Source: Mesaphorura yosii (lineage: Eukaryota > Arthropoda > Collembola > Poduromorpha > Tullbergiidae). Taken from it: a DNA stretch of 64,000 nt. Numbering within the stretch: the stretch's first letter is position 1; every line of letters starts with the position of its first letter. This document shows positions 1 through 64,000 of the stretch, piece by piece. The stretch spans positions 124,001 to 188,000 of the forward strand of contig WIXG01000030.1 of NCBI GenBank assembly GCA_009869945.1, read 5' to 3'. The position numbers and the translations under genes are program-made. The notes under the pieces were generated by a model, which saw only the letters and a list, made by a program, of their open reading frames with translations, did not search any database and was not told where the DNA came from.

Positions 1-253
1 CGTGAGGTATCCACCGCCAGGAGTTCGATCGAGTTTATTCTACTCACAGCCATAAAAATTAGTGATTCTGTGACACGACAGTCAGAGCTTCAGTTATTTC
101 AGTGAGAACAATTTAATTGTGCTAAGGTTTGTGAAGAATTCTACTTCGCCACTCGAGCTGAAAGCTTAAATACTGGTAATAATACAGCAACCTTGCCATT
201 GTTTTGCAGATTACTGCGGTCACCAACTTTAACTAGTCTTGTTTGGAAGAAAA
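1..253 (+). promoter_or_regulatory. 5' flank and 5' UTR of the V-ATPase G gene
   Basis: No coding sequence is seen upstream of the ATG at 254. A good splice acceptor (pyrimidine-rich, ending in ttttgcag) at about 210 suggests that the 5' UTR carries an intron, with the last 5' UTR exon at about 211-253. The ATG sits in the context gaaaaATGG. No TATA box was identified. Confidence 0.4.
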
Positions 254-868
254 ATGGCTTCACAAACTCAAGGAATTCAGCAGTTGCTTGCAGCGGAGAA
301 AAGAGCAGCTGAAAAGGTTGCTGACGCTCGTAAACGTAAGCCAAGCTTGCCGATATTAAAGTGACCACTGTCAGCAGAAATTTCCACGAACTAGCACTCA
401 AAGGGTATGAATAATTAACTAATTGTGTGTCATTAAATGTAGGCAAGGCGAGAAGATTGAAGCAAGCCAAAGAAGAGGCTCAAGCTGATATCGAGAAATA
501 CAGACAGGAACGTGAAAAGGGCTTCAAGGACTTCGAAGCCAAGGTAAGGCCAAAGACTTTAACCTGTCTTGGCACTCTCTTGGAATTATTCCAACAAACT
601 GAGGATTAACTGAATTTATTCTAGCACATGGGTTCCAAAGAAGATATCGCAACAAAGATCGATGGAGAAGCTACTAGGAAGATTGAAGATATGAAACAAC
701 AAGTAGCTCAGAATAAAGAAAAGGTAAGCATAGCGCCGCGGTCAAATTTCCAAACCAAAACTGATTCACTAAATTCACTAAATTGCGCTTTGGCTGCAGG
801 TTATATCCAGACTCTTGGAACTAGTTTGTGATATCAAGCCAGAACTTCACAAGAATTATCGTCAATAG
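254..868 (+). CDS. V-type proton ATPase subunit G
   Basis: Subunit G is part of the peripheral stator stalk of the V1 sector of the vacuolar proton pump, paired with subunit E. Four exons: 254-335, 443-543, 625-723 and 800-868. They join in phase into 116 residues, close to the usual length of about 117. The N-terminus [19 protein letters not shown] and the following [20 protein letters not shown] match the very conserved G-subunit helix. The rest is a charged coiled coil ([24 protein letters not shown]-like) ending [14 protein letters not shown]. The three introns are 107, 81 and 76 bp with GT-AG ends. The gene converges on the neighbouring decarboxylase gene, with stop codons 181 bp apart. 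The identification is firm. Confidence 0.96.
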
Positions 869-942
869 AGGAATCGCGTTATCAATTGTGAACGGTAGTG
901 CTAGCCAACGTAGATTTAGTCATACTACATATGATCTGAAAT

Positions 943-948
943 ATTAAA
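943..948 (+). terminator. poly(A) signal (ATTAAA) of V-ATPase G
   Basis: ATTAAA lies 75 bp after the V-ATPase G stop codon and is the only good plus-strand signal before the convergent gene's 3' UTR. Confidence 0.55.
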
Positions 949-1002
949 CATTCCAGCTCGATTTATCTGGTAGAAGAGAAGACAACTCAACTTTGTATTC
1001 CG

Positions 1003-1008
1003 TTTATT
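1003..1008 (-). terminator. poly(A) signal (AATAAA) of the decarboxylase gene
   Basis: TTTATT on the plus strand reads AATAAA on the minus strand, about 42 bp past the decarboxylase stop at 1050. The two convergent genes therefore seem to end within about 60 bp of each other. Confidence 0.6.
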
Positions 1009-1049
1009 TCATCCTAGTCGATATTATAAATACAGAAGAAAGTTACAAG

Positions 1050-2940
1050 TTAGTGTATTTTTGAAATCAAGTCATCAAATTGTTCTCGGTCTCGAATGAA
1101 TTTGTAATTCTCGCCAGTTACTAGAATCTATTGAGAAATGTATGAACATTTAGCTCAGGAATAAGAACCGATTGTGAAAGCAACATACTTCAGCTGGTTT
1201 AGGCCTCATATTATAATTCGATCCCATGGAAGCACCATAAGCACCACAGTCCATTATGGCTAAATACTCTGAGTCAGCAGGCAGTGGCACACCTTTTCCT
1301 AGAAAATCAGCTGACTCGCACACTGGGCCCACCACGTCGAAACTTGTCCACTAGAAAAATGAGCAATAATCTATCCCAAACAACTTTGACGTTTTCGATA
1401 TTTATGACTCGTTTAACCGACCTCCTTTCTGTACTTGAGCTTGGTGGGAAGAATCTGATGAGCGGCTCCGTATAAAGGTGGGCGTATGAGCTCTGTCATC
1501 GCGGCGTCTACAACGGCGTAACTTTTGTTCCCAACCTTCTTTCGACCAAGTACTTTAGTGACGATAATTCCTGCGTTTCCAACCTTCGGAGCAAAACAGA
1601 ATGTCAAAATCTGAAGGTGTACTGAAATACATAACAAGAGAAGAGACCAGCGATCGTCCTGGCTCAATGAGAAGTTTCTTGTTGGGTGGAAGGAAGTTCA
1701 CAATTGTTTTAATGAATTCATCCACACCCGGGGTTCCTCCCTGGTGCATCGTGTCTTCAGAATGTGCCTGAACGTCTCCATTTTTGAAGCCAGGGATCTG
1801 CTTTTTGTAGTCAATGCAGATTCCTCCACCGACGTCGTACAGTTCGATTTCTATGCCTTTGTCGTCTAGCATTTTCGTTGCAGAAGACAGAAAATTTCCC
1901 ATGTACGTGTACACACTCGGGTCACGAATACTACTGCCCAGGTGGCAGTGCAGTCCAATGATTTGAATGTTCTCGCAAAGAGTTAGGATCTTATCAACTT
2001 CGTCGAGTTCATCCAGCCCAAATCCGAATTTCGAATCTTCAGACGTGTTAATGTACGGGTGGACGCCAACATCGCACTCATCAGGTGCCGGGCGAAGGCG
2101 TAGTAATACTTTCACTGATAAAATTCGATGTCAAAAATATTCTGCAAATTTTGTTGTTACTTTCTCGCTAGTAGAAAAATTACCTGTATTTCCTAATCCG
2201 TGGTGAGACGTTATTGTGACCAGGCGTCTGGCATCAAAGATTGAATCTACATTGAGAAGAACGCCTTGCTCGACGGCCAATTTGATTTCCCAGCTAAAGT
2301 GTGGAGAAAGGAATAAACAGCATTCGGTAAGTTGCCAATTTCTGCTAGGCTAGAAAGTACGATTTTTACTCCTGCTTTCCATTTCCATTAAATATAATTT
2401 GTTCTGCTGCGAATCCTGCTTTAAGACCGGTCAGGATTTCATTTCCAGAAACGGTAATCAGAATTTGAACCCCGAAAGATTTCAACAATCGAAGTAACTC
2501 CAAGTTCCCATTTGCTTTTGCGGCGTATCTGTTAGCAAAATTTGCAGCATGTCAGACAGTATGAAGAAGTGGAAAATTTCAGACGAACTCAGAAAAGCCT
2601 TAAATTTTTTAAATGTATGTACCCCAAAGTCCCCTGCGACGAATACTTCTTCATTGCATCCAAGTAAACTCTGCCGTTAGCCTCGATTGCTGCCGCGCTG
2701 TAGATGTACACCGGGGTAGTTGGCACGTCCACAGCAATTCTGTCCAATTAGTCCAATAATGCTTTGTTAAAGCATTAATTCGAAAACCATCGTCAAATTT
2801 CAAGCCGCCGTTTGGTGCACTTACATTGAACGTTCGTTTATATGCGTGTGGTGCGTTTTCTGTGGTAAACAATTGAGAAGGTTCTCAATTGACACATCTT
2901 CACAATACAAGTCTTGCCCTCGGAAATGAAACGCCGTCAT
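1050..2940 (-). CDS. Diaminopimelate decarboxylase (LysA family), intron-bearing animal gene
   Basis: Predicted PLP enzyme converting meso-diaminopimelate to L-lysine and CO2. Eight exons, in transcript order: 2825-2940, 2623-2739, 2370-2528, 2184-2293, 1648-2114, 1422-1583, 1189-1350, 1050-1127. They join in phase into 456 residues (bacterial LysA is about 420). Introns are 61-94 bp, GT-AG. Visible motifs are YAAKAN with the PLP lysine at about K82, VSGNE, FNGNGK, HCHLGS at 223-228, DVGGG at 261-265, EPGRSL at 318-323, GPVCESADFLG with C388/E389, and CGAYGASM with Y415. These are diagnostic of DAP decarboxylase rather than ornithine decarboxylase. The start follows the bacterial pattern (MTAFHFRGQDLYCEDVS). 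Residues 25-42 around the first intron fit the family poorly, so that junction is the least certain. Animals normally lack this pathway, so an old horizontal transfer is inferred. Confidence 0.94.
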
Positions 2941-4009
2941 TCTAATGTTTGTTATCAAAACAAAACGTGTCAGAAACTCTGCGAACAAGAAACATTCAAG
3001 GTCCAGGCCGAATATGAAACTGATAGCAAAACCCATCCTTAACTGGAAATGGACTTGAAATGCCGTTATCAAGCACATGCCAGATCGTATCAAAGCCCTT
3101 GCTGAGTCACATTTCATAATCAACAGTTGCAAAATTGAGTATAGAGTGTTCCACTTTGCACGGCGGCGGCAGAAGAAACCTATTTTCAGGCTCGAAGGCT
3201 CGAGCCAAGAGCTTAGTTCGAATACATTCCAATCAATGATTATGATTACTAAATGCGATGTTCATAAAGAATTTATGATTTATTTCAGTATATTTTTATA
3301 ACACAGTCGACACAATGGCTATAAACTAGTCTACTCTAATTAGTCTGAACCGGTATCATGAAAAATGTGCTGCGAAGCTGTTTACGATGCGATGCGAGGT
3401 TTTCATCACTCATCAGTCGCGAGTCGCATGCACAATGCACCCTAAATTATTCTTTACGTTTACGATGATACAAGAATGCAATGGGGGAAGTTGAGAATTT
3501 CGTGTCTAAATATTGACATTAATTTCTGCTCTCTTCATATGTTTACCCGACACATAACTACACTCTAAAAAAACTTTGGTTGCTTTTCTCCTCTTGCCCA
3601 ATTTATAGAGAAAAATGTTCAGAAGAAATTCTGCGCAAGTTACATTTTAGTCTTACGTGATATGAAGAGTTACAGGATGTAGAATCAAGATTGACTGGTT
3701 AACTACGCGCGCAATTAATCAGTGTAATGATGCTGATGATAGCACCGGAATTGGACAAGAATAATTGATGAGGTGTCTCTCTTATCGCATAAACGAATCA
3801 TTCTCACAATGTTACTATACAATACAATCGTCTACACGACGAACATTGCTTATGCGTTTGCGCTAGCACATTCACTCGCAAGCATCTCTGGCGCCGGCAA
3901 CTGGCATGATCACTTCTTCATTTCTAACAAAATTGATTGAATTCATAATATTTGGTTTACTTGCACAATGCAATTGTTACTTCCGGCACTGTCGGTCTAG
4001 TCTGCTACT
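2941..4009. other. Non-coding gap between the decarboxylase and SWAP70-like genes
   Basis: Contains the promoter and 5' UTR of the decarboxylase gene and the 3' UTR of the SWAP70-like gene, both on the minus strand. No further exon or recognisable motif was found. Confidence 0.5.
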
Positions 4010-7000
4010 CTAAGAAGAGTGATCCATCGGAATGGTTGGCAGATTGTTCGACGGAGGTCTCACGGGAGCCGGATACCGGTATGGGTGACTTTTACCTTCT
4101 CTCATGCTCAGACTCCTTCGCGTGTAGTGATGCACTTTCTCGTCCTCTGCTGAGCTGATTGGTGCGCTGAACAACTTCAGTCTCGTATCCAGGATTTCTC
4201 GATTCCGTTCTACATTCTTTTGTCGAGCTGCCCGCAGTTCCGAGTCCATTTCGCCACGTGTTTTCTCTAAATCTCTAAGCTTACTCTGGGCTTCTAGTTA
4301 GGTGCATTGCACGGAGGGAAAGCGAGACAAACACACACCAGACACGTACGACGCACGGATGGGAAAAAATAAAAAGAAAGCAAATTGTAAACATCAACAA
4401 CAGAACTCAAATCAAGGTGAATCTGAACATTGTGCCCGTAATCGTATTAGAGTAGCGAAGGAAGAATGACATGTTTCGTGTCTCGCTTGGCATGACAGAG
4501 GCCTTTGACGATGAACCACAAAACGATGCACTAACTACTGATATTAGTCAATACTTGCGGTAATTATTTACAAATCTGGTCAGCCCAACTCATTATTGGA
4601 AGCGGGCCTCCGCTGGTAGTAATTAAATCAAGACCCCACCATGTAGTATTTGATTTTGTTGGTTAGACGAGGCACAAAGGATTGCGTGCATTGCATCAAT
4701 CAATCAGTAAATTAATCCGTGTTAGCCGCTTGCTTCGTAGGAATTTCATTAATTATCATAATGATCAATCCTGAGATGCGCATCATGCAAACCCTCTGTC
4801 ATGCAACATAAGACCTGGGTTAGTCGACTGTACAATGCGTTGTAGAAAACAAAGTTAGCACTCCCAGAGTTCCGTGATAAGCGCCCTTGGAGGATCAATG
4901 TGAGTAGAGGATGGATACAGCGAGAGAGAAGTGGTGTTAGTAGTGGGAAGGTGAAGGTGAGGTGAAGAGTTCATCTTCAGAATTTTCTTGCCTTCTAATT
5001 GTCGCTCCATTTCGGTCTGTCTTTTTTCAAATGTCTTGGTCTTATTTCGCTCCATGTCCAGCAGCTTCCTTTGCTCCTGTTGCAGTTTCTCCAACTCTTC
5101 ACGCTTTGTCCACTCTTCGCTCAGGATGCGCGCCTGCAGAGAACGAACCAGCTCCTCGTCGCGTTTGGCCTGGATTTCCTCTGCCAACAGCTTCTCTAGC
5201 TGACATCGTACATCGTCCAAGTGACGACGCTCCTGTTCTTCGATTGCCTTCTGCTGGGCTAATTCTTTCGCATGATTCTCGGCTGCTTTTCTTGCCTGTG
5301 ATTTAGAAATCTCAGCTTAGAATCAGTGTTCTCGTATCTTGCATGAAATGGAAATAACTACAAGCTAATGTATAATGCACTCTGTGGAATGGAACACGCA
5401 ATTCCACATTCGCACGTACAAAGTTGCTTGCGAAAGTGATTAGTTGCAGATCTTAATCCTCGAGAGAAGGACACTTGGTTAGTCATGTCTATTTGAGATT
5501 ATTAATTCTGAACATGAGAACACCACAGACAAGGTTCACAAGACTTTTGACAAGTTATCACACAGAATTATGTCAAGAGACGGAGAAAGCCTTGAGAGCA
5601 GCACAGATGCGGAAGCGTCAGCAAAGAACTCCATGAAGATGAGCTAGTTAATTACAGACTAGCGAGAAAATAAGATCTTTTTATTACACAAGTTTGACAC
5701 AAGAACCAAATGAGCAGACTTCTGAGTGGACTAGGAAGATTCACCGGCTATGGGTTTATCATTACAGTAAGATTGTGAGCAGAGTATAGATTTAGTAGGC
5801 AAGCAAAGGCGGCAGGAGTTACCAGTGACTACGATACGTGAAGACAAGTAGTTTAGGCATGAGAATAAAAGTGGTAAGGAAGTACCATTTTCTCAGCTTG
5901 CAGCAACTCGTTAGCACGGTCAGCTTCGTACTGACGCTTGATCTTAAGTCGATGCCACTCCAAGCGACGTTTGTTCCTCAGGAATCGACCATATGATTCG
6001 CGGCAATGAATTCTGGAGAGAGCCAGCTTGAAGGCAGATATCCATTGAGAACGATATCTGCACAGGACACAAGCAGTGAATTAAATTACTATTCCGGCAC
6101 TGTATTGGTGACTCGATATTTTATGACTACAGGGTGCAGTCCTCACCTTTTGTCCATGGTCGCCAAGTGCAGAACACGATTGGAGGTGGTAATGAAAAAC
6201 TGATGAAATTTAGGATTGGCACTGTCATGGCCCTCCTCAATGCGAGTTTGAGCATCAAAGTGAATGACTTTTGGTTTCTTTGGATTTGTGTAATAAGTCA
6301 GTCCTGAAGAGCGCAGAATGAAGAGTCTCTCGACAAATTTTGGTAAATATTCACCACGCTTCAAGAGTGCTCCCTGAACAAAAGAAAGCATCTTACAGCT
6401 GTTGAGCAGCGACGCAAGTTGCCAGTTGTCAACTGCTACTGAATTTTGTTACCTTCTTTATCGTATCTTCTACGTATTCATCATAAATGTCGTTGATTAT
6501 TTCTTGCATTTCCTCTTTCTGGAAATGTTGAGTGAACTTGACTTCGATGACGGAAAGAAAGGTTTGAAAGTCAAAGATCGCATTCGAAAACAGGCACTGC
6601 AAGAAAAAGACAGGACTCATTTTATTCCATTCCCGAATTTTCACTGAGTCTGAGTCGTGGGCCTACCTCAAAGTCATCTTTCAGTTCCCACTCTTTATTC
6701 AGAGTGGATAGAAACTTTGTAAAAACCAAGTCAGCTTCTTCAGGCGAAATAAGCACCTGCATACAAATGACTGCCTGTGAAATTTGAAAGATATGGAAAT
6801 GCAGGTCTGTGGATTTTTTGCTCATACTTGTGCGTTTCCATCCTCATCCTGGATTAAATCTGCCAGCAGTGAAAAGATGCGAAAAAGCTTGAATCGATTG
6901 TCTTCGTCAAGTACTGGGTCCTTCTTGTTAATATCCAGCTTGGATTTCGTTATATTCCAGCATGCCTCATCGATCGCTTTCTCCAGAGGCGCAAGCTGGG

Positions 7001-7327
7001 CCCGCGTCGTCGCATCGCTCAGCGAGGTGAAGACTTCACGGTTCAGATAGAATTCAAATTGCCCAAAGTTGAGGGTTGAGGAACTGCGAAAGTCGTCGAG
7101 TCCCTTATCAACCCCTTGACAGTCAAGAATCGTTCCCAAGCTGGCTACGAAAACCTGCAACGCAACATTGCTGCATTGTCTGCTCAGTCTTCTGAGCGTG
7201 GACGTGAGAAAATGGCTATGCTTACCCGAAGTTTAGACTTTGGAGCTTCCAACCCATCGTAGTCGGTGAGTGCAAAGAATGCTTGGCAGATGCTATTCTT
7301 CGTGAACTCCAACAGTAAATTTGCCAT
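4010..7327 (-). CDS. SWAP70/DEF6-like protein (EF-hand region, PH domain, coiled coil)
   Basis: This family binds PI(3,4,5)P3, acts in Rho/Rac signalling and binds F-actin. Eight exons: 7226-7327, 6828-7154, 6667-6756, 6453-6596, 6147-6373, 5886-6057, 4992-5295, 4010-4293. They give 549 residues (SWAP70 is about 585). Residues 1-200 follow the family's N-terminal EF-hand-like region (MANLLLEFTKNSICQAFFAL start; DEACWNITKSK). The PH domain spans about 222-315 (GALLKRGEYLPKFVERLFIL to SQWISAFKLALS). A charged coiled coil follows (AENHAKELAQQ, EEIQAKRDEELVRSLQARIL). Exon 7 to exon 8 needs a GC-AG intron (4294-4991) with donor AAG|GCAAG; this restores the coiled coil (RQLEEAQSKLRDLEKTRGE). Without it, exon 7 would read through into an unrelated 29-residue tail. 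The PH domain and domain order make the family call secure; the choice between SWAP70 and DEF6 is open. Confidence 0.92.
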
Positions 7328-10300
7328 GCCAGGCTCTGTCGTTTGCACGAGACTTGCCCTTAATGAAGATTTATGCCACAGGAAGAAAAGAAACGCGTGT
7401 CTCAAGAGGTGACGGCGGAGGTATTCGCAAAACGCAATCTGTTCGTTTCATCCAAAGACCGGTTAGAGCACAAATTGTCGTCTTTGGAACACAAACCAGA
7501 TTCCCGTTGCGGTGATTCACACTTTCCACTGCCACACGCACTAAAGATTCCACAAATACCGAATCAGATCTCAGACTTAAAACAACATTTCACTTCACTT
7601 GCGCTGCGTGCGGAATATTCTCACCGCTGCTTCTGCAGATCGTCCTCTTTCATGTTGCTTTCGTCCGCTCGATCTTGATACTACTTTGAGAAAGAAAAGC
7701 AGAGCTTGGAAAATTCGCTTCACGTGAAACCTCCTTTGCTCGCAGAGCCAGCCAGAGTGCAAGTGCGCGAGAAGAGGAGCTTATTACCCAATGCAATGCT
7801 TAGACAGAGCAGATTCGCATAGATACTGAAGCACATTGGCATTGCCACTCCACTACCAAAGACAGAGGTTTAAATTGTACGCATGCTGACTGTCGTACTG
7901 AAAGTATGCGACTTGGACTTGCACACGCTTATGTGACTGACAGTGCAAATACGATAGTGAATAATGCGGATTGCGAATGTGAGTGCCTACGTTGTTTATT
8001 TGCACACTAATAATGATTACGAGGTGACCTTCCATTTATTCTCTTCCTAGACAACTCACTCCAAATGGGATCCTACTCTATTGATACGGTGTCATAAATA
8101 ATATTGATAGTACCTTGAAGTGATCTTCCTTCTTTAGCAACGCTGCTAATAAAGCGCTAATAATAAGAGCTGGGCTGGTGTTGGTCTGTAAGTTTGTCGC
8201 ACATCTGCACAATTAACATGCACTCCAGCGGCTCAGTTACGCCAGCGGTCAACGGCAACGGCGAGGTTCTTGCGCGCGGCAGATACTTTGTGTCGTAATG
8301 AAGTTACGGTAATATTAAGTTACATACATCGGCAGCAGCATATCTGATAGATAGGATTAATAGGCAAGATTTGCACGCACATTTTGCATTACTAAATTGG
8401 ATTGCGTAAGAGCACGCAATTCAACAGCATTGGACAGCGATCATGATCATCCTGGGCGCAATCAGGCATGATCATGATGCAATCTGTCAATACGCACACG
8501 AAGCAAATCCCATCTACAATCTACTCCTCGGGTTTACTAAGGATGAATATCTAACAATCAAAATGTATGAACAGACCCTTTCATTGTCGCGACGATGGCA
8601 CGAACGTTAATCCTCCCCTCGTGAGGTTCAGCACATATTGGACCGGGGCCTCAATATGGGTATTTCCTCTGTCGTTCGTATTCGTAATAGCCGGCCTTCC
8701 GCACTCTCATCAAAGGAATTGATAGTCTCATGAAATGCATACTTCAATTCCTAAACCATATTTCACCTAAGGCATGGCTCCACGACTTGCTTATGCTGAT
8801 CATTTGTGTAGCGTTACGTGTAGCACATTACGAGTGTGATTATTAATGTCCTTAATCCAACAAAGTCATGCAGTACAACGGCAGCACAAAGTGAAAAGAA
8901 AGGAATTTTTCTAAGAATTCTTTTGACACAAACGCTCGACATCCGAAGTAAGAATGCATTATCAGTCAAGAATGCACGATGGCTTGTCGCAGCCAAAAAC
9001 AAAAATTTATATGGTATTTATTTATTTTATTTGTCTCAGTCGGAGCTCAACTCTACTTGAAAGTTTAGCCCGGCTCTGGTCTTTTTGGCCAGAATTTAAT
9101 GGACACTAGGCATGAAATGGAATGCATCAATGGAATCGAATCGCATTTGCCATTATCAGCGGTGGAAATTACAAAGTTGAATCGTGGCTGTTTGTGTAAT
9201 TGAATTAAGGTCACAGTCAAAATGTGCACATCGTCCATACCACTCTAAAAGTCCGGACTCACCAGACATCCACAAGTGAGCGTCTGCTTCACGTAATTCG
9301 ATATCGCGAGAGCAAGGTGTTAATGTTTGTTGCCTTCTTAAAAAGGTATCAAATTACGCTCGCCAATGTCGGACCCAGCCCCGTGTATCATTTTATTACA
9401 CGTCTTTATCAAAACATAATCAAGTGTCCTCTAATCCGCTGCAGCGCACAAAGTCTATTTGTACCCATTCTATAAAATACGAGTTGTAATGTGATATCTG
9501 AACCGTACCCTTCAAGTTTGCATTTCTTTGCGGCCAGCAGCGCCATAAAATTATTTCATGATCTTGTATCAGTTGCATTCCCAAATTAGAAGTGTGCTCC
9601 AAGAAACGAACGCATCGTAACAATTCGCATGAGTATAGTCGTATTTCGCGACATCAAGACTCCAGTGCCCGAATACGTAGCCGTAGCAGATTCTTCATGT
9701 TGTTTTTTGCAGGACTTTGCAAAGAAGGATGACATTAATCTTGTTTTGTATTTCGCATGTTCATCATTACTCCGCTATGCATCATTATGTCGATACATGA
9801 AAAAGGACGGGTGCAGCGCGTACAATGCAATTGCTAATTGCATGGTTGATCGACCATCCAATTGCAGCACGTAAATGTGAGAACAGGAGAGGGGACGACC
9901 ATGAAGGAGAATGTGCCGTCGATGCCCGTGTCTTGCCGGCAACAAAGCGAACAAAAATACGCACATTCAGATTTCACAACAGTCTTCTCTTTTTGCCGTC
10001 TGGCCTTATTTTGTCCTCAACTTTGGCAAAAAAATATCTGTACATCGTCTCACCCTGACATGCTGACAAAATTTGAGATGGGCATTTGTAGAGGAGTTTC
10101 GCGATTAACACGAGCACGGTGCGATTATTGAACACGAGCAACAGTAAAACGAGAATTGAAACAAGAAGGTCTGCGCAGAGCAGGAGCAGCAGCGCCTACT
10201 TCCATATTTAGGTTTATTTTAAGGCGTCAACGTCAATTCATGAAAAAAAGAATAAATCTTAACTTGACTACGGTATTTTGCATGCATGCGCACAGACAGT

Positions 10301-13300
10301 ATTTATTTACATTGGAATCGTATTCAATTTACTTTACTCTAACTGCTGTTGAAAGACTGGCAATGCGTACCACAACTTCTTTACTCCTCGTACAAACAAA
10401 ACCGGCCATGGCAAAGCAATAACAATCGTAACCATAAATTATGTAAAATAGCATTGGTACTACGACGAACACGAAGTGGAAATTTGTCCAAATGAGCTAC
10501 AAGTTACAAATTGCTGCCAAATATATTTTTTTCATTCAATTGGTATGGAGTTCATTTCACCTGTGGGTAAGAAGCAGCCCAGTTCTTGATGCTCAGAAAC
10601 TGCAAGTGCCTTCATTATGACATAATTAAGGTTTTATGGCTCCGACTCACTCAGCCCAAGTACGTATGAATTATTCAAATTGATTTTTTATTGCTCTCAC
10701 ATTCGTCTTGGGTACACTTTTGGCTGGCCCGACTTTGTTTCAAGTGATAATCCCATGCACAATCATAACAAGTTTGCATTCGCAAGCATATTGCGTTTTT
10801 GTGCCGCCGTAGCTGTTCAGAAAAACAAACGACGAATAAGGACAACATTAGTCACATGGAATTATTCAGAAAATTTTACAATTAAAATTCATACGCCAAG
10901 AAATTCTTTTCTGTCTCATCCGTGATGACTAATTTTGAGTCTTGTCACTCGCATTATGCACTTCACTTTGCACTGCGCTGTTTAAAAGCGCAAATGAGGT
11001 ATCTAGGCCTAGCGTGAGATTAGTTAAACTGCGAGTGTGATAATAATAACGACGAGGACGGACGGCATGCAATACCAGAGTGCTGCGATGCGAGTCATTG
11101 CACTCTCCCCAGACAGCAGTCAGCTTTTTCTCAGATCTCGCTTTAATTTTCGGCACGCTATTTCACAGATGCAGTCACAGTATCTGTGTACTTTGCCAAC
11201 GTGGTTTAATCTAAAGTTTGTTTGGTGAGAGCATCAGTTGAGATGTTGCAAGGGAAGATGCCCGCAGGTGGTCTTGCAATTTTCTCTTTGATACGGTTTT
11301 GCATCAGACATTGCTTCACTTCAGAGCACGCTCAAGATTACCTTTGCCACGGCTACTCGTGCTCGCCGGCACAGCTACAGCAAATTTAATTCCAAGTCTC
11401 TTTGCATAAGTCTTCAGACATGTGCCTATCAACTCGCGGACAGCAGCAATACGATACGAAATGAGTCTCGTGACATTCATTATCGTTATGCCACAATGCC
11501 TGTAAAATGATGGACAGCTTAGTTTGAGTGGGCAATGGAATAATTGCACTTGAGTTGTGTACTGCATGAAACAAAAACTTGCCAACTTGAACTGCATAAG
11601 AGATTTTTTCTTTAGATTTTCTGCATGGAAAAATGCAATGCGCAGGGGCACAGAGCAGAAAGCGAATAATTTTCGATGATTTCAGAATTACAATGTAATA
11701 AAAGTACAACAAGTTGGCAAAGTTGCATTGGATTTTTGGTTTTTAGGATAATTGTGTCTAAGAAGGGTATAAGAAAGCGACGGAGTGACTGCTCAGTTGC
11801 ATTATTGTAGCTTTCGTGAGACTCATCTCTCTACGATGTGTTATGGATTTTTATTCTTCAATCATTAAAGCTTAATTTCTCATTTCTACTATTCCGGAAT
11901 TTCAAAGAATTTCGTAGGCAACCAAAACGCAATTTTGTTCGTATTGATTTTACTGTTTGTAGCTTAGTGTGACGGTGTGAACGTATTTAATGTGATTTTG
12001 ATGTCTGTTGCATGATCGAGTTCGCATTCGAGTGCAATAAGCCATAAACATTTTATTAAATATAAATAGAGTAAAAGTCATTTTCCGAGCTCTTATTTTG
12101 TCGTGAAAGTGAATTGAGATTGAGTGCATTGTTCGGGGCTCTCGACGGGTATTGTGCAATTACAGTAATATTCATGGACTGAAGAGCCACTCAGCCAGGA
12201 GTGCCAGCCTGTCGTCCCTTGGCTTTCCGAACTGGGAAAGTCAGCAGCCCAACGTTCTATAAGACAAGTACAGTCTTACTCGTTTCCTATAAATAAGCAT
12301 CGTAGCGTGTGTAAATGCTTCAGCATACATCTGCTTGGCACGTACAATCCGAAATCGGGCGGACCAAAGTCAGTCGGAACGAGCTCTCTCGACTGTCGAG
12401 TACGGCCAGGATTCAAATATTTGGTTCAGTGAAAGTATATCTTGAGCATTGAACTCTGCAGCACGTGAAAAAGGCACATTTGTACAGTTCTCAATTCCGT
12501 CACCCAGTATCAATTCAGTTTAGTAAAAATTGTGGCTATGAATTCAGGGCAATGTTTGAAAGTATCAAAGCAGGACTTCAGTGCTTTTAATTACCGACCA
12601 CAGTTCCTCGTTCACCGTTACCAATGAGGACTTCCTCGTCCTCGCTGGGTTCTCCTGTCGATGTAACAAGGAGAGATTAGTCTTTCATCTGGGACGCTCG
12701 TAAATTATTTCTGAAGGTAATCATTGAAGCTTTCTACTATTGTCTCGAAAGAACACGGACCAGGTATGAGACTGTGAGTTAGGGTCTGGTACGGAAATTC
12801 GCAAGTATGTGTAATGTATGAGAATTAAAATTCATTCTGGGATTTTATTACCAACTCAGGGATCATTTCTTCCTCGTCTTTCGATTCTATAATCTAATGT
12901 AGCACAAACCTGTAAATTACCACCGTCTCAGTCAATCACACATGACGTTATAACTGTGCTGAGGACAAGTGTTCCGCCTTGGCCTGAAGTATAAATGTAT
13001 GAATTATCCTCCATTAATGCACATACGAGTGAATCATGCATGAAGATGTGCGTTCATTCATTCAACTCAGTCGGAGACAAATTTGTACATCTTGTTTGAA
13101 TTTGTGGATATTTAGTTGAAGAAAGCTCCAGTGTTGACACAAAACTGTTATTTGGACTTTTGATTTCTATGTCAGTTCGTGTCCAACGAGTATGAGAACG
13201 AGCGATAAATAACGATAAAGTGCTTGACAGGATTGAGCGAAGCAGCCGATTGAGCTAAATTAAGTTCTAAGGTCAGTCCAATGAGATGACCAGCAACAGC

Positions 13301-15782
13301 GGCAACGAGATTTCGAGATCGAGACAAATCTCGACATGGAAGCGCAGAGATCACAGGCGGCAAATACGCATCGAAGTCTAAGCATACACTTGTGTTCTAA
13401 AAATGGATATTAACCTACTTCTTGTGAGGAAAGTACGGATGAAATTCGAGTTAATTAGACATCACACATACACGAGTTCTCAAGTTGCATCAATGTCCCT
13501 TTCATGTAAGTTGCATTTACGATCGCTGCTCTCCCATTTGAGAAATTTCACGCACCAAAAGTTTCTAATGGTTCTTAATAGCAGCAATTTGCGCAGAGGG
13601 CCACATTGGAGACTGGCACCAAAGTCACGTTTGAAAACTTTGGTAATATTGCTTGTAATTTCAGCGGACGCGACTGGTGACGAACCACCAAGTCGCAGTC
13701 TTATTTCGAATCGAGGTTCATAGGACAAAGTTTAATTTAAGATATGAACTCAATCTACGTTCACCGTGCCGCACCGTGTAAAACAAGGCAACAACACGAG
13801 CTGACGATGAGTATCCCATTGAACTGGTGCAGTTTCACACAAATATTAAAACATAATTAGTTGATTAATATGCGCTAAATGATGACATGATCATCTGCAA
13901 CGTGAAAAGCATGACACAAAGTTAGGGAATTTAGGGTGCGTGCCATGGTATTGGTATCTGCAGCAGACATCGTTACTCATTCTTCTTCTGAAACACAATG
14001 AAGTACAGAATGCAAATTCAAAATCGTAAGCTTTAATGCACAATGTGCCCCAACCAAAGTTGCGTAATTCGCAAACAAGTGATGACAGACACACTTGTGA
14101 AGATCACGTTCATGGAGAGAATCCAATAGATAGTGCTTAGCATGCTCTCAATGTAACGTTTGCATTTTTGAGCATTTTCATTTTCAAGGCAAAATCAATT
14201 ACAACTTTGTTTGTTTTGCCAACACTTCAAAGATGATTACGGCAGAATGAAATCATTTTACGAGCTCTTCCGAGCGGTTCGCAATTCACGCGAGCTTTGT
14301 GAAGTTCAAGTAAAATATTTGCATTGAACCTGACTCCCAGACTCCACACTATGCTACACGAATAAATTCGTCACAGCTGGAGACCAGCCAGTCTGCACAC
14401 GGAGTTTCGGCCACACGATGACTTCATGATGAGCTTTTTGACTGCACGGTGAAGTTATTATGCAAATCGTGTGTAAATATTTCGCGCATGAGCCTCATAA
14501 TAAGCATCAGGCAGTCAACGAGTTGACATGTCGTGTATTCAGTATTCAGAGTGTGTTTTTCATGCGGAGGAAAAGGTGTCAAAAATATCGACAGTCGCCC
14601 CTCGTGCCGGTTTCATTCACGGGCTTAGTTACGTTGATCCGCAGAAGAGCAGGAAGGATGCAGGAATCCGCATTAGTATTCTTGTGTATGATAATGATAA
14701 TCTGACAAATGATCTAAACATGCAATAAAATTGATTTGACCCACGATATGAGACCAAGTCTTGCCTGGCTGCATTGAGTTGGCATTCTCAGTGTGTAGTC
14801 TCGAATGAAAATCTGTTGATCTATTGAATCGCATTAATTTGGCATTTATTGCCACGTGCTACGCATAACGCATTGCAAATTCCAACCGTGCACATGGCAC
14901 GAACAATTTTGCAAGGATTCACTTCTGATTACTGATGAAGTTGTCTAGCAATTTTGAAGGTGGATTGGGAATGCATTTATTGTATTTGTTTAGCTCGCCC
15001 TTTTAATCCAGTTCTGAAAAAACTGAGGGCTCAAGTGCGCCAATGTTCACCGATGATTGATTGGTTGAATTACAAAAATCCATGTTCATACTTCATAACC
15101 GCCAACAGTCAACAGTCCTGCCCGACCTTGCAACGGCATAATTGAAGGAGAAACGCGAAATCGAAGTCATCGAATGACAGGAGAACGGAAAATATTCAAT
15201 TTTACTCTCACGTGTTGAAGTGACGAGAGCGCAGAGGCATGAGTGAGTCACATAGAAATTGCTTTACTGCAGCTGAACTGCACAATGGAACGGGCTTTCC
15301 TCTTTGTACGTGCCATCACTATCAGTTATGTTACTTCATAATTATAATTTTATTACTTTGATTTGTCTATCGTGCAATGTTGTCATCGCAAAGTGTCAAA
15401 TGCGGTCAAAATTGATCTGAAGTAATACAATGCAAACAGTGAACGAAACCGGCTGATAATACTGCCTTTAAAACCACACGAGCAAGTTCCTTCAATTTTG
15501 CGTTTAGTAAAAATTAGTAGACTGAAATATTTAGTACGTGTCGGCTCATCAAGTTGCCATGTAGCTTCGGGGATCGCTGTCGTTTGCTAACTGAAAACTA
15601 ATTACTTGAGTACAGGCCTTTCGAAGTCCTAAATCTCGTTTAACAATTCATTAGTGTAAGTAACAGAGTCGCTAAAAGTTAAGCTCTTCTCCAAGAAAAG
15701 GCATCGGGTCTTCCTGGTGCAGGGAAGATTTCACTAACACGGAAATTACACTTCTTTGACAGAATTAACCAATTAACTAAGG
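7328..15782. other. 8.4 kb non-coding region between divergent genes
   Basis: Separates the SWAP70-like gene (-) from AIFM3 (+), so both promoters should be here. All open frames are short and show no domain or splice-consistent coding pattern. Items noted: an E-box CACGTG near 7720, a 61-nt imperfect hairpin at 8430-8490, a TATAAATA near 12290, and the word TCAGTCGGA near 9039, 12373 and 13067. No transposon ORF or tRNA B-box was seen. Confidence 0.45.
8430..8490. repeat. Imperfect inverted repeat, miRNA-precursor-like hairpin
   Basis: Positions 8440-8454 pair with 8463-8478 apart from one bulged base (C8467), around an 8-nt loop (8455-8462). A second stem, 8430-8437 with 8484-8490, extends it after an asymmetric internal loop. 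The 61-nt fold resembles a short miRNA precursor, but neither arm matches a miRNA that I know, and the inner arm is itself nearly palindromic (ATGATCAT). Function is unproven. Confidence 0.4.
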
Positions 15783-18123
15783 ATGGGTGCCGGGTGCAGC
15801 AGTAGCAGTAAGGATAAGAATGTGGAGGATTCCGGGTTCACCAGCAGTAAGGATAAGAAGGTAGATGGACAAGTAATTGATGAGCATGGTATGCAAAGCT
15901 AACTTGTCCATAGCAAAGTTCCAGACCAGTCTCTGAATCTCGTCTTTCTGTTCTTAGACTATTTGGTTGGACTGGAAGCTGAATTCCAAGACGAAACACG
16001 CAACATGAAACCTGAGTGCGCAGAACTTTACTCTGGTACGAACTTTTGCAAGAATTCAAAATTTAACCTATTGTTGTTGTGATTCCAGTTTCTTCAAGCA
16101 AGTGAAAATCCAAGACAATTTCTCAGTACTTGTAGCAAGTGTGAATCTGGATAATAAACCTAAGTTTGTTGCAATTGGAGCAAAATGTACACACTATGGC
16201 GCTGATTTGGGAAAAGGAGTGATAAGAGACGGCAAAATCTATTGCCCATGGCATGGTGCATGCTTTGACTTCGAGTCAGGTCAGTCCTCCGTACATCAGT
16301 CACTACAACTGGTTGATGCTTTTTAGAAATGACAACTTTTTTGTAATCATCATATTAATCTGTCTGCTTGTAGGTGACATTGAAGATTTTCCTGGTCTGG
16401 ACAATGTTCCCTCTTACATGTGTAAAGTCAAAGATAAAAAGGTATTTGTTCGGGTGGAACCCGACAGAATGAAGAGCAAAGTTATGCGGCCATTGGAACG
16501 ACGACGAAATAACAATGTTGTTTTTGTTATCATCGGTTCAGGTATTTTACTTCTTCAAACCCGACTGTCGGTCAAAAATAAAACTTAATTCTTCATTCGG
16601 GTTCAGGAGCTGCGGGGTACATGTGCGCTCAGACTTTACGGCAAGAAGGATTTGACGGAGGATTGACGATGATTACGGCGGACAAGGAACTACCGTATGA
16701 CAGACCGAAACTCAGCAAAGCTCCTGGCTCTAGTTGGGAAGATATTAAGCTTCGTGGAAAAAACTTTTATGCCGACAATGATATCGACGTTTTCCTGGAC
16801 TCTACTGTGGAAAAGATTAATTTTAATGACAAACGAATATTGGTGAAGGGAATGACAGAGGCAATGCCCTACGCCTCGCTCTTCATTGCCGTTGGCAACA
16901 GGTAAATAGCCCTACCATTCGAGATCATATGACAAGAATCTCGGATAATTGCTCATACTTACTCATTTCAGTCCCAGGAAATACAACAACGTGCCAGGCG
17001 CAAATCTCAAAAACATTGTGACTCTGCGCAACTTTCACGATTCCCAATGGATTGCCCAGAACGCGCCTGGAAAACGATTGCTGATTTCTGGTGCGTCGTT
17101 CATTTCAATGGAACTTGCATCTTCATTGAAGGACAAATGTGAAAGCATCACAATAATTGCACGAAGTGAAGCTCCGTTCGCTCCCGTTTTTGGAACCACA
17201 GTCGGCAAGAGGCTCTTGGAGCGTTTGCTTAAAAGTGGCACAAACATCACTTTCCTCGCCCCCGACGAAATAGTTGAATTCGAAGGAGATGTTGAAGGAG
17301 CAGTGTGTGGAGCGCGTACATTAAAGAAGAGTATCGAATGTAATTTGGTTGTAGTTGCAATGGGTGGAGTGGTGAACACAAGCTGGAATGACATGGACAG
17401 CGTTAAAGTACATCCGAAGTCAAAAACCATCACCGTTGATAAAGTAATTCATTTTAAAGATTTTGGAAGTTTTATTAATTGCGTACTAATTCATGCTTGT
17501 CGTAATTTTTTGCAGTTTTTAGAAACGAACGTCCCCTGTGTATTTGCCGGCGGAGACTGCGTGAATTTCCCAATCGACATTGGAGCGAAAACCAGCGCAA
17601 ATATTGGACATTGGCAAGTTGCTTTAACTCATGGCCGCGTGGCAGCGCTCAATATGATGGGTCATTCGGTCTCGATTTCAAACATCATTCCATTCTTTTG
17701 GACAACCGTTTGTGGAGTGAATGTGAGATATTGTGGTAAGTTTAAATTTTAGGGAGTTGCCTTCACACTGCTTTCACGTCCAAAATACTAAATCTTCACC
17801 AATTTACAGGTTACGGTGAATCCTTCGACGAAATCCTCATATTTGGCTCCATTGAGAAGATGGAATGTTGCGTACTGTATCGCCGTAGCAAGAGAATTTT
17901 GGCTGCATTGGGCATCGGCTGCGACCCTTTGATTACAGAACTCTCAGTTGAGCTGCAAAAGGAAGCAGAATGGCATCAAAGCATCGAGTTTCCAGCGTGT
18001 CTCATCAAACGTTTCCCGAATCCTCCTGAAGTAGGTCTGACGGAATCTGAGATTGCAGCTATTGCTAAGCGAAAAGAAGTCGAGGATCGAGACGAGTTTA
18101 AGATAGGGTGGGGTCCGGCCTGA
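15783..18123 (+). CDS. AIFM3: Apoptosis-inducing factor 3 (AIFM3/AIFL): Rieske plus FAD oxidoreductase
   Basis: Predicted flavoprotein with an N-terminal Rieske [2Fe-2S] domain and a pyridine-nucleotide-disulfide reductase fold. Eight exons: 15783-15888, 15958-16015, 16089-16279, 16374-16541, 16607-16901, 16972-17443, 17516-17735, 17810-18123. They give 607 residues (human AIFM3 has 605). Rieske ligands: C88-T-H90 and C107-PW-H110. The FAD motif GSGAAG is at 173-178. PYDRPKLSK, the GGDCVNFP segment and the C-terminal YGESFDEILIFG block match the family. The N-terminus MGAGCSSSS looks like an N-myristoylation site with a palmitoylatable cysteine. The NAD(P)H Rossmann motif is degenerate (GASFIS at 313-318). 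The exon 2 donor (CCTGA|GTGCGC) is weak but was the phase-consistent choice I found. Confidence 0.94.
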
Positions 18124-18702
18124 AAAAGTAACCAAGGAGCCAAATTGTAAAGATTCATCGTACACCTTGCTCTCATTGCTTTAGCCAGAAATAAATAGAA
18201 CTAGATTAATGGAGAAATTGTACCTACTGTGATGCAAGACCTGGGAAAGTAGTAGTACTGTGATACTATACAAGGTCTCAAATAAGAACGACACGTAGTA
18301 CTCTCAGTCAGTATTGAAACTCTTAACCTAATTTGTGATTCATGTCTTCTCTAAAGCTTTAAACAATTCGTCCGGTATTCTGCAAGAATACCATGAAACT
18401 GTCTGGACCAATTATAAAGAGGAACCGTTCTCTGTGAATCTGTACGTCATATTTATCTTTATACAACTGAGATAATGAGTGGAATTATTTGGTACTGCTG
18501 ATTCATGTGATACTATGTGTAAATCGGTCGTACGCTAGATTGAATTGGTAGATTAAACTCAAACAATCCAGTTTCAGGATAAGAGATTATAATAAACATA
18601 ATAATGATCCAGTCGCAGAGAGTAGTGCAAAAGCTTACATATGCCATTTTCCTTTATAAATCAACAGTTTGCACGTGCATTCAACGCTGAGAAGTTCAAT
18701 AA
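18124..18702. other. Gap between AIFM3 and the next plus-strand gene
   Basis: Holds the AIFM3 3' UTR and poly(A) signal. A TCAGTC initiator-like word at about 18305, inside a short repeat shared with 29417-29435, may mark the start of the following gene. No coding exon was recognised. Confidence 0.4.
18190..18195 (+). terminator. poly(A) signal (AATAAA) of AIFM3
   Basis: Canonical AATAAA 67 bp after the AIFM3 stop codon. Confidence 0.65.
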
Positions 18703-19539
18703 ATGAGGCCGTTTACGTTGATCATAATTACTTTCAACTTGTTCACAGTTGATGACAAAGCGACCAATTTAAGCTTCACCAAGGACCCCAAAGGGCTTCT
18801 GATGGACTTGGCCCTTGACAAGCACTCAATGAGATATGAAAAGGTGTACCGCAAGTGGGTGAGTTCAGTTCACCGGGAGTACGAGCAGATTGACAACCTC
18901 CGTGCACGATGGGTATATGTGAGGTCAAAACCACCACCGGGACTCATTGCCCTGGACAGAGAAATGGGGAAAGAAAAGAAACGAATAGATCAGAGGCTCA
19001 AGCGGATTAAGAGGGAGAAAGTTCTGACCGAAATCGAAGACAAGCTAAAGAAATTCAAACCTGTTTTACACTGGCAAGCAAAAAGCGGCGAGAAAATTCC
19101 GAACCCACCCACTCCGATTTCAGGCAGTTCATCACCACTCTCAGGGCGCAGCGACATGTACTACTACGACAGCAACTCAATCATTACTTCCACCTCCACA
19201 GAATCCGTTCCGACAGACAGGGATGAAATGGAATTCGCTGAACTACCACACAACGTTACTGCTCGAGTAAGATATCACAGTGCAATGGCCGGAATCAGGA
19301 AGTGGCTGGACCCAAGCTTAAATGCCCAGGGCTCCCCTTTTGCTTTGTCAAGAAAACATCGGCGTCATGTTATTAAAATTTACAACATACTGTACCCTCC
19401 ATCAGGAGAACGAAGAACACCAGAAGCCAGATACCTACGCGTTGAGCGAAGACGTCGCAGGGAATATCGTAAACGTGATCGGCACGAACAACGACGGCGT
19501 CAAAAGAGACTCCAGAAGCTGCCACACAATCTTCTATAA
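18703..19539 (+). CDS. Unrecognised basic protein, possibly secreted (278 aa)
   Basis: I do not recognise this protein. It is one long open frame. The first 15 residues (MRPFTLIIITFNLFT) look like a signal peptide, or alternatively a translated intron end: an acceptor-like TTCACAG precedes VDDKATNLSF, so the true 5' end could lie in an upstream exon. Next is a charged helical stretch (KKRIDQRLKRIKREKVLTEI), then a Pro/Ser-rich segment (NPPTPISGSSSPLSGRSD), then a very Arg/Lys-rich tail (RRRRREYRKRDRHEQRRRQK) ending LPHNLL. It lies on the same strand as AIFM3, 579 bp downstream, and converges on GDPD1. Reality of the gene is likely from ORF length; start and function are uncertain. Confidence 0.5.
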   Translation: MRPFTLIIITFNLFTVDDKATNLSFTKDPKGLLMDLALDKHSMRYEKVYRKWVSSVHREYEQIDNLRARWVYVRSKPPPGLIALDREMGKEKKRIDQRLKRIKREKVLTEIEDKLKKFKPVLHWQAKSGEKIPNPPTPISGSSSPLSGRSDMYYYDSNSIITSTSTESVPTDRDEMEFAELPHNVTARVRYHSAMAGIRKWLDPSLNAQGSPFALSRKHRRHVIKIYNILYPPSGERRTPEARYLRVERRRRREYRKRDRHEQRRRQKRLQKLPHNLL

Positions 19540-19630
19540 ATCCATCCAATTGTGAAGATCAGCCGGAATCAAAAATCTACAATTTATCCTGATTGCAACC
19601 GTGTAATATTGGATAGAGAAAGAAGTAAAC

Positions 19631-19636
19631 TTTATT
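19631..19636 (-). terminator. poly(A) signal (AATAAA) of the GDPD gene
   Basis: TTTATT on the plus strand, 213 bp past the GDPD stop and only 92 bp past the stop of the convergent hypothetical gene, so the two 3' UTRs probably overlap. Confidence 0.45.
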
Positions 19637-19848
19637 TTGTGCCAACGAAAACTCAATACTCAAGAGGGAACGCTGCGCCTTGCTTTAACACTTAAACTTT
19701 GTGAAGCTCTTAAATTAGTACATTTCTAAAATCATGTGACGTATTAAATATTTAAAGAATATTAACTTTGAAGTAAAGCTGGTATTTCAAGATAAAGCAG
19801 AATAGCAGAATTCATGATTGCACTTTCTTAAGTAGGCTTACGTCAATA

Positions 19849-21597
19849 CTATTTTAAGGTTTCTTGTTCCTTGGCGTAATTGTCGAGATACTGGCGAAGA
19901 TTTCGCGGATAGTCAGTCATTATTCCATTAGCACCCACTTCAATACACTTGGCGTATTCATCCTCGGTGTTGGCCACCCACAAGTAGACCTGAGAAAGGG
20001 TAATCAAGCATTAGATATATATAACGAGTAGAGCTGAAAGCAAACACTTTAGTTAATGGCTTACATTTATTCCACGCTTTCGCAAGTGCTTCAGTAATGG
20101 TCTCCAAACCAGGAGAATATCACAAATCCAAAACAGAACCTTGTCCCTGGTACTGAGTGGACCGCGGGCCATTCTCAGCCTAAGGAAATACTTATTTCAA
20201 CTACACTGTCAAATGCTTTTGCATCAAGGTGAGCGAACCTTTTAATAGATAATGGAAGGAAGACCTCATAGTGTGTTTCTTTGATGGGGACGAAGGGAAG
20301 AACTCCAGTAAGGGCCATTGTGAACATTAATAGGACTTTCTTTAGCGAGCAGAATAGTCCAACGTTGGGATTCTGGGCAAAGATTAGTAAATCCATGTAA
20401 GGTTTTTCATTTCTCATACATAGATAAGAATTTAGGAAATCGCTCACGGTTTTGTAGAGTAACTGACAGACCGAACTGTCCATGCTGCCCCAAACAGTCT
20501 TATCTTCACGTTGGTACTCATGGATCAAGTTGGAGACTTCCTTAATGAGTTTTGCGTTGTTTTCCTTTATATCTATATTCATAGGAGTATCAGGAAACTT
20601 CCTAAAGACCTGACTCAGTAAAGGAATGCGACGATCTTCTTCGGACCAAGAGGGATCGTTGAAGGTGATTCCTACCCATAAAAATACACATATCGGAACT
20701 TTGTGATAAAAAATCAGGAATCATTTTCATTGAAAATTATTAAATTATAACGGACCTGGAACAAAGTCGATCGGGATGGTAGAAGCAATTGGCGGCAATT
20801 TCTGGTACTCAAGACTTTCAATAGTCTGATCAATTCCTGTTAATCTTTTCAAGCTCGCGTCGTGAAACACGACTACATGTCCATCCTTTGTTAGTCGTAC
20901 GTCAAGTTCCAACATTTCGGTCCCAGCGTCCAAAGCTCTTTACAAGAAAAAGATATAATGAATATGCGCCTATTAGTTGCATTGGGAATCAGGATGATCA
21001 TTCAATTGGGGAACAGGATGATTGTTTTTATACAAGGTGAACTTACTTTTGAAAATTCTTAAGGGTATTCTCATATCCTTCAGCCGCTCCTAGAATACAT
21101 TAATGAAAAATATTGATACAATTGAGACATTCATTCGTCTCTTAATGCACTTGGTTTGCGCTTACCCCCACGATGGCTAATGTGCATTGCATTGAAGAAC
21201 GATTTCTTTCTTCTATGGAGGAGATTGGGATGATGCCAGAAGAATGCGGAAGCGGCTACATAGCTGACGAAGGCTCCCAACGCTAAACCAGTACACAAAT
21301 TAGGTTAATCATGCATATTAATGTTGACGCTATTGCCGTAGCTAGCCAGCAGACAGTAAATTTTAATAGCTTATTATATTTCTTCTGCTATCTTTTTATT
21401 CACAGTTTGTGGTGGACGATCTGTCTAAATTAGCGTGTCAGCCAGAATTTGTTTTCTGAGTCGTGGGTGCGCAGTGTCATGCTATCAAAAGCTACCACAT
21501 TTAAAGGTTTCGAGAAGGAAACATTAATGAAGTAATTACGAGTTGGAATGGAAAGGCACATACCATAACCCATGATTACTAATGTGTCCCATGCCAT
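19849..21597 (-). CDS. Glycerophosphodiester phosphodiesterase, GDPD1-like (lysophospholipase D type)
   Basis: Membrane enzyme predicted to hydrolyse glycerophosphodiesters; the GDPD1/GDPD3 group releases lysophosphatidic acid. Seven exons: 21564-21597, 21166-21282, 21047-21089, 20756-20937, 20239-20671, 20065-20179, 19849-19989. They give 354 residues (human GDPD1 has 314). The N-terminus is hydrophobic (LGAFVSYVAASAFF), a likely membrane anchor. The catalytic set is intact: HRGG at 48-51, EN at 57-58, E75 and D77 in EMLELD, and H90 in VVVFHD. The block MALTGVLPFVPIKE and the C-terminal VANTEDEYAKCIEVGANGIM with TDYP are typical of the group. Introns are short, apart from a few of about 80-280 bp. 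Confidence 0.94.
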
Positions 21598-21990
21598 AGT
21601 TGATCTCGTGCTTGCATTATTCCTTTAAGGTATTCAGGTTCAGTACGTGTCCTTGTGTCTGTGTCTAAGAATTGCTCTAATTAATCAGAGAATTCACTAC
21701 TGTTAACTAATCAGGTGAGATGATTGTTGCAGGTATCGAGTCATCGGGTGAGATCACAAACATTCAATACTTCAAATACTTAATTACACAAAGTGCAGCT
21801 CGTAATATTTTAATATAATAGTATCCTAAGTCGCTTAGTTATCACATACCAGCCAGTAGATTGCACATGAATTATACTACATAGGTATAGCGACTCGATA
21901 CTAAACTGATTAAGGTCTAGGGCCTACGCTAAAACTTAATACTAAATGTCTCTCGTCTCTCGTGACCACCTCTAAAAAAGAGCATAGTCA

Positions 21991-22004
21991 CAGTCACAGT
22001 CTCG
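21991..22004 (+). repeat. CAGTCACAGTCTCG motif, copy in the GDPD upstream region
   Basis: CAGTCACAGTCTCG. A 13-of-14 match lies at 45607-45620, and related words lie at 22520, 36044 and 39219, all outside coding exons. It may be an initiator-like promoter element; orientation is given as read. Confidence 0.35.
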
Positions 22005-22492
22005 AGATCAGATGAGAAGCAAATAACTTGAACCTCGCAAGTTTCCCTCAACTCTGACTCATACCCGAGCATATGTTGTGCTATTCTTTGTTCGTATGAA
22101 GCTTAGACGGCTGCTGTCGCTTGGAAACCCCGCATCTCGATCCGACATTCACGGAATTAACCTTCGCTTGGATTGAATTCCCTTTTGGATCTGCCATTTC
22201 AAAGGTTTCTTATCGTTTGTGAATTTACGAAGATATTAAAAACTCGCAAGAACAACTACTTAAAGCACATTGATTTATTAAGCCTTCGTAGAAGTAGCGC
22301 TCTTAGCTTGATACTCAATACCTTTCTATCTTCAAAGGAATCGTTCCACGAGATAATTCAATAAAGAAAAACGGGAAACCTGTTAAAAATAGGTTGGTGC
22401 TGTTCGATTCACAAAGCGGTAGAGAAATACTCTTTTCTCCGCTCCATTTAATTAAATGCTACCCAGCAGCAGCGAAGGCGAGGCTTTGATTG

Positions 22493-22524
22493 TATAAAGG
22501 ACGCATGGATGCAAGATAGCAGTC
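22493..22524 (+). promoter_or_regulatory. Candidate core promoter (TATA plus initiator) without a recognised gene
   Basis: TATAAA at 22493-22498 is followed 27 bp later by CAGTCAC (from 22520), which resembles the arthropod TCAGT initiator at the expected spacing. Transcription would run rightward into sequence with no recognisable protein gene. This is a motif-level call only. Confidence 0.3.
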
Positions 22525-25500
22525 ACAGTCACAGCCCTCGGAGAAATCAGACAGCGCAGCGTACGCACTCAAGTTGCGAGTGCTTAATCACTTGACTCAT
22601 CTGACTAATAGCTTCACTCCCGTGCTATGAAATTGGACCCATTGATGTGCTGTGGTGAAAGCACATGAGAAGAGAGTCAATAGCCAGCAGACAGGAGAAC
22701 ACCGAGAGATTTCCGAGAAAATAAACAGGCACTTACTCAGCACTAAAACTGTACTGGTTGAAGAATTTTAGAGTGTTTGTTATTAAATTATTTGACTGGA
22801 CTCGAGTGACAACTCGAAAGGTTTTCCCACTTCATTCATGCCTGAATGACTCGTCAAATGAAACGTTGAATTTCTATTTCCAATCCTCTCGGGTCTTTTG
22901 TCTTCAACACAACTCGTTCCCACAACACGTCTACTTGGGCTGCTCTCGCTTTGCGTATTGCATTTGTCAACTCCGCACTTGCTGATATACAACACACGAG
23001 CAATAGTAAGAGGCCCACAGAATGGTCTGCAATGTTCAATTAAGAGTGATTGGCGGATTTAATTAATAATTCACTGTCAAAGAGCTAATACTTAAGCCCA
23101 GCCTGGAAAGCCAATAAGCGAAGGTTGCGTGCGCTGTTAAAGCACGGTCACAGGATTACATGCACGTCAGGCTCAGGGAAGAAATCATTGGAATTGGAAT
23201 GAAAGTAGTTGCGGTTCTTGACAAAAATTCAAAGACACCAGTACCAGTGTATCAATCAATTGCTTATTGTGGCACAAGACAACGCGAAAGGAAATTGAAT
23301 GGAATATTAGCATGATGCATGAGAAAAGAACCCTACGGTAATGCCGTATAATATTATCCGATCGCAAAGTCAGCGGCAAAAAGAGAATGTTCAACGCAAA
23401 AATTGCTTTCCGCCTTCCGGGATAAACGTTTGAACTTTGCAAATTGTGTTGATTTTACGTGAATTCTTAATCTAGGGTGTCCACTTTATTCTAATGGTAC
23501 TCTGTCATAAGAATTGTGTCTGATTTTTGCTTGACCGTGCTCTTGAAGCAAAAGCGTTAGGTTATGTTCCTTGAACTCAGAGCGTGACTTCCAAAGCCAG
23601 CTGGCTATCGTGATACATCCTATGCTCAATTCCGGTCAACGTAAATTCCGGTCTGGACGCGACCTTACAACCCCTCACGTACTACTATGGGACTCGGAAA
23701 GCTTATGTGTGCTCCAGGTACAGGGAACTCAACATAAACGTTGATGAAGCCTTACGTGACCGCTTTCTGACTGTGCGCGTGCCGAAAGTGTTTAAAATTT
23801 ATGAACTCGTGGGCTTACCGATTATCCACCAAATCATGATTGAATTTATCTCTGCGTCGTACACGTGGGTTGCGGTGATCTGCTTCGATTATTCAGTGCT
23901 TTAAACTTCCTCCCAACAATCTCGTCGCTGCCCACGTATTATCCGGATCTTGAGACTTCTGATCTTCCTGGAACTTTGCTGCTACTGGCAGCTTCCAACG
24001 CGATGAGACTCTTCACGATGAGACTTCTTCCTGTCGGCTCAAACCATATGCATGAAACCGGAAGTTAGCTATAAAATGCAACTGAGAACGGGAGCTGCGG
24101 CGAATATCTTAACTCATAAAAAACGTCTGAGCACATGTGCACTACACGGTTGAACCGAAGCGAACAAGAGGCACGTACGAAAGAAAGTAAATTAGAATTT
24201 GCGTGCAGTCCAAGTCCAAATTCCTTCTGGATCCGAAACGTGAATTACAAGCAGGCTATGCGGGGATGAGACGCACAAGTAAATTATAATGACATTCCTT
24301 CTCTATTTCGAACTTTAAATATAAACGAAGCACTTGATTCCACTTCTGCTTTTGCTCGCGTCTCGCGTGTCTTTCACACTTTAGATTAAAACCGGAGTCA
24401 CATGTGCAAAATCAGCAGTTTATGACTGCATCTGACGATGCACAAGCGACGAGTGACACTGACTCACTACAAAGGACGCTTCTCGTTGTTTTTGTCTCAT
24501 TGCGTTAGTGTAGTATGTAATTGACGTTCCGACGCTAGCTTTGAACCTTTAATTCATGAATTTTTGCTTACGTAATGAGATGGAAGTGCAGAGTAGACAA
24601 CGTGCTGTACCATTACGATGATAATGGAAGCAATGTGTAGAAACGTTATAATAATGGGCTAACGCTGATGTGGACGCTAAAAGGTGATTACAAAGACTAG
24701 AACTGGAACTCGTTTTGCATTTTGTCTGTAGCCTGTTCCGATTCTCCTTTACACAATGCATGACGATGAGGTTGTGCCGAGTAATGAGAAAAGTGTAGGC
24801 GAATTAAGAGGAACGAAGATGTAATGCATGTAAATCATTAGCTCAAATCGAGATGACGAACAAATGGCAAACGGAATGGTATTTGAATGCGCTTCTTGAG
24901 CTGATAGCAGAGAAGATCAAAATCTGATGCTACGTTTTGTTGTGCCTTTTTTTCTTCGATTATATAACCCACAAACAAACAAAGCACAACTTCTGGCTAA
25001 AGGAAGATGGCTACGCAACTACGCACATTGTACTCGTCGAATGTGGTGCTTTTTCATGAGGGGTTATGCACAAAATTCACGGAAGCTCGCATTCGAGTGC
25101 ATTACATTCTATGGCTTGGTTTTGAGAAAGAAATTCGTTTCATGTGCACACATTTTCACGGAATTCGCGTTCTAATCCTGGAATTAAGAAAACTTACGAG
25201 GGGAATTTACAATCGAGGAGAAAGAAAACAAATAAAAATTATACATAAAACATTCCTGCAGTCCCAGATCCGGTTTATTTTTTCATCCTCGCTTTTGAAT
25301 ATCCGACAAAGCATTATTCCTACTGTTTCAGCTGTATTACATTACACAAAGAGATTCACGGTGGAAGACAAATGGCAGCGCGTGAGTGGCACAAGAAGTT
25401 ATGCATTCCAGAGGAATTAGAATGTGCAAACTGCAAACACCCTGCAATGTTAATCAAAAATGGTATCGAGTGGATGTGAATGATGCAAATATCTCACGAG

Positions 25501-25621
25501 CTCAAATTAGAGCTGAGACAGTTACATGCTTCAAAGATTAATCGGACTCGACAGAAGAATTGCTGTGATCTCAAACCTATGCTCAAGCTGGAATCTGTAA
25601 TATAAGATTTGAAAACAATAG

Positions 25622-25639
25622 AATAAACTTTATTTTATT
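25622..25639. terminator. Back-to-back poly(A) signals
   Basis: AATAAA (plus, 25622-25627) is directly followed by two TTTATT words (25629-25634 and 25634-25639), which read AATAAA on the minus strand. The minus-strand signal is the nearest good one after the SMG6-like gene and would imply a 3' UTR of about 550 nt. Confidence 0.4.
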
Positions 25640-26187
25640 CACGTGTAAAAATAAGTACAAAAACATTATAGCTAAATCTCGCGAGTAAATCTCTGTACTC
25701 AGGCTTCTAGTGTTTGGCTTGAACACAGTGGCAACATTGCCATATTTTATCACAGTATTTTGGAAGGATTTCACGACGGACATAAAACAATGAGAAAACA
25801 CCAACAATAAGAAACAGGAACAAATGACACTCAAGCAAAACAGTGTATGAATGATAAGATAAATAAGAATGTTATGAACATGGGGAAAATATTTCATCCA
25901 GTAGACTGGCTAACTTAGAATAAATAAAATGTTTCGATAAAGATTATAACAATAACGTAAGAGAGGAAAATTTAAGACTCATCAAAACTTAAAGTAAAAT
26001 TCTGAATCGAGTTGGTTCAATAAAAACCACGCCACGAGCCAAATCTCAAACATCAACTGCTGATCTCAATACAAAAGAGAAGTTTAAGTAGAAGAGAAAC
26101 ACGTAAAAGAATTTGAGCCTAGAAAAATAAATTGCTGTAAATACTTGTAATCAGAATGAAACTGAATGCAATCTAGAAAGACGTACA

Positions 26188-29064
26188 TTACGATGCCATC
26201 TTCTTGAACATCATCTTGTTGAAAGTAAGTCGATCAATGGTCCCTTTCTCTACAGCCTTCTCCAGTTTGTTAACTTCTCTTTGTTGACGCTTGAAGTTAA
26301 TAAATTCCTTCATGTTCTTTCTGTAGATTTGACGTTCTTGAGACACAAATCTGTTCAATTCGGGTTTCGGCATCAAGACTGCGTTAAACCAGAAGACCAA
26401 CGCAGCGATTGGTGTGGCGGGAAAATCGTAGGATCTGGCTTTAATTCTTAAATTCCTATCGCTGGTGACCACGACAGTCTTTCTGTGTATTCGACGCAAA
26501 CAATCCAGTGCTCTTGCCTTGACATCATTTCCTTCCAGATACCGGCAGGTGTCCACAATTCTTTCATCGTTGCTTAAATTTGGATCAAAGTAGTCATCAT
26601 TCAGGCGATCTAGAACATTCTTGACTCGCAGAACGCGTCCAGTTGATGTGACGATACGGAAATAGTCCAGACGATCCTGAATGTAAGCCAATGCAAGCCG
26701 CGATTTTTCTGCCACCTGGAAGTTTTGATCAATCTTCTGACGTAAGATGTCGAACTTCTCAGCATTCGCAAATCGCGTTTTGATTTTCTCCGGCAGACCT
26801 GGTTTGCACAAACCCTTCAACTCCAGGATTACAGAAACTGGAATGTAGAGTTGATACGCATGGATTGCAAGAAGGGTTTCAACCCACTTCATGTGGCGTA
26901 CAAAACAGTTTGTGTCGATTACGAGTCTTCTAGGATCTACAAGGATCTCCATTGCGTAAGAACGGTTCGAGTGATACAACCAGTCTTCAAACTTCTTCAT
27001 ACTTGCTGTCATTGGTAGAATCATTTGCCCGTGCATGTCAACTTGAACAGATTTAATGTTGTTTGTCTTCCATGAGTTCGAGTCAGATTTTGTTTTGACG
27101 TCTTTCTTTGAAGATCTGGCACCCTTGTTGGGAGATTGTGCTTCAATTTTATTCCTCTTTTCCGGTCGTCGAAGAATTATACGAGCGTTGTTGCAATCAC
27201 CCCTCCAAGCTGATGACGGTGGTCGTCCAGCCTGCTTCGCTTCCGAGGAGGTAGATGCCTTCGGCTTGTTATTTTCGCCTGTATAGAACTGGTAACTATT
27301 TTCATCAACACCTCCTACTTCCTTCTCATCCTCCACTCGGGCCGCCCGAACTAAACTCTTGTATACTTTGGTGTTGCCCAATCCATCCGATATTTCAAAA
27401 ACGTTCCACGACCTTGCAAACGACATGCTACGCTCATGGATGTGTTTCAGACGAGCATAGATCTGAGCTTCTTTGATGCGGTCCACATCCTTGGTGAAGT
27501 ATTCTTTTGACAGAATTGTTGCTCTTTTGAACTCTGTAAACCCAACCAAGTTGGAGCATTCTGAAAGCGGATTGATCTTGATCTTATAGTTCTCACTTTC
27601 TTCTTCGGAGATGGAGGGAAGTGGCATGCCGGCGGAGCGGGGAATGATTACTTCTAACTCTGTCAACAACCTGGCAAATTGCCCGAATGCTTCGTCTTCT
27701 CTTTGCAGTCTGTGACTAAACTTCGTTGTCAATACGTGACGAACGCTGAAAACGGCTCGAGGCCTGCTCTTTCGCCAGTCATCGTGCACTCGCATCCATT
27801 CCAACCAGATAAGAACTCCAATGCTCAGTCCCTCCAGGAGTGGTCTCTTCCATCCATGTATGTGAATTATCGAAGCCAGTTCCTCGCACATCAGACTGAA
27901 CATTTCCATCACAAAATTCATCACTGTGGTTTCGAGGTACACCGACGCCGGAATTAGTTTAGTCTTTTCCTTCGTTAATTGTACAAGGTACATGTTTAAA
28001 GCCATAATTTGAATGATCCTCAAGGCGGGGAACGGGGCTCCCTTCCATCTTGTTATAAGCCCTTCGAAGTATACGAGCGCATCTTCAGAAATGACGTTGA
28101 TGTTGTCCACATCTATACGTGTGTAAAGCTTGCCAATGAAATGGACATACGACAACATGAACCGGTTTAACATTTCTCGGTTCGTCATATCCTTGAAATG
28201 CGTTTCCTTGTTGTGTGGATCTTGGAGGACTTCGGGTATCTTTCCGTGAGCCGCTGTTAATATCCAGGTCTCTTTTCTCGAATGCCCACTCTTGAAATCT
28301 TCGTTGACTTTAGCCTTGCAATACCAGTAATCGCCACGAACTTTTCTGTACTCCCTGTATGCTTCATCATACACATCCACCAGCTCTTCTCGGACGTCTT
28401 CAGGATATTTAGCAAGTTTAGCCCTGGTCAAATAGTATGCTGCTCCGAGCCAATCAAGTTGCTTGCACAATACTGTCCCCATCTGCTTGTAAGCCCTTCC
28501 CTTCCCGGGCGCTATGATTCTTGCACGATCGTACAGCACCATGCTTTTTCTGATCAAACCAGTTTCTGAGTAAGAATATCTTGTGGAATCTCCCATGAGT
28601 GTTAATACCATCGCGTAGCAGTCTTGTGCATAAAGTCCATATGCATTTCTGTTTGTTCCATCTCGGCGAACAAAAATTCCTCGACCAGTGTGATTTTCTT
28701 CGGAAATCTTGTAATCTTGCTCAATCTTCTCCAAGATTTTTTTGAAGTAACTCATTGACTTGGAAACCAGAAAGTCTATGGTGTAGCTGACTTTCGGCTT
28801 ATCGCTTGGGTATTCTTGAATTATCTGTCTTCCAGCAGCTACAAATCTGTACAATGCTGCCTTCCATACGCGATATATGATTCTCTCCGTCACGAAGATG
28901 GATATATCTTTCATAAAAATCTCATCGCTGACCGCTTGAAGCTGACAAATGTGAGGTACTAATTTATCCACTTTGTGAATTGCCGTATGCAAATCAAAAC
29001 GGTTCAAGGCGTCCTCCTCTGTACTGAACTTGTTAAGAAGATATCTCGTCAATGTATCCACCAT
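26188..29064 (-). CDS. SMG6/EST1A-like nonsense-mediated decay endonuclease, intronless
   Basis: SMG6 cleaves premature-stop mRNAs near the termination codon. This is one uninterrupted 958-residue frame. Residues of about 20-250 match the EST1 14-3-3/TPR-like domain (RARIIAPGKGRAYKQMGTVL, then the LGAAYYLTRAKLAKYP block); helical repeats follow. A basic, Ser-rich linker lies at about 600-680. The C-terminal PIN nuclease spans about 700-890, with acidic residues in RLVIDTNCF (about D711), NDERIVD (about 834) and VTSDRNLRIKA (about 868), matching the SMG6 catalytic triad. There is an in-frame TAA 78 bp upstream with no ATG in between, so either translation starts at 29064 or an upstream exon joins. 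Human SMG6 is 1419 residues; the N-terminal exon-junction-complex-binding part is absent from this frame. Confidence 0.94.
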   Translation of the reverse strand: MVDTLTRYLLNKFSTEEDALNRFDLHTAIHKVDKLVPHICQLQAVSDEIFMKDISIFVTERIIYRVWKAALYRFVAAGRQIIQEYPSDKPKVSYTIDFLVSKSMSYFKKILEKIEQDYKISEENHTGRGIFVRRDGTNRNAYGLYAQDCYAMVLTLMGDSTRYSYSETGLIRKSMVLYDRARIIAPGKGRAYKQMGTVLCKQLDWLGAAYYLTRAKLAKYPEDVREELVDVYDEAYREYRKVRGDYWYCKAKVNEDFKSGHSRKETWILTAAHGKIPEVLQDPHNKETHFKDMTNREMLNRFMLSYVHFIGKLYTRIDVDNINVISEDALVYFEGLITRWKGAPFPALRIIQIMALNMYLVQLTKEKTKLIPASVYLETTVMNFVMEMFSLMCEELASIIHIHGWKRPLLEGLSIGVLIWLEWMRVHDDWRKSRPRAVFSVRHVLTTKFSHRLQREDEAFGQFARLLTELEVIIPRSAGMPLPSISEEESENYKIKINPLSECSNLVGFTEFKRATILSKEYFTKDVDRIKEAQIYARLKHIHERSMSFARSWNVFEISDGLGNTKVYKSLVRAARVEDEKEVGGVDENSYQFYTGENNKPKASTSSEAKQAGRPPSSAWRGDCNNARIILRRPEKRNKIEAQSPNKGARSSKKDVKTKSDSNSWKTNNIKSVQVDMHGQMILPMTASMKKFEDWLYHSNRSYAMEILVDPRRLVIDTNCFVRHMKWVETLLAIHAYQLYIPVSVILELKGLCKPGLPEKIKTRFANAEKFDILRQKIDQNFQVAEKSRLALAYIQDRLDYFRIVTSTGRVLRVKNVLDRLNDDYFDPNLSNDERIVDTCRYLEGNDVKARALDCLRRIHRKTVVVTSDRNLRIKARSYDFPATPIAALVFWFNAVLMPKPELNRFVSQERQIYRKNMKEFINFKRQQREVNKLEKAVEKGTIDRLTFNKMMFKKMAS

Positions 29065-30247
29065 TATGGCCAGCAGTCTTTGACCAGGTGATAAGAAGGC
29101 AGATAATCTAGATAGACAATGTAAGCTTAAGCGCTCTATTTCTTAGGGTTTAAATTATTCAAATTTAATATTGACTTACAATCACGTGAAGAATGGCCAC
29201 ACCACAAAGCTTAATCAGTCTGGAAGGTTATCACTTTAGTTGTCATTGGATTTACCTAATCTAAGCAAAATAACAAAACAAGTTGATCAGAACACAAGTG
29301 GTTTTGTATGTATCAAGTTGTCCTAATTTGAAACGTATGAACGTACCAACTACTATGAATGAAATGAAACTGGTCAATGCGGTCAATACACTACACGGAA
29401 TACAAGAATCTTGAGAGTAGTTACTCTCAGTCAGTCAATGCGGAGTAATCTAAGGAAAATGAGATGATTCATTAAAGCGATGTGAGTAAATAGTATGATG
29501 TTATATTTGTTAGTATTTCGAATACCAACGTACCACTAGAACAATTGAGTTCCTTAAATTCACCTTAAAGCGATGGTTCACAGCAAGGAAAGTATTCATA
29601 TTCAAAATAATTTAGGAGTTACAAATAGATGATATCAGAAGCAGAACAATCTGAAAAGGTCATAGAGTTTGCAAGATCAAGAGTAGGCAATTATTCGCTA
29701 ATTTGTAATCAAAATTCAACTTACCACTCCGATCCTTCAAGCTAATCGTGATAATCAAAGATCCTCAAGCCGAATTGTCGAACTTCCAGCCGGAATGACC
29801 AAAATGGACATGAGCTAGAAGAAAATGACCTGTGAGTGAAATGCAGCTGACTTTGGCTTCGAGTTTCAATCTTCGAGTACACGTGTCTTATATGAGAATT
29901 GCGGAAAACGAACAAGAGGCTTCCTAGCATCAAAACCATTAACAAAGACATTTCCTTACCCGGAACTCAGGGATGAAATGTGATCGAATGATGATGAATG
30001 AAAAATTGAATTTGTACAGCGAATTCCTCATTTTTATTTTAATATCATTTGATTAAGGACGGGTGCGACAAATTTGAGGCTTGCAAAATAGAATGATCGC
30101 TGAAAATGCAGACAACATTGAAGGCTCAAGCGAAAAGTACAAAGAAATGGAATTTCGTAAATTAAAAACGCTTTATTTGCATAACATCCTTCCTCCTTTA
30201 CAAAATCGTAGCTCCAAATTAAAGCAGTTACAAATTGATCAGTTCGT
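29065..30247. other. Gap between the SMG6-like and ERAL1 genes
   Basis: Contains the upstream region of the SMG6-like gene and the ERAL1 3' UTR. An 18-nt perfect palindrome with a 2-nt centre (29412-29429) overlaps a TCAGTCAGTC word. No coding exon was recognised; an N-terminal SMG6 exon could be hidden here but I cannot support one. Confidence 0.4.
30172..30177 (-). terminator. poly(A) signal (AATAAA) of ERAL1
   Basis: TTTATT on the plus strand, about 70 bp past the ERAL1 stop codon at 30248. Confidence 0.6.
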
Positions 30248-32146
30248 TTACTTCTTTTCAGCACACTTCGCCTTAATATGCAAACTGACATTTCGACGAA
30301 GTAGCTTCATCAAACTTCTTTCTGTTTCATGTGTGATGCTTGTAATCGTACTGCCTTTGTTTCCTATCAGTGCCTTCATAACTCTCGGTGATTCACAATG
30401 AAGTCCGAATACAATTGTCACGCCGTCTGTGAAAGTAGACACAAATAATACCTCATCGAGGTTCATTGGGGTCAAAAAGATCATAAATAAGATAATTTTA
30501 CCTCTGTCTCTGTCACTTTCTTCCCATATTTCCAAAACTGGAGTTATTTTATACGGAATATCCTTCTCGCAGTGATCCAGAATTTTAGATTTTACAGTTA
30601 GCACGGCTAAATCCTGAGGCGAAAAGTTGGTTAGCACTTCCTCCGGATAATCCCAGCTTGCCAATTTAGCTTGCTTAATTAAGTATTCCTTAAAATAATA
30701 AGGCCATTGTTAAATATTCTCCCAAGGAATTTAACTATTTTATTGGATGGTGGATTGGTATTCTACTTTGAAGGATTCCACGCCTTCTCCGGTCAATGAA
30801 GACATCATAAACACTTCCTGAAAGTTTGGCCAACCTCGAAAATCTGGTTTAAAGATGGAACATTTATTCAATTTGGAATACAATAGCACAACAATAAATG
30901 AACACATACCGTCATCATTATTGGCCGACTCATTCTCAAAATTGTTTTCATACTCTGACGTGAACTGGACTGCGCTCGAACTGCCGCTTCGGGCGGTGAA
31001 GTTACTCGGCTCAGGGCCAACCATCTTCTGTCGTTGTTTTTCGAGTGCCCTCTCCAAAATTTCGTCAGTGTTCATTTTAAAATGACTTTGACTCCTCACT
31101 TTCTCTTGTTGAATTGGAATTGGTTTTCCACCTATCATGCCATTGGTTAAAAGGGTCAGGACGTCCAATAGCTTTCGCTTCGAGACTATAAGATCAACCT
31201 ATCGACAAAAGCGAGGCGGTCAACATTTTCGTGAAGAAATGCATGACCCTTTACATTTACCTTGTTTAGAATAAGAACTGCAGGTTTCTCTGAATAATTA
31301 TTCAAAAGCGTAATTAGCTTTTTGTTCAATTTATTCCCTAGGAGTCGATGTGACACGTCATGCATAACGGCGACGACATGGGCATTTTTTATTGATTTTC
31401 TCGGTCCGAGAGCAAATTCTCTGCTGAAGTTAAATCTGAAGAAGCGAAAAGTTGATGTTAGAATGCTTAAGATTGGTGTTGAATCTTGATAACTAAGAAT
31501 GATGGCTAATAAGCTATGAATGGTCACACGGCTTCCACAAAACTTGACTTACTTATGGATTTCTCTCTGATCTACAACGCCAGGAGTATCAATAAATACG
31601 ATCTGGGTGTCCTCTTCCAGGTATATTGCTCTCTGTGCTTTTCTGGTAGTGTGCGGTCGTGTGGAGGCGGGACAAACCTAAGAACAAAGACGGGTAAAAG
31701 TTTGTGCCCGCTAGACTTGATTACATCATAAGTTTTTCGCTTACTTCAGTCTCCATCAGTGCATTGATTAAGGTGCTTTTACCGGCGTTTGGATTTCCAA
31801 TGAGCGCGACTCGGAGCAGCTTGGCACCATCGGGACATGGTACGCGTTTAGATGGAGCAGAGCTGAGACTAAAATATTAGGACATAACTTATATTAACCC
31901 ATTATTAATAATTACATTCACAGTTATTAGCCAAGATTTTAATGTCCATATTTACCTGTCTTCAGACTCTTTCGCCTGATCTTTACTACTTGCATTTGCA
32001 TTGCATGTATGAATGTGATTTACTATTTTGAAATCAGCCGAGGCAGATCTCAGCAGGTTCGGAATCGCGTCGAACGGCCAGTGCTCCCGAAACGCGTTTG
32101 CAATAATAAAGTATCTTGACAGGGGGGATTTTAACATTTTGTACAT
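30248..32146 (-). CDS. ERAL1: Mitochondrial GTPase Era (ERAL1), small-subunit rRNA chaperone
   Basis: ERAL1 binds the 3' end of mitochondrial small-subunit rRNA during assembly of the 28S subunit. Eight exons: 31956-32146, 31745-31868, 31553-31677, 31261-31435, 30910-31198, 30767-30843, 30502-30688, 30248-30426. They give 448 residues (human 437). GTPase motifs: G1 GNPNAGKST at 88-96, a switch region with RPHTTRKAQ, G3 DTPG at 135-138, G4 NKVD at 204-207 across a splice junction, and G5 in MMSSLTGEG. The C-terminal KH domain carries IGNKGSTITSI. The first 60 residues are basic and hydroxylated (MYKMLKSPLSRYFIIANAF), fitting a mitochondrial presequence. It is followed upstream on the same strand by the mitoribosomal gene mS37. 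Confidence 0.94.
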
Positions 32147-32752
32147 TCACTGAAGATAATCAGATACTTCGTCACTATCACTCATGGTATAGATATCACC
32201 AGTCGTGAACTAGATTACTCTGGTTGACTAATTACTCTGTGATCAAGTTGCGTATTTCTATTGAACAATTTAACACAATTTTAGATGCTGGTATCGCAGA
32301 TGCAGAAATGAAAGTAGCGGTCTTGAACACGTGCTCTGTTCATCCTCAATTCGACTCTACAAAGCTGCATAGATTGCATTACTCACGGCTTCTCAAAGGC
32401 AGGACCACCGATTTGACCAATAAAACCAAATTTTAGTCACGATTCTAAACTAACAGAGCCACAAAAAATTTGACAACGAAAAATGAAGGTCAGGGCAATG
32501 AAGCCGAAGTACCAACACTCTGAAGAAATAATGGTTGATAGAGAAATCGTTATAATTCACAGTCGTATAAGGCGTTTAGTTTACTTCACATTATTTCTAG
32601 ATGAGGTCCCACATTCCTAATTGTTTGTATGTTAGAATGCATTCCAACAAATTGTAAGTTCTGCCTTTCCAAGATGAGTAAATACAATCGTGAGATTAGC
32701 ACATCAAAAATCATTTTTATTTCGTAAATTAATCTAAGCTACCAATTTATGT
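32147..32752. other. Gap between ERAL1 and mS37
   Basis: Promoter and 5' UTR region of ERAL1 plus the 3' UTR of mS37. No exon or conserved motif was seen other than the mS37 poly(A) signal. Confidence 0.5.
32716..32721 (-). terminator. poly(A) signal (AATAAA) of mS37
   Basis: TTTATT on the plus strand, about 32 bp past the mS37 stop codon. Confidence 0.55.
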
Positions 32753-33323
32753 CTATGGATTTTCAACTTTTCTAAAAGGGTCATTAGGCTGTGGATATCG
32801 TCTTAACAGCTTATTTAAGCTGGTGGATGGAAGGGCTTTGGCTCCAGGGATCAGCTCACCAAGAGCAGCTTGCTTTTTCCTCAGTGCTCGCTCTTCCTGT
32901 TAAGAAATGCAGCAGGAAATCAGTTTTCTAGTTCAAGATATGAATGTGAAAGGATTAATGATTAATTCAAAACAATTCCCTTACCATGTGCTTCGAGAAA
33001 CATTCTTTGAACACCTTAATTTCTTCTGCGCACGCGGACTCAGCAAAATTGTTCTCTTTAAGACATGCAAACATGACAGCCATATCCTGGATGCACCCAG
33101 CATCTAAACCAAAGATTTTGTTCAATTATTGTTGCAATTACAATTTAATTATCGAGCAGTTACCTGCAGTCCTCTCTGACTTGTTGGAGACCTTATTCTT
33201 CAATGCAAGGGGCAGGAGCTCGTCGAACTTGACGGTGTTGACATTTTGTGGTGCGCGACCTTTGCCTCGCGTTAGTCGGTGTTGAAACTTTTTCGTTCCC
33301 AAATTCAGAGTGGTCAGCCGCAT
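32753..33323 (-). CDS. Mitochondrial small ribosomal subunit protein mS37 (CHCHD1-like)
   Basis: A twin CX9C protein of the mitochondrial ribosomal small subunit. Three exons: 33164-33323, 32985-33103, 32753-32896. They give 140 residues (human CHCHD1 has 118). The CHCH fold is visible in exon 2: C57-X9-C67 and C78-X9-C88, within GCIQDMAVMFACLKENNF and ACAEEIKVFKECFSKHM. The C-terminal TSLNKLLRRYPQPNDPF matches the LPNKLNKLLQRFP tail of CHCHD1 and separates it from other CHCH proteins. The basic N-terminus (RLTRGKGRAPQN) suits rRNA contact. Introns are 60 and 88 bp. It lies in tandem with ERAL1, which acts on the same ribosomal subunit. Confidence 0.9.
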
Positions 33324-36300
33324 TTTGAAGATGTGGTTGACTTACTTCAAAATTACTACAATAATCCTCAATTATTGTTACCTAATAGCATGCACAATAT
33401 AGAAATAAATTTCACTTTTTGCAAACTACGGAAACTCAACGTACAAGATTCCCACTTTCCCGCTCCATGAAAAGATTCTGTGAAGAAGTGCAGCAGGTAG
33501 GAACAAAGTAAACGGTTGAGCTCAGGACGTTGAGTGATACGTTTCGTGAATGCAGAATTTAATGGCGTCGGACTATTGACCAACACTGATAGTTGCTCTT
33601 CTTCTTATCTTGTGCTGATAATGAATAAGACTGAATATGCCTGACTGCCTAAATAGTTCCAATTTAAAATATCAGAATTATTGGGCCTAAGTTTCCAAAT
33701 GCGGGAGTTGCTAGAACTCCTGCAGGCATCGCATCCGACTTTCAGCATTTGGATGTCAGCAATGCTTATGTATGATAGATGAATATATCACTTCATTGGA
33801 AACAAAGTGGGAACAAAGGGAAATGCTATATTGTATAATTTTCGATTTCCGGATAATTTTAGGAGCATTGTGATTGTTTGACTGTTTGGCGTGCCACGAT
33901 TTATTCCTCGTCTTTTCTGTCTTGGGGTTTCTGCAGCAAATAATCTGAATTTGAAGCTGGCTTGATGTCTAAATGCAAGTCATCCTGGCGCCAAGCACGG
34001 TGCCCTCCAGAGAAATCATAAAATAACTTGTAGCTGACGCGAGTGCACAGAAGAAATGCGGCATAGTGAAAAAAGTAGCTTCTTTGCAGGGCGAATTCTT
34101 CTCAAATGATGACGTGACTTCTATAATCAGTCTTTGAGAACTTGCGTTTACTGCATTGATCCTTCAATTTATGGATCGTAACATCCAAAATTTTGCTCGG
34201 TCGTAATCTGCGCGTGTGAAAATGTCTTCACAATTAAATAGACGCAGTAAATGCCAAAGATTCAATGTTGGAGTGTGTGAGAATTCTATGCGCATATGGA
34301 GGAAGAGCAAATTACCATCTGTAATGTCAGAAAGTAATAAAATTCAGAGCTTTCTCCGTCCTGAATGTGGCGCACAGGCTGGCACACACGAAACAAGTAG
34401 ACCAGACGGGAACGCTGTTGAAGTGAGAGTGCTCGGTGCTTGGAAAAGATGGTTTTGAGATGACGTCAATCCTTTCGTTCGTCGGTTACATCACATTGAT
34501 ACAAATATACACATTTTATATGCATCGTTATATAAAATAGAATCTCATTTTATGTTTATCTCGTCGAATCCTTCAGTGTCTTTTTTATGTGCAATATTTC
34601 CAAACACAAGCGCCGAGCTTACACTTTTAGTTTGTCTTCTCCACTCCGCCTTACTTCATCATTCCAATCTCCGGCTTGGCTCGTCCCACAAAAGAATATT
34701 ATTGAAGCAATAATTCTATAACGTGGCACCCATTTTATGGCAGCGTGGTGTGAAGTTTACGGAAAGGTTACACAGGAGCGAACAACTTGCCACTCCAGTG
34801 CTTATGTATGCAAATAAGCATTGGTGAGAGCGGAGAGATTCGACGGTTGCTCACTTTTCGGTTCCGTGGAAATGCCAACCCATGAAAAAGGGAAATTCCA
34901 TATTTTTAACGTCAGCAGGGTCTAATTGTCTCAAGTGGAAGCAACTGCACGCGGATGAGAAGTGAGAACTGTGTCTGTGAAATGCGAAACTCATGAGCGT
35001 GTGAACGTGAAGCGGCTGATCTTTTGATCAGTGTGTGCTAATGGCTAAAGGTCAACAACTATTTATAAAGCAAAAAATAATTGCATTAGTTAGAAAGTGA
35101 GGACACTCTGATCTTTGCCTTCGTCGGAAATAAGTCCTCCTCTCAAACAATCTAACGAATCTAACGTGTATAATTTCACTAATGCAGTTCACATGTAAAT
35201 TTATGTAACTCACTTTAAAATAAATCACTCTTGTCTGCATTGCACTGTGACCATTTGCATTGCACCGATAAGGACTGAGGCCTCTCTTGTGCCATGGTCA
35301 TGGCTTGGCTTGGACAGCGTTTGAGTAGGAAGTGAGGGCTTTTAGCGGCGACAGAGTCCAGGAATCCATCAGAATTTGAAGTCGATTTAAATGCGCTTGA
35401 AATGTTTTCCTGTAATCTCTGGCAAAAAGAACTAAAAACATAAAAGTAATTGCGTGGCTGAGTGTTTTTGATTTTCACAGTTTTCGAAAGGCCGTCAAAG
35501 ACATGATCACCTCGTCATTGCTTTGCTCGCTAGTCGCTTTTCGCAGTTCATGCTTTCTTCTTCTAATCCTTCGTTCGTCGTGAGTCAAAGCCAGCAGGAA
35601 AGTGACACACCAGCCATGTCAGAGTGCCATACAAAATATTTTTGCTGCCGATTTAAGGAGGTCAAATCCACTTCCACACGGGACACCGACAAGAGAATAA
35701 GTGATGTACGCACTCAGAGTTTGCATAGCTCGTCAGTCGTGTCTCCGACGTGTTCTCTTTGGCCACCAGCCGCATGTAATATGATCAAGTACAAATACAT
35801 TAGGGAAAGTCGAGGAAAGCTCAAACAGAAGGAAAGCGAGTGAAGTGAGCGGCCGCCGCGTTGACAAATGGGAAAAGGAAATTGGGTTGGATGTATAAAA
35901 GATGCAATCTCTGAAAATGTAGAGCTTCCTCGTCTGCTTAGGAAAACGATACTTTTCATTTCAGACAGGCATGCAAAATGCAAACTTATTCGTTTTCGAC
36001 ACTGGTTTGTTGTCAGTTAAACTTGGAGTAAAGTCGGGAGTTCCAGTCGCAGTCTCACGAAGATAACGCGGACGGCGGAAAGCTGAGAATTTTTTGTCCC
36101 AAATATGATAACGACATACAAGTTTCATGAACAAGAAAAATGTTTAGGCCATCGGCATCAGACTGCGTTGCGCGTGTTGCAGTCATGTTATTTTTATCAG
36201 AATAGAGAGCTCAGCCATTCCAGCCTACTCGCCCGCCGTGGGTAAAATAATAGGACGAAGTTTGATACTTTGCATGGGTTGCTTGACTCACAAAATTTCA

Positions 36301-39300
36301 ATTCACCGGCTTTGGCCTCCGTGGATGAAGATATAAAGTTAAGACGCTTCGCTTACTCGATGCACTACTTTTCCGGCTTTAACAACTTTTCAGCAAATCT
36401 TTTAAGACAGAAAATACAAAGACGGCTTGAAATCTGAGCCAGAAATTGTGCACGCATCGCGCCGACCGTAAAGACTATTTTTGTATCAGCCTTTCACATT
36501 TTCATGGAAGAACAAATATAAATTTAGAAGAGCTGACTTTGTAGCACAGACTTTATGTATAGTAGTTTTAAAAGTTTAACAGTGAAATCTCCGGTGCAGC
36601 AGCGCCAGGACACGATACGCTTTCCTTCAGTGGTCAAATTAGCCTCCGCGCCAAAGTTAGTTAGCTGAATCTGGTGGTGCTGGTCTTGTGGTCTGGGATG
36701 GAAAACAAGATTAGGCTCTCGAACGTCGTCTCGTCTTACTTTGCTTTCTTCCCTCGAAGTCCTTGAGTTGATGTTGATGCCGTATTGCAGTAATCCCTCC
36801 CTTCGGTCGGATGTGCAAAGCAATAAGGCATGCCATTTAATTAGTGATGGCGAACGTGCATTCGATCTAAAAGCCCGCAAACCATAATCCTCCTAAAGGG
36901 TTATATTATGCTATTAAGGAAAACGGTGAACGTCATGGAAAATTAATCATGCTGATAAAGCTAGCCAGAAGGAAAATAAATACAAAAATAAATACCACTT
37001 TCCAGATGAGTTAGACAGACAACGTCAGACTGCGCCTCGTGTAAATTTTTATCCAAAGTTGACCAAACTGTAATTGGAATTTGAAAGATCAAGGATAAGA
37101 ATGACGTAAGTTGGCGGAAAAATGAAAGTGGTAATCAGTAATCAGAACCTGGGATGGAATGGGAGGAGAAAGCAGGCGAAAGTAAATAAGGCAGGGCGCG
37201 AAGGGAATTAGTATGCTATATTAAACATCTCAGGCAAACAAAGCCAATTAATTAGTCTGGATTCGTATAGTCTTGAAGGAATTGGCTACTTGATTCAATT
37301 TGCATTTGCAGAAGCAGAGGAGAAGGAAGAATCCCATGAGGAACGAGAATCCCATTCGAGCTGTATAACCACTCCGGGCTCGTCTTGTGCTTAATTCAGA
37401 ACCAAAGTGAAAGCTGCAAGATTGAAGAAGGTGAGTCGAGGTTCAAGTCATCTCATCTTGGTGATATATTATTCATTCAGATATATAATTATATATGCAA
37501 CTTAGTCTATGCACAACGAGGAGTCATGTAGCTTAATGAATATTTAATTTCATTATCCATATGCGTACAGTTAAGTGATAGACGGATTTTTATAATGTTG
37601 TACTGAAAGCCTGTAGACTTTTGAGTATCATTTCATCCTGAAATACAAACAAGATAAAATGGTTCCATTAGCTATGCATACATTTGACGCGATACCTCCG
37701 CGGGTCCTGGGTACAAAGTCAGCCTCCGCAGGCGGAGCAGATCAAAGCGAACGTTAAAGAAGAGTCAAGAAGACTCAATTGGCCAATAAAGCGTCCGAGT
37801 CACTTTCACTTCATTTTTCCGCGCTACACAAACACAAATAAAAGTTTGCCACAAGAAAATAAATCAATTCTCAATTACATTACAGCTTTCTTTCGCTCCG
37901 CATCCTATCTTTTACTTTTACCTGCGCACTTTCGATAATCGTGTTTCCCTCAATCTCTACTGCGATATAATGAGTTAATAAAATATTGGAGTTTCTCAGG
38001 AGAGCGCAAGAGAACAAATTCTGGATAATACATGAGCTAAGTCACTCATCCACCATTTCTCTCTCGGCTCTGTCTGTCTCAATGATCGTTCGTCCATTGA
38101 TTGAACAAATAGAACTCGTCCGGCAAGAAAAATGATTGCTTTTTCCTCCCGCTTCGGTCTCAACCTTTCCAGCCTGCTCATCGTAAGCTTCGTAGCATCT
38201 CGTGATCAAGATGAGGTGGTGGCTTGAGTATGTGTGCAAGTGATGTGAGTTTTCGATTTTTAGGTTATTACTGGATGAAATATATAAACGGAGAAAGAGA
38301 TAAATTGAATTTAAGTAAGCCCAGCGCTCAACCTGCGAAAAACAAGAGAAAGCGCTTGACTTGCGAGAGAGAATAAAATAGATAGGGCAGAGTCTGACTG
38401 ATTCCCGGACTCATAATGCATTAATACTGCTGCTACCTCGAACGACCAACGAGAGCCGAGCCAGAACGCTCATGACGACAGAGTTGAAGATGCAGGAGTA
38501 ATAATGGCAGTCATGGTTTGGAAAAAAGACCTAGATTAGAAAACAGCACCGAACGCGGTGCTCAACGGTCTCCTTCGTATGGGAAAAACTCGAGTGCACG
38601 AAAAACTCTCTGCTCGAGTCAGAATTGTGAAAGAAAGTCACTCCCAGACTTCAAACACTTTCTGGTAGGAAAGTAAAGAAGCAAGGAAGGCCACCCTTTC
38701 TATTTCTATTCAATTTAATCTATTAAACTATATTAGATTTATATGCTCTCCATATTAATTCAAAAACCCTTTCTTCATTCCAGTTTTCAATCAATTTTAG
38801 CCCGTACATTTTTGGTTTCTTTTTCTTCCAGAAGTTGCAGAACAGAAGAGTCGGCTTTCTACAAAACCGACTGTTCTACAAAGCTTGAGTCGGAAGACAG
38901 AATTGCATGAGTGTCTGCATGTCAACAAGCTGTCAGGAAATTCAATTTGATGACAGATGGTAGGCTAGAGTAAATTAATTCGTTCCTTATTTGATAAGTG
39001 CTGCTCACTTCAGCTTCAGTTACAGTGCAGTTGGATTAACTGAATATTATGCAGCAGGCACGTGGGATTCTTATCCTTTGCGATCCGAGGTATCGTTTCA
39101 ATTTATGAACATTCCTTTATGCGATATGAGAGTACTAATTTTATTGTTTATGAAACTACGGAGCTGGAATTCATGATCCTACTCAAGGCTGTCTGCCACA
39201 CTCCTGAACAATAATCCGAGTCACAGTCGCAATAAGCGTGGCATAAGCGTAAGTCTGGCTCTGTGAGTCTGAGTGGTAGTTTGGTGGATGATGGTATTAT

Positions 39301-39739
39301 TATTGTGAAACTTTGTAAACTTTCAACAAGTGGATCATTTCTCACAGATCCTTTTCATTTATTATTGCATTACTTTCCGGAAGAACAGACATGAGCACAA
39401 TGCATTGCGATAGCGCAGTAGATTCCAAATGCACAATATGACATATTACGATTATTATAAAACAGTGAAACTCTGTTCGAAATACAACTTGCCGCTTGAC
39501 GTTGTCGGATATCAGATGCATGTGTGCAATGATTGCATGAACACAAAAGGGGCAAGATAAAATACTTTTGTGCAATTGTAATCTTTTAGAATTGTAATAT
39601 AAATTATTCGATTTGTTAGACCGGAAAGGGTCTCTCACTATCTACCTCCTGCCTGCCACACGTTTTTGCGTATTCAAATCCAGAAATAAGGTTAATACAC
39701 GCATAGAAGTAATCAATTCTCATCCAGAAATCTAACCTG
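33324..39739. other. 6.4 kb non-coding region downstream of KChIP
   Basis: No convincing coding exon. It includes the presumed mS37 promoter, a TATAAAAG near 35893, CAGTCGCAGTCTC at 36044-36056 and AGTCACAGTCGC at 39219-39230. On the minus strand, about 39148-39345 holds an open frame containing NDPLVESLQSFTIII, a possible alternative last exon for KChIP. Confidence 0.4.
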
Positions 39740-42700
39740 TCAGTCTCTGCAACTGTGCGCCGCGTGGCATTGTACGCAGCAGACACAAATACAAAGAGCA
39801 CTGCTAAACATCGCGGTACTATTTTGAACTTTCTCTTGTAATAAATCAAGTCGCATAACCTTTTGCTGCAGAGCGATGTTGCTAAACCGTGTATTTAGTT
39901 CCACCGTTGCGTTGAAACTAATGAAACTAATGATAGTTGTATACTACGTGATTAGTTAGCGTACGACACCTTGCTTACCTTGCCTTTTGCTTCGACCGCG
40001 CTTGTTGTACTCTGTACCCAGCAAACTAATTAAAACTTTTGCTTTTACTTACTTTTAAGCAAGAGTCGAGGAATTCTTCAATAGTTACAATACCATCATG
40101 ATTTGTATCAAACTTTGAAAATATTACTTCAGCGTGATCACGAGTTTTTCGGTTCGATTCTTCGGCCTGCAATCAGAAAGTAAAGTTATTAAGTCGCCAG
40201 AGTAAGGCAACAGAAAGAATTCGAGGCTTCGGGAAAGTTTATCGGATCTTACTTGTTTCGATACACCGACCAAGTCATGGATCGCAGAAATTATATCGTA
40301 AAACTCCCGCTTTGTGATGAATCCATTGCCGTTGAGATCGTAGAGTCTCGAGAATATCCACTTAAGCTTCTCCCGGTTTGAACCACGAAGGAGGGTCGAG
40401 AGTGTGAGAACCATGTCCTGCAGGGAAAATGCGAACATTAAAGGATATACGCTTTTATCGGGATAAAACACATTAAAATGGCACCTAAAGCATCAGGTGC
40501 TGATTTCTCATCGTTTAATGTGTTGTATAACAGTAATTGCCGTGTAATAAAAATGTAACAGAAAAAAGAGAAAAGACAATGCAAACAAAGTGGCGCTGGA
40601 AGTTCATTCTTCAAATTTCAGTCCATTAAAAATTAATCAGAACGAGTTCTTAGGAGGGGCATAACAGGATGGCACTTTGCTCAGATTCAGACATCTGTGT
40701 CGTCATGCACCATTCCATGAAGAAAGCTAGGGACTTGTTTTCGCCTCTGTCGCCGTATATTTCTCAATCTGTGCTCTCTGTCCTCGCTCAAGGAAGTCTC
40801 GGAGTGCATGGACGACAAGCATGAGATTCAGGACAGAAACATGAAATATTTCAGCACCTGTGTCAGGCGTCAGACTGGCGCAAACAGGAGAGGTGCGTAA
40901 TCAAATCTAATCTGTTTAAAAATTAACCACGTTTTTACTACCATGTTTAGGATTGTAACTGACTCGGGGTTGCCTGCTTGCATTGCGGCTCGGACGTGCC
41001 TGGAGCCTGAAGCAGTGTTCTTCACTTTTTAACACTCTACAAAAACTGTCCCAAAGGAAAATAAAAACAGGACATGAATAATTTTTTTACTGCTGTGTAA
41101 TAGTTGCAACTTATCAACGAGTCAGGGCCGTATTTGGTGTGGAAAATAGAAACAAAATTGAAACTTGCTAGCGGGCAGGCGGTCCTGTTGCATTGCAGTA
41201 AAATTTAGAGAACGAAATAGTTCAGAGGTTAGGCGTGAGCAGTAAAGGAAAAGATTCGGCTTCAAAAGGATGTTAATTTGCGCAGAATGGCAAGCAAAAG
41301 GAGGAGGTATTGCATGCAATATTAATATTTCTGCTCAGCACGACTGGAAGGAACGCGTATGCAAAACTGAATTCGAGGTTTCGCATTCTCACGCGACATT
41401 GAATCTAGTTCAAGGCAAATAACCACCCAAAATAAATACATAGACGCAATCATAATAACGTCATGTAGAACGAGCGTGCCATTTACCATAAGAAAGTCAA
41501 AACACAGGCATGCATTCTAATGTTGCCTTTTGCGAACGCGACGTTATTAAATTGCGGAAATATTCTACCTTGAAAGTAATGGCTCCACTACTTGTAATGT
41601 CGAATGCTTTGAAGACCAAGTGAGCGTATACAGACGAATCTGAAATGAGAACAAACTCAGAGTAAGATGGATTGTAAACATAGAACAAACGTCAAATTTT
41701 GCGGGACACAAGAGCAGAGGACCCTACGGCTGGGCTGAAATCATAAGCAAGAAGCTATTCATTTTGCTACAAATGTAAAGTGTCTCCATCGCTGCTTAGA
41801 ACGCCATTTCTAATTCCAAATACGGTATCGCGAGTCAATGGAATTGGTCAGGCAAGCAGCGAGTGGCAAATGGAGATAAACGACAGCGTTCTTACTTCCA
41901 TATGGAAAGAATTTGGCGTATATGTCTTTGAATGTGTCTTCTTGGACAATTCCGCCGGGACACTCCTGCAAGAAATGAAATGAGAAGAAAAATGTACAAA
42001 ATATCCGCTTCAGCTTAGAAATACACGAGAAATAAGAGAGAGAAGTTGCAGCTTCTGTGCAGGGCACTGCGCTGTGCAGAAATTGAAAGTAAATTACGTT
42101 GCGAATTGGAGAAATACTTACAATAGATTACATTCATTGTCGTACGGCAGTACGCATGCAGCAGCGTTTTGAGAATGTGAGCTTACATTTTATTGCGTTT
42201 TACTCTTTCGAACGTAGCATTATGGGTTTCCATCCTCTCAGTCTTTCATTCAGACGGGAGAACTAGCTGTTCGTTGTGCATGCTGATGGATTTGAAAAAT
42301 TGCAATATAAGTAAATGGAAATAATGCAAAACTCTGCACATAAAGAGTTCGTGTTAAACCTCATTTTTATCTCACTGGTCATGCACTTGCACTGCTTTCC
42401 TAAGTGTGCCCATGAGAAGAAGCACATTTCTATTTCGTGCACCGTCGATAAGCAACAGACAACCCGAATGCACACTGAGTATGTAAACACGCTGCTGCTG
42501 CTTTCATTATACTCGGGAAGTGCTCGATATTTGAACATTGCATAACACATTTGATGTGCAGGGCAAATTCTCATCAACTTCGTGTCGAAACCTCTGTCGG
42601 ACGAGGTGAAAATGCAATGCATGTCCGACTAATTGAATCGATACAGTGGGGAATACAGGATACAGCAAGCCAGGAATTCGAATCTGTTCCCATGTACAGC

Positions 42701-45426
42701 GCATTAACACACCCACCCATGAATGCCAACTGCCAAGGTATACCGCAGCGAGGGCTATAACTCTTTCGCGGAATTCTCATCAAAGGGATGGAGTGGAACC
42801 ATGTGGTTATATTTAGTACCATCATTGGCAGCGGGCTCGTGTTCTTTGTGCTAAACAAAACACGTACACAGAAAACGATACGTCGTACATTATTGTGCAT
42901 TTAAATTCTTTTCGCACACGTTTAACCGGAGGACAATGCCACAGCGCTCTCCACGCCGTGATGCTATGCTAACTAGTACAATTGTACAATTGAGGAACAC
43001 CGAGTCTATTTGCTCTCCGTGCACGTTGCGGATAACAAATTGAACATGAAGCTCATAGCGCAACGGAAAAGAAAGCTCGCAAGGAGCTGTGTCTCGAATT
43101 TTCGCAAGGTTTCCTCGCGGCGCTGGCCGCAACCAGAAAAATTAAACTTGGCGAGATGCAACTATTTTTGTAACTCATCTTCTTTTTCTTCCACGCCGGA
43201 CTATTTTCGTCGTCATCATTGTGGCCGTGATTGTGTGCTGCTCGGTTCCCACTCAGCACCGCTCTGACTCTAACAATGTTCCTTCGAGATAGAGATTTAT
43301 ATGCCCATGTCCCCCGTTTTCCGTCCATGCCTTCTTTCTTGGTGCCTGCGGTCCTTTTCGCATGGCGAAACTATGTTGGTTACCATTTTTAAGTATTCGA
43401 GAGGAATTTCATTTAAATATTGTATTCCTTTATTGCACTTTCCTCCGGCGGCTGGAGCACCACGTCATTCTCCATGAACTCAATTTTTTATCCCGCTTTA
43501 TCAAATTTCCTCTTACATCACGCACCCACTGGCCTTAAAATTTTCCTTTGTGCCACGCATTGTTGGAGCGCACTCAATAGGAAAGCCAAGTCGAGTCAGT
43601 CGAGGTTCCATAAAAGGCAGCGGCCCGTCACTATTGAAATCTCAAGCACAAGAATACAAACTTGGGAATGAGATATGGATTTTCGACGAGCAAACATGAG
43701 TTCACTCGACCGGAAAGAATATCTTCTTTCTTCCAGTGACCAAGTCAATACACAGCGTTCACAGTACATTGCGTTCGCACCGAGCATGAAGCGAGTCTTT
43801 ACGCGTGGAGAGAAAGACAAAGCAGAAAGTTTCGAGATAAGGCACACATGAAAGTAACTAACGGCGACGGAAGACTTAATATTCGATTAGTTTATTCTTT
43901 TGAGAAGAGATGATAAAAATCTTGAAAGGAATCACGAACAAGAATAAGAAACGCGAGGTACAGCGTTTGGCATTTGTCTGGATGTCTCTGGCAATGATGT
44001 GGGCTGTTCTTTGGCTGCGCCCGCCAGGCTACCGCCATGGTTTTGACACGTCACAATCATTCTAATGCGCCACGGCAGTTATGAATAAGGAGTGACATGA
44101 TTTTATAATGCGACTTTATTGCGTGTAAGTACATGAATAACATACTGAGAAATATTTCGCACTTGCTAGAAAAATATATAAGCTGAGTGGCTGGTTCCGG
44201 GGAATGATTTTGTATGCTGGAAAGCTGATGTCGCCAATTTACTAGCCGTACCAATCGAAAGCAGACTGCAGGTTACAATTATAATTATGTACTTGGAAAC
44301 ACGAACACGAATGTTTCTCTGTGAACTAGGAGAGTCAAATCGACACATGCAACAAAATTACACATTTACCGTCGTCTCATGTCATGTTCAGTTGAAAGTT
44401 GAAATCCGCAACTCGTGTTCTTGTAAATGTAATTGCATCTATTGAATATAATTCCTTTTAGTTTGAAGAGATGAAGGGCTGGAAATACAAACTGAGTCTA
44501 CAGCTTTTAGCGTGTGTTGCGTGCCACAAAAAAGTTCAGGCTTCGGCTTGAGAACGAACCCGAGGCAAAATACGGAAAAACATTGGAAAGCGCAATGCCA
44601 CGGGTGACTTATTTTAAATCATTTACAAGACATTCACGTTTATTTGAGTTTCTTGTTTGCTGCCATCGTTTTCAACATTAGCCATTGTCGTGCGTTTAGC
44701 GTACTGTTAAAAGGGTCTTCCTGCCAAAGCGAAACTACGGAACAAGTCTCCGGGATGCTTGTTTTTGTTTTTGATTAAACTCCCAAGATAGTAAGTTCGA
44801 ACGAGCAGGAAAGGAGCGATAGTTTCCGAGACGGAGACTGAAAGCCAGAGTACCAAGCCTAACTGTCCTAAGAAAGTTGAAGCATCTAAGTTCATAAATG
44901 CTATCACATTAAAATAAATTCTCTCCTACGCACCCTCACGCCGCAACAGAAAAATCGCTGCTCGAGTCATTGTATTTCTATTTGAATGAATATAAAATTA
45001 AACTGACCTTACGCTGTTCCGAGAATGGACCATTATAGAAGAAACAAAAGACATTCCGGAATCGAAATGCTAACAATAATGGGACAAAAGGAAAAAGAAC
45101 AGGCTGAAGTTAACTCGAAACGGATTCTCGACTTCCTCTTTTCAGTGTCTCAAGGTGCTTTAATTTGAAACTACGACGTCTTTGCCCTGGACACGATGCA
45201 CAGACATGCAACTTCTCCCACGCCTTGCAGCGTATTGCAAAGTTCTTACCTGCTTGAATCCTCTGTAGAGGAATCTAATTTCACTCTTCGTAAACTTGGT
45301 CTGCTCGCACAGCTCTTCCAGGAACGGCCGGTAGTAGTGCGCTGGAAATACGGGATTGGCGCCCATGAGGTCGGGGTCATCTTGACCCTTTTCTTCACTG
45401 CTAACGCTCGTTGTCTCAGACATCAT
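39740..45426 (-). CDS. Kv channel-interacting protein (KChIP family neuronal calcium sensor)
   Basis: KChIPs are EF-hand subunits that control trafficking and gating of Kv4 potassium channels. Exons: 45250-45426, 41896-41965, 41569-41639, 40253-40417, 40053-40166, and a tentative last exon 39740-39865; total about 240 residues. Diagnostic segments are FTKSEIRFLYRGFKQ, ECPGGIVQEDTFKDIYAKFF, SVYAHLVFKAFD, LSTLLRGSNREKLKW and DGIVTIEEFLDSC. EF2 (DITSSGAITFKD) is degenerate, as is usual; EF3 (DLNGNGFITKRE) and EF4 (DTNHDGIVTIEE) keep their calcium ligands. The last exon is the weak point. The one chosen has clean splice sites (AAA|GTAAGT, CTGCAG) and reads QKVMRLDLLQEKV, then a Cys-rich end. The alternative near 39148-39345 reads NDPLVESLQSF, closer to the family but needing a shifted donor. 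Introns reach 3.3 kb, unlike neighbouring genes. Confidence 0.87.
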
Positions 45427-45606
45427 GACTAGAGTAACGTAATTTATTTAATCACAATTATTTTCGGGTGTAATTCGCGTGCTATCACAAGATTGCCTGC
45501 GTTATCACGTACGTAATGTAAAGTAGCAAAATATGTAGTTGTAGCTTTCGCCGACGAGAATCACTCCATTCACTCGCGGTTCTTTGAATGAACTTTGAGG
45601 CTGCTA

Positions 45607-45620
45607 CAGTCACGGTCTCG
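45607..45620 (+). repeat. CAGTCACGGTCTCG motif, copy upstream of KChIP
   Basis: CAGTCACGGTCTCG, 181 bp upstream of the KChIP start codon (the gene reads leftward). Near-identical to 21991-22004. Confidence 0.35.
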
Positions 45621-48600
45621 CTTCTTTGTACTTGCTAAATTCACAACGAAGAATTCTGCCAATTTTTTTCTCGTGTATCCTCCCACAAAATGTACGGTCT
45701 GAAGGGAAGAGTTGAACAGCAATAGAAAACGCGTGTTTTGTTGTCGGTTGGCGATGTGGCCCAAAATACTTAATTCAGTACGTCGGGTCTGCTCACCACA
45801 CTCTCAAGTTGTAGTCTCAGCAATGTGATGACATTTCGAGAGTTCATTTAACAGGAAACATCACCAGCAATGGAGTCGAGAACAATTTACATTCACAACC
45901 TCAGCTTCATACGCAGTAGTAAGAATAATTTTTCCGATTAGACTCATGAAACTATAAATTGTTGATTCAGTGCCAAATTTGTCAAGTGGCTGAAGTTTTT
46001 CCTGTTTACTACGATGCTACGGGGCAATAGGAGCATGTGAGGGTTTGCTCTACTGTTTGGCTCGGATTCTGAGAATCTGATCTGATCAGAAAAAGCAGGG
46101 AGAATGCCACAAATCAAGATCCACAGCAGTGCTTCTCTTACTAACCGATAAAATCTCGAACTGGTAATAATTACGAGGTGCACTTTCACAGTCAAAATCA
46201 CAGAAGCGCACAACTTAATTGCCAATTACAAGCGTAGTGTAACTCGTTCGCTTCTGAGGTAGTCTGACACGAGGACATGTGTGAGTTGTCACTCTGCTGT
46301 CACTTCATTACTGAAGCACACACTTGCGTTTTTGGATGGCTTCCTTGTGTGATAACGCAAACGCTTGTCTGAGGTTTGTCAGAACAAAGAAAGGGTGAGA
46401 AATTGGTTATTAAAACCGATGAAGTGGAACGAGATGAGACAAAGGAAGGAAGTCAGAGACACAGAACGAAGTGAAAAGAATACACTTTTCGCTGAAACTG
46501 AATTGTCAAAGCCAATACTGAGTACAAACGTGAGGGACGCGCAGAGGAACGAAATGAGACGTTCGCTTCTGGTCGAGTTGCGGCTCGCCTACAGTATGAT
46601 TATGATCTCTGGGCCATACTTTTTTCCTTAATAAAAGTCGCAACAAATAATAATTCGACTGTGCTGTGCGATGGCCCAGATTGGAATGGACTGCGGTGGT
46701 GGCGTCGGCGAGAGAGTCCATAGAACGGAGATGAGTCTTTGTTCGACATGATGAAAGGCGCCATTGCCCAGACCTCACTGTGTTCGAGCGAAGAGGTACG
46801 AAGCAACAAATGTGTACACAAGACAAAACCCGACTGGCATTTGAACCAGCACAAAATGAGAAAAGAGCGACTGAGCTGTGCGACAGTTCCGATTTTGTGA
46901 AAAGTTGACGAAGAAGTGGAAGGAAGATGGAAAGTGGCTCAGTCGAGCAGAGATACAATTCCACACTCGCGGTAGAGACTTTCTCTCAATCTCACTCGCA
47001 CATGTAATGCTTACATACCACCACCACCAGAAAAACACTTTTCTTTCCAATGCGAGGCTTTTCAATGCCATGCCATGCCATTATTGATCATGTAACCCGG
47101 ACTGAAGCAGGCAGAAACATAAGGGAGCCCTTTCTCAGAAAAATAGTCGTATGTGAGAACTCTGCGAATACTTAAACAAGCCAGTGCGCACACCACTGCA
47201 AAAGAAGAGCACCACAGCACTACTGGCGCACGTAAGCGCTGCTTTCTCCAGAGAGCACGGAGAAAGTCTACTTACCTCCTTACTTACATTCACTCGCTGC
47301 TGCTTTATGGCGTGCAAGAGAGAAAGCACTGCTGCCGCTTGCATGGGCTCCACACAGCCCCAGTACAGGCATAAACTATTGATTAAAACTTCTCCGCTCT
47401 TGTTCTTGTCTCTGACGCTGACTTGCCTGCTGCTCGGCTATTGTAACTTCTTGTTAGTTGGCTGTCCGTCGTGGTCGCTTTGTGAGCGTTGAGGGTTTCT
47501 TTTTAATATCAACACAACACCACCAGAGTGCAAAACACATAAAAATTCTCTCCAAGAATGAGAGCGAAAAACCATTTATGTGGAATTATTATAGACGTAA
47601 AATAGCACATTGTGCATAATGGTTCGGTGAGTTTATTCAAAACACGAGCTATGAATTCAAGATCACCGACGCCGTTAGCGGGCTGAATCGTGCGCGCGCG
47701 GAATGTTGGCGTCGTGTGAAGTTACAAATTGTTCAACAATGCTGCATATTCTCCTTCAAACTACCGCCGGCTGTTAAACTAATTGATGCACTGGTTCAAT
47801 ATTTCAACTGCGAGATGAAGCAGATTCAGAAGCGTGAAGCGTAAAATTTTGAAGTTGGATGAGCTGGTTTCATTAGCCGAATTGAAGCCGAGCACTTCGC
47901 TGTACCCTTTCCATTTTTCGCAGACAAAGCAAATATGAAAATCTGGAATGCGACCGCGAGTCTGAACTAATCCAAAAGTCAATTGCATGCAATATTTATG
48001 CAGATTAGTGAAATTCCTGATTCAATCATTACCGTACCACATTCCTCAGCTGTTCAATTTCGACAGTGAGTGGAAGAGCAAATATTTTTAATTCAATTTT
48101 TGATTTTAATTTGTCTGCGCCCGCGAGCGACGAGCAACCAAAACCGACTGTGGTGTGATGATTAAAATGCATGAGTGGTGAAATAAGATTAAAGCCTTCA
48201 TGCCGGCCGGGCCTACTTAAGACAAGGAGCAATTTGGGCGGTGAAGTGAAACGTAAGCACTGACTGGCTACTTCTTCGCTGAGTCGTGTCCAGACAGAAA
48301 AAAACTCCAGATCCTGCAAGTGATGACAAGAGAAGAGGAACTCAACCCGGAATTTACCTACACTTCATTGGGTTTCATGTCCTCTCGCCTGTCTGCAAGT
48401 CAAGCACGGTCCCCGGCACACACGCGTGGCCTTCATTTATCTTCTTCGCTGTCCAGGTGTTCCCCTTTATTAAATCGTAAAATGTCAATGCCTTTTTTCT
48501 CGTCAAGATTATTTATTATTTCACAAGCATGTGATGCACTGTTGACGACTCTGCGGTTTGCACCTCCTGGTCTGCCTTCGACGTCCTCGCCCAGCCTAGC

Positions 48601-51541
48601 TTGTTAAGTGCCAAAAAGATCGACAACCATTCGCACCGCAGGACATTTACCACACCACGGATCGACACGTGCGCCTTTAAAAAGTTTAACCTGTCATGAA
48701 CACGATTCTGTTTATGCGTAAACAGACAGAAACCAGACGACTTTGTCAAGTGGAATGCCGGAGTTGCTTTTGGGTTCATAAAAGAGAACATAAAATATTA
48801 AAATGCATTTATATGTCTTGAGTTGTTACTTCAATTGGCACACAAACTCCTACTCAACTAGTAATCTACCGTTTATTGCCGAAACTTTGTGTAAGCCATG
48901 ACAGTTATGCAGTGAGAAAACGTTCAAAAGTTATCAAATGGGGACCTGCACCTGTGGAAGTTACTAAAGGCCGCTGACTGTAGTCGCTGAATCATCATAA
49001 TTGATACCAATTGAATCCTGCTGTCGCCCGTCCATTTTTATCTGACAGGCCTGCAATTAGAGTCAATCGGGAAGAAATAATGTGCTAATAAAGTAGGTGG
49101 AAGTAAGTGAAGCAAGTATACCGCACCGACAATGGAGGATGTGGAAAGAGTTGCAAGCGTGGCAAGGAAAAGCAAATGAACAGTAACTTAAGATTCAAAG
49201 AAAAAGAACCAGAAAGTTGTCAACAAATAATTGCACTTGTCTCTGCACCGCTCTCGTTTCTCTCTTCTTTATTATCTGCGAAAGATATACGAACCTCTTT
49301 CTCGTTCAACTTTCTTGCACGATCATGTGTATTCGTGGAAGATTCGTGTGTGCTTTTGCTTTCCCGAACGAAAGACGATGTTTTAGCCCACATTGCTACA
49401 GCGCAAAGTTTTTCGACTGTTCCACGGCGTACACGTGCTTGCTGGGCTGCACAGCGAGCGGAGAAAGTTGTGAAGTTTAATTCCTATTATTCTAGTGTAG
49501 AGAAAGAAAGTGAATCTCTCTCATCCTCTTTGGAGTTGTCTAAGTATAAAAAGCTGCTTTATCTTCATTCATAAAGTATGAAGTTTTCTTGGTCACGGAG
49601 GACGAGTAGCAAGCAGGCCGGCTTCCTTGCTGAGTCTGAACCATACCGGGCCAAGCGGGAGTTGAGGAAGAAGGCGTGCTGAAGAAAAGGAGCGCAGAAA
49701 CAAGCAGTCTTACAATTTAAGGATTTATTAGGACTAATGATATTATCACCTTTTTATACAAGTATTAAATTTTCTCTTTATACTCTCTCATGCTTCAGTC
49801 TGGCACGACAGAGGCTGGATACAGATCACGAGGAAGGATGAAATGAGAAAAAAAAATTTAAAAAAGTACACAATTTTTCTCTCACTGACATTGAGAAGCG
49901 AAAACACAAAGTTTATCATACGTGGAGTCTTTACTCCGGGAAAAGATAAAATAATAATGAGGATAATAGTCGTCATAATTTCGCTGTTCTTCTCGAACTG
50001 TCTGTTCATAAAAGATAAAATTCTATAAAAAGAGCTGCTCTCGCGTAACTATGCACGCATTACCAGCATCAGCAGTCAACTATTAACATTTCTGTAACGA
50101 GCGCACTCCTTCGAGATATGACATTTAACATTTTCTTGTTCGTATAATCTAGCATGATAAATTGGCACAAAAACCAACAGCATTTTATCATTACTGCGTA
50201 TACCATACAAGTTGCCCACATCGCGGCGGAGTACGGCATGAGAGTTCAACGAGTGTTGTGCAGCCGCCCTTCGGATTTCCTGCCAGTGAAAGCGCACATA
50301 CTATTTTTTCATCTTTGCATGCGTTCGTGGTACGTGCACCGGAGATGCTGATTCGGTTTGGTTTTGAGAAAGTTTGAGAGAGTCATCCCGACACATATTC
50401 TGACTTCTGCCATTTCGTCTCCAGACGCGGCTTCACCAGGCAAATATTTTTGCGAGCCTTAGCATTGGATTCTGAATTTTCTGAACCAATTTTGAACTGC
50501 ATCGGTCTGACAGGTTTGCCTGGTGCATCATTTTTCCGTACATTTGAGGCGTGAATTCGGAATCCTTCTGGGAAGAGCAGTATGAAAATATATGATGTAT
50601 TCTTCACGCCACGGCCGCGCTGAGTAATCACGCTGAAGAATCGTGATTCTTACTTCATTTTGACTACTCTGAGTTAATATCCTGGGAATGCTTGTCACAA
50701 AGATATATTGCCACTGCTCGTGAGATGACGAAGACGTTCGTGCCACACTCCATTGTTTTTACAAATAATATTATTAGTGTCATAGACAAATAAGAAAGTA
50801 ATATTGAACGTGATTCCAGAGGAAGACGAATTATTCTTGTATCTGGAGCAAACACCGACTCTGATGAACTCTCCGTCACCAACGCGTGCATTCCAGCAAT
50901 AAATGAGCGCCCTCCCAAACATTTGCCTTGAATTCTTTTCGTAAAAACCGTATCAACTCCAATCCGCTGGGCATTGCATTTTGAGCCAGTGGAATCCGTG
51001 TGAGGAATTTACTACGCTACTCTTTATGCATCCATTTATTCCTCCCTGGCAATAAAGTTCCGTTCTCTGTCTTTTATTCGCCACGGTTTCTTCACTTTCT
51101 TCTTTCAAAGTGCCCTTTGCTTCTTTATCTCTCCGTCGTTCAATGTTTACTCACTCAACGAAATGCTGAATAGGTTTTTTATTTCTTATTGATTATCGCG
51201 TACGTTCAGCGTATTATCATATGGAGGCTGCTTGCACGAAGAAGCACTTCCATTTGCGCCGCGTAGTTGACGTCAGCCAAAGACATAAATACTATGTGTC
51301 TACGGGCCAATGGGTTTGGAGTCTGACGCTATGCCTACTTAACTTGTGACTTGAGACGTAAAATGCAAGAGAATCTCTTTCCAAAAGTATGATGGCCAAA
51401 GGTACTTATCGCCTTACTAGTCACAGCGAGCCGACTTTTCTCCTGTAAATACAAGCAGCATTCATGTGAACTTCTAAAACTAAGGCTTTTGCAACTAAAA
51501 ATGAAAAGGAGTAAAAATCATTACGCTTCTTCAAACGCTCC

Positions 51542-51560
51542 TGTCGCTTCAAACGCGACA
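51542..51560. repeat. Small perfect hairpin
   Basis: TGTCGC and GCGACA arms around a 7-nt loop. The loop carries the word TTCAAAC, which also occurs 16 bp upstream, giving a short direct repeat (TTCAAACGC). No function assigned. Confidence 0.3.
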
Positions 51561-54048
51561 CTCCTTCGTGTGCAAAATATCTCGCAATTATGGAATTCTC
51601 CTGCAGATAAAAACTGGCGTTACATCATGATTGTGTTAGTCATTATTGAATCGTTCTAAACTTTCCTCGTCGTATCATGGCGCTTTGATTCAGGTCGCTT
51701 GCCTTCATTCAATTGAGATTTCATCTCCAATATTTCATAGAATCGGTTCATAACATTCTATTTGATAGCAGCGGGAAGGACAGAGCAGAAGCATAGCCAA
51801 ACACGCTGAAAGGAAGTATTGGAAGCAGAAGGCAAAGTGCAATTTGCGAATCTTACAGCCCCAGCCAGACGATGTGCTAATAAAGTAAAAATTGTAATAC
51901 TGTCAAAGAGGACTCAAAATCTCAAAAGTTCACCTGAAGACTCCTTTTCTCTGAACTAATATGAAAGGAGACTTACAGTCTGAGCTCACAAGTGGCAGTG
52001 ATTTGAAAGAGCTTAAAAGTTCAATAAGTAAGATTTTTAATGTTATTTCAACGGAGCTTTCTCTCTTTCTCTCTTTCTCCATTTTCTCTAATGTAGACGG
52101 GAATTTCATTCACGTACTTATAAAAGGGCATCAGCTCAAGCCAAGTTGTTGTTAAAGAAAGATTTTGATATGCTGGAAGCTCTGAAGTGTGTGTAGAAAT
52201 TGAGTAAATTGTGTAAATGGCAGCAGTTTACGAAGGAAAAATTTCACATTTCATTTTCAAACACTCACAAGTTTAAGTTTCTTTGAAAAATAAACACCGG
52301 GTACAGCTCAATTTGGACTTTGGACACATGCTCAACAATTGAGAACACTCAAAGCGTACGAGGGCAGTCGGGGAGAATGGCAGCTTAAACTTTTCCTCAT
52401 TTCTGATCTCTGATGCTTAACTTTTGTGTGGGGTCACTGAAAATGAAATTGCATCCGCTTCTGCGTCAAAAGCATCCACATGCAGATAATAGAAACGACA
52501 CCGTAAAAGGGCGGCTAGCAAAAAAGAAAGCTGTTAAGAAAATTTTCAAAATGTGAAACCAACACCTTAAATTATGCACACATATTTTTTCTTTTTAATG
52601 GATGTTTTTAATTGTGGAACATACTGTCGCATGACTCTTCGCCTTCAAGAACGTGAACTTTAAAAAAAATCTAGTTTTTTAAATGTATTCTTAGAATTTA
52701 CAGTTAAAGAAATTCGTCCTGCATTTGGATTAAAAGTTCTTCGCACTGCTGCTATTAAGTTACTATAAACCTTAATCTCCTGTGAATTAATTTACAGCCA
52801 GACTTTGCAAACGGCGCTCGCTCTGATTTTGATCATCACGGTTGACATTTGTGAGTACCGCGCGAGGTAAACTTCCATCGCCTGACCTCAAAGTTCTCAA
52901 ACTCGGTGAACTCGGTTTCAGGCCAGGTCCGGGCTTCGTGTTCATGCCTCATGAGTGCAGTCCATCGCACAGCACAGCACAGACTCCCATGCCATGGTGT
53001 TTTATTGCATGTAGGAATGCATCCAAAGTACAAGTGAAATGAATCCCACGGGAGAGCAGAAGCAATTAAATGCGAGTTTAAGAATCATTTCCTACTCATG
53101 GCTCAAAAGAGGAAATTGCCAACTTAATTTTGCACACTGAATTTTCTCAAGTAATCAAGAAAAGTACATCTTGCATACTTAGACAAAAGAGCAGAGACAT
53201 CGCCGCGGTCTGATGATAATAACGATGAGTTTGATTGCCGTAATTACTCTCTCTGCAACAGACGAATGCCGCAAACAGCTTGTCAGTACCATTAACCATG
53301 AAAGCTTAGCTGTTGGTAATAATGCAAGCCTCTGCGGTAAATACCATCTATGATGCTGTGCTATTTTCATCTCCTAATTGGTGCTTCACGCGCCCAGCAA
53401 TTAAACCAAGCTCGAAATTGGAGACTATTGCGGAGAAGCAGGCAGGAACCCGAAGTCGAGTCATTTCCGGCACAAAAGCTTTGCATTGCAGGCACAAACC
53501 CGGGACGCTGGTTGTAATTCAAAAGAACGATGACAGCGAAGTTGAGCCGTGGCTTTATTATAGAACACGGATGAATGTGATTCTTTTATTCCCACCAAAA
53601 GACCAGGGAAGAGTTAACAGGGAGATGTAAAACGAAACTGGTGAAAAATGAAAGGAGAAAATTAATTCTTTTCTTTCTTCTCCAGTCCTCCTCCTCCTTT
53701 CACTTTGCCCAACTTTCTCTCTCGCTGTTCGGTGTTCCAATTCCTCACAACCACACTTGACTGCTTTTACTAATCACGTTAAAGGCGTAGTGCGTAAAGG
53801 CATTCCACGGCTTTGAAGAGGAAAACATGTCAATTTTCATTTTATAGTTTCTCATCAGTTCTCCTCGGCACGACTGCTTGGTTTCCCTCGCTTCTCTTTT
53901 CACCACATGCTTGGCATCATATTCTCATTTTGGCTGTGGTTTTGATATCTCTGAATTCCAGTTTATTATGCCAAGATTACATGGCCAAAATTAATGAGAG
54001 TCGTATTATAGTCTCTCAGAGAGTTGATAGATGCAAACACAAGTTCGT

Positions 54049-54082
54049 GGGCCGCATACGCCCATGCGTCTGCGCTCGGCCC
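54049..54082. repeat. GC-rich hairpin
   Basis: GGGCCG (54049-54054) pairs with CGGCCC (54077-54082), with a further short CGCAT/ATGCG stem inside. It is unusually GC-rich for the surrounding sequence. No function assigned. Confidence 0.3.
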
Positions 54083-56822
54083 GAGGAACGTGTAAAATAT
54101 TGTAAATGACTCGTGCTGTATAATTTTCTTATCCGCCCATCCGAATTCAGTCAAGCACAAACCAATACTACGAGTGATTTGCCTGAAATGCTAACAAGTT
54201 GTTGCAAAATTACGTGCTCACTCGTCCGTACTCTGAACCATCTCATTTCGCAAATTGCCACTAGCTTACAGAGTGCAAATATAGGATTAGCGGATTATGA
54301 CAGACAGAAAAGTATTAATATTCATCTTGCTTGTTAGAGTCTTCTGGAAAGTTCAACCTACTTTTAATAGTCTACCAGTTTTAACAAGCACCATTATAGA
54401 TGCTGAAACATTTTAATGGGAGTTTAATCTTTCCACTTCCTCGAATTTTTCTCCCGAAGAATGGAAACATAATTCATTTTCATTGCAGCGAAACTTTTGC
54501 GCTCGATTGAATTCACTTCCATGTTCTCTTCTCGTAAAATTCGGAGATAAGTACCAGTTAACTCAATGCAAAGAAGAAACGAGCGTAACTTACTGCCATG
54601 TCTGCTGATGCTTCGCTGTAAGATCTGCTCTGTGCTCGCATGTCATGTCACGAAACCTTCAAAACCTTTTTACGCCCAGTACGACATTTCATCTGATTCA
54701 TGCCAACTAAAGATCTAACAGCGTCGCTATTGTCCAATAATGTGACGCACTTGGTCTCCTCTTATTAGCAATTAGTTTACACTGCTAACTTTGACATGAC
54801 TTCTACGCGTTCAAAATGGCACTCGAATCGTTATTTTCAAGAACCATAGTTTTAGTCCATTCTGATTGCTGCCTTTTAGTGACTTTGTCTCCCTTCTTGA
54901 TAATTGAATGACGCGTTTGCACGACCAGTAATTCAACTCTCATTCAAAATCGCTATTTACACAAGGAGCGAATTTGAATAGAGAGTCCATGCATCCATAG
55001 AAATTCAACACACCACAATTTTAGCATTCGTAAAATATGAAATTCTGATTTGAATTTTCAATTTCACACAGCGGGTGGCTCTGATGCAGAAATATAATGC
55101 AATTAGTGCAAAGAGACGCCATTGCACAATCGCTAGATTCGTGGAGACGATTCATGCTGCCTGGCTGGAATGCGTCAGAGATGGAAAGATGAAATTATTG
55201 GTTATGCTAGATTTAATGTATTCCGCTTGTTTGCAACTGCCTGCCTGCCCAACATGCTGCGAGGCTGAGCGATGAGAGAGGAAATTAGAGAGAACAAATT
55301 GTAGCTGTTGTAGTCTAACCAAATTAAAGTTTTCGTCTTTAGGCAGTCATTTTCACTTGTCGTGTGGAGTCTTGCAGAAGTGTTGCATTGATTTTCACAG
55401 TTTCAGTTTCGCAATCATGAAGTATGATGAGGCGGCGACGAAAGCAGGGCGCGGTGCAGTCTGCGTATCAAGCCAATGCCTGTAAGTATGCGGCTGGTAT
55501 AATATTTACATACCACTACATTATCAAGTGTAAATGAAGTCAGAACATGCGAGCAAACTGAGTTGAAGAGATAAAATCGAGTGCCCAAGAAAATGTTTCA
55601 TTAACATCTCAAGGGAGTTTATTTTTCTCTTTAATGTCGTCTCTTGGCTTTAATTTCGACATAATTTAGGCTTCCAGCTCCGACAACTTTCTCTCTTCGT
55701 TCACTACTAAGCTTACCTTTTCCTTGCTCACTGGGTTCCATCCTCATTATCATGCGCTCGTATTGCATGCTCAGGGCCTAATGACGATGGCAGTGCCTGC
55801 TTCTTGGTGGAATGCAAATGAACAGTCAGGAAAGGAATTAAAGACGAACGAGCAGTGCGCATGAGTGGCTGTGACAGTCGTCTCGAGACATCAAACAAGA
55901 CCAGCCAAAATTCTACACATTTAACAAGGGCTCAATTCACTTCAGCGGTGAAAGCGAACTGGCGCGGTTCAGATCTAGCATCACTCAATTTTTACTTCCT
56001 CTGAATCAATAGCATAGCATGCAACACGCTTCTACGAGGAGACGAGGTGTGTCGGGTGAAATGAAAAGCAGGGCGCTTGACGCCTGGAAAGTAAACCTTT
56101 GCAGTAAAATTACTTTGAAAACTTTATGAAATTGAAGTGCTCAGTCAAGACTCGAGATATTGTAGACTTGGCGACACAGACTTGCATGGCATCTGATATT
56201 GCGTTTAGGCCGTAACTTCGTCACAGCGCGTTCACTCCTGTTCTTTAATATGACGCTCGGAAGAATCGCGAGATGCAACGTCACGCGACGCGAGACTGTC
56301 TTTTCTTTTATGTGTATTAGCCCAAGCAGAAAATTGAGTGCATTATGGCAAGTCTTCGAACTGAACAGCTAACAACGTAATTTTAAAGTCGTGTAAGGAA
56401 TTGTCAGCACCTGTACAAAACACCACTGCTGGTGCTTAATGAGAGTGTGTGATCTCGAGAAAAGGCGGAGACGGAGTTGCACCTGGTGCTCATGGAATTA
56501 GATGCAACGTCAAAGCGCGTGCAATGTTGCTGTCAATCAAAATGAACACAATCTCAAATAACTTCCCAAATTAATCCATGGCGGGTTGCAAAGAGCGAAT
56601 TACGAATTCATTTTACGATGATTTAATCACAAATGACAAGTGGGCTCTGATTAAAAGCAACGTCAAACAGAACTGTTTCTCAGAATCTTTAATTTTTTAT
56701 AAAACGACTCTCAAGCCGGCAAGTCGTGAGTTGTTCCCAACGAAGGCTGTGACCCATGCCGCTTGCGAACTTCACAACTGTCCACGCATCTCTTAATTAA
56801 GCTCCGTAATGAAACTAATGAT

Positions 56823-59800
56823 TTATGATGGTGAGAAAAGATTCCATAAAATTTTCAGAGTTTCTTGACACATAACGAGTCTTTTATCGGGAAATTCACA
56901 AAGTTTCTGCAGTGTTGAAATGTAGCGACACAGAGTCGATTCGATGCTTGAAAAGTGAAGTCTGATTCTTTCATTTTCTTCATTAATTAGCCATTGTTTA
57001 TACGTCTGAAATTTGGAGTCAAGTTCCTTCACTTCTTTCTGTGCCTTTGCACCCATTCCTCGTCTATTTTTAGTCGCAGTCGAAGGACCGTCAGCTCCGT
57101 GACTTTGGTCGCTTAACTGGCCATAAAGCGGCCAGTCATTTATGCAGGCGTCACATTCACACTTGAAAAAGTAGTTGGATAGTAGCCGTTGTTGTCTCTC
57201 TTGTTTGAAATGGAACAAGTAGAACCAACCGTACGAGTCCAGGATTTGCTGGCCTTGAGAGATTTCCAAGATTGATTTGACGACGCACAGCTTACCAATA
57301 TTATAGCGATACACGTTGGGATTACAGCTGTGATTAGTTAAGCTAACAGTCGGTAAACTGCAGCCACCAATTTCTGTTGTCTCCATGTGCATGGCCTTCG
57401 ACGCAGCTTTGTCCACAAAATTAATTTCGTACGCATTACTCGACGTGCTTTGCAAATGTCTGAAGAGTAGAATGGTAATTCGTAACTCCGCGTCTGACAT
57501 TTCTATTTGACTTGCAGCTGTCGGCTCCGTTGTTGAATTGTCAGGCACGGGTGCGGTCGTACGATCATCAATTTCATTTTGACGTACTTCAGTCTTAACG
57601 AGGGTTGTCATTGATGAGTCGATATCAAGATTGCTTTCGGTCGCTGGAGAGAACTGACATTTCGATGAGGAAGACTGATGATAATCAAAAAATCCAGTGA
57701 AGCGGAGACAAAGCGCGAGGTAAATGGCTGCGAGAATGCGTTTTAGAATATCACCCGGAGGTCTCGCATCCGTGTTTGTGGTTTGTGCGAGCACGGACTC
57801 GTAGTCGCTGGGATCGAGCTCTCCAGCAGAATTCAGTCCCAAACTTCTCCATGCTGCTGGCTTCTTGTTTATTTCAGACCGTGAGGAATCATCCTCTGGC
57901 GATGAATTTTGACTTCGGCAGTTACTTCCAATCGCATCGTTTTCTTTTCCAATGGTATTAGCAATTCCATCTCCAGCTTCCACCATTGACGCTGCCGCCA
58001 CTTCAAAGTTATGGCTTGCAATTTTCTTCCGGTGCCATTGTTTCTGAAGAAGGATCGCCAACGGAGTGCTGGTAATGGTCCGATAGCATAGAAGAGCCAT
58101 TTCTCCTAATGCCGCCGAATTCAGCAAGAGTTTGAGGATGGGACACTCGAATTTGTGTACGGAATCGGCTTCCCGCTTGCAGTCCCAACTGCAAAATACG
58201 ACCTAGATCATCAACATTATAACAAACCATCAATAATCATCCGAGTATGCATGCCACGGATATGCAAAATTCATTATTCATACTTAGAAAGGGAGGCTGG
58301 AGCAAATGGAAGGGAATGGCACTGGAAAAGGTAGAAATTTGGAATGGCGCTAAAAAGTTTCGGGGCAGTTTGTTATTCTGACAGCTCGTATTCATAGTGC
58401 AATTTTATCGCACGAAATCATTGGAAGCTGGCCGGACAGAGGAGCGTTTTATATGTTCAAGGTAATGAAGAGGTCAAAGAGCAAACCGATTAAGACAAAA
58501 AGGAGTGGGTTGGATTTGAGCATGGCGACTGGGAGTTAGACAGCAAATCGTGGAGGCCTGTCCGAATTATTCTTCAAGTGCCATTATAAATATTAAGTAG
58601 CGACGTTCTAACTATGACTCGGAGCGAGGCAAGCGCGCAGCAGTAAAGAATGTATTTGACGTACCGCTGAACAGCGTTGGCACGGAACCCAACTTTTGGC
58701 TTTTTTACAGCATTGCTGACAAAAATCTCCGTACATATTTGGATACAGTGACCATGCATACGGAGACTCCAAAATCAGAGTTTCGCCTAGACAGCATAAA
58801 ATAAAAAATAAAGAAAATTGAACATTCCTTTGCGACTAGGAACGGAGTGCAGCCATGCCAGGCAGTGGTGGAGCGAAAGTCATTTGTCTTATAGTTGCGT
58901 GGAAAGGGGTACAGGATCATTGTCATTATAATAAAATATAGCCGGTCTTCACAGCGAACAACCACTACACGTTGAACCAAAAATGTGAAAATGGAATTTC
59001 GGTATTTTGGCTTGTTCCAGAACTTGTGTCCTGTGTGAAAGTATACAACTTCCCAGACAAGACGCTCTCCACGATTCCCAGATGACGACTTGGCGCTAAT
59101 AATATCTCATTTCGCTGCTTGGACGTTAAGTGCAAAAATGTGCAGACTTCAGGCACTAAAGAAGTCGACGGCTGAATGGAAACGAGAGAATAAAAAGAAA
59201 TATATTGCGGTATCATAAATATAAACAGATAGTAGTGGACATAAAATTCTGAAGGCTCCTGCCTCAACTCCTTGGCTCCTCGTTCCACGCCAAGTGTTAA
59301 TAAGTTATCCTTTAGAATAATACAATACAATAACTTTGTTTGTCTGGTCAGCTTCGTGTTTTGCCAAGAAATCTCGTGTTACTTTGCGAAGTGTAAGGCG
59401 ATGAAATTAAATGACCTGACCTGGAGGAATTGTTTTCTTAGCAATGATATGCCGGCCAAACTGCTGATTGTACTCGAGTTGCAGAGCATCTGAAGCAGCG
59501 ATCATCTGCCGACCTGGGCCGCAGTAAAGTTTCATGGATTCAAGACTATTGCTTTTGCTTTGATCGCAGGAATGTGCGGATAGCGGTGACTGCGAGCTGA
59601 GATCAATTGCTGGCTGTACGTTTTCCCTCGAGGTGTACGACGAGCAAGAAGTCTCATGTTTCGTTCCCATGAAAATAGCAATCTCATTCATCTCTCCTCC
59701 TTTGTCTCTTGCTGGACTGCCGTTTTCACCGTCATCATCTATTCGATTCATTGATTTGATTTCTTTGAGTTGTTTTACAATTTGTAAAGTCAATTCGGAC

Positions 59801-60822
59801 TTTCGTTGGTTTGTCCACGCAGACATTCTCAGCATGTCGATGGAATGTTGGAGGATGCGGTAGGCTTGTGAAAGACGACCCAGCTCCTTGTAGTTGGCCG
59901 CTAAACCATACACCATTTCAAACGTCTTTTCAGCACCGTAGTAAATGGATGTGAAAATGTCCAATATACATGATACATGGTCGCCCGTATAATTGAAACG
60001 ACGAGCTCTTTCCCGATAAATCTCAGCTAGCAACTTGTCTTTCGCTCCGTGGTTGTTGCTTTTGTGATCCCGAACACTTCGAGCCTCTTGTTCTGCTTCC
60101 TGCTGTGGCTGTTGCTGCTCTTGTGGAGTCGCGATGCCAAGAAACCATTCGAGGCACAGTTTATCATGGGTCAATTTCCCGTTCCAATCTTGGTCTGATC
60201 TTTTCATCCCGGGCTGCTGGACCGGGGCTAGGAGCAAAGCGTTATTTAGAACTTTTATTGTCTTGTTCTCTTCATTTCCCATTGACTCTGCTAACAAAAG
60301 CAATTCCTTTGCTCTCCACTCATCCTTCCCATCATAAAACTCCTGAATCGAATTTGTAAATTTCGACAAGATTGAAGGAGAATACGAAATTACGAGTTGA
60401 ATGCGTTTCAAATCGCCTTCATCATTCTCTTCCGCGTCGCCAACTGCACGATCACTGCTCCGTTGCCCACAAGTCTTCAGTTTCTCACATAAATCGATGG
60501 ATTTTCCATTTTTCTTCAGCTCGGCACAAATTTCCCCGTACAACTCATCAAATCTTTTCACTCTCTGCTCTGTCGATTTCCTCTCACGTTGCTGGTCGCT
60601 TTGAGTACCTCCATCATCATTTGTGCAAGACATAACTGTCGGTTTGCCTGAGCTTCTCCCTCTGTACTCTTCGTTCGATGAGGAATTGCTTTCCGAGATT
60701 TCACTGCCATAATTATTGAGTAACTTCACCTCGACGTGCCCATCAGTAGAGGCCATATCCTTTGCAACAACGGATGGGCAGAGTGGTTGAACCAAGAACA
60801 GTGTCTGTCGTGTCAGATTCAC
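56823..60822 (-). CDS. SMYD4-like SET and MYND domain protein
   Basis: SMYD4 proteins are putative lysine methyltransferases with TPR, MYND and split SET domains. Three exons: 59421-60822, 58665-58786, 56823-58202. They give 967 residues (human SMYD4 has 804). The N-terminal half has helical TPR-like sequence (YGLAANYKELGRLSQAYRIL) and acidic, Gln-rich inserts. The SET domain starts at GRHIIAKKTIPPG, joined to ETLILESPYAWSLYP by splicing. MYND zinc ligands are C490, C493, C503, C506, C512, C516, H524 and C528. The SET core motif TNHSCNPN lies near residue 804, followed by QGQQILDSYG and post-SET CECDAC. A second in-frame ATG (MASTDGHVEV), 22 codons in, could be the real start. A long Ser/Asp-rich insert separates MYND from the SET core. 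Confidence 0.93.
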
Positions 60823-62449
60823 GTAAAACGAGAAGACTCACTTCTCGTGTTGAACAGAGTAACGACGAGATGGGTTGTGCTACTCGTTTTTCGTCAAAAC
60901 AAATTAAATGAAACACGAAACCAGCGATTTTCACCTCCAGTTTCACGGCCACAAGATTGAACCGCTGTTTGGAAACTAGTCCGTAATGACGAGACAGTGC
61001 TTGACGACTGAACACCCGGCAGAATCCAGGCGTATTAGAGACATTGTACTAAGAGAATCAAACTTTAAAAATAGAACTGAGCCAAAGAAACATTGTCTGT
61101 CTCTTAAAGCAGGCACAGATTCGTAAACAATTCTGGACTGCAAATACTGCGATGAAAGATATGAGGGCATGAGCGTCGTTTCGTATGAAATATAAAAAAC
61201 ACACAACAAACACATATTCTTTATGGCAAACTTGCGATTTATTAAAATGACTAAAATAGAGTCCACACTTCAAACAACCTGATTCTGACAATTTGTTTTT
61301 CTACCCACAAATCTATTAAGTAGTCCAATTTTAACGCGCACTCCAATCGCTACTTGACATTCCGTATATTTCAGGTCGTCACACAATTCCAAATTGCACT
61401 TGGACAATTTCATTACACAGTTCATAAATAAAGCGTTTGTGACTGAAATCGGCGTACATTTAGCTTATAAAGACTTGGAGAACATCCAACACAATTGGAC
61501 ACAAAAAGACTCTTGCACAAACCTTGCGTTGGTTAGCTCTGTGCAGATTCGAATACCATTAACCAAATTGGGACACACGCAAGAAATAAAAATATTCAGT
61601 CTCTAAAATCATGAACGGTTTAATAGAGCGTTTACTCTTCGCTATGTGTGACGTACCCTTCACAAGCCGGTTTAAAATTATCATAGATTCTACGTAAGCG
61701 GAGACAAAACTAAAGGAATTTCCTGTTCTGGTCTCCAAAGTTATAGCGTTTGACCAATCTCACTCAATTTCACAATCTCATTATATTATTCTATTACGAA
61801 AAGTTTAAAAATACCACCCTTCAACTTTTGCCTAAAATAGAACGTGGCGCTCTGTAAGTACATTTCTTAGTATCTAAAATAATGAAGCGAAAATGGCACC
61901 CAATTATGGTGAATTGCATAGTTCGAATTCGATCTACCGCCTGAAAATTTTTCTATCACGTTATTCTGAGACAGAAAAAACGAATTCGAATCTTTGCTGA
62001 ATATGTTCAACGAACTAGCTACAAAAGTTTCCATAGTCGTATAAAACAGGTTCAGCATTCAGACTACGAGTTTCAATGCATTACACTAAAATCAGTCATT
62101 TCAGTAAGAGAAGTAAAATAGTTGAACTTCATCTCTGAAGGGTCTTCTAAATGTTCCTGCATGCAAGCTTGTAACGAAATGTTGCAACAACTTCTTTTGG
62201 TTAAATAGCACAGTTAGAGAAGGGAACTAGAAACGTAACACTTCACACGAAGTATAAAATACTGCTGTATTTGTAATACAGGGTTTCTAAAAAAATGGAA
62301 GGATGACGCATTCAAAAGGACGATAAAAAACCACGACCAAAAATGTTTAACTGTCGAGAACTGTCGCAGCTTTCATTATGTTCACCCATCTGTAAAATAA
62401 AAGTTGAAACTTAGGCTTGAAGGTACAGCAATGGGTCTCAGATCTATTT
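60823..62449. other. 1.6 kb gap between the SMYD4-like and FGD-type genes
   Basis: Promoter side of the SMYD4-like gene and 3' UTR side of the FGD-type gene. No coding exon was recognised. AATTGCACTTGG at 61392-61403 resembles the miR-92 seed but shows no hairpin partner. Confidence 0.45.
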
Positions 62450-64000
62450 TCATAACAAGACATACTTCTCGACGAACGCTGGGCTGTCTGCTTGAAAGAT
62501 CATCGGATTTTGGCCGCTATGAGTTAGTTTAAACACGAGCCGCCCATCGATACCTTCGTATGTCTGCACACAATTATATTGATTAGTCTCTGCTCCTAAT
62601 TAGTTTTGTAAAAGTCAACATTATGCTTCAGAATACCTTGTCTGACATAACCTCGACGATATATCCAAGAATAGGAATTGTTTTGTATGCCTTCGGATCT
62701 TCGGATGCCATGCAGACGTACAGAACTTTCTCAGATAATACGAACCACCGTCTTCTCCATGACTTCTTTTCTCTCCAGTGCAAATATCCACTCATTTGTG
62801 CCCCACTCGCAGAGTTAACCTGTAAACCGAATCCGCACGAGTAAGAATCAGGGAATGGCCACCACAAACCAAGTACACGTTTAATAAAATAAAATAAGTT
62901 GAGAACTCAAACCTCTAGTTTTTGAGGAATCGATTTCTTGTGACGATACCGCTTGGACACATTAGGAGTTGTCTTCTTGAACCGACCACGAATGTCTTCC
63001 AACTCTTTTGTTTTCTCTTCATTGTCCAAGCTCTTTCGAACGTCTTTGTCGAACTCTGCGATAAGTTGAAAAAAGACTTTTATTACCGTTCATTTCGAAA
63101 TTTTCTAAAGTCTTACCTTCCAACAGATAAGGGTAGCAGTCGTCACAAACTCTTTCTGCTTCACAGTTTTTATATTGTAATGGAGCTTCATTTCCGGAAC
63201 AATTGCTGCAGACGACCTGCAAACCGAGACAGAAACTAAACCGAATGCCTTCAGGTGTAGGTTCATTATTACAATTTATACCTTTCCGCAGGCTCGGCAG
63301 TGGTGTCTGCGAAACGTTATGGTGAATTCTGCAGTGCAAACCTGGCACATGGTGACACGTGTATCCTGAATCCAAACAGGTGCCTGCATCAAATAGAAGA
63401 AGTATAGATTAGATGCGAAATTAATGAATGGAAAATGTGTTATGGAAAAGGGCTCACCACTTTTCCAATTTCGAATTCCTTTTCCATATCAGGAGTTGAA
63501 CAAGCACGTTTCTGGATATTGACGTGAATGGCATCATTGAGAGCTTTCAACCAGTCTTCTCTCTCCTTCTCCGTTCTTCAAATCAAGACGAATTTAAGAT
63601 TGGAAAATTACTAAAACTTTCTAGCGATCTGTGCAAAGAAATCTCACCTTGCCACTAAGTTAAAGCTCCTTGACGTGCTGATTACACTAAATTCATTTGG
63701 CCGATCTTCACTGGGAGTTGCGTGCACCTTCATTCCAGCCAGCGGCAATTCGTAACGAAGTTTCAAATCTTTGCTTGACCCGGTTGCAACGTTGTACGTC
63801 ATAACGAAGAGACAGTCCGACATCTAACATTTCAAAAAATTATTAGAAATTAGTGGTGTGCTGCTATAGTCTTAATCTTTCGCTTATCGATATTGACAAA
63901 CCAAGGCAAAGTATCGCGGCTGATAACCTTTACGGCAAACTTTCTCCAACGACCCTTCCTTAATGATTTGTCGATCCGCTTTAAGTATTTCATTATTGTG
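62450..64000 (-). CDS. FGD-type Rho guanine exchange factor, 3' part (PH, FYVE, PH), partial
   Basis: FGD proteins activate Cdc42-type GTPases and bind phosphoinositides. The gene enters from beyond 64000, so the DH domain is not visible. Exons seen: 63902-64000+, 63648-63823, 63458-63575, 63282-63383, 63117-63216, 62913-63055, 62637-62819, 62450-62563. PH1 begins at [12 protein letters not shown] and ends at [13 protein letters not shown]. The FYVE domain has [13 protein letters not shown], the [10 protein letters not shown] signature split from [13 protein letters not shown] by an intron, and [12 protein letters not shown] basic linker ([14 protein letters not shown]) leads to PH2 ([20 protein letters not shown]). 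PH2 stops at [13 protein letters not shown], lacking the usual C-terminal helix tryptophan. Domain order PH-FYVE-PH is specific to FGDs. Confidence 0.93.

Follow-up and report, generated by a model that had tools for sequence, protein, structure and literature searches.

According to the textbook view, animals are unable to make lysine. What, then, is a gene of the diaminopimelate decarboxylase (LysA) type doing among ordinary animal genes, how did it get there, and on what might its product act? The gene in question occupies positions 1050–2940 of the stretch of DNA analysed here (64,000 nucleotides; hereafter, the window), which belongs to a contig of 372,122 bases in a 93 Mb assembly of 1127 contigs. 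The answer we favour, with a probability of roughly 0.6, is an old horizontally acquired nuclear LysA making L-lysine from ready-made meso-diaminopimelate (meso-DAP) that comes from outside. Within this answer, transfer rather than vertical descent is something we infer, and the same holds for transcription, catalytic activity, the source of the substrate and the benefit.

Structure and chromosomal setting of the gene

The initial annotation described eight exons joining in phase, and this description was borne out: the eight minus-strand exons join in frame into a product of 456 aa without a single internal stop. All seven introns are of the GT–AG type, measure 61–94 bp each and have phases 2, 2, 2, 1, 0, 0 and 0. 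Exon 1 (2825..2940), with the start codon at 2938–2940, encodes an N-terminus akin to that of Poribacteria LysA, while exons 2 (2623..2739) and 4 (2184..2293) were placed by exon joins and alignment. The motifs YAAKAN (with the PLP lysine) and FNGNGK are found in exon 3 (2370..2528); HCHLGS, GGG and EPGRSL in exon 5 (1648..2114), which also gave the PF02784 match in the genome profile search; LIRPPLY in exon 6 (1422..1583); and CESADFLG and GAYG in exon 7 (1189..1350). Except for FNGNGK and LIRPPLY, these are the motifs on which the original call had rested, and the alignment recovered every one of them. Exon 8 (1050..1127) ends in the stop codon at 1050–1052. An AATAAA at 1003–1008 of the same strand, 41 bases beyond the stop codon, is likely the gene's own polyadenylation signal, as had been proposed.

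The donors of introns 5 and 6 are weak (GTCTCT and GTCGGT); splicing these introns brings conserved LysA sequence back (EPGRSL/VGNAG and RKE/WTSFDVVGP, respectively). The least certain part of the gene model, and its weakest point, is the join between exons 1 and 2, where 19 residues are absent from both aligned Poribacteria LysA. The donor at this join is GTAAGT, which we take to be the nearest to the usual donor consensus among the seven introns.

On one side, lysA is tail to tail with a four-exon gene for V-ATPase subunit G on the plus strand (254..868; PF03179, 6.8e-38; 6wlz, subunit G 1, 1e-35), leaving 181 bp between the stop codons. The exon ends of this neighbour were read by eye, as were its introns of ~76–106 bp. 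On the other side, ~2 kb upstream of lysA and on the same strand, there is a SWAP70/DEF6-like gene with an approximate span of 4855..7232, composed of coiled-coil, PH and N-terminal EF-hand pieces. Its matches are below the Pfam cut-offs (PF25530 EF-hand_SWAP70_N, 24.6 bits against 27; PF00169 PH, 20.3 bits against 25.1), and the coiled-coil piece, without any Pfam match, presumably belongs to the same gene. The GC3 of lysA is 0.464, as compared to 0.468 in four window ORFs; its codon use correlates with that of these ORFs at 0.80, where a Poribacteria lysA reaches 0.70 and a Ruminococcus gene 0.38. In the assembly as a whole, a profile search located Chitin_bind_4 at 66 places, for which reason the host is probably an arthropod or a close relative. 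The nematode cuticle collagen domain (Col_cuticle_N) gave no match; this speaks against a nematode but does not amount to absence, as the search was positive in none of its controls. Searches for a tardigrade CAHS protein, of little weight for want of a positive control, and for COX1 likewise had no match. Introns and animal genes on both sides show that lysA is integrated in the host chromosome. The earlier idea that the introns were gained in the host fits well with their host-like appearance, the codon use and the animal neighbours.

Two other parts of the window deserve a comment. At 26191–29142 there is an intronless open frame of 984 aa with PIN and Est1 DNA/RNA-binding domains, SMG5/6-like, which contrasts with the several short introns of lysA and the V-ATPase G gene. 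At 56826–60837, two long open frames of 459 and 476 aa were found; the first has a SET-domain match and a SMYD-like look, and the second has no Pfam match.

Family identity and possible donors

The window protein scores 341.9 bits (E 3.9e-102) against TIGR01048, the curated LysA equivalog model, with a cut-off of 297.9, and both domains of fold-type III decarboxylases are above their cut-offs (PF02784, 1.1e-34; PF00278, 4.6e-20). Six other decarboxylase models were matched, all far under their cut-offs; the scores were 146.6 bits against 700 for DokD (ornithine/lysine decarboxylase), 85 against 500 for FslC (N-citrylornithine decarboxylase) and 32.5 against 624.1 for speA. Among solved structures, the best matches were LysA chains: 2p3e with 239.2 bits and two from Arabidopsis with 238.8 and 235.9 bits. 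Solved D-ornithine/D-lysine decarboxylases reached at most 95.4 bits, a lysine/ornithine decarboxylase 34.8 bits, and chains named ornithine decarboxylase no more than 31.5 bits. The initial annotation had named an animal ornithine or arginine decarboxylase as the identity that would overturn its call; with LysA this far ahead of both the ornithine decarboxylase chains and speA, we rejected this identity and retained diaminopimelate decarboxylase. Judging from these scores, the window gene is LysA-type rather than an ornithine or arginine decarboxylase of the usual kind.

In the alignment, the window protein is 39% identical to Aquifex LysA and 41% to Arabidopsis LysA, and the PLP lysine, HCHxGS, GGG, EPGR, CE(S/T) and GAY motifs are conserved among the three. 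Catalytic roles are assigned to these motifs in LysA enzymes. The window protein also has an insert after GGGICIDY and an extra N-terminal loop.

Bacterial relatives were collected by scanning genome contigs with two peptide patterns, which gave at least 592 stretches. Only the best 80 of at least 581 relatives were compared, so nearer bacterial kin may exist. Three trees were considered: one with 42 rows, made up of 32 loci from the 80, three plasmid loci and seven named rows; one with 31 rows, including 27 loci from the 80; and a quick tree with all 80. They were built without Chlamydiae, and Arabidopsis was the only eukaryotic LysA beside the host genes. In the 42-row tree, the window LysA grouped with Arabidopsis and four Poribacteria (100/99), and this grouping was kept in the 31-row and 80-locus trees. 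Clades uniting the window LysA with Arabidopsis alone or with Poribacteria alone were both rejected in the 31-row tree (AU p 0.0001 and p 0.0002, respectively). Such a topology suggests that the window LysA stands outside both, with long branches meeting there; its own end branch, in changes per column, measures 1.27 in the 42-row tree, 1.47 in the 31-row tree and 2.29 in the 80-locus tree. In terms of raw score, Arabidopsis LysA comes no closer to the window LysA than that of Aquifex (238.8 vs. 239.2 bits), and two Poribacteria loci, L037 and L012, were the top scorers among the best 80 (271 and 270 bits).

The Arabidopsis enzymes DAPDC1 and DAPDC2 (6n2a and 6n2f), of which DAPDC1 is the 41% identical one, share FNGNGK and FDVVGPVCESADFLGK with the window LysA. 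Their solved chains are named chloroplastic, whereas the window LysA starts approximately as bacterial LysA do, without a long N-terminal extension. The Poribacteria genes (L012, L014, L015 and L037) resemble it in having NGNGK (four of four) and LYCE near the N-terminus; however, they are intronless and their products are only 36–37% identical to it (BLAST). Among the best 80 of at least 581 bacterial relatives, NGNGK was present in these four loci only, CESxDFLGK in seven and LYCE in 26. We considered NGNGK as a mark of the donor and dropped it, since Thermotoga LysA has it too. Viral contigs gave 33 pattern matches and no LysA relatives among them; plasmid records gave 252, with identities to the window LysA of at most 36.3% among the best 25 listed. 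The plant likeness pointed out at the outset is therefore half right: the trees do place the window LysA with Arabidopsis and Poribacteria, but a clade with Arabidopsis is rejected, the branches are long and NGNGK is not confined to this group. The donor would be either a bacterium or an alga of the Arabidopsis/Poribacteria type.

As a side observation, Poribacteria and Arabidopsis LysA form a clade of their own in the 31-row tree (100/99), which may bear on the origin of the plant enzyme.

Other lysine genes and the proposed role

A search of the same genome for other lysine genes had been suggested by the initial annotation. Our search covered asd, dapA, dapB and dapF, leaving out lysC, dapD, dapE and dapL; it was a six-frame profile search in which only the best candidates were scored, exon by exon, so that very short exons can be missed. 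No place in the genome matched dapF (PF01678), dapB (PF01113) or asd (PF02774), while the same searches were positive in 9, 12 and 14 of the 14 control genomes, respectively, all of them prokaryotes. The dapA family (PF00701, DHDPS) was represented by one exon, coming from a HOGA1-like gene: among solved structures it matched HOGA1 at 5.5e-50 and the best dihydrodipicolinate synthase chain at 1e-22, so we rejected it as a true dapA. Thus, the genome search did not recover a complete DAP pathway in the host: asd, dapB and dapF gave no hits, and the one dapA-family hit is not a true dapA.

Since none of the searched DAP-making steps was found, the substrate of LysA would be ready-made meso-DAP from outside. 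If the pathway is indeed missing, the bacterial cell wall would be its obvious source. Two families able to cut peptidoglycan are present in the genome, namely Destabilase (i-type lysozyme), at five places, and Amidase_2, at two. An NlpC/P60 endopeptidase was not found by the profile search, so that any release of free DAP from peptides is conjectural here. The scenario we favour may then be put as follows. The lysA gene would have entered the genome by an old horizontal transfer, with time since then to obtain seven introns of host type, a poly(A) signal and codon use like that of the host. Its product would bind PLP at the YAAKAN lysine and strip the D-side carboxyl group from meso-DAP, yielding L-lysine; the meso-DAP itself would come either from the breakdown of bacterial peptidoglycan or from resident bacteria.

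The PF02784 profile search of the genome gave nine places. Those on contigs C1002, C860 and C471 we take, by their motifs, to be ornithine decarboxylase-like, and the one on contig C255 belongs to a second LysA-family gene. This gene (C255:99938–101616, or 1411–3089 of locus L005) consists of six exons separated by GT–AG introns of 67–88 bp and encodes, in frame, 432 residues. Against TIGR01048 it scores 268.1 bits, below the LysA cut-off of 297.9. It is of another bacterial type than the window gene, with CENNDK and GAHG. The comparison of this gene was confined to plasmid records (the best 25 of 165 matching) and solved structures, and its best plasmid match among those listed was Ruminococcus albus, with 46%. 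In the 42-row tree, it groups with genes from Ruminococcus, Agrobacterium and Nonomuraea (100/100), apart from the window gene; this tree carries a long-branch warning between the C255/Ruminococcus group and Thermotoga. Its flanks are animal-like (TM2, lipase and a sodium/hydrogen exchanger). On the evidence of sequence, the simplest reading is that the window and C255 genes represent two separate acquisitions. It is tempting to go further and suppose two captures of the terminal lysine enzyme from different donors, with the pair salvaging cell-wall meso-DAP into L-lysine; we regard this as possible, though doubtful. If it were true, an essential amino acid would become partly dispensable without a symbiont's pathway.

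Near the second gene, at 192–1318 of locus L095 (C255), there are open frames that presumably resemble a transposase-derived DDE protein; one of them, a piece of 169 aa, has no Pfam match.

Several other explanations have to be weighed against the favoured one. A symbiont might make DAP and leave it to the host LysA to finish lysine, as in whiteflies. The published work on whiteflies, whose dapF and lysA make up for genes that Portiera lacks, speaks for such a shared pathway, as does the absence of hits for dapB and dapF in the host, which points to DAP from outside the nuclear genome; even so, we consider it unlikely here. The enzyme might also be intact but act on another substrate (a D-amino acid, an ornithine-like compound or a detoxification target), lysine not being its main product. 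The long end branch and the insert after GGGICIDY could reflect a shifted substrate of this kind; the extra N-terminal loop and the C255 gene falling below the LysA cut-off point the same way. However, the LysA motifs are retained, the equivalog cut-off of TIGR01048 is passed and the DokD and FslC models are failed, which makes this explanation, in our opinion, quite unlikely.

The host lysA might also go back to a holozoan ancestor, most other animals having lost the gene; choanoflagellates possess DAP-pathway genes (PMC7971027) and an anthozoan DAP decarboxylase has been reported (PMC4878875). Nevertheless, such vertical inheritance requires many losses, and both papers call these very genes candidates for horizontal transfer, so we find it improbable. 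As to contamination, or a chimeric assembly with algal or bacterial DNA, plants and bacteria ordinarily possess LysA, and both are common food. Against it stand the seven introns, similar in size to those of the V-ATPase G gene, and animal genes at a distance of 181 bp on one side and ~2 kb on the other. Given these flanks, the host-like codon use and the AATAAA, contamination seems to us very improbable indeed.

Comparison with known systems

Acquired lysA genes occur in mealybugs and psyllids as well as in whiteflies. The best-described case is that of Bemisia tabaci, which, like the present one, combines a LysA of foreign origin, an arthropod nucleus and the final step of lysine synthesis (PMC4607527, PMC8659303). 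According to the published passages, the acquired lysine-synthesis genes of whiteflies rescue E. coli mutants, and silencing of lysA lowers lysine (PMC8659303). In Bemisia tabaci, lysA is accompanied by acquired dapB and dapF and works with bacteriocyte symbionts (PMC4607527), whereas in our host the genome search recovered none of asd, dapB, dapF or a true dapA. The groupings differ as well: the window LysA groups with Arabidopsis and Poribacteria, and whitefly lysA, according to the published account, clusters with Isosphaera (Planctomycetes) (PMC4607527). In scale insects, transferred genes are reported to be enriched for lysine metabolism, without the gene being named.

The initial annotation confined acquired lysA to a few sap-feeding insects, which is correct for whiteflies and incomplete otherwise, since such a gene is reported from a coral too (PMC4878875). 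This is Seriatopora_29443, an anthozoan diaminopimelate decarboxylase listed as a transfer from chlorophyll c-containing algae; it resembles the window gene as a LysA in an animal outside the sap-feeding insects, albeit from another phylum and likened by description (PMC4878875). A transcript that varies between habitats in the transcriptome of a crab, Helice tientsinensis, bears the name "thetaiotaomicron diaminopimelate decarboxylase (LYSA)"; the passage does not state whether it originates from the crab or a gut bacterium, and the comparison is by name only (PMC12070891). By this name, our guess is that the window gene is less close to it than the type found on C255, and such genes may be wider in crustaceans. 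Neither an ant survey nor a paper on a trombidid mite names lysA, and the main text of a metazoan transfer compendium does not name it either.

A literature search of limited depth found no published account of an arthropod-like host in which a lone lysA is joined by another gene of the LysA family. Thus, acquired animal lysA is already known, and what appears to be new here, as read from the sequences, is a lone lysA plus the distantly related LysA-family gene on C255. If a small genome has two unlike LysA-family genes, selection would seem to have favoured the same reaction more than once. Overall, if LysA is old and intact here while the upstream steps are missing, one transferred enzyme can be kept for its own sake, fed by bacterial cell walls. 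Such salvage would represent a simple nutritional form, unlike the joint pathways that sap-feeding insects run with their symbionts.
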